From Moringa oleifera (taxonomy: Eukaryota > Streptophyta > Magnoliopsida > Brassicales > Moringaceae), in assembly GCA_021397835.1 (NCBI GenBank), contig JAJFZO010000230.1:5264001-5328000 (forward strand): 64,000 bases of DNA, written 5' to 3'. This document shows, piece by piece, positions 1 to 64,000 of this stretch. Numbering within the stretch: position 1 is the stretch's first letter; every line of letters begins with the position of its first letter. The notes under the pieces were generated by a model. That model searched no databases. It was not told the origin of the DNA and worked only from the letters and a program-made list of their open reading frames with translations. The translations under genes were made by a program, and so were the position numbers.

Positions 1-961
1 AGATTTTTCCGTGATTATGTTGAAAAAGTAAATATCTTTTTTGATTTATGAAAAATTTTAAAACCTTTAGTATATAAAATTTTTAATTTAAATATTTAAT
101 TTATTATTTATTAAATACTAATTTAATTGATAATATAACATAAATATTATAAATTTATAAATTTATAATTTTATTAAATTATTACATATAATAAGTGTGG
201 CTAACCTTGATTGCACCATTTGTGGACCCACTTTGAGGTGTGGCCTGGTTGAGCCTGCGTTGGCCAAAGGAAAGAAGAAGCTTTCAGTATATATATATTT
301 AAAATTTTATTTTTATCATAATATATATATATAATAATTATTATTTTTTAAATTTTTTGATACACGAAAGTTTAAAAACATGAATCTTATCCGTAGGGCT
401 ATTAGTACTTTGCACCTAACTCTCACTGATCTTTTTGAGGGGTCCGGGCCTTGCTTTGCATGATGAGTGGCTACGTGTGCATGCTTTTAATAAAATGAAA
501 AGGAAGGTCTTCGGCTAATGCGTCTTACGTGCATCCCACTACGAAAGGCAATTCAAAAAGCTGGTGTCACTGTACACATTTATTTTATATCTACTTTTCT
601 ATTTTTTTTTTTAAATGAGGAAAGGTAGAAAAAGAAAAAGTTGTCACTTAGCTTTCACTAAAACATGGATTACTTTTTTTAATATTATTTTAGAGTATGC
701 TTTGATAAGTCTGATTCGCACTGCCAAATTTATAATTGTATACTCATTAATGGACTAATAGTTTCTAAAGTCACTAAAATAATATATAGTTTAATTTTTA
801 ACAGTCTTGAGGGGTGTGACATCTTGATTTTTCAGATTTCCTTGTAAAAATGAAGTATCCAAATATGGAACTTAACATTTGATCTCAATTATTTTATTTG
901 ATGTGAAGTGGTGGGACATCAAGATCTTGATTTGCTTGGGATGAGAATCCTGATACAAAAT
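1..961. other. Intergenic DNA downstream of the ALD1-like gene
   Basis: No gene is visible. The first 200 bases and about 290-370 are strongly A/T-rich. A more mixed-composition stretch lies at about 196-285 and 380-600. The last 150 bases before the ALD1-like stop codon are probably the 3'UTR of that minus-strand gene. Confidence 0.6.
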
Positions 962-4510
<3,549 letters not shown>

Positions 4511-7500
4511 TTGATCTAAGGACTATATCAATCTGTTTTAACAACAACCTGTTCCTCCCTCTTTTTGGTTGTAACAACACTGCATGAGGTATGCAAATAA
4601 GAGAAGACAGCTGAGAAGAATACATGACTGGTTGCGGGATTTAGCTTCAATGTCAAAATTGTTGAAGGATTTCTATATATAAGAGATATAGTGAGCTTCT
4701 GGCATCAAGATGAACATGAACAATCCTATAAATACTACACTAGGTGGCATGCATTGCATGCATGCCGTTGCCCAAGAAAGCGATGTGCAACCTGGAAACA
4801 TTTGAGTCATGGATATGTCTAATAGAATTTTCTGGGCAGTTCCTAAAAGCAAACAAATAAGAAATTGACCAGGCAGCAGATGCCAACCATTGGTACTGCA
4901 AGAAGGTTTTATTTTCTCGGTAACAATTTGTAGGACCATGACATCCATTTGGTCCACTTAGCTATTGAGTGATGCAATGGGATACTCTACATTTTCCACA
5001 CTACCACCCAATCCAAACATGTATTTTCCATTTGGAAAATTCATCATCTGCCTTTCCTTGAACCTGCCTCTGTTTCCAGGTTCAATTATGTATGCTATGC
5101 AAGAGTCCCAAAATTCCTGGTAAGGGTTGGCAGAAAACCGTAAATAATATTACACGAGCAGCTGATTCTCAGCTAAAGAAAGCTACATTAATCTCCAATT
5201 TCTTCAACGCAGATACCAACTTAGAAAAATGGCCACTGGAAGAACCTTCTTCAGGAGTCGTGGAGTATTTGGATTGGACCTAAAAGCAAACATGTGGAAT
5301 GCTTCTAGTGAGACACTGACCCTTACGTTCAAAGACTCAAATATGCAACCCGCAGACGCTCAGTGAGTGATCTAATCATTCCATCTAGGTTCATGCATCC
5401 AATGACTTGACCAGCATCTCTGATAAGATACATCTGCTTCTGGGAAATTACTACTGGAAAGTCACATAAGGCATGGTGGAACTAAGATTACCATATAAAG
5501 ATAATCAAGATGAAGACAACTGAGAAAAGGAAAGGAACAGTGATTTTTGCTGTGAAATTAACAGTCCTTTAATGTAGGTAACGTAAACTATTGGAATCTG
5601 CAATACCGTTCTCTTCTAGGACATAGAATGTGCATGCCAACCATTGGCATTGTTCCAGAATTCGACAGAGTCCTCCATAAATGAGAGTGAGGATGACCCT
5701 TGTTATGATTAATGGCAGAAGGAGCATGGATTAAAACTCTTCCAAAGACCCTTTCACGATTCATGACAGAAAAAGTAGCCTGTAATTGTTGGGTTGAAAC
5801 CCTTTGAAACTATTTCTTGGTTCTATCTGGCGAAGTTATCCATCAAAGGTGAAATGTTCCATAAAGTTGCTTTGATTTAATACATCTAATCTCTTGTCTG
5901 CCTAAACTGCTGTTAAGGAAAACTCATCTAATTTACAATTTTAATGGAAAAAATAGTAAACAGTTTTCTTTTTTATGTTGTAAGGGACGATTTTAAAAAT
6001 ATAAAAGTTATATAAAATACTGAAATATAATCTATGTTACCAAAAATAGATCAAGGATTATCAATTAAATTAAATTAAATTTTATTTTATTAAAAATTTA
6101 AAAAATAAAAATTTTAAATTAAAAATTTTATACAATTAATTTTAATTTTAAAAAATTTAAATATATAAAAAAATTTAAGTTATAGTCATAATAAAATTTT
6201 AAAATTTTTTTAAAAGTAAAAATATTTTCTTAAAAATTAATAATATTAAAAATTAAAAAATATAAAAAATAATTTGTAATTAAAAAACTATTTAAATTTA
6301 AGATGAATTGGAGTGTAGAATTTATCTAAGTCATTTTTAAATATTTTAATTATAAAAATATTTTCAAAAATTTAAAATTATTTAATTCAGAATTTAATTT
6401 AATCTGAATTTATAATTCAGAGTTTAATTTGTTATTTTTTAAACGTTATGATTCTTTTGATAATAAAAATATAATTTAAAATTTTATAAAATATTTACTA
6501 AAAAAATTATTTTATAAAGTTAAAATGCGTCTAAATTTTTATTATATTTTTTGCAATAAATTGATATAAAATTTATTCGATATTATCATTGTTAAAATAA
6601 AAATCAAGACATGATAATTGTCATTAAAAAATTAAAGGTAAATATAAAAATATTTGAATTTTTTTGTTTTTAATTCAAATGTTATTAAATTTATATTTAA
6701 AATTTCAATATATTTAATTTATATAATTATAAAAAATTAATAATATTTTTGTTTTTAAAATATCTCAGAAATAATTTAAATAATTTTATATTTATTTTAA
6801 TTACGTAATTTATAAATTGATTTTTATATTTTAAAAAAAATTAAAAATTAAAAGTTAAAATAAATTAATGTTCAAAAATTGAGAAACTTTATATAATTGT
6901 AGTTTTATTATATTTTTACCTATATGTAAAATTTGAAATCAAGATTCGTTTTATAAAATTTTTATTCATAATATTTAATTTTTAACAAAATTTAAATTGA
7001 TTCAAATTGATATTTTAAACATCTAAAATAACAAATTTCAAATTAAAATATTAATGAAATTAAATTTTTTAAATACCTATTTGATGCTGTTGAAAACATT
7101 AGATAGTTAAATATTGACACATACAAAAAAAATTTCAAAAAATAATTAATTATGAGAGAATTATGAAAATCTGCAAGATTGAAAAAAATAATCAAGAGAC
7201 CTCGAGATTAAAATTAATAAAATTTTGATATTAAAAAATATCTTAAAATTATCATATTTGAAGTCTTGTTTATATACTTAGATCAGAAGGTACTTAAAGT
7301 ACAACTTATCTTTGTAATTATCTATCCTTTTAAATACATCCAATTTATTGTTTAGTATGCTTTGTTAAAAAATCGATACAAATCTAAACATATTATTATT
7401 GAAAATAAATCAATAAAATTTATTTTAATTATTTTTAAGATAATAAGTTGTAAATTAATTTCAATTTAAAATTTAAAAAAATAAAATAAAAATCCAGGGG

Positions 7501-7640
7501 CAAAGCATTGCTAATGTAGGTATAACTTTGCATAGTACAATACACGACATAACTGTGAAATCATAACCGACATGATTTTGACAAAGCATTTGATTAGATT
7601 CAACAATCTATGAAATACCAATAATCTACTGTCAATACTG
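4511..7640. other. Upstream region of ALD1 and A/T-rich block
   Basis: Bases 4511-5940 have mixed composition and should hold the ALD1 promoter. They contain two TTGACC W-box cores (4865-4870, 5407-5412) and two CATGCA/CATGCATG RY-type motifs (4748-4753, 4757-4764). From about 5940 to 7490 the sequence is almost pure A/T low complexity with no credible coding potential. The short open frames here show no recognisable domain and no splice partners. Confidence 0.55.
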
Positions 7641-7717
7641 ATCTAACGGTCAAATATGGAGGACCTCATTTTTTTTATGGTGAGCGTGCCTCTACCTAAT
7701 TTTCTATACAACGAGCC

Positions 7718-7724
<7 letters not shown>

Positions 7725-7756
<32 letters not shown>
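7725..7756 (+). repeat. (TC)n microsatellite, about 16 units
   Basis: A perfect TC dinucleotide run lies in the presumed 5'UTR/promoter of the TRM9-like gene. CT-rich leader sequences are common near plant transcription starts. The run creates open frames on both strands (poly Ser-Leu or Arg-Glu) that are artefacts. Confidence 0.95.
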
Positions 7757-7759
<3 letters not shown>

Positions 7760-8679
7760 CCTAGCTCCCCAATTTGCTCTTGGCGAACAACACTTAGCAG
7801 TTGTAAGCACTTCCTGCGCAATGTTCCTATGCTCAGGTGAGCTTGCTTTCTGTCCCTCTCTGCATCTGTACATAAACTTATATGCTCGGTGTGCATATAT
7901 CCACACATATAAATGATTTGGTGATTGTCGAAGCCATAGATTTGGGTGTTCTATTAAAGCCCTGTAGGATTTGATTTGATTAAGAAACGTTCATTATCTT
8001 GAAATGTGGGTTTTACTGCGGTGTGGTGGTTCATGTTCTTAATTTGAATGAAACAGAAATGATAACCCTATTTCTGTTGAAATACAATTTTTTGTGACTT
8101 TGATCTTATTAGTGTCTTAATACTCCAATACTTGCTTAAATAATGTTGGTCTTCTCAGAATGAGTGGGAAAAGTGCAGTAGAATCTTAGGTGATGGATCT
8201 TTCTTTTTTCTCCCCTTTTAAGTATGATTTTCAATCAAAGAAGATACAAAGAAAACTGGGGAACTTTTTGAATTTAGAAATTTCAACTTTGTTTTCGTTT
8301 CCATATTGAAGATATGCTTTTCACTGTCCATAATTGCGCCTTTTCATTCTCCGGAACGGTTCTAGCTGTTTGTGTTGATTTAAGCACTTTCAAAGTTCTA
8401 TATTCAAGGTTGTTATCTTCCAAAAATTTGATTGCTGGGAAGTAGATTTTAGATGCTGAGAGCAAATTGAAGCAAAGGGCATGTGTTAGTGGTGTGAACC
8501 TATATCCTCCACTTGTCAATGAACTTCGTGTGAATGAATTATTAATACTATTCATGATATATATATTTAAAAATGCCATGCCTGAAGTTAGGGACTCCAC
8601 TTCAATAATTGATGTATCAAAGTTATTGCTTGTAGCCTAATTCTGGTCTAAACTGGCATGTGAAGTTATATCCTCCACT

Positions 8680-9100
8680 TTCTTTTATAAGTGTGCACTT
8701 TCTTGACTTATCTATTGTTTAAAAATTAAACAAAAAGAAAAAAGAGATGCATGAACGAGGAGGAGAAAATGACAGTATTTGGAAAATAAAATTGAAGGAT
8801 AGAAAAATGAGTGTCCACTTCCTTTTATTTGTGTGGGTTTCCTTGCCTTGTTCTATTGTAAAAAACAAAAAACAAAGAGATGCATGAATGAGAAGCAGAA
8901 AACGATGCTATGACATTTGACCTGAAGTTGGAAAATGTATGATAACTGAAGAGCCAGGAGCAGAAATAAAATTGAAGGATGGATACAAGGGTGTTCACAG
9001 GGAGAAAGTGTGTCTAAGAAACAGAAAATTATCCCATTACACTTGCCCGAGTTGAAAAATATATGAGAATTGACAAGTCAGAGGTTAATGGAAATGGAGG
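8680..9100. repeat. Diverged tandem repeat, about 2-3 units of roughly 140-200 bp
   Basis: A block containing a TCCACTT-type start, TTCTATTGT, an A-rich run, GAGATGCATGAA and AAATAAAATTGAAGGAT occurs near 8680-8800. It recurs near 8816-8980, and a third partial copy seems to follow to about 9090. It lies inside the 5'UTR intron. The copies have clearly drifted, so the duplication is old. Confidence 0.55.
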
Positions 9101-9365
9101 ACAGATTACTATTGTGAGCTCTCAGCTACATCATGGTGGATAACCCATTGGCAGAAGAAAAAAAAAAAAAAAAAGAAGGAAAGTATGGTGCATATGATGC
9201 AGGTTTTTATTTATTTTATAATGGCTTTATAATGCATCCTAAAACTTAATCTCTCCATAATTTGAAAATTATTTACTTTATTAGCTCTCTCATGAAAAAT
9301 GAATTTACTTTATAGCCTTTGTCTTTTTGCAGAATTTTTTGTGATTAGGTTCACCTTTCTTGCTG

Positions 9366-11412
9366 ATGTTTCTTGATGCACTAAGAGCTAGCAGACATAT
9401 TTACCAGCCACTAAAAACTCAGATTTTGCCTGTTGTCTCCAATAGTTGTGGTTTTGATTTGGTAACTCTTGGCAATATGAGAGAAATCAAAGTAAAGGCT
9501 GCTTCTGGTTCATGTACTGTGGTCGATGGAATATCTCATGATCTGCATTCTGGATCAATAAGTGAGGATCAGAGGTGCTCCTCCCCAAGTGTAAAATACA
9601 CCCCTGAAATTGAAAAGAAGTATGTTCATCATGTTTATGATGCTATAGCTCCTCATTTCAGCTCCACCAGGTTTTCTAAGTGGCCAAAAGTTGCCAAGTT
9701 TCTAAATTCATTACCTTCAGGTTCTCTTATCTTGGATGCAGGGTGTGGAAATGGGAAGTACTTGGGTTTAAATCCTGATTGCTTTTTTATAGGTTGTGAT
9801 ATAAGTGCTCCCCTTATCAAGATCTGTGCAGAAAGAGGGTACGAAGTTTTGGTTGCAGATGCCGTTAATCTTCCTTACAGAACTAATTTTGGAGATGCAG
9901 CTATCTCCATAGCAGTGTTGCATCACCTAAGTACAGAGAATAGAAGGAAGAAAGCACTTGAAGAATTAGTCCGAGTAGTCAAAAAAGGTGGCCTAGTTCT
10001 AATAACAGTTTGGGCTGTAGAGCAGGAGGATAAGTCATTAGTTACCAAATGGACTCCACTTAACCAAAAGTATGTAGAAGAATGGATTGGACCAGGCAGC
10101 CCTCGTGTTCGCAGCTCTTCATCTGTCACCCTGGAGAGTATCCCAGAACACGAGGAAAATAGTCTGGGGCAGAACGTAAAAGGTTCCGAGAAAAATATAA
10201 CTCAGAAGTTGCAAGAATCAGTGTCTTTAAATCCTCAAAGTCAAGATGAGTTGTTAATGCCCATTGATGAACACACTATGAAGAATCAGGAATATTTTGT
10301 TCCTTGGCACTTGCCTTACCACCGGGCTGAAGTCAGTGGTGCTTCTGCCTGTGCTCTTGCAAATGGCCTTGCAAAGAAAGATGATAAAAAGGGTGCAGTA
10401 GTATACAACAGATACTATCATGTATTCAGTGAAGGTGAACTTGAAAGGTAAGCTGATCAATATTTAATTTATTACTTTCCTGTGATTGTCTGAGATGGGT
10501 ATTAAGTATTAATGATTTCTCTTGTTCTTCATTTGTGGTACTTAAAAATGAAAAAGAAAACGGTGGATTTGTAGAAATAACTGTTACAGCAATGACATAG
10601 TTATGAGGAAAGGTTTTTGATATGCTAGTCACAATGACTGGGAAAAACTGTCGATGATATTGGGCATGGACATCTAATACAGAGAATTGTCTTGAACAAG
10701 TCATACAAACTAAATAACTAGAAGTGGGAATACATCCTAGGGATATGAAAAACAGAAGTTTCTACCGTGCAGAAACAGGGAAGATACTGTTTATGGGCAG
10801 TTAAAGACTGGGACTTCATTTTTGAACTAATGATCTGTGTCTACTGGTCATCGATTTTTCCCGATCTTTCTTTTTGGTCTCTCTTAATAGGAGACTGAGT
10901 TGCATACTGCAGAATTTGGTAATGAGACCGCAAATTTATGCTTGTGCGGCATTCTTTAATATGGTACGAATGTTTTGTTGTTTAAGCTGAGTTGGTTTTA
11001 TGACACTGGAAAATCCACCTGAACCAGCTAAAGTGCCTCAATGGATCAGAAGAGGCCACATCAGAGATTAGTTTTTGTTTTTAGATAGTTTGACTGAGGA
11101 ACTAATTTTCACACTGTTATCCGTACCAGACTATGTTATATATGTGGAATTAGAGAAGGCCTTCCACTATTTTCATCTTGAGCGTAACTCTGAGATCTGT
11201 GAATGGACTGGTCGTAAATCCGTTGATAAAGCAATATGCAGAATATAACATGTTTCTCTCTCCACTTAACATTATTATCATTAATTTTCCCTTGTGATGC
11301 CCATGCTTCTCATAATTTGTGCAGGTTAGTATCTGAAATGGACAATGCAGTAGTCGTTGATCGGTTTTATGATAAATCAAATTGGTGTATTATTCTCAAG
11401 AAAACATCATAA
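9366..11412 (+). CDS. TRM9: TRM9-type tRNA (carboxymethyluridine34-5-O)-methyltransferase, two coding exons
   Basis: SAM-dependent methyltransferase. TRM9 enzymes, with TRM112, make mcm5U at the wobble position of certain tRNAs in the cytoplasm. The coding exons are 9366 (or 9477)-10447 and 11325-11412, joined through a split Arg codon (AG|G). The protein is 389 aa from the ATG at 9366 or 352 aa from the ATG at 9477; the second begins MREIKVK, as I recall for the Arabidopsis homologue, and is the better start. Visible motifs are EKKYVHHVYDAIAPHFSSTR, the SAM motif ILDAGCGNGKYLG, FIGCDIS, VADAVNLPYR, IAVLHHLST and the family C-terminal signature FVPWHLPYHR followed by YNRYYHVFSEGELERL. The spacer between EEWIGPG and FVPWHL is Ser/Gln-rich and longer than in yeast Trm9. 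The alternative identity, the ALKBH8 methyltransferase domain, is unlikely because no oxygenase or RRM domain is present. Confidence 0.9.
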
Positions 11413-14400
11413 CAAGGAGAATTCAATTCATGACCATGGACCTGAAAGGATTGTATGATAAAGCAGATGGTTTTTTTGAAGGCTGTGTCAAGCTGTTACA
11501 TCTGAGGGATGAAAACTACTGTACTCACCAAGTTGCCAGCTGCCTATGATGCATATTTTCAAATTTTGTGATGAAGGTACTTGGTCATGGTTGGTGTTCC
11601 TATTTTCTTTCTTGTCTTTGTGGGAAGAGGGTCCAGAGAGAGACAGAGGGAGAGGCAGGGAGTAGTGAGGACTGGCAGCAAACATTGATTGGCCTTGCTA
11701 GAGGTATGTAAGAGGCAAGATCAGGCTTTCTGAATATTTCTACTGCTATGTTTATTTTTCATTTATAGATTCATGACTTGACTTGGTCCCGTTTATGAAA
11801 CTTTAGGTTATTTCATAGTAATTTATTTACATTCTAATCCTGGAAAGTTATACTGTTAGTTCTAGATTAAGACAACCAAAACACATATAACAAAACATGG
11901 AGAATCCTAACTTTGTGGAAGTTTCAAATTCTGAATAGTGAAAATCAATACAAGGACTTCCCGTTAAGGCCTTGTTGTTATGGTAACATGTGTCCTCGTG
12001 GCTCAATCATGGTTACTCAAGTCTTTTTGTCTGGCCTGGCTTCCCTTTTGACTGAAGACACAAATATCTTACATTTGCATTGAATGAGGACCTTCATTGT
12101 TGATTAAGAATGTTACCAACCAAAAAGCAGTGAGTTATTTTCATTGCCCCACCATCCACTCTTGGTTAGATCCAACTTTTTCTTGAGAAAAGATGCAAAG
12201 GAATTTCACATTCCTTTTCTTTTCATTTCCTGGAAAAGAAAATCTTACCAAATGTAGCCCTTTTGAGATCTTCAAACAGAGTTTCAGAAAGAGGGTTTGG
12301 TGATACCTTTTTGCAGTTTGTGTTCATCTTTTTTTTTTTTTTTCCACGTTTTTAGTTTGCTAAAGTAAGAGCATATCTATCTTGAAAATACCCAACGAAA
12401 ATTTTTAAATAAGACGTTGGAGTATATGGTTCCTTGCCTTTTTACAATAGGATCAGGAGTATCTTGTTATAACAAAAGAAGACATTTTCTTTTTTGGGTT
12501 AATGTTTCTAGGTTTGATTAAAAGATACAGTTGTTCAGAAATTAGCAAAATACAGAGATGAGATTTGGAGATAGTTATTGATTTTGCTTTCATTGGAAGT
12601 ACAATTAGATTTCTTCAAACTGCAATTTTTTAAATAAAAAGTAAAAAATAAAACTAATTTACTTAAAATCATTTATTTTATTTTATGATCAGAACTGAAA
12701 ATAGGGTTACTATTAGGTTAACCCTTTGATGATAAAATTCCAAAAATAATGTCTTGACCTCATTAAACTTATTTTATTTTTAATTTGAGTTTAATCTCAG
12801 AATAAAATCAAATTCAGAATATTTAAGTTTCGGTTTATCTCAAAAGCAAGCATTTGGCTGCTTTAATGTGAATAAAATATACTTCAATATTATTTGTTTA
12901 TTTTTAAATAATTTAAATCAATTAATTGATAATATAGGAAGATCAAATTGACAAATTGAAAAGTGGGTACTGTGCTTTTGTTGCTAAGATTAAGATTTTT
13001 CACTGATTTCACGGAAGTAATATTTGATAATTTAATAAAATTAATAGTTATATATATTATTTTTATATTATTATTATAAATTATAAAATTATTTTTTAAA
13101 TCTATACAAAAATTCACAATAATTAAAATTTTAAAAATATTTTTATCTTTAATTATAATAACAAACAATTTATGATACCTTAAATTTGTGAGTCCACCAA
13201 GGTGTGGTCATTGGAAGCTGATCCTTCACCAAAAAAGCTGTCACCCCAATTAAGGCATCATAGATAGTTTCTGCAATGGACCCCCTGCCGCCGGTAGATG
13301 CCCTAATTTATTTTTGTGTACATATATTTGTCAGCAAGTACCCTGGAAGGACCCTTCACATTTAAAACTTTTTAAAAAGCAGTCTGTGCAGATTTTGTTA
13401 TCCAAGTTTACAGGTACAAAGTTGAAGCAACCAATGAATTCATCTTTTTTACTTTTTCTCATTATTTGTGAAAATGATTATATTTAATATTGACATATAA
13501 TGGGATTTTCACATGTCACTTTTTTAAAAATTAAGGTAAATATGATTTTTTAAAAGTTTTATTATTTTAATTGCAATTTAAAGTTTCAATATATTTTAAT
13601 TTAAATTTTAGTTCAAATAATTGTAAAAAATTAATGATATTTTTATTATTAAAATATTTTTAAAATGATTCAAATAAATTTTGACTTCATCTTAAGTTTA
13701 TTTTTTAAATTTAAATAATTTTTATTTATAAATTTTTAAAATTTTTTAGAATATAGAACTAAAAAGAAAATATTTTGTATTAAGAAAATTTGAAATTTTT
13801 GTGATAGTAACTTAACATATAAATTGGATTTTTAATTTTTAATTCTTTTAACAAAATTCATATTGATTTAAATTAAAATTTTGAATGCATATTTAAAAAA
13901 TTAAAATGTGCGTGATTGAAATTAAAATCTATCCAAAATTTTTGATCATTTTTAATATTTATCTTAAAACTAATTTAATTATTTAACTTTTACAAACATA
14001 TTTTAAGATTATATGTGTCATAATCGTTACTAAAATAAATAATATAAAATAATGTTAAATTAAGATTTAGTCCCTTAATAAGTAAGCATCAATTTATAGA
14101 TCAAGTTTAAATTTAACATTCATTAAGTATCGGTGTAATTTTTTATTGCTAATTTTATAATTTTGAAAAAGATAACTTCCATATTTAAACATATTTAAAA
14201 TGATTTTAATATATAAAAAAATAAAAATTCAATTATTGATCCTTAACATTGTATGATTCGTTATTGTGGTACCGAGAACTCACAGATGCAACACATGGTA
14301 ATAAAGTATGTCTCTTAAACATGTTAACAAGATTTTTAATACATAAAGTGATTGACAACTGAATATGGACCATTCATTAATAGTTAGATGATACAATAAT

Positions 14401-15252
14401 CACAAAAGGAATTTAGGCCTTAACTCGACCGACATCTGGATGGTCAATTATTAACATTAGATGAGGCTCAACAGCACCATTGACATTTGGAATGCCAATT
14501 GTTAACATTAGATGATGACACAAACACAATTCAATTCAGACAAGTGATACTCCCTTAAACCAAATTTAGCCGCTCATAAAAGAAAATTGGAACAAATTAC
14601 ATCCAGCCAAGCAATTGAGGGGTTTAAACATCAAATCTCCTAAAATTAGAAGTAATAATAATTAATATAACAAAAATTAAATAATCACAAAACATTTGAT
14701 TCGTAGTAGTTTATTTTAGAGTTCATTTATCTTGCAATTGTGTCCAAAAAAAAAATTATGTTATGAAAATAAATTATAGAAAACATAACTTACTTTATCC
14801 TCAACTATTTTTGTAGTGCCTTTTATATAATGAAGCTTAATACTCGCATGTAGAAACTTCAAAATACCTTTTTCTGTGTAAATTGATGTGCACAGATAAT
14901 TGACAGGCATGACCCATTTTAAGTTTTGCTTGGCTATTAGGTATTCTCGTGTTTTCTTTTAGTGTGCAAAAGCAACAGCTGAAACTTGAACATTGAAGAT
15001 CAAATGGACCTACATATGGTTCTTGGTGGCAAGAAAACTATCTAACATTAATGCCGTATTATTGCAGCAAGTTGGGCTGTGTTTCTTCGCCAGGCAATAC
15101 CCAACTGCCAGTTCAGAGAAAGCAATATTGGGGGGACAAGCAGACATTACTCAATCTGGCCAATATAACGATCTACATTTAACTCACCCTTTGTATATAT
15201 CTAAGTTATTTGTTTCCTCAACTGCTACAATAACGAGATACAAAGATTGAAG
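11413..15252. other. Intergenic: 3'UTR, A/T-rich block and an LTR-like repeat
   Basis: The TRM9 3'UTR probably extends to about 11850. Bases 11850-12650 have mixed composition without coding signal. Bases 12650-14280 are A/T-rich low complexity, interrupted by a normal-composition island at about 13190-13450. Two copies of a 21-base motif (14444-14464, 14495-14515) lie about 51 bp apart. An LTR-like repeat follows at about 14600-14925. The last 300 bases should carry the GPAT promoter and leader. Confidence 0.5.
14600..14925 (+). mobile_element. Degenerate LTR-like repeat, copy 1
   Basis: This stretch aligns by eye with 26795-27130, in the same order and orientation. Shared blocks are a CTAAAA..AGAAG/AAAGCAATAATAA tract, AATCA(T/C)..ACA..ATTTGAT/ATTTATAGT followed by a GAGTT(C/A) block, a TATATAATGAAGC/TGTATAATGTAAAA tract, GCATGTAGAAA/GCATATGTAGAAA and TGTAAATTG with GCACA. 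The layout resembles the LTR of a Copia-type element. No internal retroelement genes or clear target-site duplication were found, so it is called a remnant. Confidence 0.5.
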
Positions 15253-16917
15253 ATGGCCGGAAAGTTGTTTCCTCTAAAAGCTTTGACTTTCTTGTCCAAA
15301 ATCCTATTGAGAGGATCAGAAAGCTCACCCTCTGTTCACTTTAACACAAGCAATAATAGCAACTATCAGAGTTGGTTCAAAGGTTTCAAGAGATACATGT
15401 CTCTTGTTCATGAATCACGAGGGTTTTCAGATGAGACAGTTCTGGTTTTCAACGTGGAGAGTGCGTTGCTGAGATCGTGTTCTCGGTTTCCTTACTTCAT
15501 GCTGGTGGCATTTGAAGCTGGAGGGCTATTCAGAGCTCTTGTTTTGCTTCTCCTTCATCCTTTTCTCTGCTTGGTCAGTGAACAGCAGGGGTTGAAGATT
15601 ATGGTTTTTGTATGCTTTTTAGGGTTAAAGAAGGAGACGTTCAGGATAGGAAGCTCTGTGTTGCATAAGTTTTTCCTCGAAGATGTCGGGCGTGAAGGAT
15701 TTGATGCAGTGATGAGTTGTGGGAGAAGGGTTGCAGTGACTGACCTGCCAAGAGTCATGGTTGAAGGGTTCTTGAAGGATTACATAGGAGTTGAGGCTGT
15801 CATCGGGAGAGACTTAAAGGTGGTTCATGGGTACTTCGTGGGTCTAATGGATAGAAGAGAGACAGTAACTGAGCTTCTGGGTGACCTGAAAATGAGGTCT
15901 CATGCCATCGGATTAGGCTGCTTGAGCAAGTCCCTGGACCGGCAAGTCTTCAAACATTGCGAGGTTTGCAATCTATACAATGCTACTTAGTAATAAGATT
16001 AATTTCCTCTGTAGTAATGGGTTTGGCAATTGCAACAGGAGGTTTACTTGGTGACTGAAGCAGAGAAGAGGAACTGGCAAGTTCTTCCAAGGAAGAGATA
16101 CCTGAAACCGTTGATCTTTCATGACGGAAGACTGGCTTTTAGGCCGACTTTTGTTGCCACCTTCCTCATGTTCATGTGGTTTCCATTAGGGTTCTTGCTC
16201 TGCTTTGTCAGAGTAACTCTGGCTGTGTTACTACCTTACAGGGCGTTTGTACCCATATTGGCCATGAGCGGAATTGCAACAACGATTTCAAAATCCAGGG
16301 AGGACTTAACTGCTCTGGCCAATAATGAAGAGAAAGAGCGAAGGAGGATACTGTATGTGTGCAACCACAGAACTCTGCTTGACCCAGTTCACATTTCGGT
16401 GGTTCTCATGAAACCTATTGCTGCTGTCACCTACAGCTTAAGCAGGTTCAACGAGGTGATTTCTCCCATAAAAACTGTCAGGCTGACCAGAGAGAGGGAG
16501 AAAGATAGAAGAACAATGGAAAAAATGTTGAAGCAAAGTGACCTGGTAGTTTGCCCAGAAGGAACCACTTGCAGAGAACCCTATCTGCTGAGGTTCAGCC
16601 CGCTATTTGCAGAGATGAGTGAAGATATTGTTCCTGTAGCTATTCAAACAGAGGTGAGTATGTTCTATGGATCCACAGCTAGTGGATTTAAATGCTTAGA
16701 TTCTGCATTTCATATGTTGAATCCATATCCTACATACTCTGTCAAGATTCTTGGCAAGTTGACCAGCACACAGACATGTAAATCTGGAGGGAAATCAAGT
16801 TATGAAGTGGCGAATCAAGTGCAGAGAGAGATTGCAAATGCTTTAGGGTACGAGTGCACCAATCTTACCAGGAAGGATAAGTACATGATATTGGCTGGTA
16901 ATAACGGAATAATATAA
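15253..16917 (+). CDS. Glycerol-3-phosphate sn-2-type acyltransferase, GPAT2/GPAT3-like
   Basis: Land-plant-type, membrane-bound glycerol-3-phosphate acyltransferase, the family that supplies acylglycerols for cutin, suberin and related lipids at the ER. The exons are 15253-15963 and 16039-16917, in phase 0, with a 75-bp intron. The protein is 529 aa, normal for the family. The N-terminal half is the HAD-like domain. Its first motif reads VFNVESALL, lacking the nucleophilic Asp of DxDxT, so phosphatase activity is not expected. Hydrophobic segments lie near residues 85-125 and 275-320. The acyltransferase motifs are intact: NHRTLLDP (346-353), YSLSRF, VRLTRER, VCPEGTTCREPYLLRFSPLF (about 408-427) and the family tail TRKDKYMILAGNNG. 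Sequence choices (CNHRTLLDP, TASGFKCLD) fit GPAT2/3 better than GPAT4/6/8. The substrate and acyl chain preference cannot be read from sequence. Confidence 0.92.
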
Positions 16918-17488
16918 GAATTTTCAATCATTCAGGATTCTGAGAGAAGGTTGTGACAATTCAGTATATGAATAGTACTAATATAAATTTGTATTACATT
17001 TTTAAGGTAAAAGCTTCTCAAGTAAAGTGAGTAGAGCAATGGAAATGACCATCATATACTGGATTACTGAAAATCTCCTGTCCCTGCTTGCCTAAATCAG
17101 TCTTCTAGCTCCTAAAGTAAGATGTGAATCTTAGCAGGATGAACAATAACAGCACTAAAATTCATGTAACTTCTACTTTGGGCTACAATGCAAAGTCCAG
17201 AAATGAGTTTGTGTGCATGTGATACTGTGAAATGCTAAATAACTTAGAGATGACAGGGAGACCGATTTTCAGCTCAGGAAGCAACTCAGAAAATTATCAC
17301 TGGAGCTTCTAAGTCTAATGGTTCAAAATTTGTAAGGGCTTTCTACTTGGATGACATGTGAAGTTTTGTATAGATTCAAGTTTTTGTGATGACGGTAATC
17401 TGCATTTCCCTCATTGAAAGTTTATATATAAAGGGAAGCTCTGTATGAACATATGTATTTATGGTATCTGAAAAAGCAAAGGCCTAAC
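16918..17488. other. Convergent 3' intergenic region
   Basis: About 570 bases separate the GPAT stop from the stop of the minus-strand GRX-DEP-DUF547 gene. It presumably holds both 3'UTRs. No other coding or RNA signal is visible. Confidence 0.6.
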
Positions 17489-20400
17489 CTAGCAGTTCAA
17501 TCCCCAATCATAAGGCTGATATATCACTTTCAACTGACTATCAGCCAGCAGCTCCAGTAAAGCTTCAGAGTCTGTTGGCTCCAAGTAGTTTGCAGCATGC
17601 TTCAGTACCTCTACCTCATTCTTGCCGAAATCTACGCTAAACCTGAGCAATAATTTAGCAGATATGATAATAGAAGTAAAAATCCAAAGCTAACCACTAA
17701 ATGCACCTTAGAATATCTAAATCCTGAACTCTGCCTTAAAATATATGCATGGAATTTGGATGTTATTACCTTTGCACATTGCAAAGAAACAAACTTTCTA
17801 AAGGAAAAATAGAAGATCGATTATGCTTACTGAATCTCAAAACCAACATATTGAACATTTCTATTTTTCGGCCCCAAAAAATAAACATTTTTAAGTCCAC
17901 TTGGGAAGAACTCAAATTGTTAAGAGTACCATAGACAGAATGAAAAACAGGTGCATTAGCAGGTATTGTTCATCTACTGAAACATGACATGTAAGGAATA
18001 TCCAAAATTCTTGTCTTGTGTCTTTTAAAATTATTTATGTCCATTTGACTAATTAATATAAAGCATAAATCATGTAGAAAGAATCACAAGGCAACACGAA
18101 GAAAAGATTACCATTTGAGGATCTTATTGACTGATGCAACCTTAGCTTTAAAATCAATAAGAAGTCCTCCACACCTCAAGAAATTTTGGGCTGACTCCAT
18201 CAACTCTTTATCAATGTTGCTGGGCGAGTAACACCGAAGAGCTGGCCCAGATCGGTTACCACAAACCAGAGCAAAGTGAATGAGAGGCTCTGGGTAGGGA
18301 AGAACCACCTGAAAAAGTACATACCAGCATAAGGAAGATGAATTTCTGATTAATACATAACACAATGAGACAACTATAGGCATAAATAAATTTCTTCTCC
18401 AGTTGGTCTCTGAGAAGAATAATGGAGATGATAATCTTTTACCAACCTAATCAACTTCCTACTGATGAAAGTTTAGTCCTCTCTCCTTACCTTCTATCTA
18501 TTACAAGGCAAATTAGCTTGCAAACAAAGAAAAGGAGAAGTTCTCAAAATACTGATCTTTTTCTCTTTAACTTTAAGCCGGTATGCAGATATACCAAAAA
18601 GAAAACTAATATCCAGAATATTCATGAATATGGATCAGTCACCCCAAAAAAAAAAAAAAAGAGGAAATCATGAACTTGAAAAACTCAAAAAACAAAACAA
18701 AAAAGTACAATCTTTTTGCTAGGTAAGATCTGAATTAAAACTGACCCGTGGTCCTTACAGCCAAAGCTAAAGCCAAAGGGAAAAAGTTCAATGAAAACAT
18801 GAGAAGACTGATGTATAGAAAACTGAATGTAAGCCTCAAAAGTTTCTTAATAAGACTCTTAAGCTGCCTGACAACCACCACCACCCCTCCCATTAAAAAG
18901 AAAAGAATATAACTAGCATTCAGGTGTCAAGGTAACAGAAATTAGGGCAATAATAAATGTCTATAAAAACAACAATCATCATGATCATATGGTTAGCTTA
19001 GTCAACTAAGCACAGCACGAAATAAGCAATCAAGAATAATACTATTTTACTAGTATTGTTTCTGCTCAGAAAAAATATATTATTTAGTATGACTATCTTA
19101 CATTCACACGCTTATCTCTTGCCCCAAATGGCTTCATGATATTGTAAGGTGGTCTCTGGTTACCCCTCAAAATCCCGTTTTGAATAGTTGAGAGTGAGTA
19201 TGTACACCCACCAACAACATATTTGAAATCTCCAAACATCCTTCTTCGTTCCAGCGCACCAACTGGATAACCCCACACCAATATGGCATGGATAGCCATC
19301 ATATTGTAAAGATTTATAAAGAAAGCAAGCTTCTCCTCCCTTGACACATCTTGTAATTCTACTCTGTGGAGCTCCTGAACTACTCTTAAATATCTAGAGA
19401 GACATTGCAATCATCAGTGACAACCTACACATAAAGACAAAAATATGTCCAGTAACATTCTGAGGTAAGCAATTTCATACAAGAATGCTCTAACCTTGCA
19501 AATTCCTCACTTCCATGAATGCTTCTGTAGTCTACATGCTTTCCATCTTCTGATGTGTAGGCTTCAAAGATTGCATAGGACAAAAATCTCAACCTCGATG
19601 CAATATCAATGATAGACTTGGGCTTCACATCAATTATACCCCTTGGTATGTTGTGACATTGAGATGACACAATAGGGTCATCATCCAAGAACCGATACAA
19701 GTGGTTGCCATCCTCAAATATGTTCTCACTAGCAGGAAAAAAAACAGATAGTCAATTATGGAATCTGAAGGAAATAATAATATTATTATTAATAATAATA
19801 ACAAGCAGAATACAAAAACACTTAACCACTATAGAAAGGGACTTACTCAAGAACATGTTGAAAGAAGAGCTTGCTTGCAAGCTTTCTTGCAAATTCAACA
19901 GCCTGGCAAATAAGGTAACGAGAGGAGTTAACATCAATCTAGTCATGCTATAATATGTGTCAATTGAGTAAGCAAGTTTAGTGTTTAATTTTAATTTTCA
20001 GCTACAATTTGTTCCAACAGATCATTCAACAAGCGAAACCACAGTTTCCACCTCCATTTCTGCTTTGTTTTTGCTTTCAAAAATACAAAGCAAAATATAT
20101 CACAATTGTCTCAGAACTATATTACTGAAAATGAAGAAGCATTAAGCACGGAGAAAGACTTGGCACTGACAGTACGACTAGTCAATGTTCAAAAATATTT
20201 GTAAATTTCTCCTTAACCAGGTGAAAAGATAAAAATAAACCAAATGAATCATGATAATTTACGAATATTAAAAGGTCTAGAATTCAATTTTTGATCACAC
20301 ACTGTCTAACACAATATAAAAAAGGATAATTTTTGAACAACGTTAAGTTTTAAGCAAAAATAATAAGCTTTAACCAAAATTTGAGAGTTACAGAAAACCT

Positions 20401-22448
20401 TGGATTAAACTTAAGGTCATCCAGTTACAACCTAGAAAACATTTTTAAGTAGTACAAAAGAAAGTATGAAAGTAGGTGGTTTTACTGATAATTTTAAGAT
20501 TATATATGTGTACATATATGTGTATGTATGTAGGTACATGAGGAACAAAAAAAAATTCAAATAGCCATGCTCATTAAGCCTAAAAGATCATTCCAATTTC
20601 AAGAGGTCACTGTAACGAGCAGGAGGTGCTTATCATGTATTACTCATACAACAAAAACAACACAAGTTGCAATGTCAGTGTAGATAATCACAGATATCAA
20701 CATAAGCATACAGATAGGAATCTACATGAAATAGAGTCAAGAAGCATGACATGCATATAGAGATGATCTCCCAATAGTTGCCCATCCATGAGAAGGACAC
20801 TAACCCTGATTCCATGAAGTTAGAAAAGTTTATTCAACTTATTGAGAGAACGATGTTTCACTTATAGCTTCATTTCGAGCTTCCAAGTACCCTACAGTAT
20901 TCAAAACATAGACATTATCTTTTTCTTTTCAAACTCAAAATGCACTTGAAGTTAAAAGCTCAGAAAGTTCAACTGAAATCAAGAATGCATGCAGGTCTTT
21001 TTTCTGATACATAAACTTGAAATAATCCAAACACACATTGAATATTTCATCTACTGAAGACTGAACTGACATAACCAGCAAACTATTAGTCCTAAATCCT
21101 CTCGCAACAAACATCAAGGCCCTGTAACTGCATGTATCAAACATTCAAAGACGTTGCATGGGAGGCACCAGTGATCTAGTAGAAATCAGTGTTGATTCCC
21201 TAGGAAGAAAAATAAATAAACAACCATAACCATATCGTAACTTACATCTGGTCTTTCCAAGTACTGATCTTCTGATAAGAAATCCACAGCTTCTGAACCT
21301 AAAAAGCAGTTGGTGAACCTGCGCATTTTGTAAAATCTGTCCTTAATAACAATGGATTGCTTCATTTTCCTTACAATAAGAGCTAGTTCATCAACAGTCC
21401 CACTAGTTGATACATCATCTTCACCAGAAAGAGGTGGCAAAGGGGCTTCCATTGATGGTGCTTCAGTAGTCAGATATTCAATTTTCTCATCAAGCTTGCC
21501 AGACTCATCCAACCCCTTGAGCTCAACCAAACCTCTAATTAGTATTTCATTAAAGAAAACCTTGGGCACATCAGAGGATCCAGCAATTCTCTCTAACTCC
21601 GCCTTTCTACTTGGATAGACATCAATGTTAATCTCAACATATCTAAGTCTCCTCCTCTGCAAAAATAACCTAGCCTCTCTGCAGGACTGGCACCCTAACC
21701 TAGTATAGAGCATAATTCTTCCTTTCATGACCACAGGTTGTATTGATGCTACAATCGTTTCTGCACCCTCCTCAGCTTTGCTTTCTCCATCAACATCATG
21801 TGTCATCTTAATATAGTTTAGAGGATTCCAAGCAGATTTCTCTGGTGTTTTTTGAGATACTTCCCTTGCCTCTTGAGGGGAATCTAAACCCTCCTTATTT
21901 TCTTCAACAGGTAGATCCTGTTCAAAATTATCTTTCTTTCCAGAAAGGCGGCGCAGAACAGAGGTGACTGCGACTGCACCTTTCTCCTTGACAAAATTCT
22001 TGATTGCAACTGCCTTCTCAGGCCAAACAGATCCTTCAGATTCCACATCATGGTCCAACAAATGGGTAGATGTACTGTGGTTAGCTTCCAACCCAGAAAC
22101 CTCAGTTCCATCAAAGACAGGCTCTGTTTCCTCCACACCAAGAATTTCCTCTGATACTTGATTTCTTTCTCCTTGATCTTTAGAATCAGCATGTTCACCC
22201 CCAAGCTCATCTTCAACAGTTCTTTCTGATTTATCTTCTTGTCCTTTAGACTCCAAGATGAGCATCTTGTTGTCCACATCATCTTGTTCGTGATTTCTCT
22301 CTAACTTGCAGCTATCATCACTGATGCTCAGAGATTTCATCTCTTCCAATGGTTCTTTCTGGTCTTCTTTTTGAGCATCTACTGAACTGTCCTCTGGCTT
22401 TTCACGAGTTGGAGAATTTTCAGTATTAGTTGCAGTAAAGTCTTCCAT
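17489..22448 (-). CDS. Glutaredoxin-DEP-DUF547 multidomain protein, six coding exons
   Basis: The coding exons on the minus strand are 21246-22448, 19847-19902, 19495-19728, 19102-19393, 18112-18308 and 17489-17642. They join in frame to 711 aa. Residues 1-230 are acidic, low complexity and probably disordered. A glutaredoxin domain covers about 243-318, with an atypical active site CQSC (253-256) and the cis-Pro motif DVPKVFF (Pro295). A DEP domain covers about 352-440 (FTNCFLGSEAVDFL, then KLFFQHVLD). DUF547 lies at about 490-640 and includes REEKLAFFINLYNMMAIHAIL, CTYSLSTIQNGILRG and HFALVCGNRSGPALRCY. The domain order matches an Arabidopsis family annotated only as electron carrier/disulfide oxidoreductase (At4g08550, from memory). 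No biochemical role is established. A 5'UTR exon (22449-22560) and a further leader exon ending at 24746 are inferred from an acceptor and a GTAAGT donor. Confidence 0.88.
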
Positions 22449-24950
22449 TTTGATGGTTCTAACAAAATAAGCAACTATTTTTGTCCAACTTGCTAAAACA
22501 TCGGTCTTTAGTTGCAATCCTTCAGATAATTACAGATTACAGAGCACTTATAGCAGATTCCTGCAAGAAGTTAACACATGCTCAGAAAATATAAAAATTA
22601 TTTGAAGATATGAAAAATAAAATTCAATCTTAGATCCTGAATAAGTAAAATATACTAAAACATCACCACAAACATATGACCATTGTCGACAAAGTAATAA
22701 GAATATTTTTCTCTTTTGCCCATTCAAGAGGTCATGGAAATTCGAAGTTCAACTTCAAAGTACCAAATGAAAAGTACACTACTCATCTTTGTCAAGGATG
22801 CTAGAAAACTTCTGAGTTTTCTTGTATCCACTATTTGAACAGCAGACATCCAGAAATGATGCATTGAAGTTTGAAAACAGTGGGCCCACTTACCTCAGAC
22901 TTATTGGGATCGACAAAGACAGCCATAAACAAAATTAAAAAATATGTTTAGAAAAAATAGAAGATAGTAAGTAGAGTCTATTTACCAATTTGCAAACTGC
23001 CAATGTACTTGTTCATTAGATGTCATTATGAACCTTGCCTTGCCATATCCTAGACCAATTATTGCCACCAATCATGGTGATCACCAACAATTCAGCAAGA
23101 ACAGATAGAAAATATTAAAATATTCAATTAGAGCAGATGACACGGACGAACTGGGAGGATAGAAGATCAATCTTGAGGAGAACACAACATACAAACACTT
23201 GAGACATGGATCTCAAATCTCAAAACGTTATCTGGATTCTCATCAATATATATTTTCTTAAACCAGATGGTGGCCCAAATATATATATAGGCACCTCACC
23301 TTTGAAAAATACACTTAAAATTTGAAAAAAAATGGAAAAAAAACAAACAAGTGATTAACAATTGCACCAATTACTGCCCTAATTCAGAAATCTATAATAC
23401 CTTTGCATAAAATACACAAAGCAGTACCTCATCATCTAATAGGGAAAATGATGGAATACTGCTTTAAGGATTTCAAGCAAACTCATTGTGGATGTCAATG
23501 CAGAAACTAGAAATCTCTTTTTCACCTGTCCTCTTTTTATAGTTATTTTTTTTTATTGCTTTTTATAAAAAAGATCATGATCTTTTTATGTATCAGGATT
23601 TATTACCTATTATATTTAATGTATTCTATTGTGTGAGACAGGCTATTTGTGAGTTTTAAGCAAAGTTTAGATTTCTAAGAATATTTTGAGTTCCAATATC
23701 TCCATTTTCAATGTTTTTTATCCTCAAAATTTAATTCCTGATTCTCTGCCCTGGTCATTGTTCCGCATCAATTTCTAAACAATCAGACCACTCCAGCTTT
23801 TATGGGCACCAACTCTCTGTGAATCATAAATAAATAGAAATACAAATATATTCAATAATTATCCTGATCACTTTCCTAATTTTGATACCTGCATCTAAAA
23901 CAAATTTGCCTAAACCCTTAAAAGATAACTGTCACTGGAGAGCACCACTAGCCCACCATGCCAAGTACATAATATCATAGGCAGATAGAGAATTTGACAA
24001 CTTTTGAAAGAAATAAGTGGTAGTTAAGGCCCCATTACAATAAGAAACCCAAACACATGCAGAACAAGTTATCAAGCATCGACTTCCACGTGCACATTGT
24101 TGAATGGTAAGCTCAAAAGATGATGACAAAACTGTTTTAATTGCTTCTCTGTAGATACACAAAACTATTGTGTATTAAGTTCACATCCCTGCAGGTGCAC
24201 TCAGATGAGCAACGAGAGACTCTATTAAAATATTCAAAAGCTCCTAGTACAGAATCCCTGAACTAAAGGGAATCCTAAATAGCATGCTGATTCAGTTGAA
24301 GGCTCACAATAAGATGAGGTAGAAATAACAATGAATAGTTTGAACAAACATGCACGAGTACATTCCAATAGCATATGGTATATAAGAACGTGCATGTGTG
24401 CGTAGCATAAGAAGAAAAGATATTGAGTCGTCACTACCAAAGTGCTCAAACAAATATGTAACCTTTTCACTGTTGACTCGAGCACAAAGGCACATCAGAA
24501 TGAAGGAAAAAAGAAGTATCACACTTTTCTCAACATAAAGAAACCAGAGTCCAAATCCAAAACCCCATAACCAAATACGAAGGAAAGATAAAACACCAAT
24601 TACTTTACGCTCGCTATTCAAACAGTATCAGCAAAAAGAAATTCAAGAGAACAAAGACTTGTCATTTTGCATCTTAATAAAAAAAAAACATAAATTTAAA
24701 AGAATGTATAAACACGCAAGACAAAAGTGAAGTAACAGAACTTACAGATCTGGAGAGAGGGATACGATGGGGATCAAAACGAAACTGATGAATAAGTTGA
24801 CGGAGACGATCGGGAGAGGGTTGCAGAAATGCCGAAAAATAAATTTGAAAGTCAAGAATTTGATCTTTTTGTTTTTCTTTCTTGGTCGGCCATTGATCGA
24901 AAGGAAACGGTAGGATAAGGATGACGCTGATCCCTCACAGGCGAAGAGAC
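22449..24950 (-). other. 5' leader and 5'UTR intron of the GRX-DEP-DUF547 gene
   Basis: The minus-strand acceptor TTCTTGCAG sits at 22561-22562 and a GATCT|GTAAGTT donor at 24744-24746, predicting a 2.2-kb 5'UTR intron (22561-24745). Several stops precede the ATG at 22448 in its frame, so coding does not start earlier. No domain-bearing open frame was found in the intron. Confidence 0.5.
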
Positions 24951-25547
24951 AACCTGAAGAAGCGGGAAGTCCGTGGGCTGAAAATGTAAAAATGGTTTTT
25001 GAGTTTTGGACTATGGACTTTCTCTCCCACTCGTCTTTTCATACCCGCACCTACACGTCAGAACTCTCTTGCAGACCACCCCTTTTTTCCTCAATATTAC
25101 GAATCAGACACTCTCATGTCTACAGTACCACATGAATTTTTCTCCCAGACTTTCTTCTAGATCGAAATTTTCCAGGGTCGACGTCTTTTCCCAAGAAAAT
25201 TAAAATGTCTGTACACGTGTCTCTTCCTTGTAAAAAGAAAAACGTCATTCCAACGGTGCCGTTTCGTAGAAATAGCTTAGCCTTGTAGTTATGGTGAACC
25301 ACGTGTCCGAGCCATTTCTGAAAGAAGAGTGTACTGGAACGACATCGTGTACTGGAACGACATCGTGTACTGTATCACCTTTGCCCAGAGCCCTCTCTGG
25401 TGAACCCAAGGGACTGATGCCTCCTCTTAGAAGGGAGAAGATATAACTAAACCATTGTATATAGTTTCTGTAAACTGAATTCTTGCGATCCCCAAAAGCT
25501 GGCCAAACAAATTCGTGGTAATTTTTGACACAGATAACTGCTTTCAC
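24950..25547. promoter_or_regulatory. Shared divergent promoter region with two G-boxes and an 18-bp tandem repeat
   Basis: Two genes are transcribed outward from this roughly 600-bp gap. It contains CACGTG at 25214-25219 and 25300-25305, typical bZIP/bHLH sites. It also holds 2.4 tandem copies of an 18-bp unit starting GTGTACTGG at 25329-25372. Bidirectional function is inferred from layout only. Confidence 0.5.
25329..25372 (+). repeat. Perfect 18-bp tandem repeat, 2.4 copies
   Basis: Unit one is 25329-25346, unit two is 25347-25364, and a partial third is 25365-25372. The copies are identical, so the expansion is recent. It lies in the divergent promoter between the GRX-DEP-DUF547 gene and the plastid-protein gene. 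Confidence 0.95.
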
Positions 25548-28500
25548 ATGGAATTGGCTTGTGCTTCTCTCCAGTCCTCGCGCTTTTTTCTTCTTAGGAA
25601 CTATTACACTGAAAATTCTCGAGCTCGGTATGCTCCTTCTCTCTCTTTGAACAGAAATTCAGCTCGAAATTCATGTTCCTCATCTAAAATCCAGAAAGGT
25701 AAGACTATGAAGATTTTATTCACCACTTTGCTTGAGTTTTAGATGCCGTTGGAGAATTCATTGTAACAGAAGGTTAGGAAGAAAAGAAATGAAGTTGAGA
25801 CTATTGTGCTTCTGAAGTTCTACAAACTTTTTTTTTTCTTCTTATATCAGATTAACAACCGAATCAGAAAGTTTGAATTTAGCTGTTTTATTGCATTCAG
25901 CAGTAAACTCTATTCGTACTTGTGTAGGTTGTGTAGCAATAAGTTTTTACTCCTCTTTTCTGCTTATGTGTTTGGTTCTGTTTTTGTGTCTTATACGCAG
26001 AAAAGAATCATGATTAAGAAGAATTTTTTTTTTAGTTGGGAAATGTTGATTGGCATGTTATACAACACAGTTCATGGTCTTTATCATCTTCTTGAAACCT
26101 CAATTTTATATCTTGTGAGCTACTGTGACAATATGGAGGCTTGCGTCTAACTGGTAATTCCTTTGTAATGCCAGGTTGTTCTTTGTTGGTTGATGCAGTG
26201 AGGCCACAGCGATTTCCACTTGCTGCTATTGTTGGTGATGTACCTACTACACAAAACGAGTGTAGTGAAGACGAGTCTTCATTGTCAGATTCTTCTGATT
26301 CCTTGCCAGTCCATGGTGAATCCACAAGAGATGGTGAAAAGATAGATGAAAAAGATCATATTGAGGGCTTGGATGATCGTAAAATGATTAAAGTATGTGA
26401 TAAACTAATTGAGGTTTTCATGGTTGACAAGCCCACTCCAACCGACTGGAGAAGGTTAATCACTTTCAGTAAAGAATGGGGCAATATCAGACCACATTTC
26501 TACAAGCGTTGCCAGGAGCGAGCAGACGGTGAAGAGGATCCTGGGATGAAGCATAAGCTACTACGGCTGAGCAGGAAACTTAAAGAGGTGCGCTGTAATA
26601 TTTCATGCCTTCACATTTTCAATGGTTTAAATTAAATATCTTTATATCTGGATAATAATTTAAAAGAAAGAGAAGCTATGCGTCTCTCTATTCTGTATCT
26701 TATCTGCTATGAGTTCCTCTTTAATTGGTCTTACAGAATTTCCTTAGTCTGATTTAATACCACAGCTTGTTGCATTGAAATGGAGCCAGGTGTTGGGAAT
26801 GAAGTACCAATCCCTAGTTGATGGGATTAAATGCAAAAACCCTAAAACTCGAAAGCAATAATAACTATTATAAGAAAAAAATCAAACAATCATAAGAACA
26901 CACGATTTATAGTGGTTTATCCTTAATTAAGAGTTATATTCACTTTACCGCCGCAGCAAAAAACCTACAACTTATTTTCTCCGTAGCCCTCCCTTTGTAT
27001 AATGTAAAACTCACTATGCATATGTAGAAATTCCTATTTTATATAATAAAACCTAGGAGTAATGATACATATGTGAAAACTCTAAATACCCTTCTATGTA
27101 AATTGGTCTCAGCACATACTTAACACATACCAGCCTGTGTGAGTTTTTGCCAAGTGAAAGAGATAAATCTTCCTTTGCCCAAAAAGAAAAGGGAAATAAA
27201 TCATGCTTTTTGATGATGCTTACAGCTCTGAAATAGTAGGCTTGGAAACAGTAGTTTAGTGCATTGGCGCTAGCTATGCTTTTCTGGTTTGCCCTAAGTT
27301 TTTTATATTTGAATGAAAATTACTGCAAACTTCTTTTCCTCAGATTGATGAAGATGTCCAGAGACATAATGAACTTCTTGAAGTGATCAAGGAGGCTCCA
27401 TCACAAATAAGTGAAGTTGTTGCCAAGCGTCGCAAAGATTTCACGAAAGAATTTTTTGTTCACCTTCATACTGTTGCAGAATCTTACTATGACAATCCAA
27501 CTGAACAGAATGGTGAGATTAATAAGTCTGTATTAGATAATATGTAGACTAAATATCATTTCTGCACAATGCTACGAGATGCATTCAGAAACAACTCGTG
27601 CAGTTTATCTGGACCCAAATTCATATATAACAGTGAATCAGTTTCTGCGACAACATGTTCTTAGGTTAATCTAGCTTGACTGAACTAATATAATAACCAA
27701 TTTAAAATTATTTCAATTGAGGGACTGTTGAAAATATTATACTTGATCAGAATAGAAACTGATGTCTAACTTGAATTTTGGTATAGCAGTCACTGTTTCA
27801 TATATATTTGGTGTAGCATTGGTAACACTGGGTTTCATATATATTTGGTGTAGCATTGGTAACACTGGTAATCCTTATTAAAAGGAAAAGAAAAGAAAAG
27901 AAAAGAAAATTCTGCTTAGAAATCTCGAATTGCTGCTGTTAGTCATCAGCTTTTACATCATAAACACTGCTGGTAGTAATTTCCATTTATTTCTGTTTCA
28001 AGCTCTGGCAAAGCTTGGGAATATGTGCTTGGCTGCTGTCCAAACCTATGATAGTGCAACTGAAAGCATTGAAGCACTAAATGCTGCAGAGTTGAAATTT
28101 CAAGATATTATGAACTCCCATTCGCTGGATGCTGCGTGTCGGAAGATAGACAATTTGGCTCAAAAGAATCAACTTGATTCGGCATTGGTATTAATGATCA
28201 CAAAAGCTTGGTCTGCTGCTAAAGAATCAAACATGATGAGAGATGAGGTAGAATGATCCCTGTCTCTTTATATAATCTTTAGTGACAAGTAGCATTTTGG
28301 CTTTTTATGACGGGGGTTGGGTGGATACAATTAGTCTCTGATGGTTTGCTAATTATGTTTGTGGTTTTGTTTCAATTCATGCTGGGAGGGAATGGGAGGA
28401 AAGGAAAGTTCTCAAATGACTGATTTTCTCATTATATGATTGTTTTTTCCAGGGTGACAGTTGAATGGTTTTTTTCTTTTTATTCCCTATTTTATCAGAA

Positions 28501-29376
28501 AGGTGATAGTTGAATGTAATTTTGTTGAAAGAACTTTAAATATTTGGGAGTGCTAAAACAGTCCCATACATACAACAAAAACATGGACTAATTGTTATTG
28601 GTTAATTCCTAGTCTCTTTATTATTATTTTTCCTTGAAACCGGTTAATTTCTATTCTAAAGAAGCTTTTAAAACTCTCATGCCATGGTGCTGGTCATGCT
28701 GTGTGAGCATTTGTAGTGATTTATGTGGTCTTGATGCAGGTAAAAGATATATTATATCATTTGTACGTGACTGCAAGAGGTAATCTTCAGAGGCTCATGC
28801 CAAAGGAGATTAGAATATTGAAGTTTCTTCTCACTATTGAGGATCCGGAGGAGCGGTTATGTTCACTGAAAGATGCATTTACTCCTGGAGAAGAGCTCGA
28901 AGGGCAAGATGTAGATTGCTTGTACACGTAAGTGTTCAAAAATTTTTGCTCCAATTAACTTATTGCAGTTAGTATATGTGTGTCAAAATGTGAAATTCAT
29001 TGGTGGAAATGTCTGCTGTGAGGGCTGGATTGAATGTTTACTTGTAAGGTGGGTATGATCGCCTGTTTCAATTTCTGATAAAAGAGTCCCTGTATTAGTA
29101 TCTTTGCTTTCTTTACTTTTCTTTTTTGAATACTGCTCTGTCCCCGTATTTCCTCATTCCCTTGCCCTGGGCTAAATCTACCAGATTGCTTATTTCACAT
29201 TTATTTTCCTTTGAAGGACCCCAGAGAAGCTCCATACCTGGATAAGGACAGTGTTGGATGCTTACCATTTCAGCAGGGAAGGCACTCTCATAAGGGAAGC
29301 TAGGGACCTAATGCATCCAGATATAATTAGAAAACTAGAGGAGCTGAAGAAACTAATTGAGAAGAACTTCATGTAA
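25548..29376 (+). CDS. Predicted plastid protein, At4g37920-like, six exons
   Basis: The exons are 25548-25698, 26175-26587, 27344-27512, 28003-28247, 28740-28927 and 29217-29376. All junctions keep frame, giving 441 aa. The first 50-60 residues are Ser/Arg-rich with few acidic residues, as in chloroplast transit peptides. The mature part is mostly helical and charged, with conserved-looking blocks DRKMIKVCDKLIEVFMVDKPTP, WRRLITFSKEWGNIRPHFYKRC, FFVHLHTVAESYYDNP, ILYHLYVTARGNLQRLMPKEIRIL and HTWIRTVLDAYHFSREGTL. From memory this matches Arabidopsis At4g37920, called an uncharacterised chloroplast protein or, loosely, 'endoribonuclease E-like'. I see no RNase E catalytic domain, so I assign no enzymatic function. 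Exon 2 has two in-frame acceptors (26175 or 26199) that would include or drop eight residues at the presumed transit-peptide border. Confidence 0.82.
26795..27130 (+). mobile_element. Degenerate LTR-like repeat, copy 2, inside an intron
   Basis: This copy lies within intron 2 of the plastid-protein gene. It begins near TGTTGGGAATG (about 26792) and ends near TTAACACA (about 27130), so it has the TG...CA form of a retroelement LTR. It aligns block by block with 14600-14925. No internal element genes are present, so it is probably a solo-LTR remnant. A target duplication could not be shown. Confidence 0.55.
27795..27907 (+). repeat. 37-bp tandem duplication followed by an (AAAAG)n run
   Basis: Two adjacent copies of a 37-bp unit beginning GTTTCATATATATTTGG lie at 27795-27831 and 27832-27868, practically identical. 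A short AAAAG microsatellite follows at about 27880-27907. Both are within intron 3 of the plastid-protein gene. Confidence 0.9.
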
Positions 29377-32300
29377 CGAGGAGCTGAAGTGATGCTTGTC
29401 AGAAGTTCACAAAATTTCCTCGCCCAGAAAGAATACAAACCCTAAAACTTGGTTGCTCATCTCCTTAGGAAAGTTTCTAAACCCACTAAACTAAGCACTA
29501 AAGCATCAACAGAATTCCCCTCCCTATGAGCATCTTCTCTTTGCCTTCTCATAAAAATTGATTATACCAAAAAAAAAGCCTATGTTTTGAAGCTACAAAG
29601 TTGCAGAAAATGAGATGGTATTACTTTTATTGATAATTGGAGCATTATTTTAGTCTTGTATTGCAATGTATGGTGGTATTTAATCTATTTTTGTTTGTTA
29701 TAAACTGATCAATAACAAATGATATTTACATCCTTCTCAGGCCTCTCCCATCTTTATGTAGTTGAGGAAGTTTGGTGTGTGCTTTGAATACGCAAAGAAG
29801 TTCTTGACATTTCCCTTTTGAAGAAATTCAGCTCAGCCAACTTGCAATCGGAAGTTCTATTTGTGTTTTGGCCAGATTTTAGCATAATTTTTAATCTCTA
29901 ATTAGATTTTGTACCTTTTTTTTTTTTTGGGGGGGGGGGGGGGGTGTTATTGGTTTAAACAGAGTTGGTTATTGATTTTGAATTTGATTTAATGTAGATT
30001 TTGTAATTTTTTTTCATTTGTTAGTGAAGGATTAAATTACTTTAAAATTTAATTATTATAAACAGGATTGTTAAATGGGTAGTATTATTTATTTTATTAA
30101 AATTTATAAAATATGTTTATATATATAAATAATAAATAAATTTTGATAAATTTAAATAATATATAATTGATTGTAATCGAATCTAAAACGGAACAAGTTT
30201 GAATAAGAAACTAATTTTTTAAACAAATTTGAAACGGATTTAAGTTGGCATATTTTCATCGGATTTGGATTTGAAAATCTTTAAATTGATATGTATTTTG
30301 CGAGTTGCCATCTCTAATCTTGTCATTAAAAAAATAGATATTAAAAATATTATAATTATAATTTTTTTGCCATTTAATCAAAATTTTAAATATTTTTGAT
30401 AAGAATATGTACATTTGGTAGATATAAAATATATATATGTAACAGTAGAATCACTCGAAGCAATTTTAAAGAGTGTTAGCATGGATTTTAGATTTTTAGA
30501 TTTATATTAAAAAAATTTAAATTTAATTTAATAATAATTATATTTAAAAAATAAATTTTAATTTTTAAAATTGATAAAGTTGATACCTGGTAAATTTGAA
30601 ATTTATGTCACTTAAATTCACAATAATATTATATTAGTATTAAAATTTTATTAATAGTCATTTTTTGTTTTTATATATATTTTTAAATAAAGGGTTATTT
30701 TTTCAATTTATTAGATTAATTTTTATTTTAATATTATTTTTATATTAAATGTATTTTTTATTAAGATTTATCTGTGATTAATATATGATAGTTTAGGTTT
30801 TTGTTGAATGATTTAATTTCTTTTCTAATTTTTTTATTTTTGATTAAATATATGTTACCACAGTACATTACACATCAAGATGTTTATAATTAATATTCCA
30901 GAGGTAAAATACTGTGATTTATTATTTGGCTTAACTTTAGCATGATTATTGAGGAAATCTAACCCAACTAAGTTTTAATACTATTATGTGCTATTTGTTT
31001 TTTGTTTTTCAATTTAAGAGGTGATATTACTTTTTTTAATGACTTAAATTTAAAGTTAAGATATTTTTCATTGTTTTCTTTTAATATAAAGAATATTCTA
31101 TATATTTTATGTTTACTCTATTTTTTACAATTTTTTATTTACCAATAATGTTATATTTATTTTTTATTAATATGATTTGATTTTAACATTTTTATTTATT
31201 TAAAAAGTTATGATTAATGGTAGTTTTTGAGTCTTAAAGTGAAGTGATAAAAATGAGTTGTTTATTTTAAAATATAAATTTATTATTTAAATTTTGAATA
31301 AAAATAATTTTAAATTTTACTTTTTTAAATTAAAGCTTGACTTTCAAAATGTATTTGAATAAATCTTAATATATTGGTCATTTTATCTAAATTAAACATT
31401 AGTTCAAAACAAATATCAACAATTAATAATGTTTTCATTGATAAGATGCTTCAAAGAATTACTTAAATAGATTTTATATTTATTTTAATTTCATCATAAA
31501 TTCATTTTTTATTAACATATTATTTTGAATAATTTTTTATTTTTGAATAATATAATTTTTAAAAAATAATTTTAGCTCTAAAATTTTTTTGAAAAATTTG
31601 GAATGATAGGTTGTTTTTTTTATATTTATTAAAAAATTCAAGTTAAAGTTCATGATAAAAAATTAATAATTTAAATTTTATTAAAAAGTATCTAAATTAG
31701 TTAGGTTTGTTTTGATAAATTTGAAAGTCAAGTTTTGATTGGATGAAAAGTAAAACTCAAAATTTTAAATCTACTCTTAAATTTTTGTATTTAAATTTTA
31801 ACAAAAAAATTATTGATAAATAACTAATTTTTTAAAGACATAATTAAATATAGATAAGATTTTGTATATAAAATAATTAAGATATGAGTTTTAAAAAATA
31901 TTTTTTATAAAAATTTAATAATTCAAGTGACTAATTTTAAATATTTTTCCATATTTTACTATAAATTTATTCAAATTTATAAAATTATTTTTTAATTATA
32001 TTATTTGCTTTAAATATATTTTTTACTATGCAACACTTACATCACCATCTAAAAAAAATTAGAATTACTAAAATTATAATGTAACATCAAATTGAAACTT
32101 AATTTATATTTAAAATATTTAAATTTTTATATAATAAATTTGGAATATACATACATAATTAAATAACTTAAAATTTAATCAAAAAATAATGAAAAAAATA
32201 TTTCTTCATAAATTTATTTTCCAATCAATTATAAAATCTTCATTAGAAAATTGAGAATTCAATGAAATTTCAACACTGTCGAATTTTAAATAATAAAAAA

Positions 32301-33132
32301 CTGGGAAACAAGTGAAAAAATGAAACAAATATTTTTTAATTTAAAATTAAAATAAGAAAAAATATTATTAAAAAAAATTCAACTGACACTCACTTGACAT
32401 TTTAATTTGACAAAAGATGCAATACCTTTTCAATGAATGATAAAAATATTTTAAAATAACTTTTATAGATTTTGTAGACTTTTATTATTATTATGTTTAT
32501 TTTAGGTCATAAATATTTCATTAAATTATTTATTATTTATATAATTTATATATTTAATAATTTATTTGATACTATGTATTAATTTTTAAAATTACAATTT
32601 TAAATAATTTATTTTTATTTTATTTTTCAAAACTTCAATTTTTCTTATTAATAAATTATAAATAAACTTTGCAAAATAATCCCCTGGATGAGTTAGAATT
32701 AAACCAAAAGTTGCGCTATACGAGAATCTTGCCTTATCGAAAGAAAATTAAAAGTAGGATTCCTTCTGGTTTCGAATCACACACTGCTACGTAAGCTTTG
32801 GGTAAATTCCATCCCAATGACCGTGTCCCCTTTCTGAGGCACTGGCGTTGAACCTTTCTGTCGTTGATTAGACTCTTCGGCCAGAATAAGCACAAGACGC
32901 TGGTATTTTTTTTTCCGTCTCGTAGAATTCAGTTCGGTCAAGCTGCTTTCTGTTCGTATTTTGAGCAGATTAGCTTAGTTGTTCGTTTGGTTAATAACTA
33001 GAACTCGATGACTTTTTTATGGCTTTAATAAAAGAAGCTTGTTATTTCCTTGTAATTGTGTTTTTGCGAACTGATTATTAACGCAGGGTTTAATTAGCAC
33101 GTTGCGTGGTTTTTTCCATGAGGAATTGACCG
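29377..33132. other. Intergenic: 3'UTR, poly-T/poly-G tract, A/T-rich block, ATG14 promoter
   Basis: The 3'UTR of the plastid-protein gene probably ends before about 29800. A T13-G16 homopolymer junction lies at 29916-29944. From about 29990 to 32660 the sequence is A/T-rich without coding signal. Composition becomes normal again at about 32680-33130, which should hold the promoter and leader of the ATG14-like gene. Confidence 0.55.
29916..29944 (+). repeat. T13 followed directly by G16
   Basis: An uninterrupted run of thirteen T and sixteen G. Pure G runs of this length are rare in A/T-rich plant intergenic DNA. It lies about 540 bp after the stop codon of the plastid-protein gene. Confidence 0.9.
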
Positions 33133-36100
33133 ATGACTAAAAAAGCCTGCAACTGTGCTATTTGCGAGAATGCGAATCGCGCTTCTATTTGCGCTGCCTG
33201 TGTCAATTATAGGTATGTTCTTTAAAATTAATGTTTCCTTGAATTGTCAAGGATTTCAAATAGATCATTCAATAAGGTATCTGATTTTTTTTCCCTAACT
33301 CACTGCTTGACAATTATTTTGATATTTAAAATCGTTTTGATTTATTGCCCATTTAGGTCATAATTTGTGATTCTCTTTAAGCTGAAAAGCCTAATGGAAA
33401 ATATATGAACTTAATTGAAACTTCTTCTGTTTTATGACCTTTAAGGTGATATCAATTTGCAGAAACAGTTCCTATGTTTGCTGTTCTCAGTCTATTTTGG
33501 TGTTGCATTTTTATGCAGATTAAATGAGTACAACACATTGTTGAAATCATTGAAGACTCGTCGTGATTCTTTGTATTCAAGATTGACTGATGTGCTTGTA
33601 GCAAAGGTTTGATTCATGCCTTGTAAACAGTTGGGATGTTTTTGGCTATGAAAATACTTGCACAATCTTGCTTATGTTTTTTTGTGTCTGGTAGCTCTAA
33701 AATATGTAATGTTCATCAGGGAAAGGCAGACGATCAGCAAAATTGGAGAGTGCTTCAGAATGAGAAGCTTGTGAGCTTGAGGGAGAAGCTCCGTCATGAT
33801 AAAGAACAACTAGTGCAAGGTTTGGTGGCCCTTATTCTAGAATGCAGGTTAATGTTCAGAAATGTTTTTGTTTGTTTTTACAAGTCATTTGACTAAGTGA
33901 TAAGTGTTACAGGGAAGGCTAAGATTGAGAGATTGTCTTATGATTTGAAAGTGAAATATGGAGTGCTTGAATCAGCTCGTTGCATGGTAGTAACTGTACC
34001 TGCTTATTTTTTATTTATTTCATGACAATGACATTGTAATTTGTAAGTGATAATGACCATGTAGGTTTTTGCTCTTAACTTGAATGAAGATCTTATGTAA
34101 ATCTGTTTGTATATGCAGTTGGAAAAACATCATGTGGAACAACTCGAGAAGTACTATCCTAACCTTATTTGCACCCAGAGCTTGGGCCACGTGAGGACAA
34201 TATTTAATATTCCTTTTTGAACTGATTTAATTTTGTCTATTGCCGTTTTATGTGTTTCTTATTCTTTCATCAGAGATACTTAAAGATGTTTTCTGATTTC
34301 AGATGGCAATAACCTCTGAGCGTCTTCATAAACAATCTGTGGTTATAAAACAGATATGCAAATTGTTCCCACAGCGCCGGGTAAGCAGAAAAAGAAAAGA
34401 TCTGTTTTATTTCTTGCTAGTCACTAATAATTGCAATTGATGTCAATTTCTCAGTCATAAACCTTATGTTCCTGATTGTAATAACACTTTAATCTCAAAT
34501 TTGATGTAAAATTTATGATGCCTTTCTGATTCTATAAAATTAAAGATCTAGTTACATTGTTATATTTGTTGACAGAGATTTATTTGTGGAAACTGACGTT
34601 CACATTACAATTGCTCAACCATCTGGAGTCAGCAGTCCATATTTTGTTCTACATTTTGAGTGCTCAATTGATAACATAAATGTCTTCAAAGATAACTTCC
34701 TATGACGAGTTTTTAGGGAGAGGGTTTGTAACTAGTGAAGAAAGGTTACAGTGGGGAACAGAAGTGAACAGATCCTCAAACAAGAAGTACTTGTTTGTGC
34801 ACATGTGTGAGCACAGAACAAATTTGTACTTGGTGTGCGTTACTATCGTGATTGTTATCTGTATGATTTCTGATGTTGTTGGTAAGGGTCAGGATGTTTA
34901 TAGTTGTTTTCCACCAATGTAGCCCTTGACAGCCCATGGTTTATGTTGCTTTGGTATAAGCTACATTGATTTTTATTCTTCAGGTGACTATAGATGCAGA
35001 CAAAAAAGATGGATCTTGTGGTCAATATGATCAAATTTGCAATGCACGCTTACCCAGAGGGCTTGATCCACACTCTGTTCCATCAGAAGAGCTTGCAGCC
35101 TCTTTAGGGTATTATCTTCTTATTCTTTTCTTTCAGGCTTTACAAATTCTATGTTAACAAAAAAGTCTCCACAGTTTAGGAGAAAATTTATGATAACTAA
35201 TTTTCCACTAACATTCAGTTGTCTATGCTGTATTATGTAATATGTAACGAGTTTCTTAGAAACACTTACTTTGATGTTTTATAAATTTGCTTCAGTTGTT
35301 TAACTAGAAATGAAATTTGTATGTTTGGTGTTGGTGCAGTTACATGGTGCAACTTCTAAATCTTGTTGTTCACAACTTGGCTGCTCCTGCACTTCATAAC
35401 TCTGGCTTTGCGGTAAGCATGATGTTCCTTCTGCATTCTGGGAAAGAAGTTTCCTGGGGGAAAGTGGTTTTGAGTTCCTTCATAGTAAACGAGTTTTTCT
35501 GAGTTATTCGATTTTTTATAGACACAATCTGTAAGGGGTTTAATAGTTATGATGATGATTCACTAACAGTAGTGGAAAAAGGAATAAACTATTTTAGACA
35601 CTATTATTGATGCAAGATATATTTGACAACTTTCAGTCTTGGGAGCATGTTTTTCATGCTTTCACCAAAAAAAAAAATTCTTTTTTCCACAGTTCCTTTA
35701 GAATTGTGGAGAGATATATTCTTCCCTTCCCCCCTTCCCTCAGAAAATTCTGTTTTGTTAAGATATTCTGGAACATTCTGCAAATATTTCTTGAGATACA
35801 TAGGTTAACGATTCTTGTTTTTATTTGTGTCAGAAATCTTATAACATGTTAGGCAACTTTCACGTTGTTTTCGTAAGCTGACAAAAAATAGTCATGCCTC
35901 TTGTTCTTTTCTTTTTTTTTTTTTTGTTCCACAAACTTAAGAAAAATTTTTCTGCATTGATATCTTTTGACATTAAACACCTTGCTCTGAGCGTGTGGAA
36001 ATATTTTTCTAGAGAAAACATTGAAAGATAGTGATTAAGGCATCATATTTTTGAAGCATCATTGGAGTTAAATATAGATAAATGAATGTGCTTGTTCGTT

Positions 36101-38211
36101 TTTCATTTTATCTTAACCTTGAAATCATTTTGCCTCAGGGTTCTTGCTCACGGATATGGCAGCGAGATTCTTATTGGGATGCACGTCCTTCTTCGCGAAA
36201 GTATGTTTGTTGGATTCTTCACCGTATGTGTCACACACATGAACTTTTGACTTTAGGCTAATCACTTTTATGGGATTGATTGTAATTTGTCCCATTTCAG
36301 CAATGAATATCCACTTTTTATACCACGCCAAAATTATTGCTCCACTGGTGGAGAAAACTCATGGACAGATAGAAGTTCAAGCAATTTTGGTGTTGCTTCA
36401 ATGGAATCAGACAAAAAGCCCCACCTGGATTCTTCTAGAAGTAGTAGCTTCAATTACTCTTCTGCCTCTTCACATACTCTTGAAACACACAAAGACCTGC
36501 AGAAGGGAATTTCTCTCCTAAAGAAAAGTGTGGCATGCATAACAGCTTATTGTTACAATTTGCTGTGTCTGGAGGTTCCTTGTGAGGCCTCTACTTTTGA
36601 AGCATTTGCAAAATTGCTGGCTACCCTATCTTCGTCTAAGGAAGTTCGATCTGTTTTTTCCTTGAAAATGGCTTGTTCAAGGTACTATTTTCTTATGTGA
36701 GTTAAAAATGGCTGGAGTGTATGGGCTGGAAGGAATGGTTGAGTGCATCTTTATTTGCTGTTTTAATTTTGTGTTAGAATTGATTACTGCTGATGTTCAA
36801 AGTGGAGAGGGAACTTTTTGGATAAAACAACTTCCGAAATATGCTTTCTTTTAAAACTCTTTTCCATTCAGCTGATCAGGTTTGATCTTATATGTTGATG
36901 ATTAAAATCGTCACATCTTTTCTTGACTGCTTGGGAAAAAATTATCCAGTTGTTCATTTTCTTGTTTTGTGCACTCTGTTAATGAAAGTTGTTGTGTATA
37001 CTGAGCAATTTGTTTGTACTACGAATAACATGTCTGGTCTTATGTTTCCTGTTTGCTTTGTTCTTTATCTTTTGATTTACAGGTCATGCCAGCAAGTTCA
37101 ACAATTGAATAAATCTGTATGGAATGTGAATTCTGCCATTGCATCTAGTACCTTATTGGAGAGTGCTCATACACTAACGGTATAACTATGGGCTTCAACT
37201 ATGTTTTGATAGAATGTTTAAATTTAGGTAATCAATTCTCATGAATTGAACCCTGACGTGTGATTATAACCTATCATGTGCTGACAAATGAAAACCAGTG
37301 CATGTTTATTTGCAAAAACATTCACGCATTGCTTTCATTTTGAAATTCCAGCATACTAGTTTTCTGCTTCATTAACTTAAGGATGGACCTCTTTTGCGAG
37401 TGTTTCCATGTGGTCTGGTTCTCCATTTTCTCTGATTTATTTATTTTATGGGCTGCGAGAAGGCAGGGGGAGATGGAAGATTGATTTAGATGTTCAAGGT
37501 GGCATGAGTAATTTATTTCCTTAGCTGTTGGCCTGTGCTGAATGAACTGTATGACAGTAGTTTTTCTTTTCTTTTCTTTTTTTTCTTTTATTTTCCAATG
37601 GTGGGGCAACAGTAGGAGCAATAGCTTGTGCTGATCCCATAAACCCATACCCTTTGGTATACATGAGATGACTTTACGACTAAGCTAGCTTTCATCTTCA
37701 ACTGTATAATGAGTGAAACAGGATTATGATCAAACAAAGTCAACTATGAGATGCTTGCCCATTGTTAAATTGTATGCGGCCCCATACTGCTTCAAGTGCT
37801 CTAATAGATCTATTTAGTTAAATTTCTCAGAAATGTGCCATATCCCTTGATTTTTACTTTTAAAAGATAGCTCCATCGAAAGAGAAAGAAGGGATCTTTG
37901 TGTAATAAGTTGCCCCCTTAGAAGGATAACAATGATGTGATTGGTTTTCATCTGCTTTCTCAGTTTTGTGAATTATAAATGATACTTGTACTCCTTTTGC
38001 TGTTTTGCAGAGAAACATAAGTGATACTAACCTTCCAAATTCAGCCGCCAGTTTTCTTTATGCCACTGAGATTTCTGATAATGGAAAGCATGAAAGCCTT
38101 ATTGATGGATGGGATCTTGTGGAACATCCAACATTGCCACCTCCACCATCCCAAACTGAGGATGTTGAGCATTGGACTCGAGCCATGTTCATTGATGCCA
38201 CGAAGAAATGA
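33133..38211 (+). CDS. ATG14: Plant ATG14-like autophagy protein (PI3-kinase complex subunit), twelve exons
   Basis: The exons are 33133-33212, 33519-33606, 33720-33819, 33913-33986, 34119-34190, 34303-34380, 34984-35108, 35340-35412, 36139-36200, 36301-36681, 37083-37179 and 38011-38211. All phases agree, giving 476 aa. ATG14 joins ATG6/Beclin, VPS34 and VPS15 to make PI3P for autophagosome formation. The N terminus has a cysteine cluster, CNCAIC and CAAC (Cys 6, 8, 11, 20, 23), as in ATG14. A coiled-coil-like region follows, about 28-125 (LNEYNTLLKSLKTRRDSLYSR, LEKHHVEQLEKYYP). The conserved middle contains LAASLGYMVQLLNLVVHNLA and SGSCSRIWQRDSYW-type sequence (as GFAGSCSRIWQRDSYWD). The end has a DGWDLVEHPTLPPPPS tail. 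Arabidopsis homologues (At1g77890, At4g08540, from memory) were long mislabelled as RNA polymerase II proteins and later recognised as ATG14a/b. UVRAG/VPS38 is the main alternative, but the Cys motif and tail favour ATG14. Confidence 0.85.
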
Positions 38212-40273
38212 ACTGATGTTATTAAAACTTTCTACTTCTTGTAAGTTACCATGTAGACACCTCTCCCTTTTACAAGTTGGCTTTCAACACTCATGCCATG
38301 CAGTTGTTTGTTACAGAAAACCATAATGGATGTATATGTTGCCTGCTTGCAGAATTACTTGTATATTAGCCATAGAAAATAGCTTTTACTGATTCCCCTG
38401 TAGGGTTCATTCTGGTGGTTCATATGTTGTGTAGACAAAGGGACACATAAATATTAAATCTACCGATCTAGAATCTGTGGAGTTGAGATGTTCAATGCTG
38501 TGTTGCAATCTGACCCTGCATTAATTTAGGAATAGATATTTGCTTTGGAGCACAAAACTTAGATTTTTCTCCTCTTCTTTTTAACTCATGTTAGGATGCA
38601 CCTCTAGGTGAAGAGTGAATAAAATCTCTAAAACGTCTTCTGTACTTCTGTGAACTCTATTTTTCATCTCTTGAGAGTGTTTTATTCACCATCATAATTG
38701 CTTCTAATCTTCTTTTTTATTAATGAGAAAGAAGGTTATAGTCCAATTAATCTCCATAGTCTTCTTCTATAGAAGAGGTTGCAGGTTCTATGCTCTTCTC
38801 TTAGTCATTATACTTAATAGGAAAATTGGTTAATATCTGTGCTTATTGTTGTTACCTTTGCAACTCATCACTTGCTCTTAAATGTTTTTTGATTTGCTAA
38901 CCGTTTCTCAATCTGAACTTAGCAGAGGCAGATGGTTTAATTCATGTCAAAATTTGTGTGCTGAAGCAACTGATTCATTTGTTAACCTGTGGGCATAAAA
39001 TTTGCCATAAAATCAATTTAAAATTTGTAAATCTTCATCCTTTGCCATGCATGATATGCTCTTGAGTAGGGATGCCTTGTCATAATTTATTTGTGCTGTC
39101 TTTTGGATAGCAGACATGTTTTACTGTAGACTTGTCTTTGTACATGTTCACAGGGATGCCTCTTTATACTTTCTGTTATTTATTTCATTCCACTCCTTGT
39201 TGATTTTCTTTTACTTCTTCATTGGCAGGTCCATAAAAGAGAAGGAATGCAAACTGCAAGTCCGTTTTAAAATTTCTATTAATACATTCAATCTTCTCTT
39301 TTGTTTCTTTTTTTTCCAATGTACATGGATACCTATCTGTATATATAAGTTCAAGCCCTCGAGTCCATTATTTTCTAGGTTCCTTACGGTAGTACTAACA
39401 AATTTATATGTCACGTTGACATTTAATTGATTAAGGCACAATTAAAGCACGTTGTGATCAGATTCAAACTCTCTGAAAGTTCCAAGTGCTTTTCTGTGGA
39501 TATTCATTCAGTTACCAACGTGGGCACTTTATAATGCAATTAGTTGATTATGCCGAGACAATCAGACAGGGAGCATGCATTAGTTGATTCTGTTGAGATT
39601 ATTACACAGGGAGCTGTAATAAGGCCATGCAGATAAAAGTGTAGGATATAAATTTTGTAAAGCTTCAAGTCCACGCCCCTCGTCATTGTATACTGTTGCA
39701 TATATAACTTGATCAGGCACTACAACAGACTCCCAACCTAAATTTGCATTAGAGAAGTATCATTATAAAGCCAAAATATAAGCATATCCATGCATATCTT
39801 AACTCATCCAAGATTTGTACTGAGCTGCCCTGTCTCCTTACACAAAGTCTTTATCTAATTCTATTATGTTCCATTCCGAGCTGTAGTCACATACATGTTT
39901 CTTTACATAGCTTTTGGCAATCAACTTCATTAAAAATGTATCATTCTTTAGAGATATTAGCATCTGTGTAGAAATTTGTTATGGGTGTAGTTTTCCTAAA
40001 CAAGCTTGTTCATTTTCTTTCTCAAGTCATTTTTTCCATCTTACACCGATGAATATTCAAAAGGTGATGCTCATCAGTCTTCTATTGTCCGCTCTTTAAC
40101 ATATATGACATACCAACTGATCAGAATTTCCAACCTGAAAGACTTACAGCTCCTGTCAGAACCAAAAGCTCAAAATCCAAGCCAGTATGAAAAGAAAACA
40201 ATAAAATGAATATTAAACTAATTAACCAAAGGAACAAAAAATCTTTTGCCTATGAGCATATATCAAGTATACT
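38212..40273. other. Convergent intergenic region
   Basis: The 3'UTR of the ATG14-like gene probably extends to about 38600. The rest has mixed composition with no coding domain, RNA gene or repeat recognised. The final roughly 200 bases are likely the 3'UTR of the minus-strand ABI5-like gene. Confidence 0.5.
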
Positions 40274-41543
40274 CTAGAATAGAGCTGAACTGGTTCGCCG
40301 GAGCTGGTATTTGGATCCTGGAATATCCACTGATAACATCATTTCCACTTCCTGCAAAAGTAGAAACAAAACCATCAAGTCTTGACACCTTCTATGCAAG
40401 CAAATTAATCGGTAAACTCTATCAAAAGCAGTAAGCAGACCGTATTGTCATTCTTAGCAATCAAAACTAAGAACAATCTTATTGAATTTCTTGCATTAAA
40501 TATTCATTTACTAGGTTTTAGTGTATACTGATGAGAGAATGTAGTTGAAATGAAAGATAGGTTACTGCCTTACCTTTTGCTTCTTGAGCCAGCTATTTGT
40601 CTTCCTCAAGTGAAACACTTCGTGCTCCAACTGACTCGTATAAGCCTATAATCATCAAACAAACATGCTCAATTAACTTCTCAACCTGAAGTCAATTCAA
40701 ATAAATGATGTAAGCCGTCCTCTCAATAATAAGCTCTGATACCAACTTGTTTCCTTGCTCTAGATCTAGCAGCCGATTCACGGTTCTTGATCATCCTCTT
40801 CTGTCTCCTCTCAATAGTCCTCTCCATCATCTCATCTGAATACCCCCGCTTTCTCTCAGAACCAGCTCCCTGATGAGACTCTGATGGGGTTCCTGACATT
40901 CCCTGCAATGGCATCGCCATACCCATCTGGTTCTCCGATTCACCACAATCCACAACTGGGTTTTCATAAACAGAATCACTAACATGAAAGCTTGAATCCT
41001 GCACCATCATCTGCCGTTGCTCAACCACAGGCATTTGCAGCTGCAACCAGCCTGCCTGCGGCGACATCACGACCATTGGCTCCACTGCCATAAGCTGTTG
41101 AGGATCAAGAATGGTTGTTTGATTCCCTGTGTTGATGACGCCTGCACGGACTAAAAAATCGTCCAGTGTAGTCTCTCCCAGGTGTTGAACTGAGCGATCC
41201 TCTACTCCATTTCCATGGCCATCTGCAGGCTCTTGACGAGCAATTTCCCTCCAGACCTCATCCACCGTTTTCTTACTCAGTATTCCATTGGAATTCAGAT
41301 TCCCTAGAAAGAATGGACGGGACGATGAAGATGACGAAGGGTTCTGCAGTAGTAGACATTCTTCCACAGATATTACATTTTAAGCAACTCATCCAAATTC
41401 ATAGCATTCAAAGGCTTACCTACAGTCCCAAGCTGGCTCCGCACTTCATCAAGGTTGAGATTGTACAGAGAACCTTGCGTAGCAAGAGGCGAGAATTGTT
41501 GCCCCTGAGCCCTATTTGGAGATACCACAGTTCTATCGTCCAT
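40274..41543 (-). CDS. ABI5-like group A bZIP factor (AREB3/DPBF/EEL type) with a one-base frameshift
   Basis: ABA-pathway bZIP that binds ABRE (ACGTG) sites. The exons are 40747-41543, 40574-40645 and 40274-40351. The last two are exact codon multiples, but the first is 797 bp, one base short. Translation from the ATG gives GSLYNLNLDEVRSQLG and MNLDELLK, then stops at once. The next frame resumes with VISVEECLLLQ, GILSKKTVDEVWREI, TLDDFLVRAGV and the basic region RRQKRMIKNRESAARSRARK. The break lies at about 41376-41385 at a run of four A on the coding strand, where five would keep frame. Exon 2 adds the zipper AYTSQLEHEVFHLRKTNSWL and exon 3 ends in the 14-3-3-type motif YQLRRTSSALF. An intact version would be about 315 aa. 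As read, only a 57-residue peptide is made from the first ATG. It could be an assembly homopolymer error or a real null allele. Expression and target genes are unknown. Confidence 0.9.
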
Positions 41544-42260
41544 TTCGCAGTGATTAAATTCCTGGGTTCGGGAAACAAACAAGCAGTAAAAGAAGTACGG
41601 AGGTAAGAAAATCCACCAATAATCCAGTACCGTACTAAATAGATCCGACTTGCGGTGACCGGTAGATTCTAGACGAGGAAAAAGGAAAGTAAGATATAAA
41701 AAAAAGAAAAAAAAAAGGAGAGAAAATTAAGAGTGGAAGAGAGGATTATGTACTGTAATAATAGAAAAGAGTAACAGATGGCAATTTAATGCGGAGTGAT
41801 ATAAGTGTTGGTTAAAGAGAGTTACACAGATTGTGAAGCTCAGAGGAAATAGAGTAAGGAAAGAGCAGACCAGATGGTTAAGGAGCGAGATCTGAGCCGC
41901 CAGAAAGATCGAAGAACCCGTTAGAGGATGATCTGGTTGAAGCAGATTCGTGGACGAGGATTCAATTTTCTCTCAGTCAGAGAGAGAGAGAGTAAGCTCA
42001 TCTCAACGGAAACACCTGATTTTCATGCTAGTTTTGTGGAATACGGAGACGGAGGCTCAAAAGAGTCCTGAATCAAGACCTAACGAATATGAAACGGCCA
42101 AACCCATCTCTCTCTCGTTTGATGGAGATGGTACTGTACGGTCATCTCCATTTTGAGAGAGAGAGGGGTGGGGAGGGTCTGGGAGCAGCAGAATAGCCGT
42201 TAAATCAGTTACTCTGCGGAACTCGCTCAGTGGGTTAAGCACGTTGTCCACTGGACATGG
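41544..42260 (-). promoter_or_regulatory. Leader and proximal promoter of the ABI5-like gene
   Basis: Purine-rich on the plus strand (41690-41730) and with an AG microsatellite at 41979-41992, as is common in plant 5'UTRs. A second GAGAGAGAG run lies near 42155-42166. No upstream coding exon with proper splice phase was found. The start at 41543 is supported by the MDDRTVVSPN..GSLYNLNLDEV block typical of family N termini. Confidence 0.45.
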
Positions 42261-45200
42261 GAGATGACTCCTATTGTTGCTCCTAACTAAGAAAACGACA
42301 TAACACCTGTCGTTCTAACGTTGGGCCCTGCCCACTGTCATGTCGGCCCAAAACGACATGAGTCTTTCTTAACACTGTACACTGTACAACAGCAATTCAC
42401 ACGTTCAATGAAAATCTTTGCTATGGATATGCCTTTTGGAAATAATCTATGTTAAAAAAATATTAATTATATATATTAAAATTGAAATTAATTTAAATTT
42501 AAATTTATTTAAAAATTCAATCAAAAATTAAAACGAAATCTCATTCCCAAGTATTTTAAAACTTAACTTAAAACAAAAATAAACAACAAACAGAAATTTT
42601 TCCTTTATTTATCTAAATAAGCAAACCAAAAAAATGATAATTCTTTGTTTATTCATCTAAATTAATAGACACAATGAACACAAAAAAATCTATCCAATAA
42701 AATTAAAACAAAAATAAATAATAATTTTATGAACAGAAATAAAAACAAAAAAAATATTTCTACTTAGAGGGTACCTCATGGAGCCACGTGTCCTGATCTT
42801 CCAGGCCCTCTCCCTTCAATTTCATGCAGACAAGAGTCTGGCACTTGGCAATTTGCTTGTCATAAAAAAGGGAGATCCCATCCTTCCCTTCACCTCTGGG
42901 CACGTGACTCTCACGTGAAGTGTCGCTTTTCTTTATTTTTTTCTATTCATACATCATACTCTAGGAATTGATGCTATTTAAAAATAATACGGTATGTGAT
43001 TCCGATAGGTAGGGATGAATTTTTGAAATTGTGAGCGAATGAAAGGGATCTATAACGAAAGAATAATCAAAGGATTCGTGCTAATACGGTCAAGAAATCC
43101 TTTGACGTTTAAATTAAAAATTTATTTTAATAAAATATAATTATAAATTAATTACATAAATGAAATTCACTTTGAATTTTTTTTTTCTTATAACTTAATT
43201 AAAAGGCATTATGGTAATTAAGTTTTATTATGATTGATTTCATTTTAATAAGAAGGTTGACTTTTCCTAATCATAGATATGGGTGTTAGTGTCTCGTGAT
43301 CTCCGACACATTCTCTTTTGTAGGGTATGATCTTCCCCTAATGACATCTTGTTACTTCTAATTTGGTTAAGCAGAGTGTGTTTATAGAGAATGCCTCGCT
43401 GCTTTCTGTTGGGAATCGGTTCTACAAAATTAGAGAAGGTAAGCATACTGTGTTTATTGAGGATCACTTTAATACTCAAAATAAACATAAAATTTGATAA
43501 TAAAATATTATTAAAAAATAAAAATTTATTTCGATTTTAAAAAGTACTTGATATTCATAATTAAAAGAGACGCATACTTAACATTCAAAAATTATTATTT
43601 TTGAGACTTGCAATTAAAAATAGGGAGTGAGATTTTGATCATAATTAAATTAAAAATATGGAGTGAGATTTTAATTATAACTAAAATAATAAATAATTTG
43701 CTATTATAGATTTTTAAAATTTTCAAAACATCATTTTTTAGTGGCTTAAGGTTAAAGATGAGTTATTTGGGTTGTTAACATAAGAGATTTGGGTAAAAAA
43801 TGTAGAGTCATTTTTGGTATCTTGATCTAGTTGAGTTATGATAATGTCCGAGATTATATTTTGATTTGGGTCATTATCATACGACTTATTTCATGTTAAT
43901 CTAATTTTAGGTCAGATTATAATAATTTAAATTTATTTTTTAAATTTATTATTAAAAATCAAATATTAATACAACGCTTGTAACTTTTTATAAAGATATA
44001 TAATTATTATGCTAATACTTGACAATTTGATATTCTACCGCGGACATCTTTTGACTTTTTTAATCAATTTTAATACGAATAAACCTTTCTTTGAAAATTG
44101 TTTCTTTTTTCAAGATTAGGCTTTCTCCTTTGAGCTGTTTTTGGTGAACCTTTAACTCACCTTTTAGCATTTTAACGAAAAATTTTAAAGCTTTATTTAT
44201 TTTAAATCACATCAAAAATTAATTTTTAATTTTTAATTGTATTTTAAATTCATAATAATTAATTGTAAAGAAAATGATTAATCAATCCCGCAATAGTGAT
44301 AATAAATTGTTCCTACATTAAATACATATTAAAAGAAAACACTATATATAAAAAAAAGAAGATAAATTGTGCTGAAGTTTTAATGAAGTGTTCAAAATTT
44401 TTTATTTAATTTTTATTTGTTTTACATTAACATGTTAAATTATTCAAATATATATATTTAAATTTTTATTAAAAGTGCAACTTCAACTCAAATTAATAAA
44501 AAAAAATTATCCCTCTTACATATTTTAAGGATATGATTAAAATTAATCTCAATTTATTTTAAAATATTGTTAAAAATAATAATATAATCTAATAAGTATT
44601 ATAAATTTAAATTATATAACAATTAATTGATAAATATAATTACATTTTGAATTCAAATCTTTTTTATTTTTATTATATTTTATTATCTTTTCACTTAAAA
44701 ATATGATTATAAAACAAGTTTTATAGATATGAACAATAACTAAAAATTAATTGTAAATATTTAATCAATAATATTAATAACTTTAAAATAAGTTAGATTA
44801 ATTTAAAATAATATTTTATTTAGACTAACTTGGAGATTAAAGTAAAGTAATACAATCTAAGGTAAAAATTATATATAAAATTAATGTTTACTTCATATTA
44901 CCAATTAAACCCTTATATTCAAAAAGTGATAAATCAAATCTTGATTTATCATTAATTTGATTTAAATTAAATTTTTAATTTAAATAATTATTAAAAATTA
45001 AAAAATATTTTTTAAATAAAATGACTAAAATGAATTCTTCGGTTTTATCTCCAAATTTGAATAATTTTTAATGTAAAATTAATTTTTTTTATAATTTTTT
45101 GATAATAAAAAATCTAAAATTTATAAAATTTTAAATTTTAATTACTAATTTTTTAAAAAATATTTTTTTAACAAAATTTAATTTAATATTAATTGATAAA

Positions 45201-47046
45201 TTTTAATTTTAATTTATCACTTTTTAAAAATAAAATTGATCAGTAATATAAAATAAATATTAAAACTTTATAAAATTTGATTAAAAAAAATGAGATAAGT
45301 ATATCATGATCTTATGTTTATATTAAATATAAAATAAAAAAATTATCCTATTCCAATTTAATTTCATGCCACAAGCATGTCCTAACAAGGATAGAATTAC
45401 CAAAAAGGTCGTGGGGCTATAGTGAACAGGGGTACCTCCAATGATTGAATTTGGTGCGTTCCCTTTTTTATACCCAAATTAAGTGGAAGAAACCCATTAC
45501 GTCACTTGCCCGCACACTCTTCCTTCCTTCCTTTTTTCCAAGCTTTATCCAAGACCTAGCAAGCTTATTTTATAATAATTTTTTTATGATTTTAAATATA
45601 TTTTAAAATTTTGAAATTTAAAATTTCATATGCTGTTAAGTATTATTATTTTAAAATAATATTAAATTTTTAAGATTTTGATTCATGTATTATTAGCTTC
45701 CTGTGATACTTAAAAAGGATTTTATCAATTCTATTTTGATGAAATTAAATTTTGATTTTAAGTTTCCAAATGCTAATAAGATTTTACATTAGAATTTTTA
45801 AATTTTTATTTTTTTAATTAAATTATCAAAATTTTGACTTATTTTAATGAGATATTGGGGCTAATTTTTTCCTTGTACACAAAATAAATTATCTACTTTA
45901 ATAAAATTTAATAATCAATTTATACTAAAATTAAAAAAATAAAACCAGAGTAATATAATTATTTGAAATAAAATTTAAAAATAACAAAAATTATAATATA
46001 AAAATTTAATGGGTAAAACCTTATTTAAAATATTGAAAAATACTTTTTTTTTAACTTTTACACCAAACTTCAAAAAATCTCCAAATTGATTCAAATCGAG
46101 GATCTTATATTATAAAGTTTGACTTAAAATTTTTTATAAATATAAAAAAAATTCAAGCTATCATCATAAAAAATTTTAAAATTTTTTAAATGTTAAAAAT
46201 ATTTTTAATAAATATTATTATAAATCTTAGATTTTACATCTTTTTTAATCAAAATGTAACTTTTAAAATGTCTCTAAACAAATTTTTATTTATTAATTTT
46301 ATTCAAATTAAACTTTAATAAAAATGATTATAAAAAAATTAATATTTTTTATTATTAAAATATTTTAAAAATTTAATTACTTGCATAGATTATAATATTT
46401 TGATTTCACCTTTCAAATTTAATTTTTTTATTAATAAATTATTTTTTTATAGTGCTTAAAATATTTCTTTACATCTATAAAAAAAATTTCGAATTAAAAT
46501 TTATTCTAAAATATCTCTAATTTGAATTTTTTTAATATTTAAATTTTTTAATAAAATTTAATTGGATTTAAATTGATAAATCATAGTTTATTTAGGAAAG
46601 TTTTAAAAATTAAGATTTGGCTAAAGAGAGCAAAACTCAAAATTTTAAATAAAATTTATTTAAATAAAAAAATTTTTTATTATCAAATGTGAATAATTCA
46701 TAATAAATAGATTGTGAGTTAAAAACTATTTATGATCGATTAACTCGAAATGAAATATAGAATATAATTACGTAATTCTTTAAGTATTTCAATAACAAAA
46801 ATATATTTAATTTTATTATAGTAATTTGAGATAACATTTAATTTAATTATTTTTTATTAATAAAATAAAAAATAATTTTTAAAATTTAAATAATATTTAC
46901 TCAAATTTAATTCTAACAAAATTAAGGGTTTCAATGTGACACCCACTGGAGAATCCAAAGTGGCTTTTGCCACTTTAGTCTGAAGGAACAAATCCACTGG
47001 CTCTCATTTTCCTTCTTTTAGGCAACCAAAGTTAGCATATGCGACA

Positions 47047-47096
47047 TATATTATATTATATTATATTATATTATTTACATAAATAATATAATATTA
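47047..47096. repeat. (ATATT)n run with a 14-bp perfect inverted repeat
   Basis: Repeats of TATAT/ATATT lead into arms 47063-47076 and 47081-47094, which are exact reverse complements around a four-base ACAT loop. It is probably a low-complexity hairpin rather than a functional site. Confidence 0.8.
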
Positions 47097-50000
47097 TAAT
47101 AAAAGTATTTGCACATAAAGGCGTACGAACATAGGAGAAGATACAATTATTGGAAGCTTTCTATACTTGTACACTTTATACTAATTACTCCCATCATTAC
47201 TTTGACTCTAATGTTCGGATGCCTAGAAAATGTACACCTAATCGGTAACATGTTTTCCCATCAAACAAACAGAAAATATTTGCAAATTTTCTTGGTTCCT
47301 TTGCAAACCAGGCAAGGATAAGTTTAATCCGAAGCGAGCAAGATCTTCTCATTAAAATTGTATAATGGAATCAATACAAGATCGAGCTCATTCAACAAGT
47401 TCCATAATTCTTTAAAATACAATATCCTTATTGCTTTTCAATTGGAATTGAAACATTTGATTAAAATTTAAAATAACTAAAGCGTAAATGTGGGCATCAA
47501 AGTTTCACCCACCTCATGACATTGAAGCCTTATCAATTCAGCAAGAAATGCCTTTTCTTTTCTTTTCCTTTTTTCCCAATTGTGCGTAGTAAAATTGCTC
47601 ACTACTTCAATCTATCATGTTATTGATATACATGCATTTTTTTTTAAATGATGCCAATTCAAAGCTTAGTGTCATAAATTATATTTTAAAATTAAAAAAA
47701 TTAGATTTACCCAATAAATTAATATCAACATTTAAAATTTAATTATATTAATTTTAAAAATTTCAAAAATACCAAATTATTACTTATCTCGCCAAAAAAA
47801 AAGTGATTGGTGAAATTAAAGAATATATGAAACAAGTATGATTATATTAATTAAAGCATGCCATCGTTTTCGGGTAAACTTTGAAGAAATGCACAATTAA
47901 TTAATCATAAAAAGAATACCCGAGTTAGGAAAGATAAGATATAAGAAATGAAAAGAGAAGATGCATACTTGTTCAAATGAAACAACTTTGAACAAGTTGT
48001 GGTGACAGAAGATTCATGTTTACTGTTTATTTAATGTTATCTTTAATAAGTTTGGTAAGCAATAGAAAGAGCACTTTGATTCCATGAGCCAGATGGGACT
48101 AGGAAAGAAAGAGATGCCATTGCCTCAAAGCACCCAAAAAAAGGAGAGCAAGAATCCAAAATTCTCACCACCATTGCACCATTAAAAAGCAAAAGTAGTG
48201 AACTCATTTCCATGACCTAATTTGCTCGGCTCCTTTTTGCTCCGGCCCCTCCGTAGGCTGCTCTCTCTCCCTCTTTATCCTATCTTTTCTTTAATAATGA
48301 TGAGTAATCAAATATCTACCATATTATATGTTTGATGATGTAAGATTTTATTTAATGATAATATTATTTTAATTATAAATTATATTTTAATTATACTTTT
48401 TTATATAATTTTTTATAATATTATGATTCATTTAACAACGATACGATTTGATTTTTGATATATAAATATTATCTATTGTCTTGAGTTTATATTTATTTAA
48501 TAGTAATATTGTTTTGATTTTAAAGTCATGTATAAATATTATTTTTGAAATATATTATTTTTTATAATAATGTTTAATAATGTTAAATTTTTTTCAATAA
48601 TAATATTATTTAATTTTATATAATATACATATATTATATTAATTTATTTCGCATAATTTTGATGATTTTTTTTATTGAATCATGTACATATTATATTACA
48701 TAATTTTTGATGACATCATATTTAATTTAATAATAATAATTTGTAATTATGGATAATGCACAAATATTTTTTGTTTTAAAATTTTCTTGAACAATATTCA
48801 AAAAATCAAAAATTTTATATTTTTGACGATAAAATCTAAAAACTTTATCCGTATATTATTAATGTTAGATCTTTAATGTAAAGAAAGTACAGTTGCTTTG
48901 TAACCTCGATCTTAATAGTGCCTTGATATTTCTTCGATTAATATAATTTTGCATCCTAACACAAATTGTCGACATCTAATTGGTTATCATGTACCAAAAA
49001 GCTTGTGCATTATCAAATGGCTAAAGCACATCATGCATGCCCACTTTGTGCCAATTTAGTTTACCTTTCTTTCTTTTCTCACTTTTTCCTTTTCTTTTTC
49101 TTTCCACAAAAATTTGCTTACCTAAGCATGGATTATATGATAATTTTGACAAATCACAAGTAAACATGCTTGACCCATGATGTATTTTTTAATTATTTCA
49201 TATTTGATTTGAATTTAATTTAATAAAAAATAAAAAATGATGAAATTCATTGATGTATAAACAATTGATTAAATTTTTATGTTTTTTAAATTAAGATATA
49301 TTTTTTAAATATATTACATTTAGTTGACTGATTTTTATCAATAAAAAATTGAGGGTGAGATCCAATATGTTTATGAAATTTAAACCCTAGATCACCAATT
49401 TTAATGTTCAAAGTCGTTTTGCATATTTTTATCTTTGAATATTATAATATGATAAAAAACTTTGAAACAAAATACATTGAGAAAGGTTTTTCCTTAACGT
49501 AAAATTAAAAATAAATTTTTGTATTTTTTAAAATTTTAATAATAATAATTTTATTTTTTATTATAGTTTAAATTTTGTTTATTTAAAACTTATTTATATG
49601 CACATGAAAAGTTAAGATGTTATATATATTAATTAATTTCTAAATATAAGTTTTAATGATTCAGTTCATTAATAAACAAGTATCAAGTTATAAATCAAGT
49701 CCAAAGACTCAAAATTTTTAAAGATTATTAAATTTTTTGTTAATCATTACGAATTCTGTTCATTGACTTATCATAATACAATAACAAAAAATTATGATAA
49801 ATATCAGAATTATTAAAAAAATTAAACTTAAAATAAAAAATACATGGCGCATATAAATAATACATTAAGCTTTGAAATTAAAATTTAAAAGATACATAAA
49901 ATCCAAAAGCCAAAAAAAAAAAAAAAAAAGATGTGGGATCTCCTTCTTTGGCCTCAAGCTTTACCATCCAAAGACACAAATCTTTCATTGGCTTTTGAGC

Positions 50001-50999
50001 AATCAATGAAGTCACTACAACTTCTACTTGGAATTGATGTTATCCATTGACATGATTAGAAGGGCCAACAACAACACACAATTGGAAAACTAAAGCTCCA
50101 AAAAAGATAATAGTAATAACAACAATATGCCATTAATTTAGCCCAATTTTTATTCAAAATCATTAGTCATAGATATCAAAGCATTAGCCTCTATAACATT
50201 TTTATTTTTTTTTTTAATAATGCCTATGTGGAGCGACAAAGATGTCATAAAGTGATCCAAAGTGACGGTAATGGCCTGTCGGGAATACCGTGCAAGTTGC
50301 TTGAGTGGTGGGACACCCAAAGTTATACTAATCGAAGATTAATCATCCGTTTATTTGATGTTCGTTGTTGTTTTTTTAATAAAATATTATTATTTGTTAG
50401 ATTAATAAAAAATTAAATAATAATAAATAATGACCCACAATTATTAAAAATTAATTTAAATTGACTTTGATTCACCAGATTTTACAGAAATTTGACATTT
50501 TAAATATAAAAAATTTAATTTCTCATGTTTAATTTATAATATCAACAAAACCATCATGAACTTATTAATTTTTTATATCATTAAAAATTAATATTTTACT
50601 TTATTTTTCATTTTTTATTATCAAATTTTTTGTTGAATTAAATTATGTTAAATTTTAAAAAATATAATAACATGCAGTGTTTTAATAAAATGAATAGTTA
50701 TTTTGTTATTTATTTTTTATATCAATATGATAAGTTACAAAAATATTTTTCATTTTTTAATTAAAAATTTAACAAAAATGACATGAATGGAGAATCTAAA
50801 TTAGTAATTTAGAGGTCTTAAATTTGTTAATTAATATCTTGTTATATAAATAACTATTTTTTGGGTTTTACTTTATTGAAATGGATACCCTTAGTTGAAT
50901 CACCAATAATTGGCATGATCTTGTAATACAATTAAGCCCATGACCCCTGTAGTAGGAGACAGGTCACACGCATGCCCTTTTCCCAGAAAACGACACATG

Positions 51000-51480
51000 T
51001 CCTTACGTGGAAATTCCTTTTCTAAATTAGAAATATAAAATTTAAATACTTATTTTTGGAAAACGAAGTCGTTTCTGTAGGTTCTTATTCAATGAACGTG
51101 ACTCATTGAATCGGAATCTTTAAGTTTTCCTTCTTCTAAATTTTCATTTTCCACGTGGCGAGATCCCAAACCCGAAGTGCTATTCTCACCAATTATGCAG
51201 CCCACTCTTGCAACCAAATCCTGCCACGTAGCATCTGCTGCGGTCACGCAGCAGACAGTCACGTGTCTTGGCGGTTATTTTCCCCGGGAAATGACGTCAG
51301 CTAAAGAAAAAAAAGGGGCATTTGGGGTGCGCAGGTTAAGAGCGCAGGGGTGCGTAGGTTGAAGTGACAAAGGTGCGCAATTTTTTTTCCCAAGCTTCTC
51401 ATTTCCTACAGTACGGGAAAACCTTTCAAGTGGGAACACTTGGACGTTAACGTTTGACTGTAGCGTTCAAAAATCAAACA
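51000..51480 (+). promoter_or_regulatory. Promoter of the TGA gene with TGACGTCA and ACGT-core sites
   Basis: The palindrome TGACGTCA (51292-51299) contains the TGACG core bound by TGA factors. CACGTG G-boxes occur at 51152-51157 and 51260-51265. Further ACGTGG and CCACGT cores lie near 51004 and 51223. The region precedes the inferred leader (from about 51500) by 200-400 bp. Confidence 0.55.
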
Positions 51481-52349
51481 TTCTTTTCTTTTCTTTTTCT
51501 TTGCTATTTTGTTTATCTACGTCAAGTATTTAGTGTAAACTTGCTATGGTGTTATTGGATTTCTTTGGTTCTTCTTGTTTTTGGTTTAGTGAAGTGGGTG
51601 GTGTTGACTGCTGATTAGCGGAAATCGAGGACTTAAGAGTGTTGAACTGAGGTTTCCTTGGATTTGACAGAGCTCATAGAGTTTTGGGGTTTGCTGTTAA
51701 TCAACGAAGGTTAGTCTCTTAGTTCCCAATTTCTTAGGAAACTGAACTCGTCTTCAGCTCTGTTTTTGGTTGCTGGAAGAGATGTTGCCACCGAATTTTA
51801 TTGAATTTCAGTACTCTTCTCTTTTCTCCTTCATTTGAACAATTTTCTAGGCTACCGGGTTAAACTTTCTTTTTCTTTTTTTGGTTTGGGTAACAAAACG
51901 TAGAGGCTTATAGGATTCAATTTGAGCTCCTGCTCCTTTCCCAAAACGCTTTAAGTTTTGTTCATCTATTTGTTTTGGTATTATCTCACGAAAGTTCTTA
52001 TCTGGTTCATGCAGTTCTTCTGGCTAATTAGGAACTTGTTTTTTCCTTTTTTTTTTTTTTTTAAGTGAAGGTGTAATTGTAGTGCCAATATTGGATCTAG
52101 TGAAGCATGCCTTAAAAGGTGAGTAGATTCTGGTGAATAGCTCTTATATTTATAGCAGGAAGGCAATCTCTTTTCGGAGATAGTTGTCTTAATAGTTGGG
52201 TTCATTCATCCATTATTCAGTAATACCATGTCCAATCTTTATTCTGCTTTGTGATTTCCAATAATTACATGGACGAAGCTATTCGTCTGTGAACTTCTGA
52301 AATATTTTTGCTTTAGCTTTATGTGATTTGTGACCTTGTGCTAATGCTT

Positions 52350-52737
52350 TCTTGCGGTGCTGAAATTGAGCAATAAATTTGATCTATATATGTTTTATTG
52401 ACAGAGTATGAGCTCTCCTTCAACTCAACTTGCCACCTACAGAAGGATGGGAATTTATGAGCCATTTCAAACAATAAGCACATGGACAAGCAACTTCCAG
52501 ATTGACGATAGCCCCAAAACAGGTTCATCCACCATTCTGCAGGGGGATGCTAGGCTAGACAACAAGGTGAAGATGCACGAAGTTCTCTTTTCTTGTTTTC
52601 TGGTTGCTAGAATGTTGCTAACTATTCTGATTTTAAGTTTTACAGTCTGGATATGTGTCTCCAAACCCAGCAGAAACTTCCAGAAATGATCAAGAGAAAA
52701 GTAGAGCAAGTGATAAGGTGATGAAATTCCTCCATCT
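52350..52737 (+). repeat. Tandem exon-pair duplication, copy 1 (exons A and B)
   Basis: This unit holds the N-terminal coding exon A (52408-52566), a short intron, exon B (52646-52717) and flanking intron ends. Copy 2 lies immediately downstream. Homology includes the upstream intron end (GCTGA...ATAAATTT), both exons, the internal intron start (GTGAAG/GTGAAA) and a shared GATAAGGTGATGAAATTCCT at the end of exon B. Confidence 0.9.
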
Positions 52738-55700
52738 CTTACCATGGTCAAATGCTGGGGCTTAGTTTTTACGTGATTTTGATAATTGCGTTCTTACAGC
52801 GCTGAGTTGATAAATTTAACCTTAATTTGTTACATAAACTGCCAGGGTATGAACAGTCCTTCAACTCAACTAGCCACCTTAAGAAAGATGGGAATTTACG
52901 AGCCATTCCAACAGATAAGTACATGGACGAACAGCTTCAACAATGATGATAGGATGGACAACAAGGTGAAAGTGCATGAAGTTTTCATTTCTTGGTCACT
53001 GGATGTTTCAATTATCTTCTGATTGCTGGACTATAGTTGATTTTTTTGATTTAAATTCTACAGTCTGAATATGTCTCTCCTGAGCCGACAGAACCTTCCA
53101 GAAGTGATCAAGAAGCACACAGACCAAGTGATAAGGTGATGAAATTCCTAGTTCTCTCTGTGTGTGTGTGGGTGGTCTTAGGTGTCTCTCTTGCTTGCTC
53201 ATCTGGACGCCTAGAGATTATACTGTTCTTGAATATCCTAATGATTTCATTTCCAATTGCTCCCGGAGAAAATTATCGAACTGAATGAAAGATTGCTCCT
53301 ACTTCTAGCTTAACTATCTAAATCTTGAATGTGAGAAAGAAGTGAGGAAACCTCTTTTCCACTTCATTTCTCTCTCATTCCAGTCATTGCTTTTGTTTCT
53401 GTTACTTCAACAATAGCTGCTTCAGCTTCAACCACTGGAATCTTCGATATTTCTTTTCATTTCTCATCAAATGAGTGACATCTTCTTCTGAAAATCCTGG
53501 TTATTCTTATCATGATAACAGGGAATCTCATTGCTATTACTCAAATAGGCATGAAATGTATTCTTACATGCTTATCTCTAGGTCAAATCGTATGTGTAAT
53601 TATTGGAATAACGGATACTCAAGGGGATAAATGAGCTTGATAACTTCTATGTTCTTCTGTATCTCCATGAATCTAGGAATTTTTATTGGCTTTGTATCAT
53701 TTGGTAAACTTCTTCATTTTCTATATCTTTTCTTAGTATGCTTAATATCTATTTTACACCTTCTATGCAAAAATCTTGAAGTTTCGTAATGTCTTCTGAC
53801 TCTTATTTAATGATGTATGTGTATTGGACTTCTTCAGACAATTATAGATTCTGGGAGGCAATTTTAATTCGTCAATAAAAATATATTGAAATACTATTTC
53901 TTTTTTCTTTTCTTAGTTCAGCCAATTTATCATGAAAAGGACAAAAGGGTAACTTGTGTTGATTGTTCTCTCATTAGAACTTTTCTTTTTCCGCTTGTGG
54001 AAAAAAAATTACAGTCATCAAATTTTGGGAGGCTTCATGAAGTGTTTCTTTAGGAGTTAAACTTCCATTCGTCCGTCTTTCTAGAAAAAGTATCTCTTGC
54101 ATTTCCAGTCCCATAAGGTGGGTGCTATGATTCGCATTTTGACCATTTCTTGTCACAGAAGACTTCTGTTATCACCAACCTTGGTGTGTGAGTTTACTGG
54201 ATTTTCATGCTTAGCAAAGTTTGTTACCTTAATGATGTTCATTATCTATTTCAACAGATCTTTTGCACTATCTGATGAATTGCTTGTGGAACTGTTTTGT
54301 TGCTTTGCCCCAAATATATTAGCTCATGCAGTCTTGAGTCTACTTATTAATGCACCTTAGTTTGTAAGCTATGGTTTCTGTTATGTTTTGTCATTTTCTA
54401 TTTTACATTTTTTCGATTTCAGCAACAGGTTATAAGAATACAATTCAATGATAAGGTTGCCATCTTTTTTATGTTTTCAGTAATCATAAGTTAGATGAGT
54501 AAGGCATTTTTTCTGTTTGAGGGGTCATAGAACTTTTCTTCGACAACCTATCTGTTCCCCTTCTGCTGAAAATACATTTGTCACTATTATTGGGTGCTAC
54601 CATTCTCACTGATCTACAAATTGAGCTTTGATTTACATTGTTTATATATATGGGTACAGGTACAGAGACGTTTGGCTCAAAACCGTGAAGCTGCTCGCAA
54701 AAGTCGTTTGCGGAAGAAGGTAAAAAGGATTTCTGTACAAGCTTATGATAATGGAAGAAACGAGACACTCAGGATATATTAATCTAATGGTATGTTGGTT
54801 GCCTTTTACAGGCATATGTCCAACAATTAGAAGCAAGCCGTTTGAAACTGGCACAGTTGGAGCAGGAGCTTGAGAGAGCCAGACAACAGGTTAGGTGAAA
54901 CTTATAAGTTTCTTTTTTCTTTTGTTTTTTCCATCTTTTATGAAAATTGAGATCCTTATGGAATGTGTATCAGAACATAGCATATTTCTAATGGATCGAT
55001 TAATTCCTTGTTGCAGGGTTTATACATAAGCAGTACATCAGATACTAGTTATTTAGGACTCTCTGCCACTGTGAACTCAGGTTGGTCATTTCATGATGAT
55101 CTGATATGCCTGCTGGATAAGACAAGGAAAATAGCGTTATTATAGAAATTTCTATAAAAAACGAGGATAGTTCCTTTTTCTTTCCTTGTCCAGATATGGT
55201 GATGGACGAGGAGTAGCTGTAAATTTTTGAGTGCTGGACGCCCATGTTTTTAAAGTCTCTCCCTTTTCTTCCTTTTTGTTTCCTTTTCACTTGTCCTTTT
55301 AGATATCTTTCCAAGGATTTCTTGATCCCTTAGATATACGACGGATCTCCTTGGATAATTCCTTCTTATTGTATCAAGGTTTCCAATCGAAAGTCTAGTT
55401 TCATTACTTTTTAAGTTAAATTTCTTGTGCTTGCATCTTGTATCCTCTTGAAACTTGTCCTTAAATGTGAATTTTGCAGGCATTGCTGCATTCGAGATGG
55501 AATATGCACACTGGGTTGAGGAGCAACATAGGCAAATTTCTGAACTTAGAAATGCATTGCAGACTCACATCACCGATATTGAGCTCCGTATACTAGTAGA
55601 AAATGGTTTGAACCACTATAGCAATCTTTTTCGCATGAAAGCAGATGCTGCCAAAGCCGATGTCTTCTATTTGATTTCTGGCATGTGGAAAACATCAACT

Positions 55701-56964
55701 GAACGGTTTTTCCAATGGATTGGAGGATTCCGCCCGTCAGAGCTTTTAAATGTAATGATTGTTTCTACTTATTGCTTGGAAGTTGCTTATCTATCTGCTA
55801 TCATATAGCCAGCTATAAGAACAAGATTGCTTCATGCTTATTGGTTGAACCATAAAGATCTAGACAAACTTGGAAAATTCGTGTCCACCTCCTTGTTAGA
55901 ATTGTGAGGATCCGCTGCATACACAAATTCCTTCTGTCTCAAATTGCTGAACCTCAATTCCGTTGCCTTTTCATAGCTGATTCTTCATACTTTATATGAT
56001 GGACCACGATATTGCATCTTGAAATGGTATGTTAAATTAGATTGACATCTTGATATTGCATTGAATATGTCCTTCCTCTGATGCTATAAAAGCTGCTTCC
56101 TAGCAAGACTGATAGATAATGGACCACGAGACACGTTAGAAAAGTTTGACTCCATTACATCATGATCGAAATGCTTCTGCACTTCAAGAATTATGTATGA
56201 AATTTTGTTTACACAGGTCGTCATGCCAACTCTTGAGCCCCTGACTGATCAACAAATCGTGGATATCTGTAACCTCAGACAATCTTCTCAGCAAGCAGAA
56301 GATGCTCTCTCCCAAGGAGTTGATAAACTCCAGCAAAATTTGGCCCAGAGTATAGCACCTGATCCTGTTGGTCCAGGAGATTACAGGTCTCAGATGGCTG
56401 CAGCCATGGAGAAATTAGAAGCACTGGAGGGCTTCGTCAACCAGGTAAGCTATCACTTCTGACCACTAGTAGCAGTTCACTGCAAGCGTTCTGAAAACTT
56501 TATTCGTCATGAATTGCTTTCCTCTGTAGCACAATTAAGCTCTAGTTTGACTAAGAGCAAAAAGAATTGGATCTTGCAATCCATGTGTTCTGTTGAAAAA
56601 AAATATATATATCTAGACCTGGTCAATGGGAAATAAGGCTTGAGCTCTACAAATAACCTGAATCTTACAATTTCTGCCCTGAAATTTTCTGAACTTCCGC
56701 CGTATTCTTTGCTAGCATGACCAATAAGAGCACTGGCCTGGTTTATTGTAAAAGAGTCAATTACCCGGTTTGTCAATTTTTTTTACCACAGTCTATTTCA
56801 TTCTGCAACAGGCAGATCATCTTCGGCAACAAACTCTGCAGCAAATGTCACGGGTCCTAACAATCCGTCAAGCAGCTCGAGGCTTGCTTGCTTTGGGAGA
56901 GTACTTTCACCGTCTCCGTGCTCTTAGTTCCCTCTGGGCTGCTCGTCCTCGTGAACCTGCTTAA
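52408..56964 (+). CDS. TGA7/TGA3-type bZIP transcription factor with duplicated N-terminal exons
   Basis: TGA factors bind TGACG elements in the nucleus and recruit NPR1-type coactivators in salicylate defence. The exons are 52408-52566 (A), 52646-52717 (B), 52846-52965 (A'), 53064-53135 (B'), 54660-54719, 54812-54889, 55017-55080, 55480-55751, 56217-56444 and 56812-56964. All ten keep frame and give 425 aa. Leaving out either A-B or A'-B' gives about 361 or 348 aa; Arabidopsis TGA7 is about 368 aa. The bZIP basic region is [18 protein letters not shown] with zipper [20 protein letters not shown]. The DOG1/seed-maturation-type C-terminal domain follows ([47 protein letters not shown]) and the end reads [10 protein letters not shown]. 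The N terminus MGIYEPFQ and C-terminal wording favour clade III (TGA3/7). [11 protein letters not shown] keeps one of the two TGA1 redox cysteines and has Ser at the other. A 5'UTR intron of about 51710-52404 is inferred. Confidence 0.9.
52793..53155 (+). repeat. Tandem exon-pair duplication, copy 2 (exons A' and B')
   Basis: The unit contains exon A' (52846-52965) and exon B' (53064-53135). Compared with copy 1, about 29 of 39 residues of A' and 16 of 24 of B' are identical. A' lacks an internal stretch of about 14 codons matching [14 protein letters not shown] in exon A. Splice sites and phase 0 are preserved at every junction. Confidence 0.9.
53136..54659 (+). other. Long intron of the TGA gene
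   Basis: An intron of 1524 bp lies between exon B' and the basic-region exon. It contains a short TG run near 53156-53170 and otherwise nothing recognisable. No additional copy of the duplicated exon pair was found in it. Confidence 0.65.
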
Positions 56965-58112
56965 TTTACAAACTGAAGACCTAAAAAGCAGCTTTGTAGC
57001 GATGCCATAGTCACCATTACTGTTTGTACCTCAAGTTACCAAAACAGAGAAGGTTGGATTTTCATAATTTTGTAAGATCCTATATTTAGTTTGCTTATAT
57101 TTTTCTGAAGCAGCTTGTGATATGGAAAAAGATGTAAATATGAATTTTCATGCTGCCTGTACCAGGAAAGAACTTAGGTGATTAACTTTATCTGTCTCTT
57201 GTACAGTACACAGTAGAAAGTCCTATTGCAATGCAAATAAATATGTTTGAAAGAGAAATCGGGACATTAACGTAATGCCAGGATTCTTCTATGAGTAACA
57301 TGTTCTCCGCCTTAGTGTCTATGGGTAATATGCTTCGTATGCAGAAAGCTAAGTAGAGATGACTTTTTTTTCGTTTTTTAAATACTGAAAACGCATCTCA
57401 TGTACGCATTCTTAAATGAATGTATTGATCTTCAAAATCACCGATAAAAATTTATATTTTTTAATAATATAATTATAAAAAAATAAAATATAATTATAAA
57501 TAATATTATTTAAAATTTTAAAATTCTTAATAATTTTAAACTTTAGTAATATGAATTTAATATTGTTTTTTCTAAACTTTTGGATTAATAGACAGAATTA
57601 AGGAAGCTGACTGCATTTTATTACCTTGAGATAACAGAACAGTAGTGTCTGTGAGTCGAATTCTTCCTATGGCAGTCTTCCTATTGCCTTCAGAGAATTC
57701 TTAGTATTTCTCTTTAGTGTTGGGCCAAATTAATTTTGCAAAACGGTGGTTCACTGGAGATTTGGGTCTTGGGTAAAATGGTCATTTAAATTCCAACCGT
57801 TGAAGACTACCAGTCCACAAATTTCCCGGGAAATGGAAATGGAAAATATGAAGAAAACACCAAAACAAACTGAATCATTTCAGTAAAAAAAAACTGAGAT
57901 TCAGTCGGATTCAGAAAAGTTCGTTATCAGAACCTAGTCACTTCCTTCACGTCTTCTAGACTTCAAAGTTAAAGCAACCGATACTAATAAATACGCAAAA
58001 ATCATATATAGTTTAATTTTTCATTTCTGGAATCTCTTTCAGTCTTTTTCTCTCTGTCAATACTGCAGAAAGAGATTCATAAGTGTTGGTTATTGAGCTG
58101 AAATTTCGAAGC
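56965..58112. other. Intergenic: TGA 3'UTR and promoter of the J-domain gene
   Basis: The TGA 3'UTR likely ends near 57240. A short A/T-rich stretch covers 57430-57560. The final 400 bases have mixed composition, with a pyrimidine-rich TTTCAGTCTTTTTCTCTCTG at about 58038, probably near the transcription start of the J-domain gene. No other feature was seen. Confidence 0.5.
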
Positions 58113-59597
58113 ATGAGTAATCTGCGAACAATCTGTAGGCCTCAAGCGATCTTCTCTTCGTTCGTGTACTGCAGCGGGCACCAAGCGCGGTCCACGGTTA
58201 GGGTTTCATTTCAAAATCCTAACTACAAGTCTCGGTTGTCGTGCCCGTCTTTGTTCTCTCCTTGGTTTAATTCAAAAGATTTGAGTCTGTGGTTTCGCGT
58301 GAATCAAAGGAGAGCTGCGGTTGGTGCATCTAATTGGACTAATCAGAAATCTCCCTACGAGACTCTTGGTCGGTGTTCTTTTTTCTTCCCTGAATCTTCT
58401 CTGCTCTTTTAAGATTTCTGTTTGTTTATTCAGAAAAAAGAGGTAAAATAGTTGCAAAGAAATGCCTAAGTAGTAGGATTTCTACAATTTTGGTTTTTAT
58501 GAACACCAAATATGCTCAGATTTTGATTTCTGAAAACCTGATTTTCCCTGATTTTCTGTTTTTTCTCATTATCTGTTGTGATAAGCAAAGAAACTGGCTT
58601 ATAACCTTCATGTATCTCAGTTGCTGATAATATAAGTACATTTTAACAGTCAAATTCAATGAAATGAAATTGTGAAAAGTAGGGGATGATGAAGCTCAGC
58701 TGCCTGATCATAATATTCAACTGCCTGAACTTAAGAGTTTGTGGATGTGACTTTTACAATATCATAGATGTTTCTGAAAGTGGTAGGGTTGTTTTCTGGT
58801 GTTAAGGTTTCTCTTACCTTTTATTAGAATATCTAAAGTGTAATGGCTCCACGAAATTGAATAAAATATTCTGCATTCATCATGCATGTTTATGACATGG
58901 TGAGCAAATTTTGCACCTATGAGGAGTAAAGATCTTTTGTTCTCTTTATTTTGCTACAGTGAATTCAGTCTGCTTATATTCCATGTTTGATTAACAATTC
59001 CTACTGCAATTTCATTCTGATTGCAGAGTTAGAAAGAGATGCTGATGAAGAACAGATAAAGGTTGCCTACAGACGCTTGGCCAAATTTTATCATCCAGAT
59101 GGTACACATCCCTCACATTAACCTCTAAATTCTAGATATGTAAATTTTTCATATGAATTATACGTGGATATCGTTACTATTGACATGAGCAGAACAGAAA
59201 ACTAATCAGTTAAAGATTCTTGTTTCAAGCCATTTTGTGGTGTGCCTTTTCTTACATCCCCATTATTTCCCACAGATGATAGGTTACAGGATTCATGTTG
59301 GTTGTGTAGTAATGGAAATTCCTATTTGCATCATATATTTGCTTAACCCTGCGGTGCAGTCAGGTTTGGAGAGACTTTGTTTCATAATCTCCAATCTACC
59401 TTAGTGGTTACAGTGTTACATATGCATGGTGAAATTGTTATCTTATTTCCTTGCATTGACAGCCTTTAGTGATATAATGACATTTTTATGGTGATTTTGC
59501 AAAACCTACAATTGTATTTTAATTGATAATGGCTCTTCTTGAGATAGCTAACTATACAAGTATGTGGGTGGCACCCCCTTGGTGCTGGGTGTGACTA

Positions 59598-59642
<45 letters not shown>

Positions 59643-60220
59643 ATATTCTGTTTCTGATAGAGGAACAAAAAAAAAAGATAATTGGTGTTCTTAAGATACC
59701 TAAGTAAGATTGATTAGGAATGAAATTTTTGTTATGATTTGAGTAACCAAAAGTTCCTAAATATGTGTTGGTGTTAGTCAAATCCTGTAGAAAGCAAGCT
59801 TAACAATTTTATGGGTATGCCTGAGGCAAGATTGCCTTGTATGTGATATGCAGATTGCAATGAAACCTGCATTTTGTTAACCTTCAAAGAGGGGACAAAG
59901 CTGTACTTCTACCCTCACTGTTTGGCTTTTTTACTTTGACTGGGTCAGAGCCAATTTAGTCAACTCCTTATAATGTTCGAGATGCGCTATGATATTGGTG
60001 TAGGATCGAGGAACCTGTCTACATTACTTTGTGATGAACCTAAAATTAACAGAATTGGAGATTTTAGGTTTGAATATGGAGAGGTAAGGATTGAAAATTA
60101 TGCTGGGATTAGGGTCTTTTGTAGAGTAATGATAGAGTAGGAGTTTCAAATCTATGCCTAAAAGAGAGAAGTTAAGTATTTTGTTTCTGTGGATAGTAAT
60201 CCAAGAATTGTATTATGCAT

Positions 60221-60258
<38 letters not shown>

Positions 60259-62395
60259 CTAGGAGGGAAATAAGATTCGGGAATCCATGCTCTAGTAACA
60301 ATAACTCACGATTTTGTCATTACCAAAGACCTCTTAAACCTTATGTATGTACAGAACTTTTTATAGACCAAATATCCTGAGTTTGCAAGGATTTTGACTC
60401 TCAAATTGAAACTATCAAGAATGGTCCTAAAACTAACATGCACCAAATAAATAAACCCTGATGTAACTGTGCTTATTTTTCCATTGTTGTATCAAGTATT
60501 TGGAGCTACTTTCATTCATGCTGTGTTCTGAGTTTAGGTTGAGGGCATGGGTGGTTCTCGTGTTCATCTTACTGATAAAAGAAAAAGGCCTAATTTGCCA
60601 GTGTCTTTGCAACTTAATTCCTTTTATTGTGTTTAGGCTAAGCTTGGCATCTTATTTTAGTCTTACACAATCATTTTTCCTTGTGAAGTCTATGATGGTA
60701 GAGGGACACTTGAGGAAGGAGAGACAGCTGAAGCTAGATTCATTAAGATTCAAGCTGCTTATGAGTTGCTTATTGATGATGAGAAACGAAGGCAATATGA
60801 CATGGATAACCGAGTTAATCCAATGAAGGTACACATTCAATTTACATGTCAAATTATGTATTCTTTGATAACTTATTATATTATTATTATTTTTGATAGA
60901 ACTAATAACTTATTATTTAAGGATTTGATATGTTATTTTTAGTTATGTTGAAAATCATAAGTAGGCTTTGAACCTTATTTATCAACTTGTCAATTGGCAG
61001 AGGTTTTATTATCGTAGAAGTTTGAATTTTGTGTTGAGGTGTATGGTTAAGCAAGGGTCATGTCTGTATTACCACTATCTAATTATTAGCATGTTGGAGT
61101 TCATGCCTCCCCGATCAGACACCCAAGTGCAATTACGGAATCCAACAGCACCAATCACTCTTATTAGTCATTATATTTAACTGTTAAATCTGAGATTGTA
61201 CATGTTCTGCGACATGGAAATTATATTTCCCCTCCTTAATTGTTTGCAAATTTTGCTGTTAGTTTAATTTTTGTGATTTTGCTGGTAAGACATCTACTGT
61301 ATCACAAGCTTAGAGTTCCGTCCCAGCTTGTTGTGATCTGTATCTAAACCTTATTCCTAAGGATGTTTGCAATGAATGTAGGTTTCCTGTTGATAAGCCC
61401 ATATTCCAGTTCTCTATAAGCAACTCCACTTTTTCCTGTTATATTTTGATTCCCAATTAAAGATTGTGAATAACGATGTTTGCATGGTGTTGTTCCAGGC
61501 ATCACAAGCATGGATGGAATGGCTCATGAAAAAGCGAAAAGCCTTTGATCAGCGAGGTGACATGGCAATTGCAGCTTGGGCCGAGCAGCAGCAGCGTGAG
61601 TTGAACCTCCGTGTCCGCCGTTTATCCCGTACAAAGGTATATTTGTTTTAACTATCTCCCCAGTGGTTCAGGAACTCCTTTTGCTGCTTCTTATTGTAGT
61701 AGTAGTAGTAATAATAATAATAATGGTTTGGAATTCTTTGACCTTCCAATTATTCAACTCGGTATTTCATCTGTTGCTGAAAAGTTATTCGAGTCTACAT
61801 TATATTGTTTCTAGTAATCAGTCAAATAAGTTAAAAGAAGTTTTAATTCACATGGATAAAATCTGGCTGAAGTTTCCTGGGATGTTGTTGCACTGGCACT
61901 TCCTTATCTTCTAGAACTTGAAAAATGCTAGAATCGTCAGTCTTGCAAGTGAAAAAGAGAAGTAGCACAGAAGCATGCTATTGAACCATATTTTTTGGTG
62001 GTTGCTCAAAACTTTTCCTTTAATGGTTGAACCTGCTGTTTTTAATGATCCTAGATGACACTCTTTTACCATTGTTTTACATTTAACAGAAGCAAATGAA
62101 ATGTATAAATCTTTTTTTTCTTTTCTCTTTGAGCTGCCTTTCTCACTGTATATGTTCCTGAAAATGTCTTGGGGGTGAATTTCAGATTGATCCTGACGAA
62201 GAGAGAAAAATCCTGGCAAAAGAGAAGAAGGCATCTATCGAGTATTTTAACAGTACTCTTAAGCGTCATACCCTTGTCCTAAAGAAAAGGGATTTGATGC
62301 GGAAGAAAGCAGAGGAGGAAAAGAAAAAGGTCATCAGTCAGCTTCTAGCTGCAGAAGGCCTCGAACTTGACACAGATGAGGAGGAAGCCAAGTAG
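58113..62395 (+). CDS. Organelle-type J-domain (DnaJ class C) protein, five exons
   Basis: The exons are 58113-58368, 59027-59101, 60689-60828, 61499-61636 and 62186-62395, in frame, 272 aa. J-domain proteins stimulate the ATPase of HSP70 partners. The N-terminal roughly 75 residues are rich in Ser, Arg and hydroxylated residues with almost no acids, which suggests a plastid or mitochondrial presequence. The J domain spans about 80-150: SPYETLELERDADEEQIKVA, then RRLAKFYHPD with the catalytic HPD at 108-110, then IKIQAAYELLIDDEKRRQYD. There is no Gly/Phe region or zinc finger, so it is class C. The C-terminal half is basic, charged and helical (WMEWLMKKRKAFDQRG, KKRDLMRKKAEEEKKK) and ends in an acidic tail, DTDEEEAK. 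I recognise it as a conserved plant family but not a specific symbol. The start is the first ATG after in-frame stops. Confidence 0.87.
59599..59640 (+). repeat. (CA)21 microsatellite
   Basis: A perfect CA run in intron 2 of the J-domain gene. It is likely polymorphic and is the cause of a spurious Val-Cys open frame on the minus strand. Confidence 0.97.
60225..60255 (+). repeat. (GA)n microsatellite, about 15 units
   Basis: A perfect GA run in intron 2 of the J-domain gene, about 600 bp after the CA repeat. It produces spurious Glu-Arg open frames. Confidence 0.95.
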
Positions 62396-63732
62396 GAGAT
62401 GCTGCTCTGTTCCTTGTTCTGCCCCGAGAATGGTATGATAGATTCAGAATGTCTCCTAAGAGACATTCCATACATATCATGATGGAAAAAAACCTGTATA
62501 TATGATTATTTATGGATCACAAAATGAATGAAAAATGGCCATTTGTCTACTCTCTCTCTGTGGGTCTCTTTTTTCTCTGTGGTGTTCCAGGCTTGTGGGA
62601 TACTGTAGTAGGGGGTTGGGTTGGATATTTTATGGATACAGAGCCTTAAATCCCTTAAACTATTTATTTGGGAGCTTTGAGACAGCTGAGTGCGTACCAA
62701 TGTCTCATCAAGTACATACTTGCATTTGATCTTTGCAAAGCAGGCAGGTCCAGACTTACTTTGCTCTTGGCAGACTCTGATAGAGCCTGAGTTACGAGTG
62801 CTCAAATACTAGAAGATGGAGCAAACTATGAACTAAGTTGACAACAAAGGCCTTCACCTCCTGGTCCAAACACTGTTTCTAACAATACAAGGGAGTCAGT
62901 AAGAGAACATGCTTTCATTTCCACTTGGTAATACATGTTCCCAAATGAAACAAAAAAAAATGAGTGATTAATGTTGGGAAGTACAAACACACGATCCACA
63001 GGCACCTTCCAAAACTAGCCAGTAACTCGATGGTCACAAAAACTAGTTAAGTGCAACTATTACGTGGAGACTCGAGGGAGCAGAAAGGTAGCCATGGTAA
63101 ACTGGTTAGTACCAGTGGAACCCCAAAAAAAAAAAAAACGCCTGCTCTGACATGCAGAAATAGTATACCTTTGTCCAGGATAAAGAAAAAAGGAAAAAAA
63201 TATGAGGAAGACATACTGTGGTAGTGGGAAAAAAAATGATTTATTATAAATACTATTTGCATACCTGCAAAAGCAAGGATTCAGAAAGCAAAGATCATAA
63301 ATGAACATTACCATCTTACCTTTTTATTTTCTTACAAAAGATCAAAAGGAAAATGTTTATTACAATGTTTTGCACAAGTTTTCCCAGAATACCAGTGCCA
63401 AAAGTTGAAAGGAAAAGAAACCAGTATTTCCAAAGCAAACTTCATTCTCCTATGTTTCTTCCAAACAATAAAATGATAATAGTATTCTCTTATTTTGCTA
63501 GATTCTGCTGACCAACACAATACCTTGAATTGCTTTAAAAAGGAAAAATATGCATAATTTGAAGAAATTTACATGTTAAGTGTTAAATAACCAATCTTTA
63601 TTACAGATATCAGCAAAGAAAAAGAAAGGCGGGGAGATAATGTCCTCAAATTATCAAAATGGAACCTCAAAATAGAACTCTTACTTGAAAGCTGCCATAT
63701 ATATTTCCTGTCTCATGTTGTTTTCTAAAAGC
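62396..63732. other. Convergent 3' intergenic region
   Basis: It lies between the stop of the J-domain gene and the stop of the minus-strand ligase gene. The composition is mixed, with A/T-rich runs near 62950 and 63120-63240. It probably contains both 3'UTRs. No coding domain or RNA gene was found. Confidence 0.55.
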
Positions 63733-63972
63733 TCATGTATGGGAATCTTTAATGTAAGCTGAATGTCTGTCCACAAGGAGTTCAATCAGGGGATTTTCCA
63801 CATCAGAACCAGCCTGAGTCTTGTCGCGGTGGACTAAGATCTTCCCAGTGTCCGTGACAACTATAACCTCCTCTTTACGAGTCGAGAGCTCATTTGCTAC
63901 AACAACATGCATTTTATACTTCTTAAGAGCCATATCAGCTTTCTCTAGAAGAATCTTTGCATCTGTCTCAAG
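63733..63972 (-). CDS. Phosphopantothenate-cysteine ligase (PPCS/CoaB), C-terminal exon, cut by window edge
   Basis: PPCS joins 4'-phosphopantothenate and cysteine in coenzyme A synthesis. Only the last exon is here: an acceptor CAACAG at 63973-63978 is followed by 80 codons including the stop. The fragment reads [19 protein letters not shown], then [27 protein letters not shown] and [16 protein letters not shown]. This matches the C terminus of eukaryotic-type PPCS, where VVANEL and the LETD helix are conserved. Upstream exons lie beyond 64000, so the catalytic N-terminal part cannot be judged. Because the gene runs out of the window, its length and start are unknown. Confidence 0.85.
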
Positions 63973-64000
63973 CTGTTGATCAGCAAGGAAAATCAGAAGT

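What the first reader, a model, noticed from the sequence alone, without database searches (positions are those of the whole stretch)
52350..53155. In-frame tandem duplication of two N-terminal exons in a TGA transcription factor
Exons A (52408-52566) and B (52646-52717), with their introns, are repeated as A' (52846-52965) and B' (53064-53135), about 420-440 bp downstream. All four exons are phase 0 with good GT-AG sites, so three products are possible: A-B-A'-B' (425 aa), A-B only (about 361 aa) or A'-B' only (about 348 aa). Exon A keeps a SPxTGSSTILQGDxR-type segment like Arabidopsis TGA7 (from memory), while A' lost it. Mutually exclusive use would give one locus two N termini, the region that varies most among TGA activators and repressors. 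Both copies lack stops and keep the MGIYEPFQ core, which suggests selection.
Basis: partly seen in the sequence, partly recalled or inferred. Interest (0 to 1): 0.75.

Follow-up and report, generated by a model that had tools for sequence, protein, structure and literature searches.

The report
Doubled N-terminus exons in moringa TGA7
In the drumstick tree, Moringa oleifera, the gene for the transcription factor TGA7 carries two intact, diverged copies of the exon pair that codes for the front end of the protein; both look kept as code, but whether they are used together or as alternatives can only be told from RNA.

Summary
Exons A-B (52408-52566, 52646-52717) recur as A'-B' (52846-52965, 53064-53135): repeats 81, 81 and 78% identical, all exons phase 0 and open with GT-AG borders, upstream of one bZIP-DOG1 body. 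The genome is Moringa oleifera var. Bhagya (contig C572 equals the published N50 to the base). It is the only TGA3/7-type gene among 8 DOG1 loci fetched of 15 matches. The TGA1-like paralogue has one A-B pair. Of 131 homologues listed, 126 could be scored for the module and none has it twice. The duplication is old: dS 0.34-0.45 (bootstrap 0.20-0.84), intron distance 0.28, roughly 20-33 My. Frame, splice sites and conserved residues survived, so both copies were probably kept as code, but dN/dS (0.53) is not significantly below 1 (p 0.13). A' lost a conserved 14-residue segment; B drifted more than B'. Nothing found supports mutually exclusive use: the 128-nt intron between the pairs looks spliceable. 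The simplest reading is one 425-aa TGA7 with two N-terminal modules. Alternative N-termini remain open. No RNA evidence was available.

The parts
51546..51614 (+). possible upstream ORF (22 codons plus stop) in the presumed leader exon
   Evidence: transcription start not known
51710..52404 (+). leader intron (donor GAAG|GTTAGT, acceptor TTGACAG|AGT), read by eye; start of the leader exon not determined
   Evidence: sequence
52310..52750 (+). first copy of the duplicated unit (approximate ends): tail of leader intron, exon A, intron, exon B, start of next intron
   Evidence: alignment; repeats
52408..52566 (+). exon A coding part (53 codons; exon begins at 52405), keeps SPKTGSSTILQGDAR
52646..52717 (+). 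exon B (24 codons)
52718..52845 (+). 128-nt intron between the two copies; its 3' part derives from the leader intron
52751..53160 (+). second copy of the duplicated unit (approximate ends)
52846..52965 (+). exon A' (40 codons with the leading Gly, own ATG at 52849); lacks 42 nt (14 codons) present in A
53064..53135 (+). exon B' (24 codons), closer to the rosid consensus than B
54660..54719 (+). exon C, basic region of bZIP
54812..54889 (+). exon D, leucine zipper
55017..55080 (+). exon E
55480..55751 (+). exon F, DOG1 domain
56217..56444 (+). exon G
56812..56964 (+). exon H with stop codon

Best explanation
A segment of about 440 bp holding the last part of the leader intron and exons A and B of the Moringa TGA7 gene was duplicated in tandem, roughly 20-33 My ago. 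Both exons are phase 0, so the reading frame was kept at once; the UTR triplet before the old start codon became a Gly codon in the second copy. Both pairs were then kept as coding sequence while diverging in a partly complementary way: A keeps the SPxTGSST segment that A' lost by a 42-nt in-frame deletion, while B' keeps consensus residues that B lost. The most likely main mRNA joins leader-A-B-A'-B'-C and makes a 425-aa TGA7 whose N-terminus before the bZIP is 141 instead of 77 residues and carries the GIYEPFQ-ISTW-F module twice. Expected effect, inferred from work on other TGAs: altered activation strength, DNA-binding stability or contact with NPR1 and glutaredoxin partners, with an unchanged bZIP and DOG1 body. 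Shown: duplication, frame, splice borders, rough age, absence from the homologues examined. Inferred: splicing pattern, protein and function.
For: Repeats and exon phases. Intron A-B against A'-B' 77% identical, JC distance 0.28; dS 0.34-0.45 by four methods, bootstrap 0.20-0.84. In the alignment five internal gaps lie in 171 aligned non-coding positions against one, of 42 nt, in 191 exon positions; Poisson chance 0.025, or 0.063 if the 43 positions after B, where homology ends, are counted too. Chance that one neutral copy keeps no stop and four splice dinucleotides: 0.05-0.06 at d 0.20. Copies differ at less conserved columns (one-sided p 0.029); of 32 columns conserved in at least 80% of 20 homologues A'B' keeps 29, AB 26. 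The donors of both copies are AAG|GTGA and the three short introns are 79-128 nt and 38-45% U. The TGA1-like paralogue has the plain A-B-C layout. Roles of TGA N-termini: passages of PMC9360754.
Against: No transcript seen. dN/dS not significantly below 1 (p 0.13); 3.2% of bootstraps at or above 1. At lower distances the chance of surviving intact by drift is larger: 0.10-0.12 at d 0.15, about half the intron distance, and 0.21-0.23 at d 0.10. The A' acceptor has the fewest T among ten acceptors in its last 20 nt (7), though its T+C (11) is ordinary, so it could be skipped. The best N-terminal tree puts AB with P0001 and A'B' outside (88/82), which would make the duplication older and P0001 a single-pair product; AB+A'B' is not rejected (p 0.206).
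Confidence: 0.5

Rival explanations
1. Alternative N-termini: transcripts carry A-B or A'-B' but seldom both, by skipping A'-B' or by splicing the leader straight to A', giving 361-aa and 347-aa proteins with different front ends.
For: Both pairs have their own ATG and an acceptor descended from the leader-intron acceptor; both give open products. The copies have diverged in a partly complementary way. The A' acceptor is the poorest in T of ten.
Against: The 128-nt intron between the pairs looks spliceable, so nothing sterically forces exclusion. No convincing competing RNA pairing: the best inverted pair (21 nt, 86%) flanks the whole array rather than choosing between pairs, and I judge it within chance.
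Confidence: 0.25
2. One pair is a relic: A'-B' (or A-B) is rarely spliced in and survives open by chance or recent decay.
For: Exon and intron divergence are similar (exon A 18%, exon B 22%, intron 23%); dN/dS 0.53, p 0.13 against 1; 19 to 29% chance of no stop under drift at d 0.20-0.25 and more at lower d.
Against: Splice sites and frame are also intact (joint chance 0.02-0.06 at d 0.20-0.25); differences avoid conserved columns (p 0.029) and A'B' keeps 29 of 32 conserved columns.
Confidence: 0.24
3. Assembly artefact.
For: The sequence comes from one hybrid assembly (PMC8712769, section 17) and no second assembly could be searched.
Against: Copies differ at about 20% of sites with their own intron between them, inside an 8.29-Mb contig; assembly errors duplicate near-identical sequence (general knowledge).
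Confidence: 0.01

Closest known systems
TGA3/TGA7 clade of group D bZIP factors (TGA7, solved as 8gyz; TGA3 in 7tac)
   Same: bZIP and DOG1 body, N-terminal module MGIYEPFQ-W-F and SPxTGSST segment; locus-tag numbers in Acer, Craigia, Xanthoceras and Jatropha fit the same gene neighbourhood
   Different: two N-terminal exon pairs instead of one; 0 of 126 scorable homologues, of 131 listed, has the module twice
Tandem exon duplication, including mutually exclusive exons as in Dscam (from recall and from search listings)
   Same: phase-compatible tandem copies of whole exons with introns in one gene
   Different: a pair of exons, one extra copy, N-terminal, in a plant gene; exclusivity not shown and not required by the anatomy
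Long N-termini of other TGAs (NtTGA2.1, clades IV and V)
   Same: length of the disordered N-terminus varies and affects DNA binding and activity (passages of PMC9360754)
   Different: here the length comes from exon duplication and the module is repeated

Membership tests
TGA (group D bZIP) factor | bZIP domain followed by DOG1 domain | tested here: met
   PF00170 33.3 bits (cut-off 27.6), PF14144 108.5 bits (cut-off 27); the second bZIP model PF07716 misses its cut-off narrowly (22.2 against 22.3)
TGA3/TGA7 clade (clade III) | groups with TGA7 proteins apart from TGA1/4 | tested here: met
   tree of 43 rows rooted on Nelumbo TGA1: apart from the TGA1 rows of Vitis, Acer and Durio (100/99), within a set of 24 rosid TGA7-type rows (99/96)
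TGA3/TGA7 clade (clade III) | single N-terminal exon pair A-B | tested here: not met
   two pairs; this is the novelty; clade membership rests on the body
Tandem exon duplication | adjacent homologous exons with homologous introns in one gene, frame kept | tested here: met
Mutually exclusive exons | one and only one copy in each mRNA | not testable with these tools
   needs RNA reads
Mutually exclusive exons | spacing or RNA pairing that forbids joint inclusion | tested here: inconclusive
   intron of 128 nt should allow joint splicing; inverted pairs are not arranged as selectors; no exhaustive search for pairing was made

The most novel reading that the evidence does not exclude
One TGA7 locus makes proteins with two different N-termini by regulated choice between A-B, A'-B' and both, so that a plant with a single detected clade-III TGA obtains by splicing the N-terminal diversity that other plants get from separate genes.
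Probability: 0.18. Interest if true: 0.6.

Novelty: new variant of a known kind. Interest (0 to 1): 0.36.

Why it matters
[quoted passage not shown] A natural doubling, apparently kept for millions of years beside an ordinary body, in a genome where I found only one clade-III TGA, is a ready test of what that part does: compare the one-module and two-module proteins in the same assays.

Tried and rejected
Third copy: a 17-nt, 94% match between leader intron (52261-52277) and A' (D8) did not extend; local alignments of the leader intron, long intron and upstream DNA to both copies fell within resampled sequence. Of the ten comparisons there, the lowest was the reverse complement of the leader intron against copy 1 (11 of 300 resamples as good), which I take as chance. 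Inverted repeats as selector pairs: the best (21 nt, 86%) flanks the whole array, and by my arithmetic about 0.5 such pairs are expected by chance. Tandem Repeats Finder reported nothing, not surprising for copies this diverged. Duplication before the split from P0001's species: the best tree says so (88/82), the opposite is not rejected; left open. Naming the species by protein neighbours failed; it succeeded by plastid-insertion load and contig length. The regular expression for the module also scores 0 on many single-copy proteins, so I replaced it by local alignment: 126 of 131 proteins scored, first module at 40 or more in 124, a second in 0 (best second score 26; a doubled control gave 144 and 128). 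Not scored: P0027 and P0049 (single N-terminus as printed), P0042 (starts in the DOG1 part), P0124 and P0129 (judged by coverage of 42-56% only; see there). Papers: none holds both TGA7 and exon duplication. Listings (10 of 10; 1 of 1; 3 of 3; 5 of 5; 15 of 37; 10 of 11; 8 of 13) show no title or abstract start about this duplication; apart from PMC9360754 those papers were not opened.

Full report
Observation. Exons A and B with their introns are repeated in tandem. The tool finds the repeats at 81%, 81% and 78% identity. Exons A, B, A' and B' have the stated borders, are all phase 0, hold no stop and are flanked by GT-AG. With exons C-H (54660-56964) the gene gives 425 aa with both pairs, 361 aa with A-B and 347 aa with A'-B'. 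The repeated unit also seems to include about 90 bp of the leader intron (61 of 93 aligned positions alike), so A' brought a copy of the leader-intron acceptor with it; the UTR triplet AGT before the old start codon corresponds to a GGT (Gly) codon in A'.

Species. The held genome has 279,523,821 bases in 669 contigs. It has 126 matches to MatK_N, most of those listed interrupted by stops or partial, which points to the massive plastid insertions reported for Moringa oleifera (PMC7573628, abstract). The published var. Bhagya assembly has 915 contigs, 281,946,330 bp and an N50 of 4,719,167 bp (PMC8712769, section 17). Contig C572 here is 4,719,167 bases long. I take the window as that assembly, some contigs not being held.

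Gene identity. bZIP_1 and DOG1 pass the Pfam cut-offs, bZIP_2 misses its own by 0.1 bit; the solved chains found are TGA3 and TGA7. In a tree of 43 rows from the body the window joins an unnamed protein, P0001 (98/95), within a set of rosid TGA7-type rows and apart from TGA1. Fifteen DOG1 matches lie in the genome. Of the eight fetched (L001-L008), L006 is this gene, L004 is TGA1-like (62% over its DOG1 stretch), five more are 51-58% alike there and L008 is a distant DOG1 protein (28%). The seven not fetched have lower DOG1 scores and were not classified, and the protein search of the genome did not complete. So I found one clade-III gene; I have not excluded another. The TGA1-like locus has a single A exon (L010 4330-4488) and a single B exon (to 4669), then the bZIP exon, so A-B-C is taken as the older layout and A'-B' sits in the former B-C intron.

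Neighbourhood. A tRNA methyltransferase frame lies at 9360-10451. Its homologues and the TGA7 homologues have close locus-tag numbers in Acer yangbiense (022044/022054), Craigia (28dG0049800/28dG0049100), Xanthoceras (010120/010137) and Jatropha (12011/12018). This fits conserved gene order, so the window gene is probably the TGA7 orthologue in place. It rests on tag numbers, not on maps.

Distribution. A search with the 425-aa product gave 4587 matches, of which the best 120 are listed. A search scored on the 141 N-terminal residues alone gave 31 proteins, 11 of them new; each covers 40-58% of the query, about one copy. Local alignment of the module to 126 of these 131 proteins found it once in 124 and twice in none; a doubled control scored 144 and 128. 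No listed protein is closer than 83%, so no M. oleifera product of this gene was seen and the search says nothing on expression. Unlisted matches and members inside 90% clusters were not seen.

Age. dS between the copies is 0.34-0.45 by four methods for A and B together, bootstrap 0.20-0.84 with 63 codons; the intron A-B copies differ by 0.28. With the gamma peak of Moringa paralogues at Ks 1.62 (PMC7573628, section 11) and gamma at 117 My (PMC10820149, passage) this is about 20-33 My, bootstrap range 14-61. The tree of N-termini joins AB with P0001 and leaves A'B' outside (88/82), while AB+A'B' (p 0.206) and A'B'+P0001 (p 0.093) are not rejected. An older duplication, shared with P0001's species, is thus open.

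Selection. For: no stop and all splice dinucleotides kept (joint chance for one neutral copy 0.05-0.06 at d 0.20, 0.02-0.04 at d 0.25); one exon gap, of 42 nt, in 191 aligned exon positions against five gaps in 171 aligned non-coding ones (Poisson 0.025; 0.063 if the 43 positions after B are counted); differences lie at less conserved columns (one-sided p 0.029); A'B' keeps 29 and AB 26 of 32 conserved columns. Against: omega 0.53 with p 0.13; 3.2% of bootstraps at or above 1; the joint chance rises to 0.10-0.12 at d 0.15 and 0.21-0.23 at d 0.10; exon and intron identities are alike (82, 78 and 77%). Retention of both copies is likely but not proven.

Complementary change. A keeps SPKTGSSTILQGDAR; its counterpart, SPNTGSSTIVQVD or similar, is found in most of the rosid rows aligned. 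A' lost 14 residues by a 42-nt deletion with a shared TAG at its two ends in copy A (sequence). Of 17 columns where the copies differ, A'B' has the consensus in 8, AB in 3, neither in 6.

Use. The three short introns are 79, 128 and 98 nt and 38-45% U. Donors of both copies read AAG|GTGA; the A' acceptor has 7 T in its last 20 nt, the least of ten, with an ordinary T+C of 11 and a good CAG|G border. Nothing found forces a choice between pairs. Joint inclusion is therefore the default, with skipping of A'-B' or a leader-A' splice possible. For function, a review reports that TGA N-termini are disordered, that removing that of NtTGA1A lowered activation, that shortening that of NtTGA2.1 increased DNA-binding stability, that the N-terminal half of AtTGA3 enhances interaction with NPR1 in yeast, and that the N-termini of AtPAN and AtTGA3 strengthen contacts with ROXY1 (PMC9360754, passages). 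A doubled module could act on any of these; this is inference.

Verdict. Real, old and apparently kept; a new variant of a known kind. It is of moderate interest until RNA shows how the pairs are used.

Noticed in passing
51546-51614: A 22-codon upstream ORF lies in the presumed leader exon of TGA7; whether it is transcribed or conserved is unknown.
   Followed up: no
G000 contigs C584, C49, C522, C3 and others: 126 MatK_N matches in the genome, most of those listed interrupted by stops or partial: plastid DNA in the nucleus, as reported for Moringa oleifera.
   Followed up: partly
40723-41367 (-): An ABI5/AREB-like bZIP open frame (name by recall) lies about 11 kb upstream of TGA7, so two bZIP genes of different groups are near each other.
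   Followed up: no
15247-16917 (+): Two open frames that look like two exons of a glycerol-3-phosphate acyltransferase gene (name by recall).
   Followed up: no
52256-52276 and 53588-53608: A 21-nt, 86% complementary pair flanks the whole A-B-A'-B' array; probably chance.
   Followed up: partly
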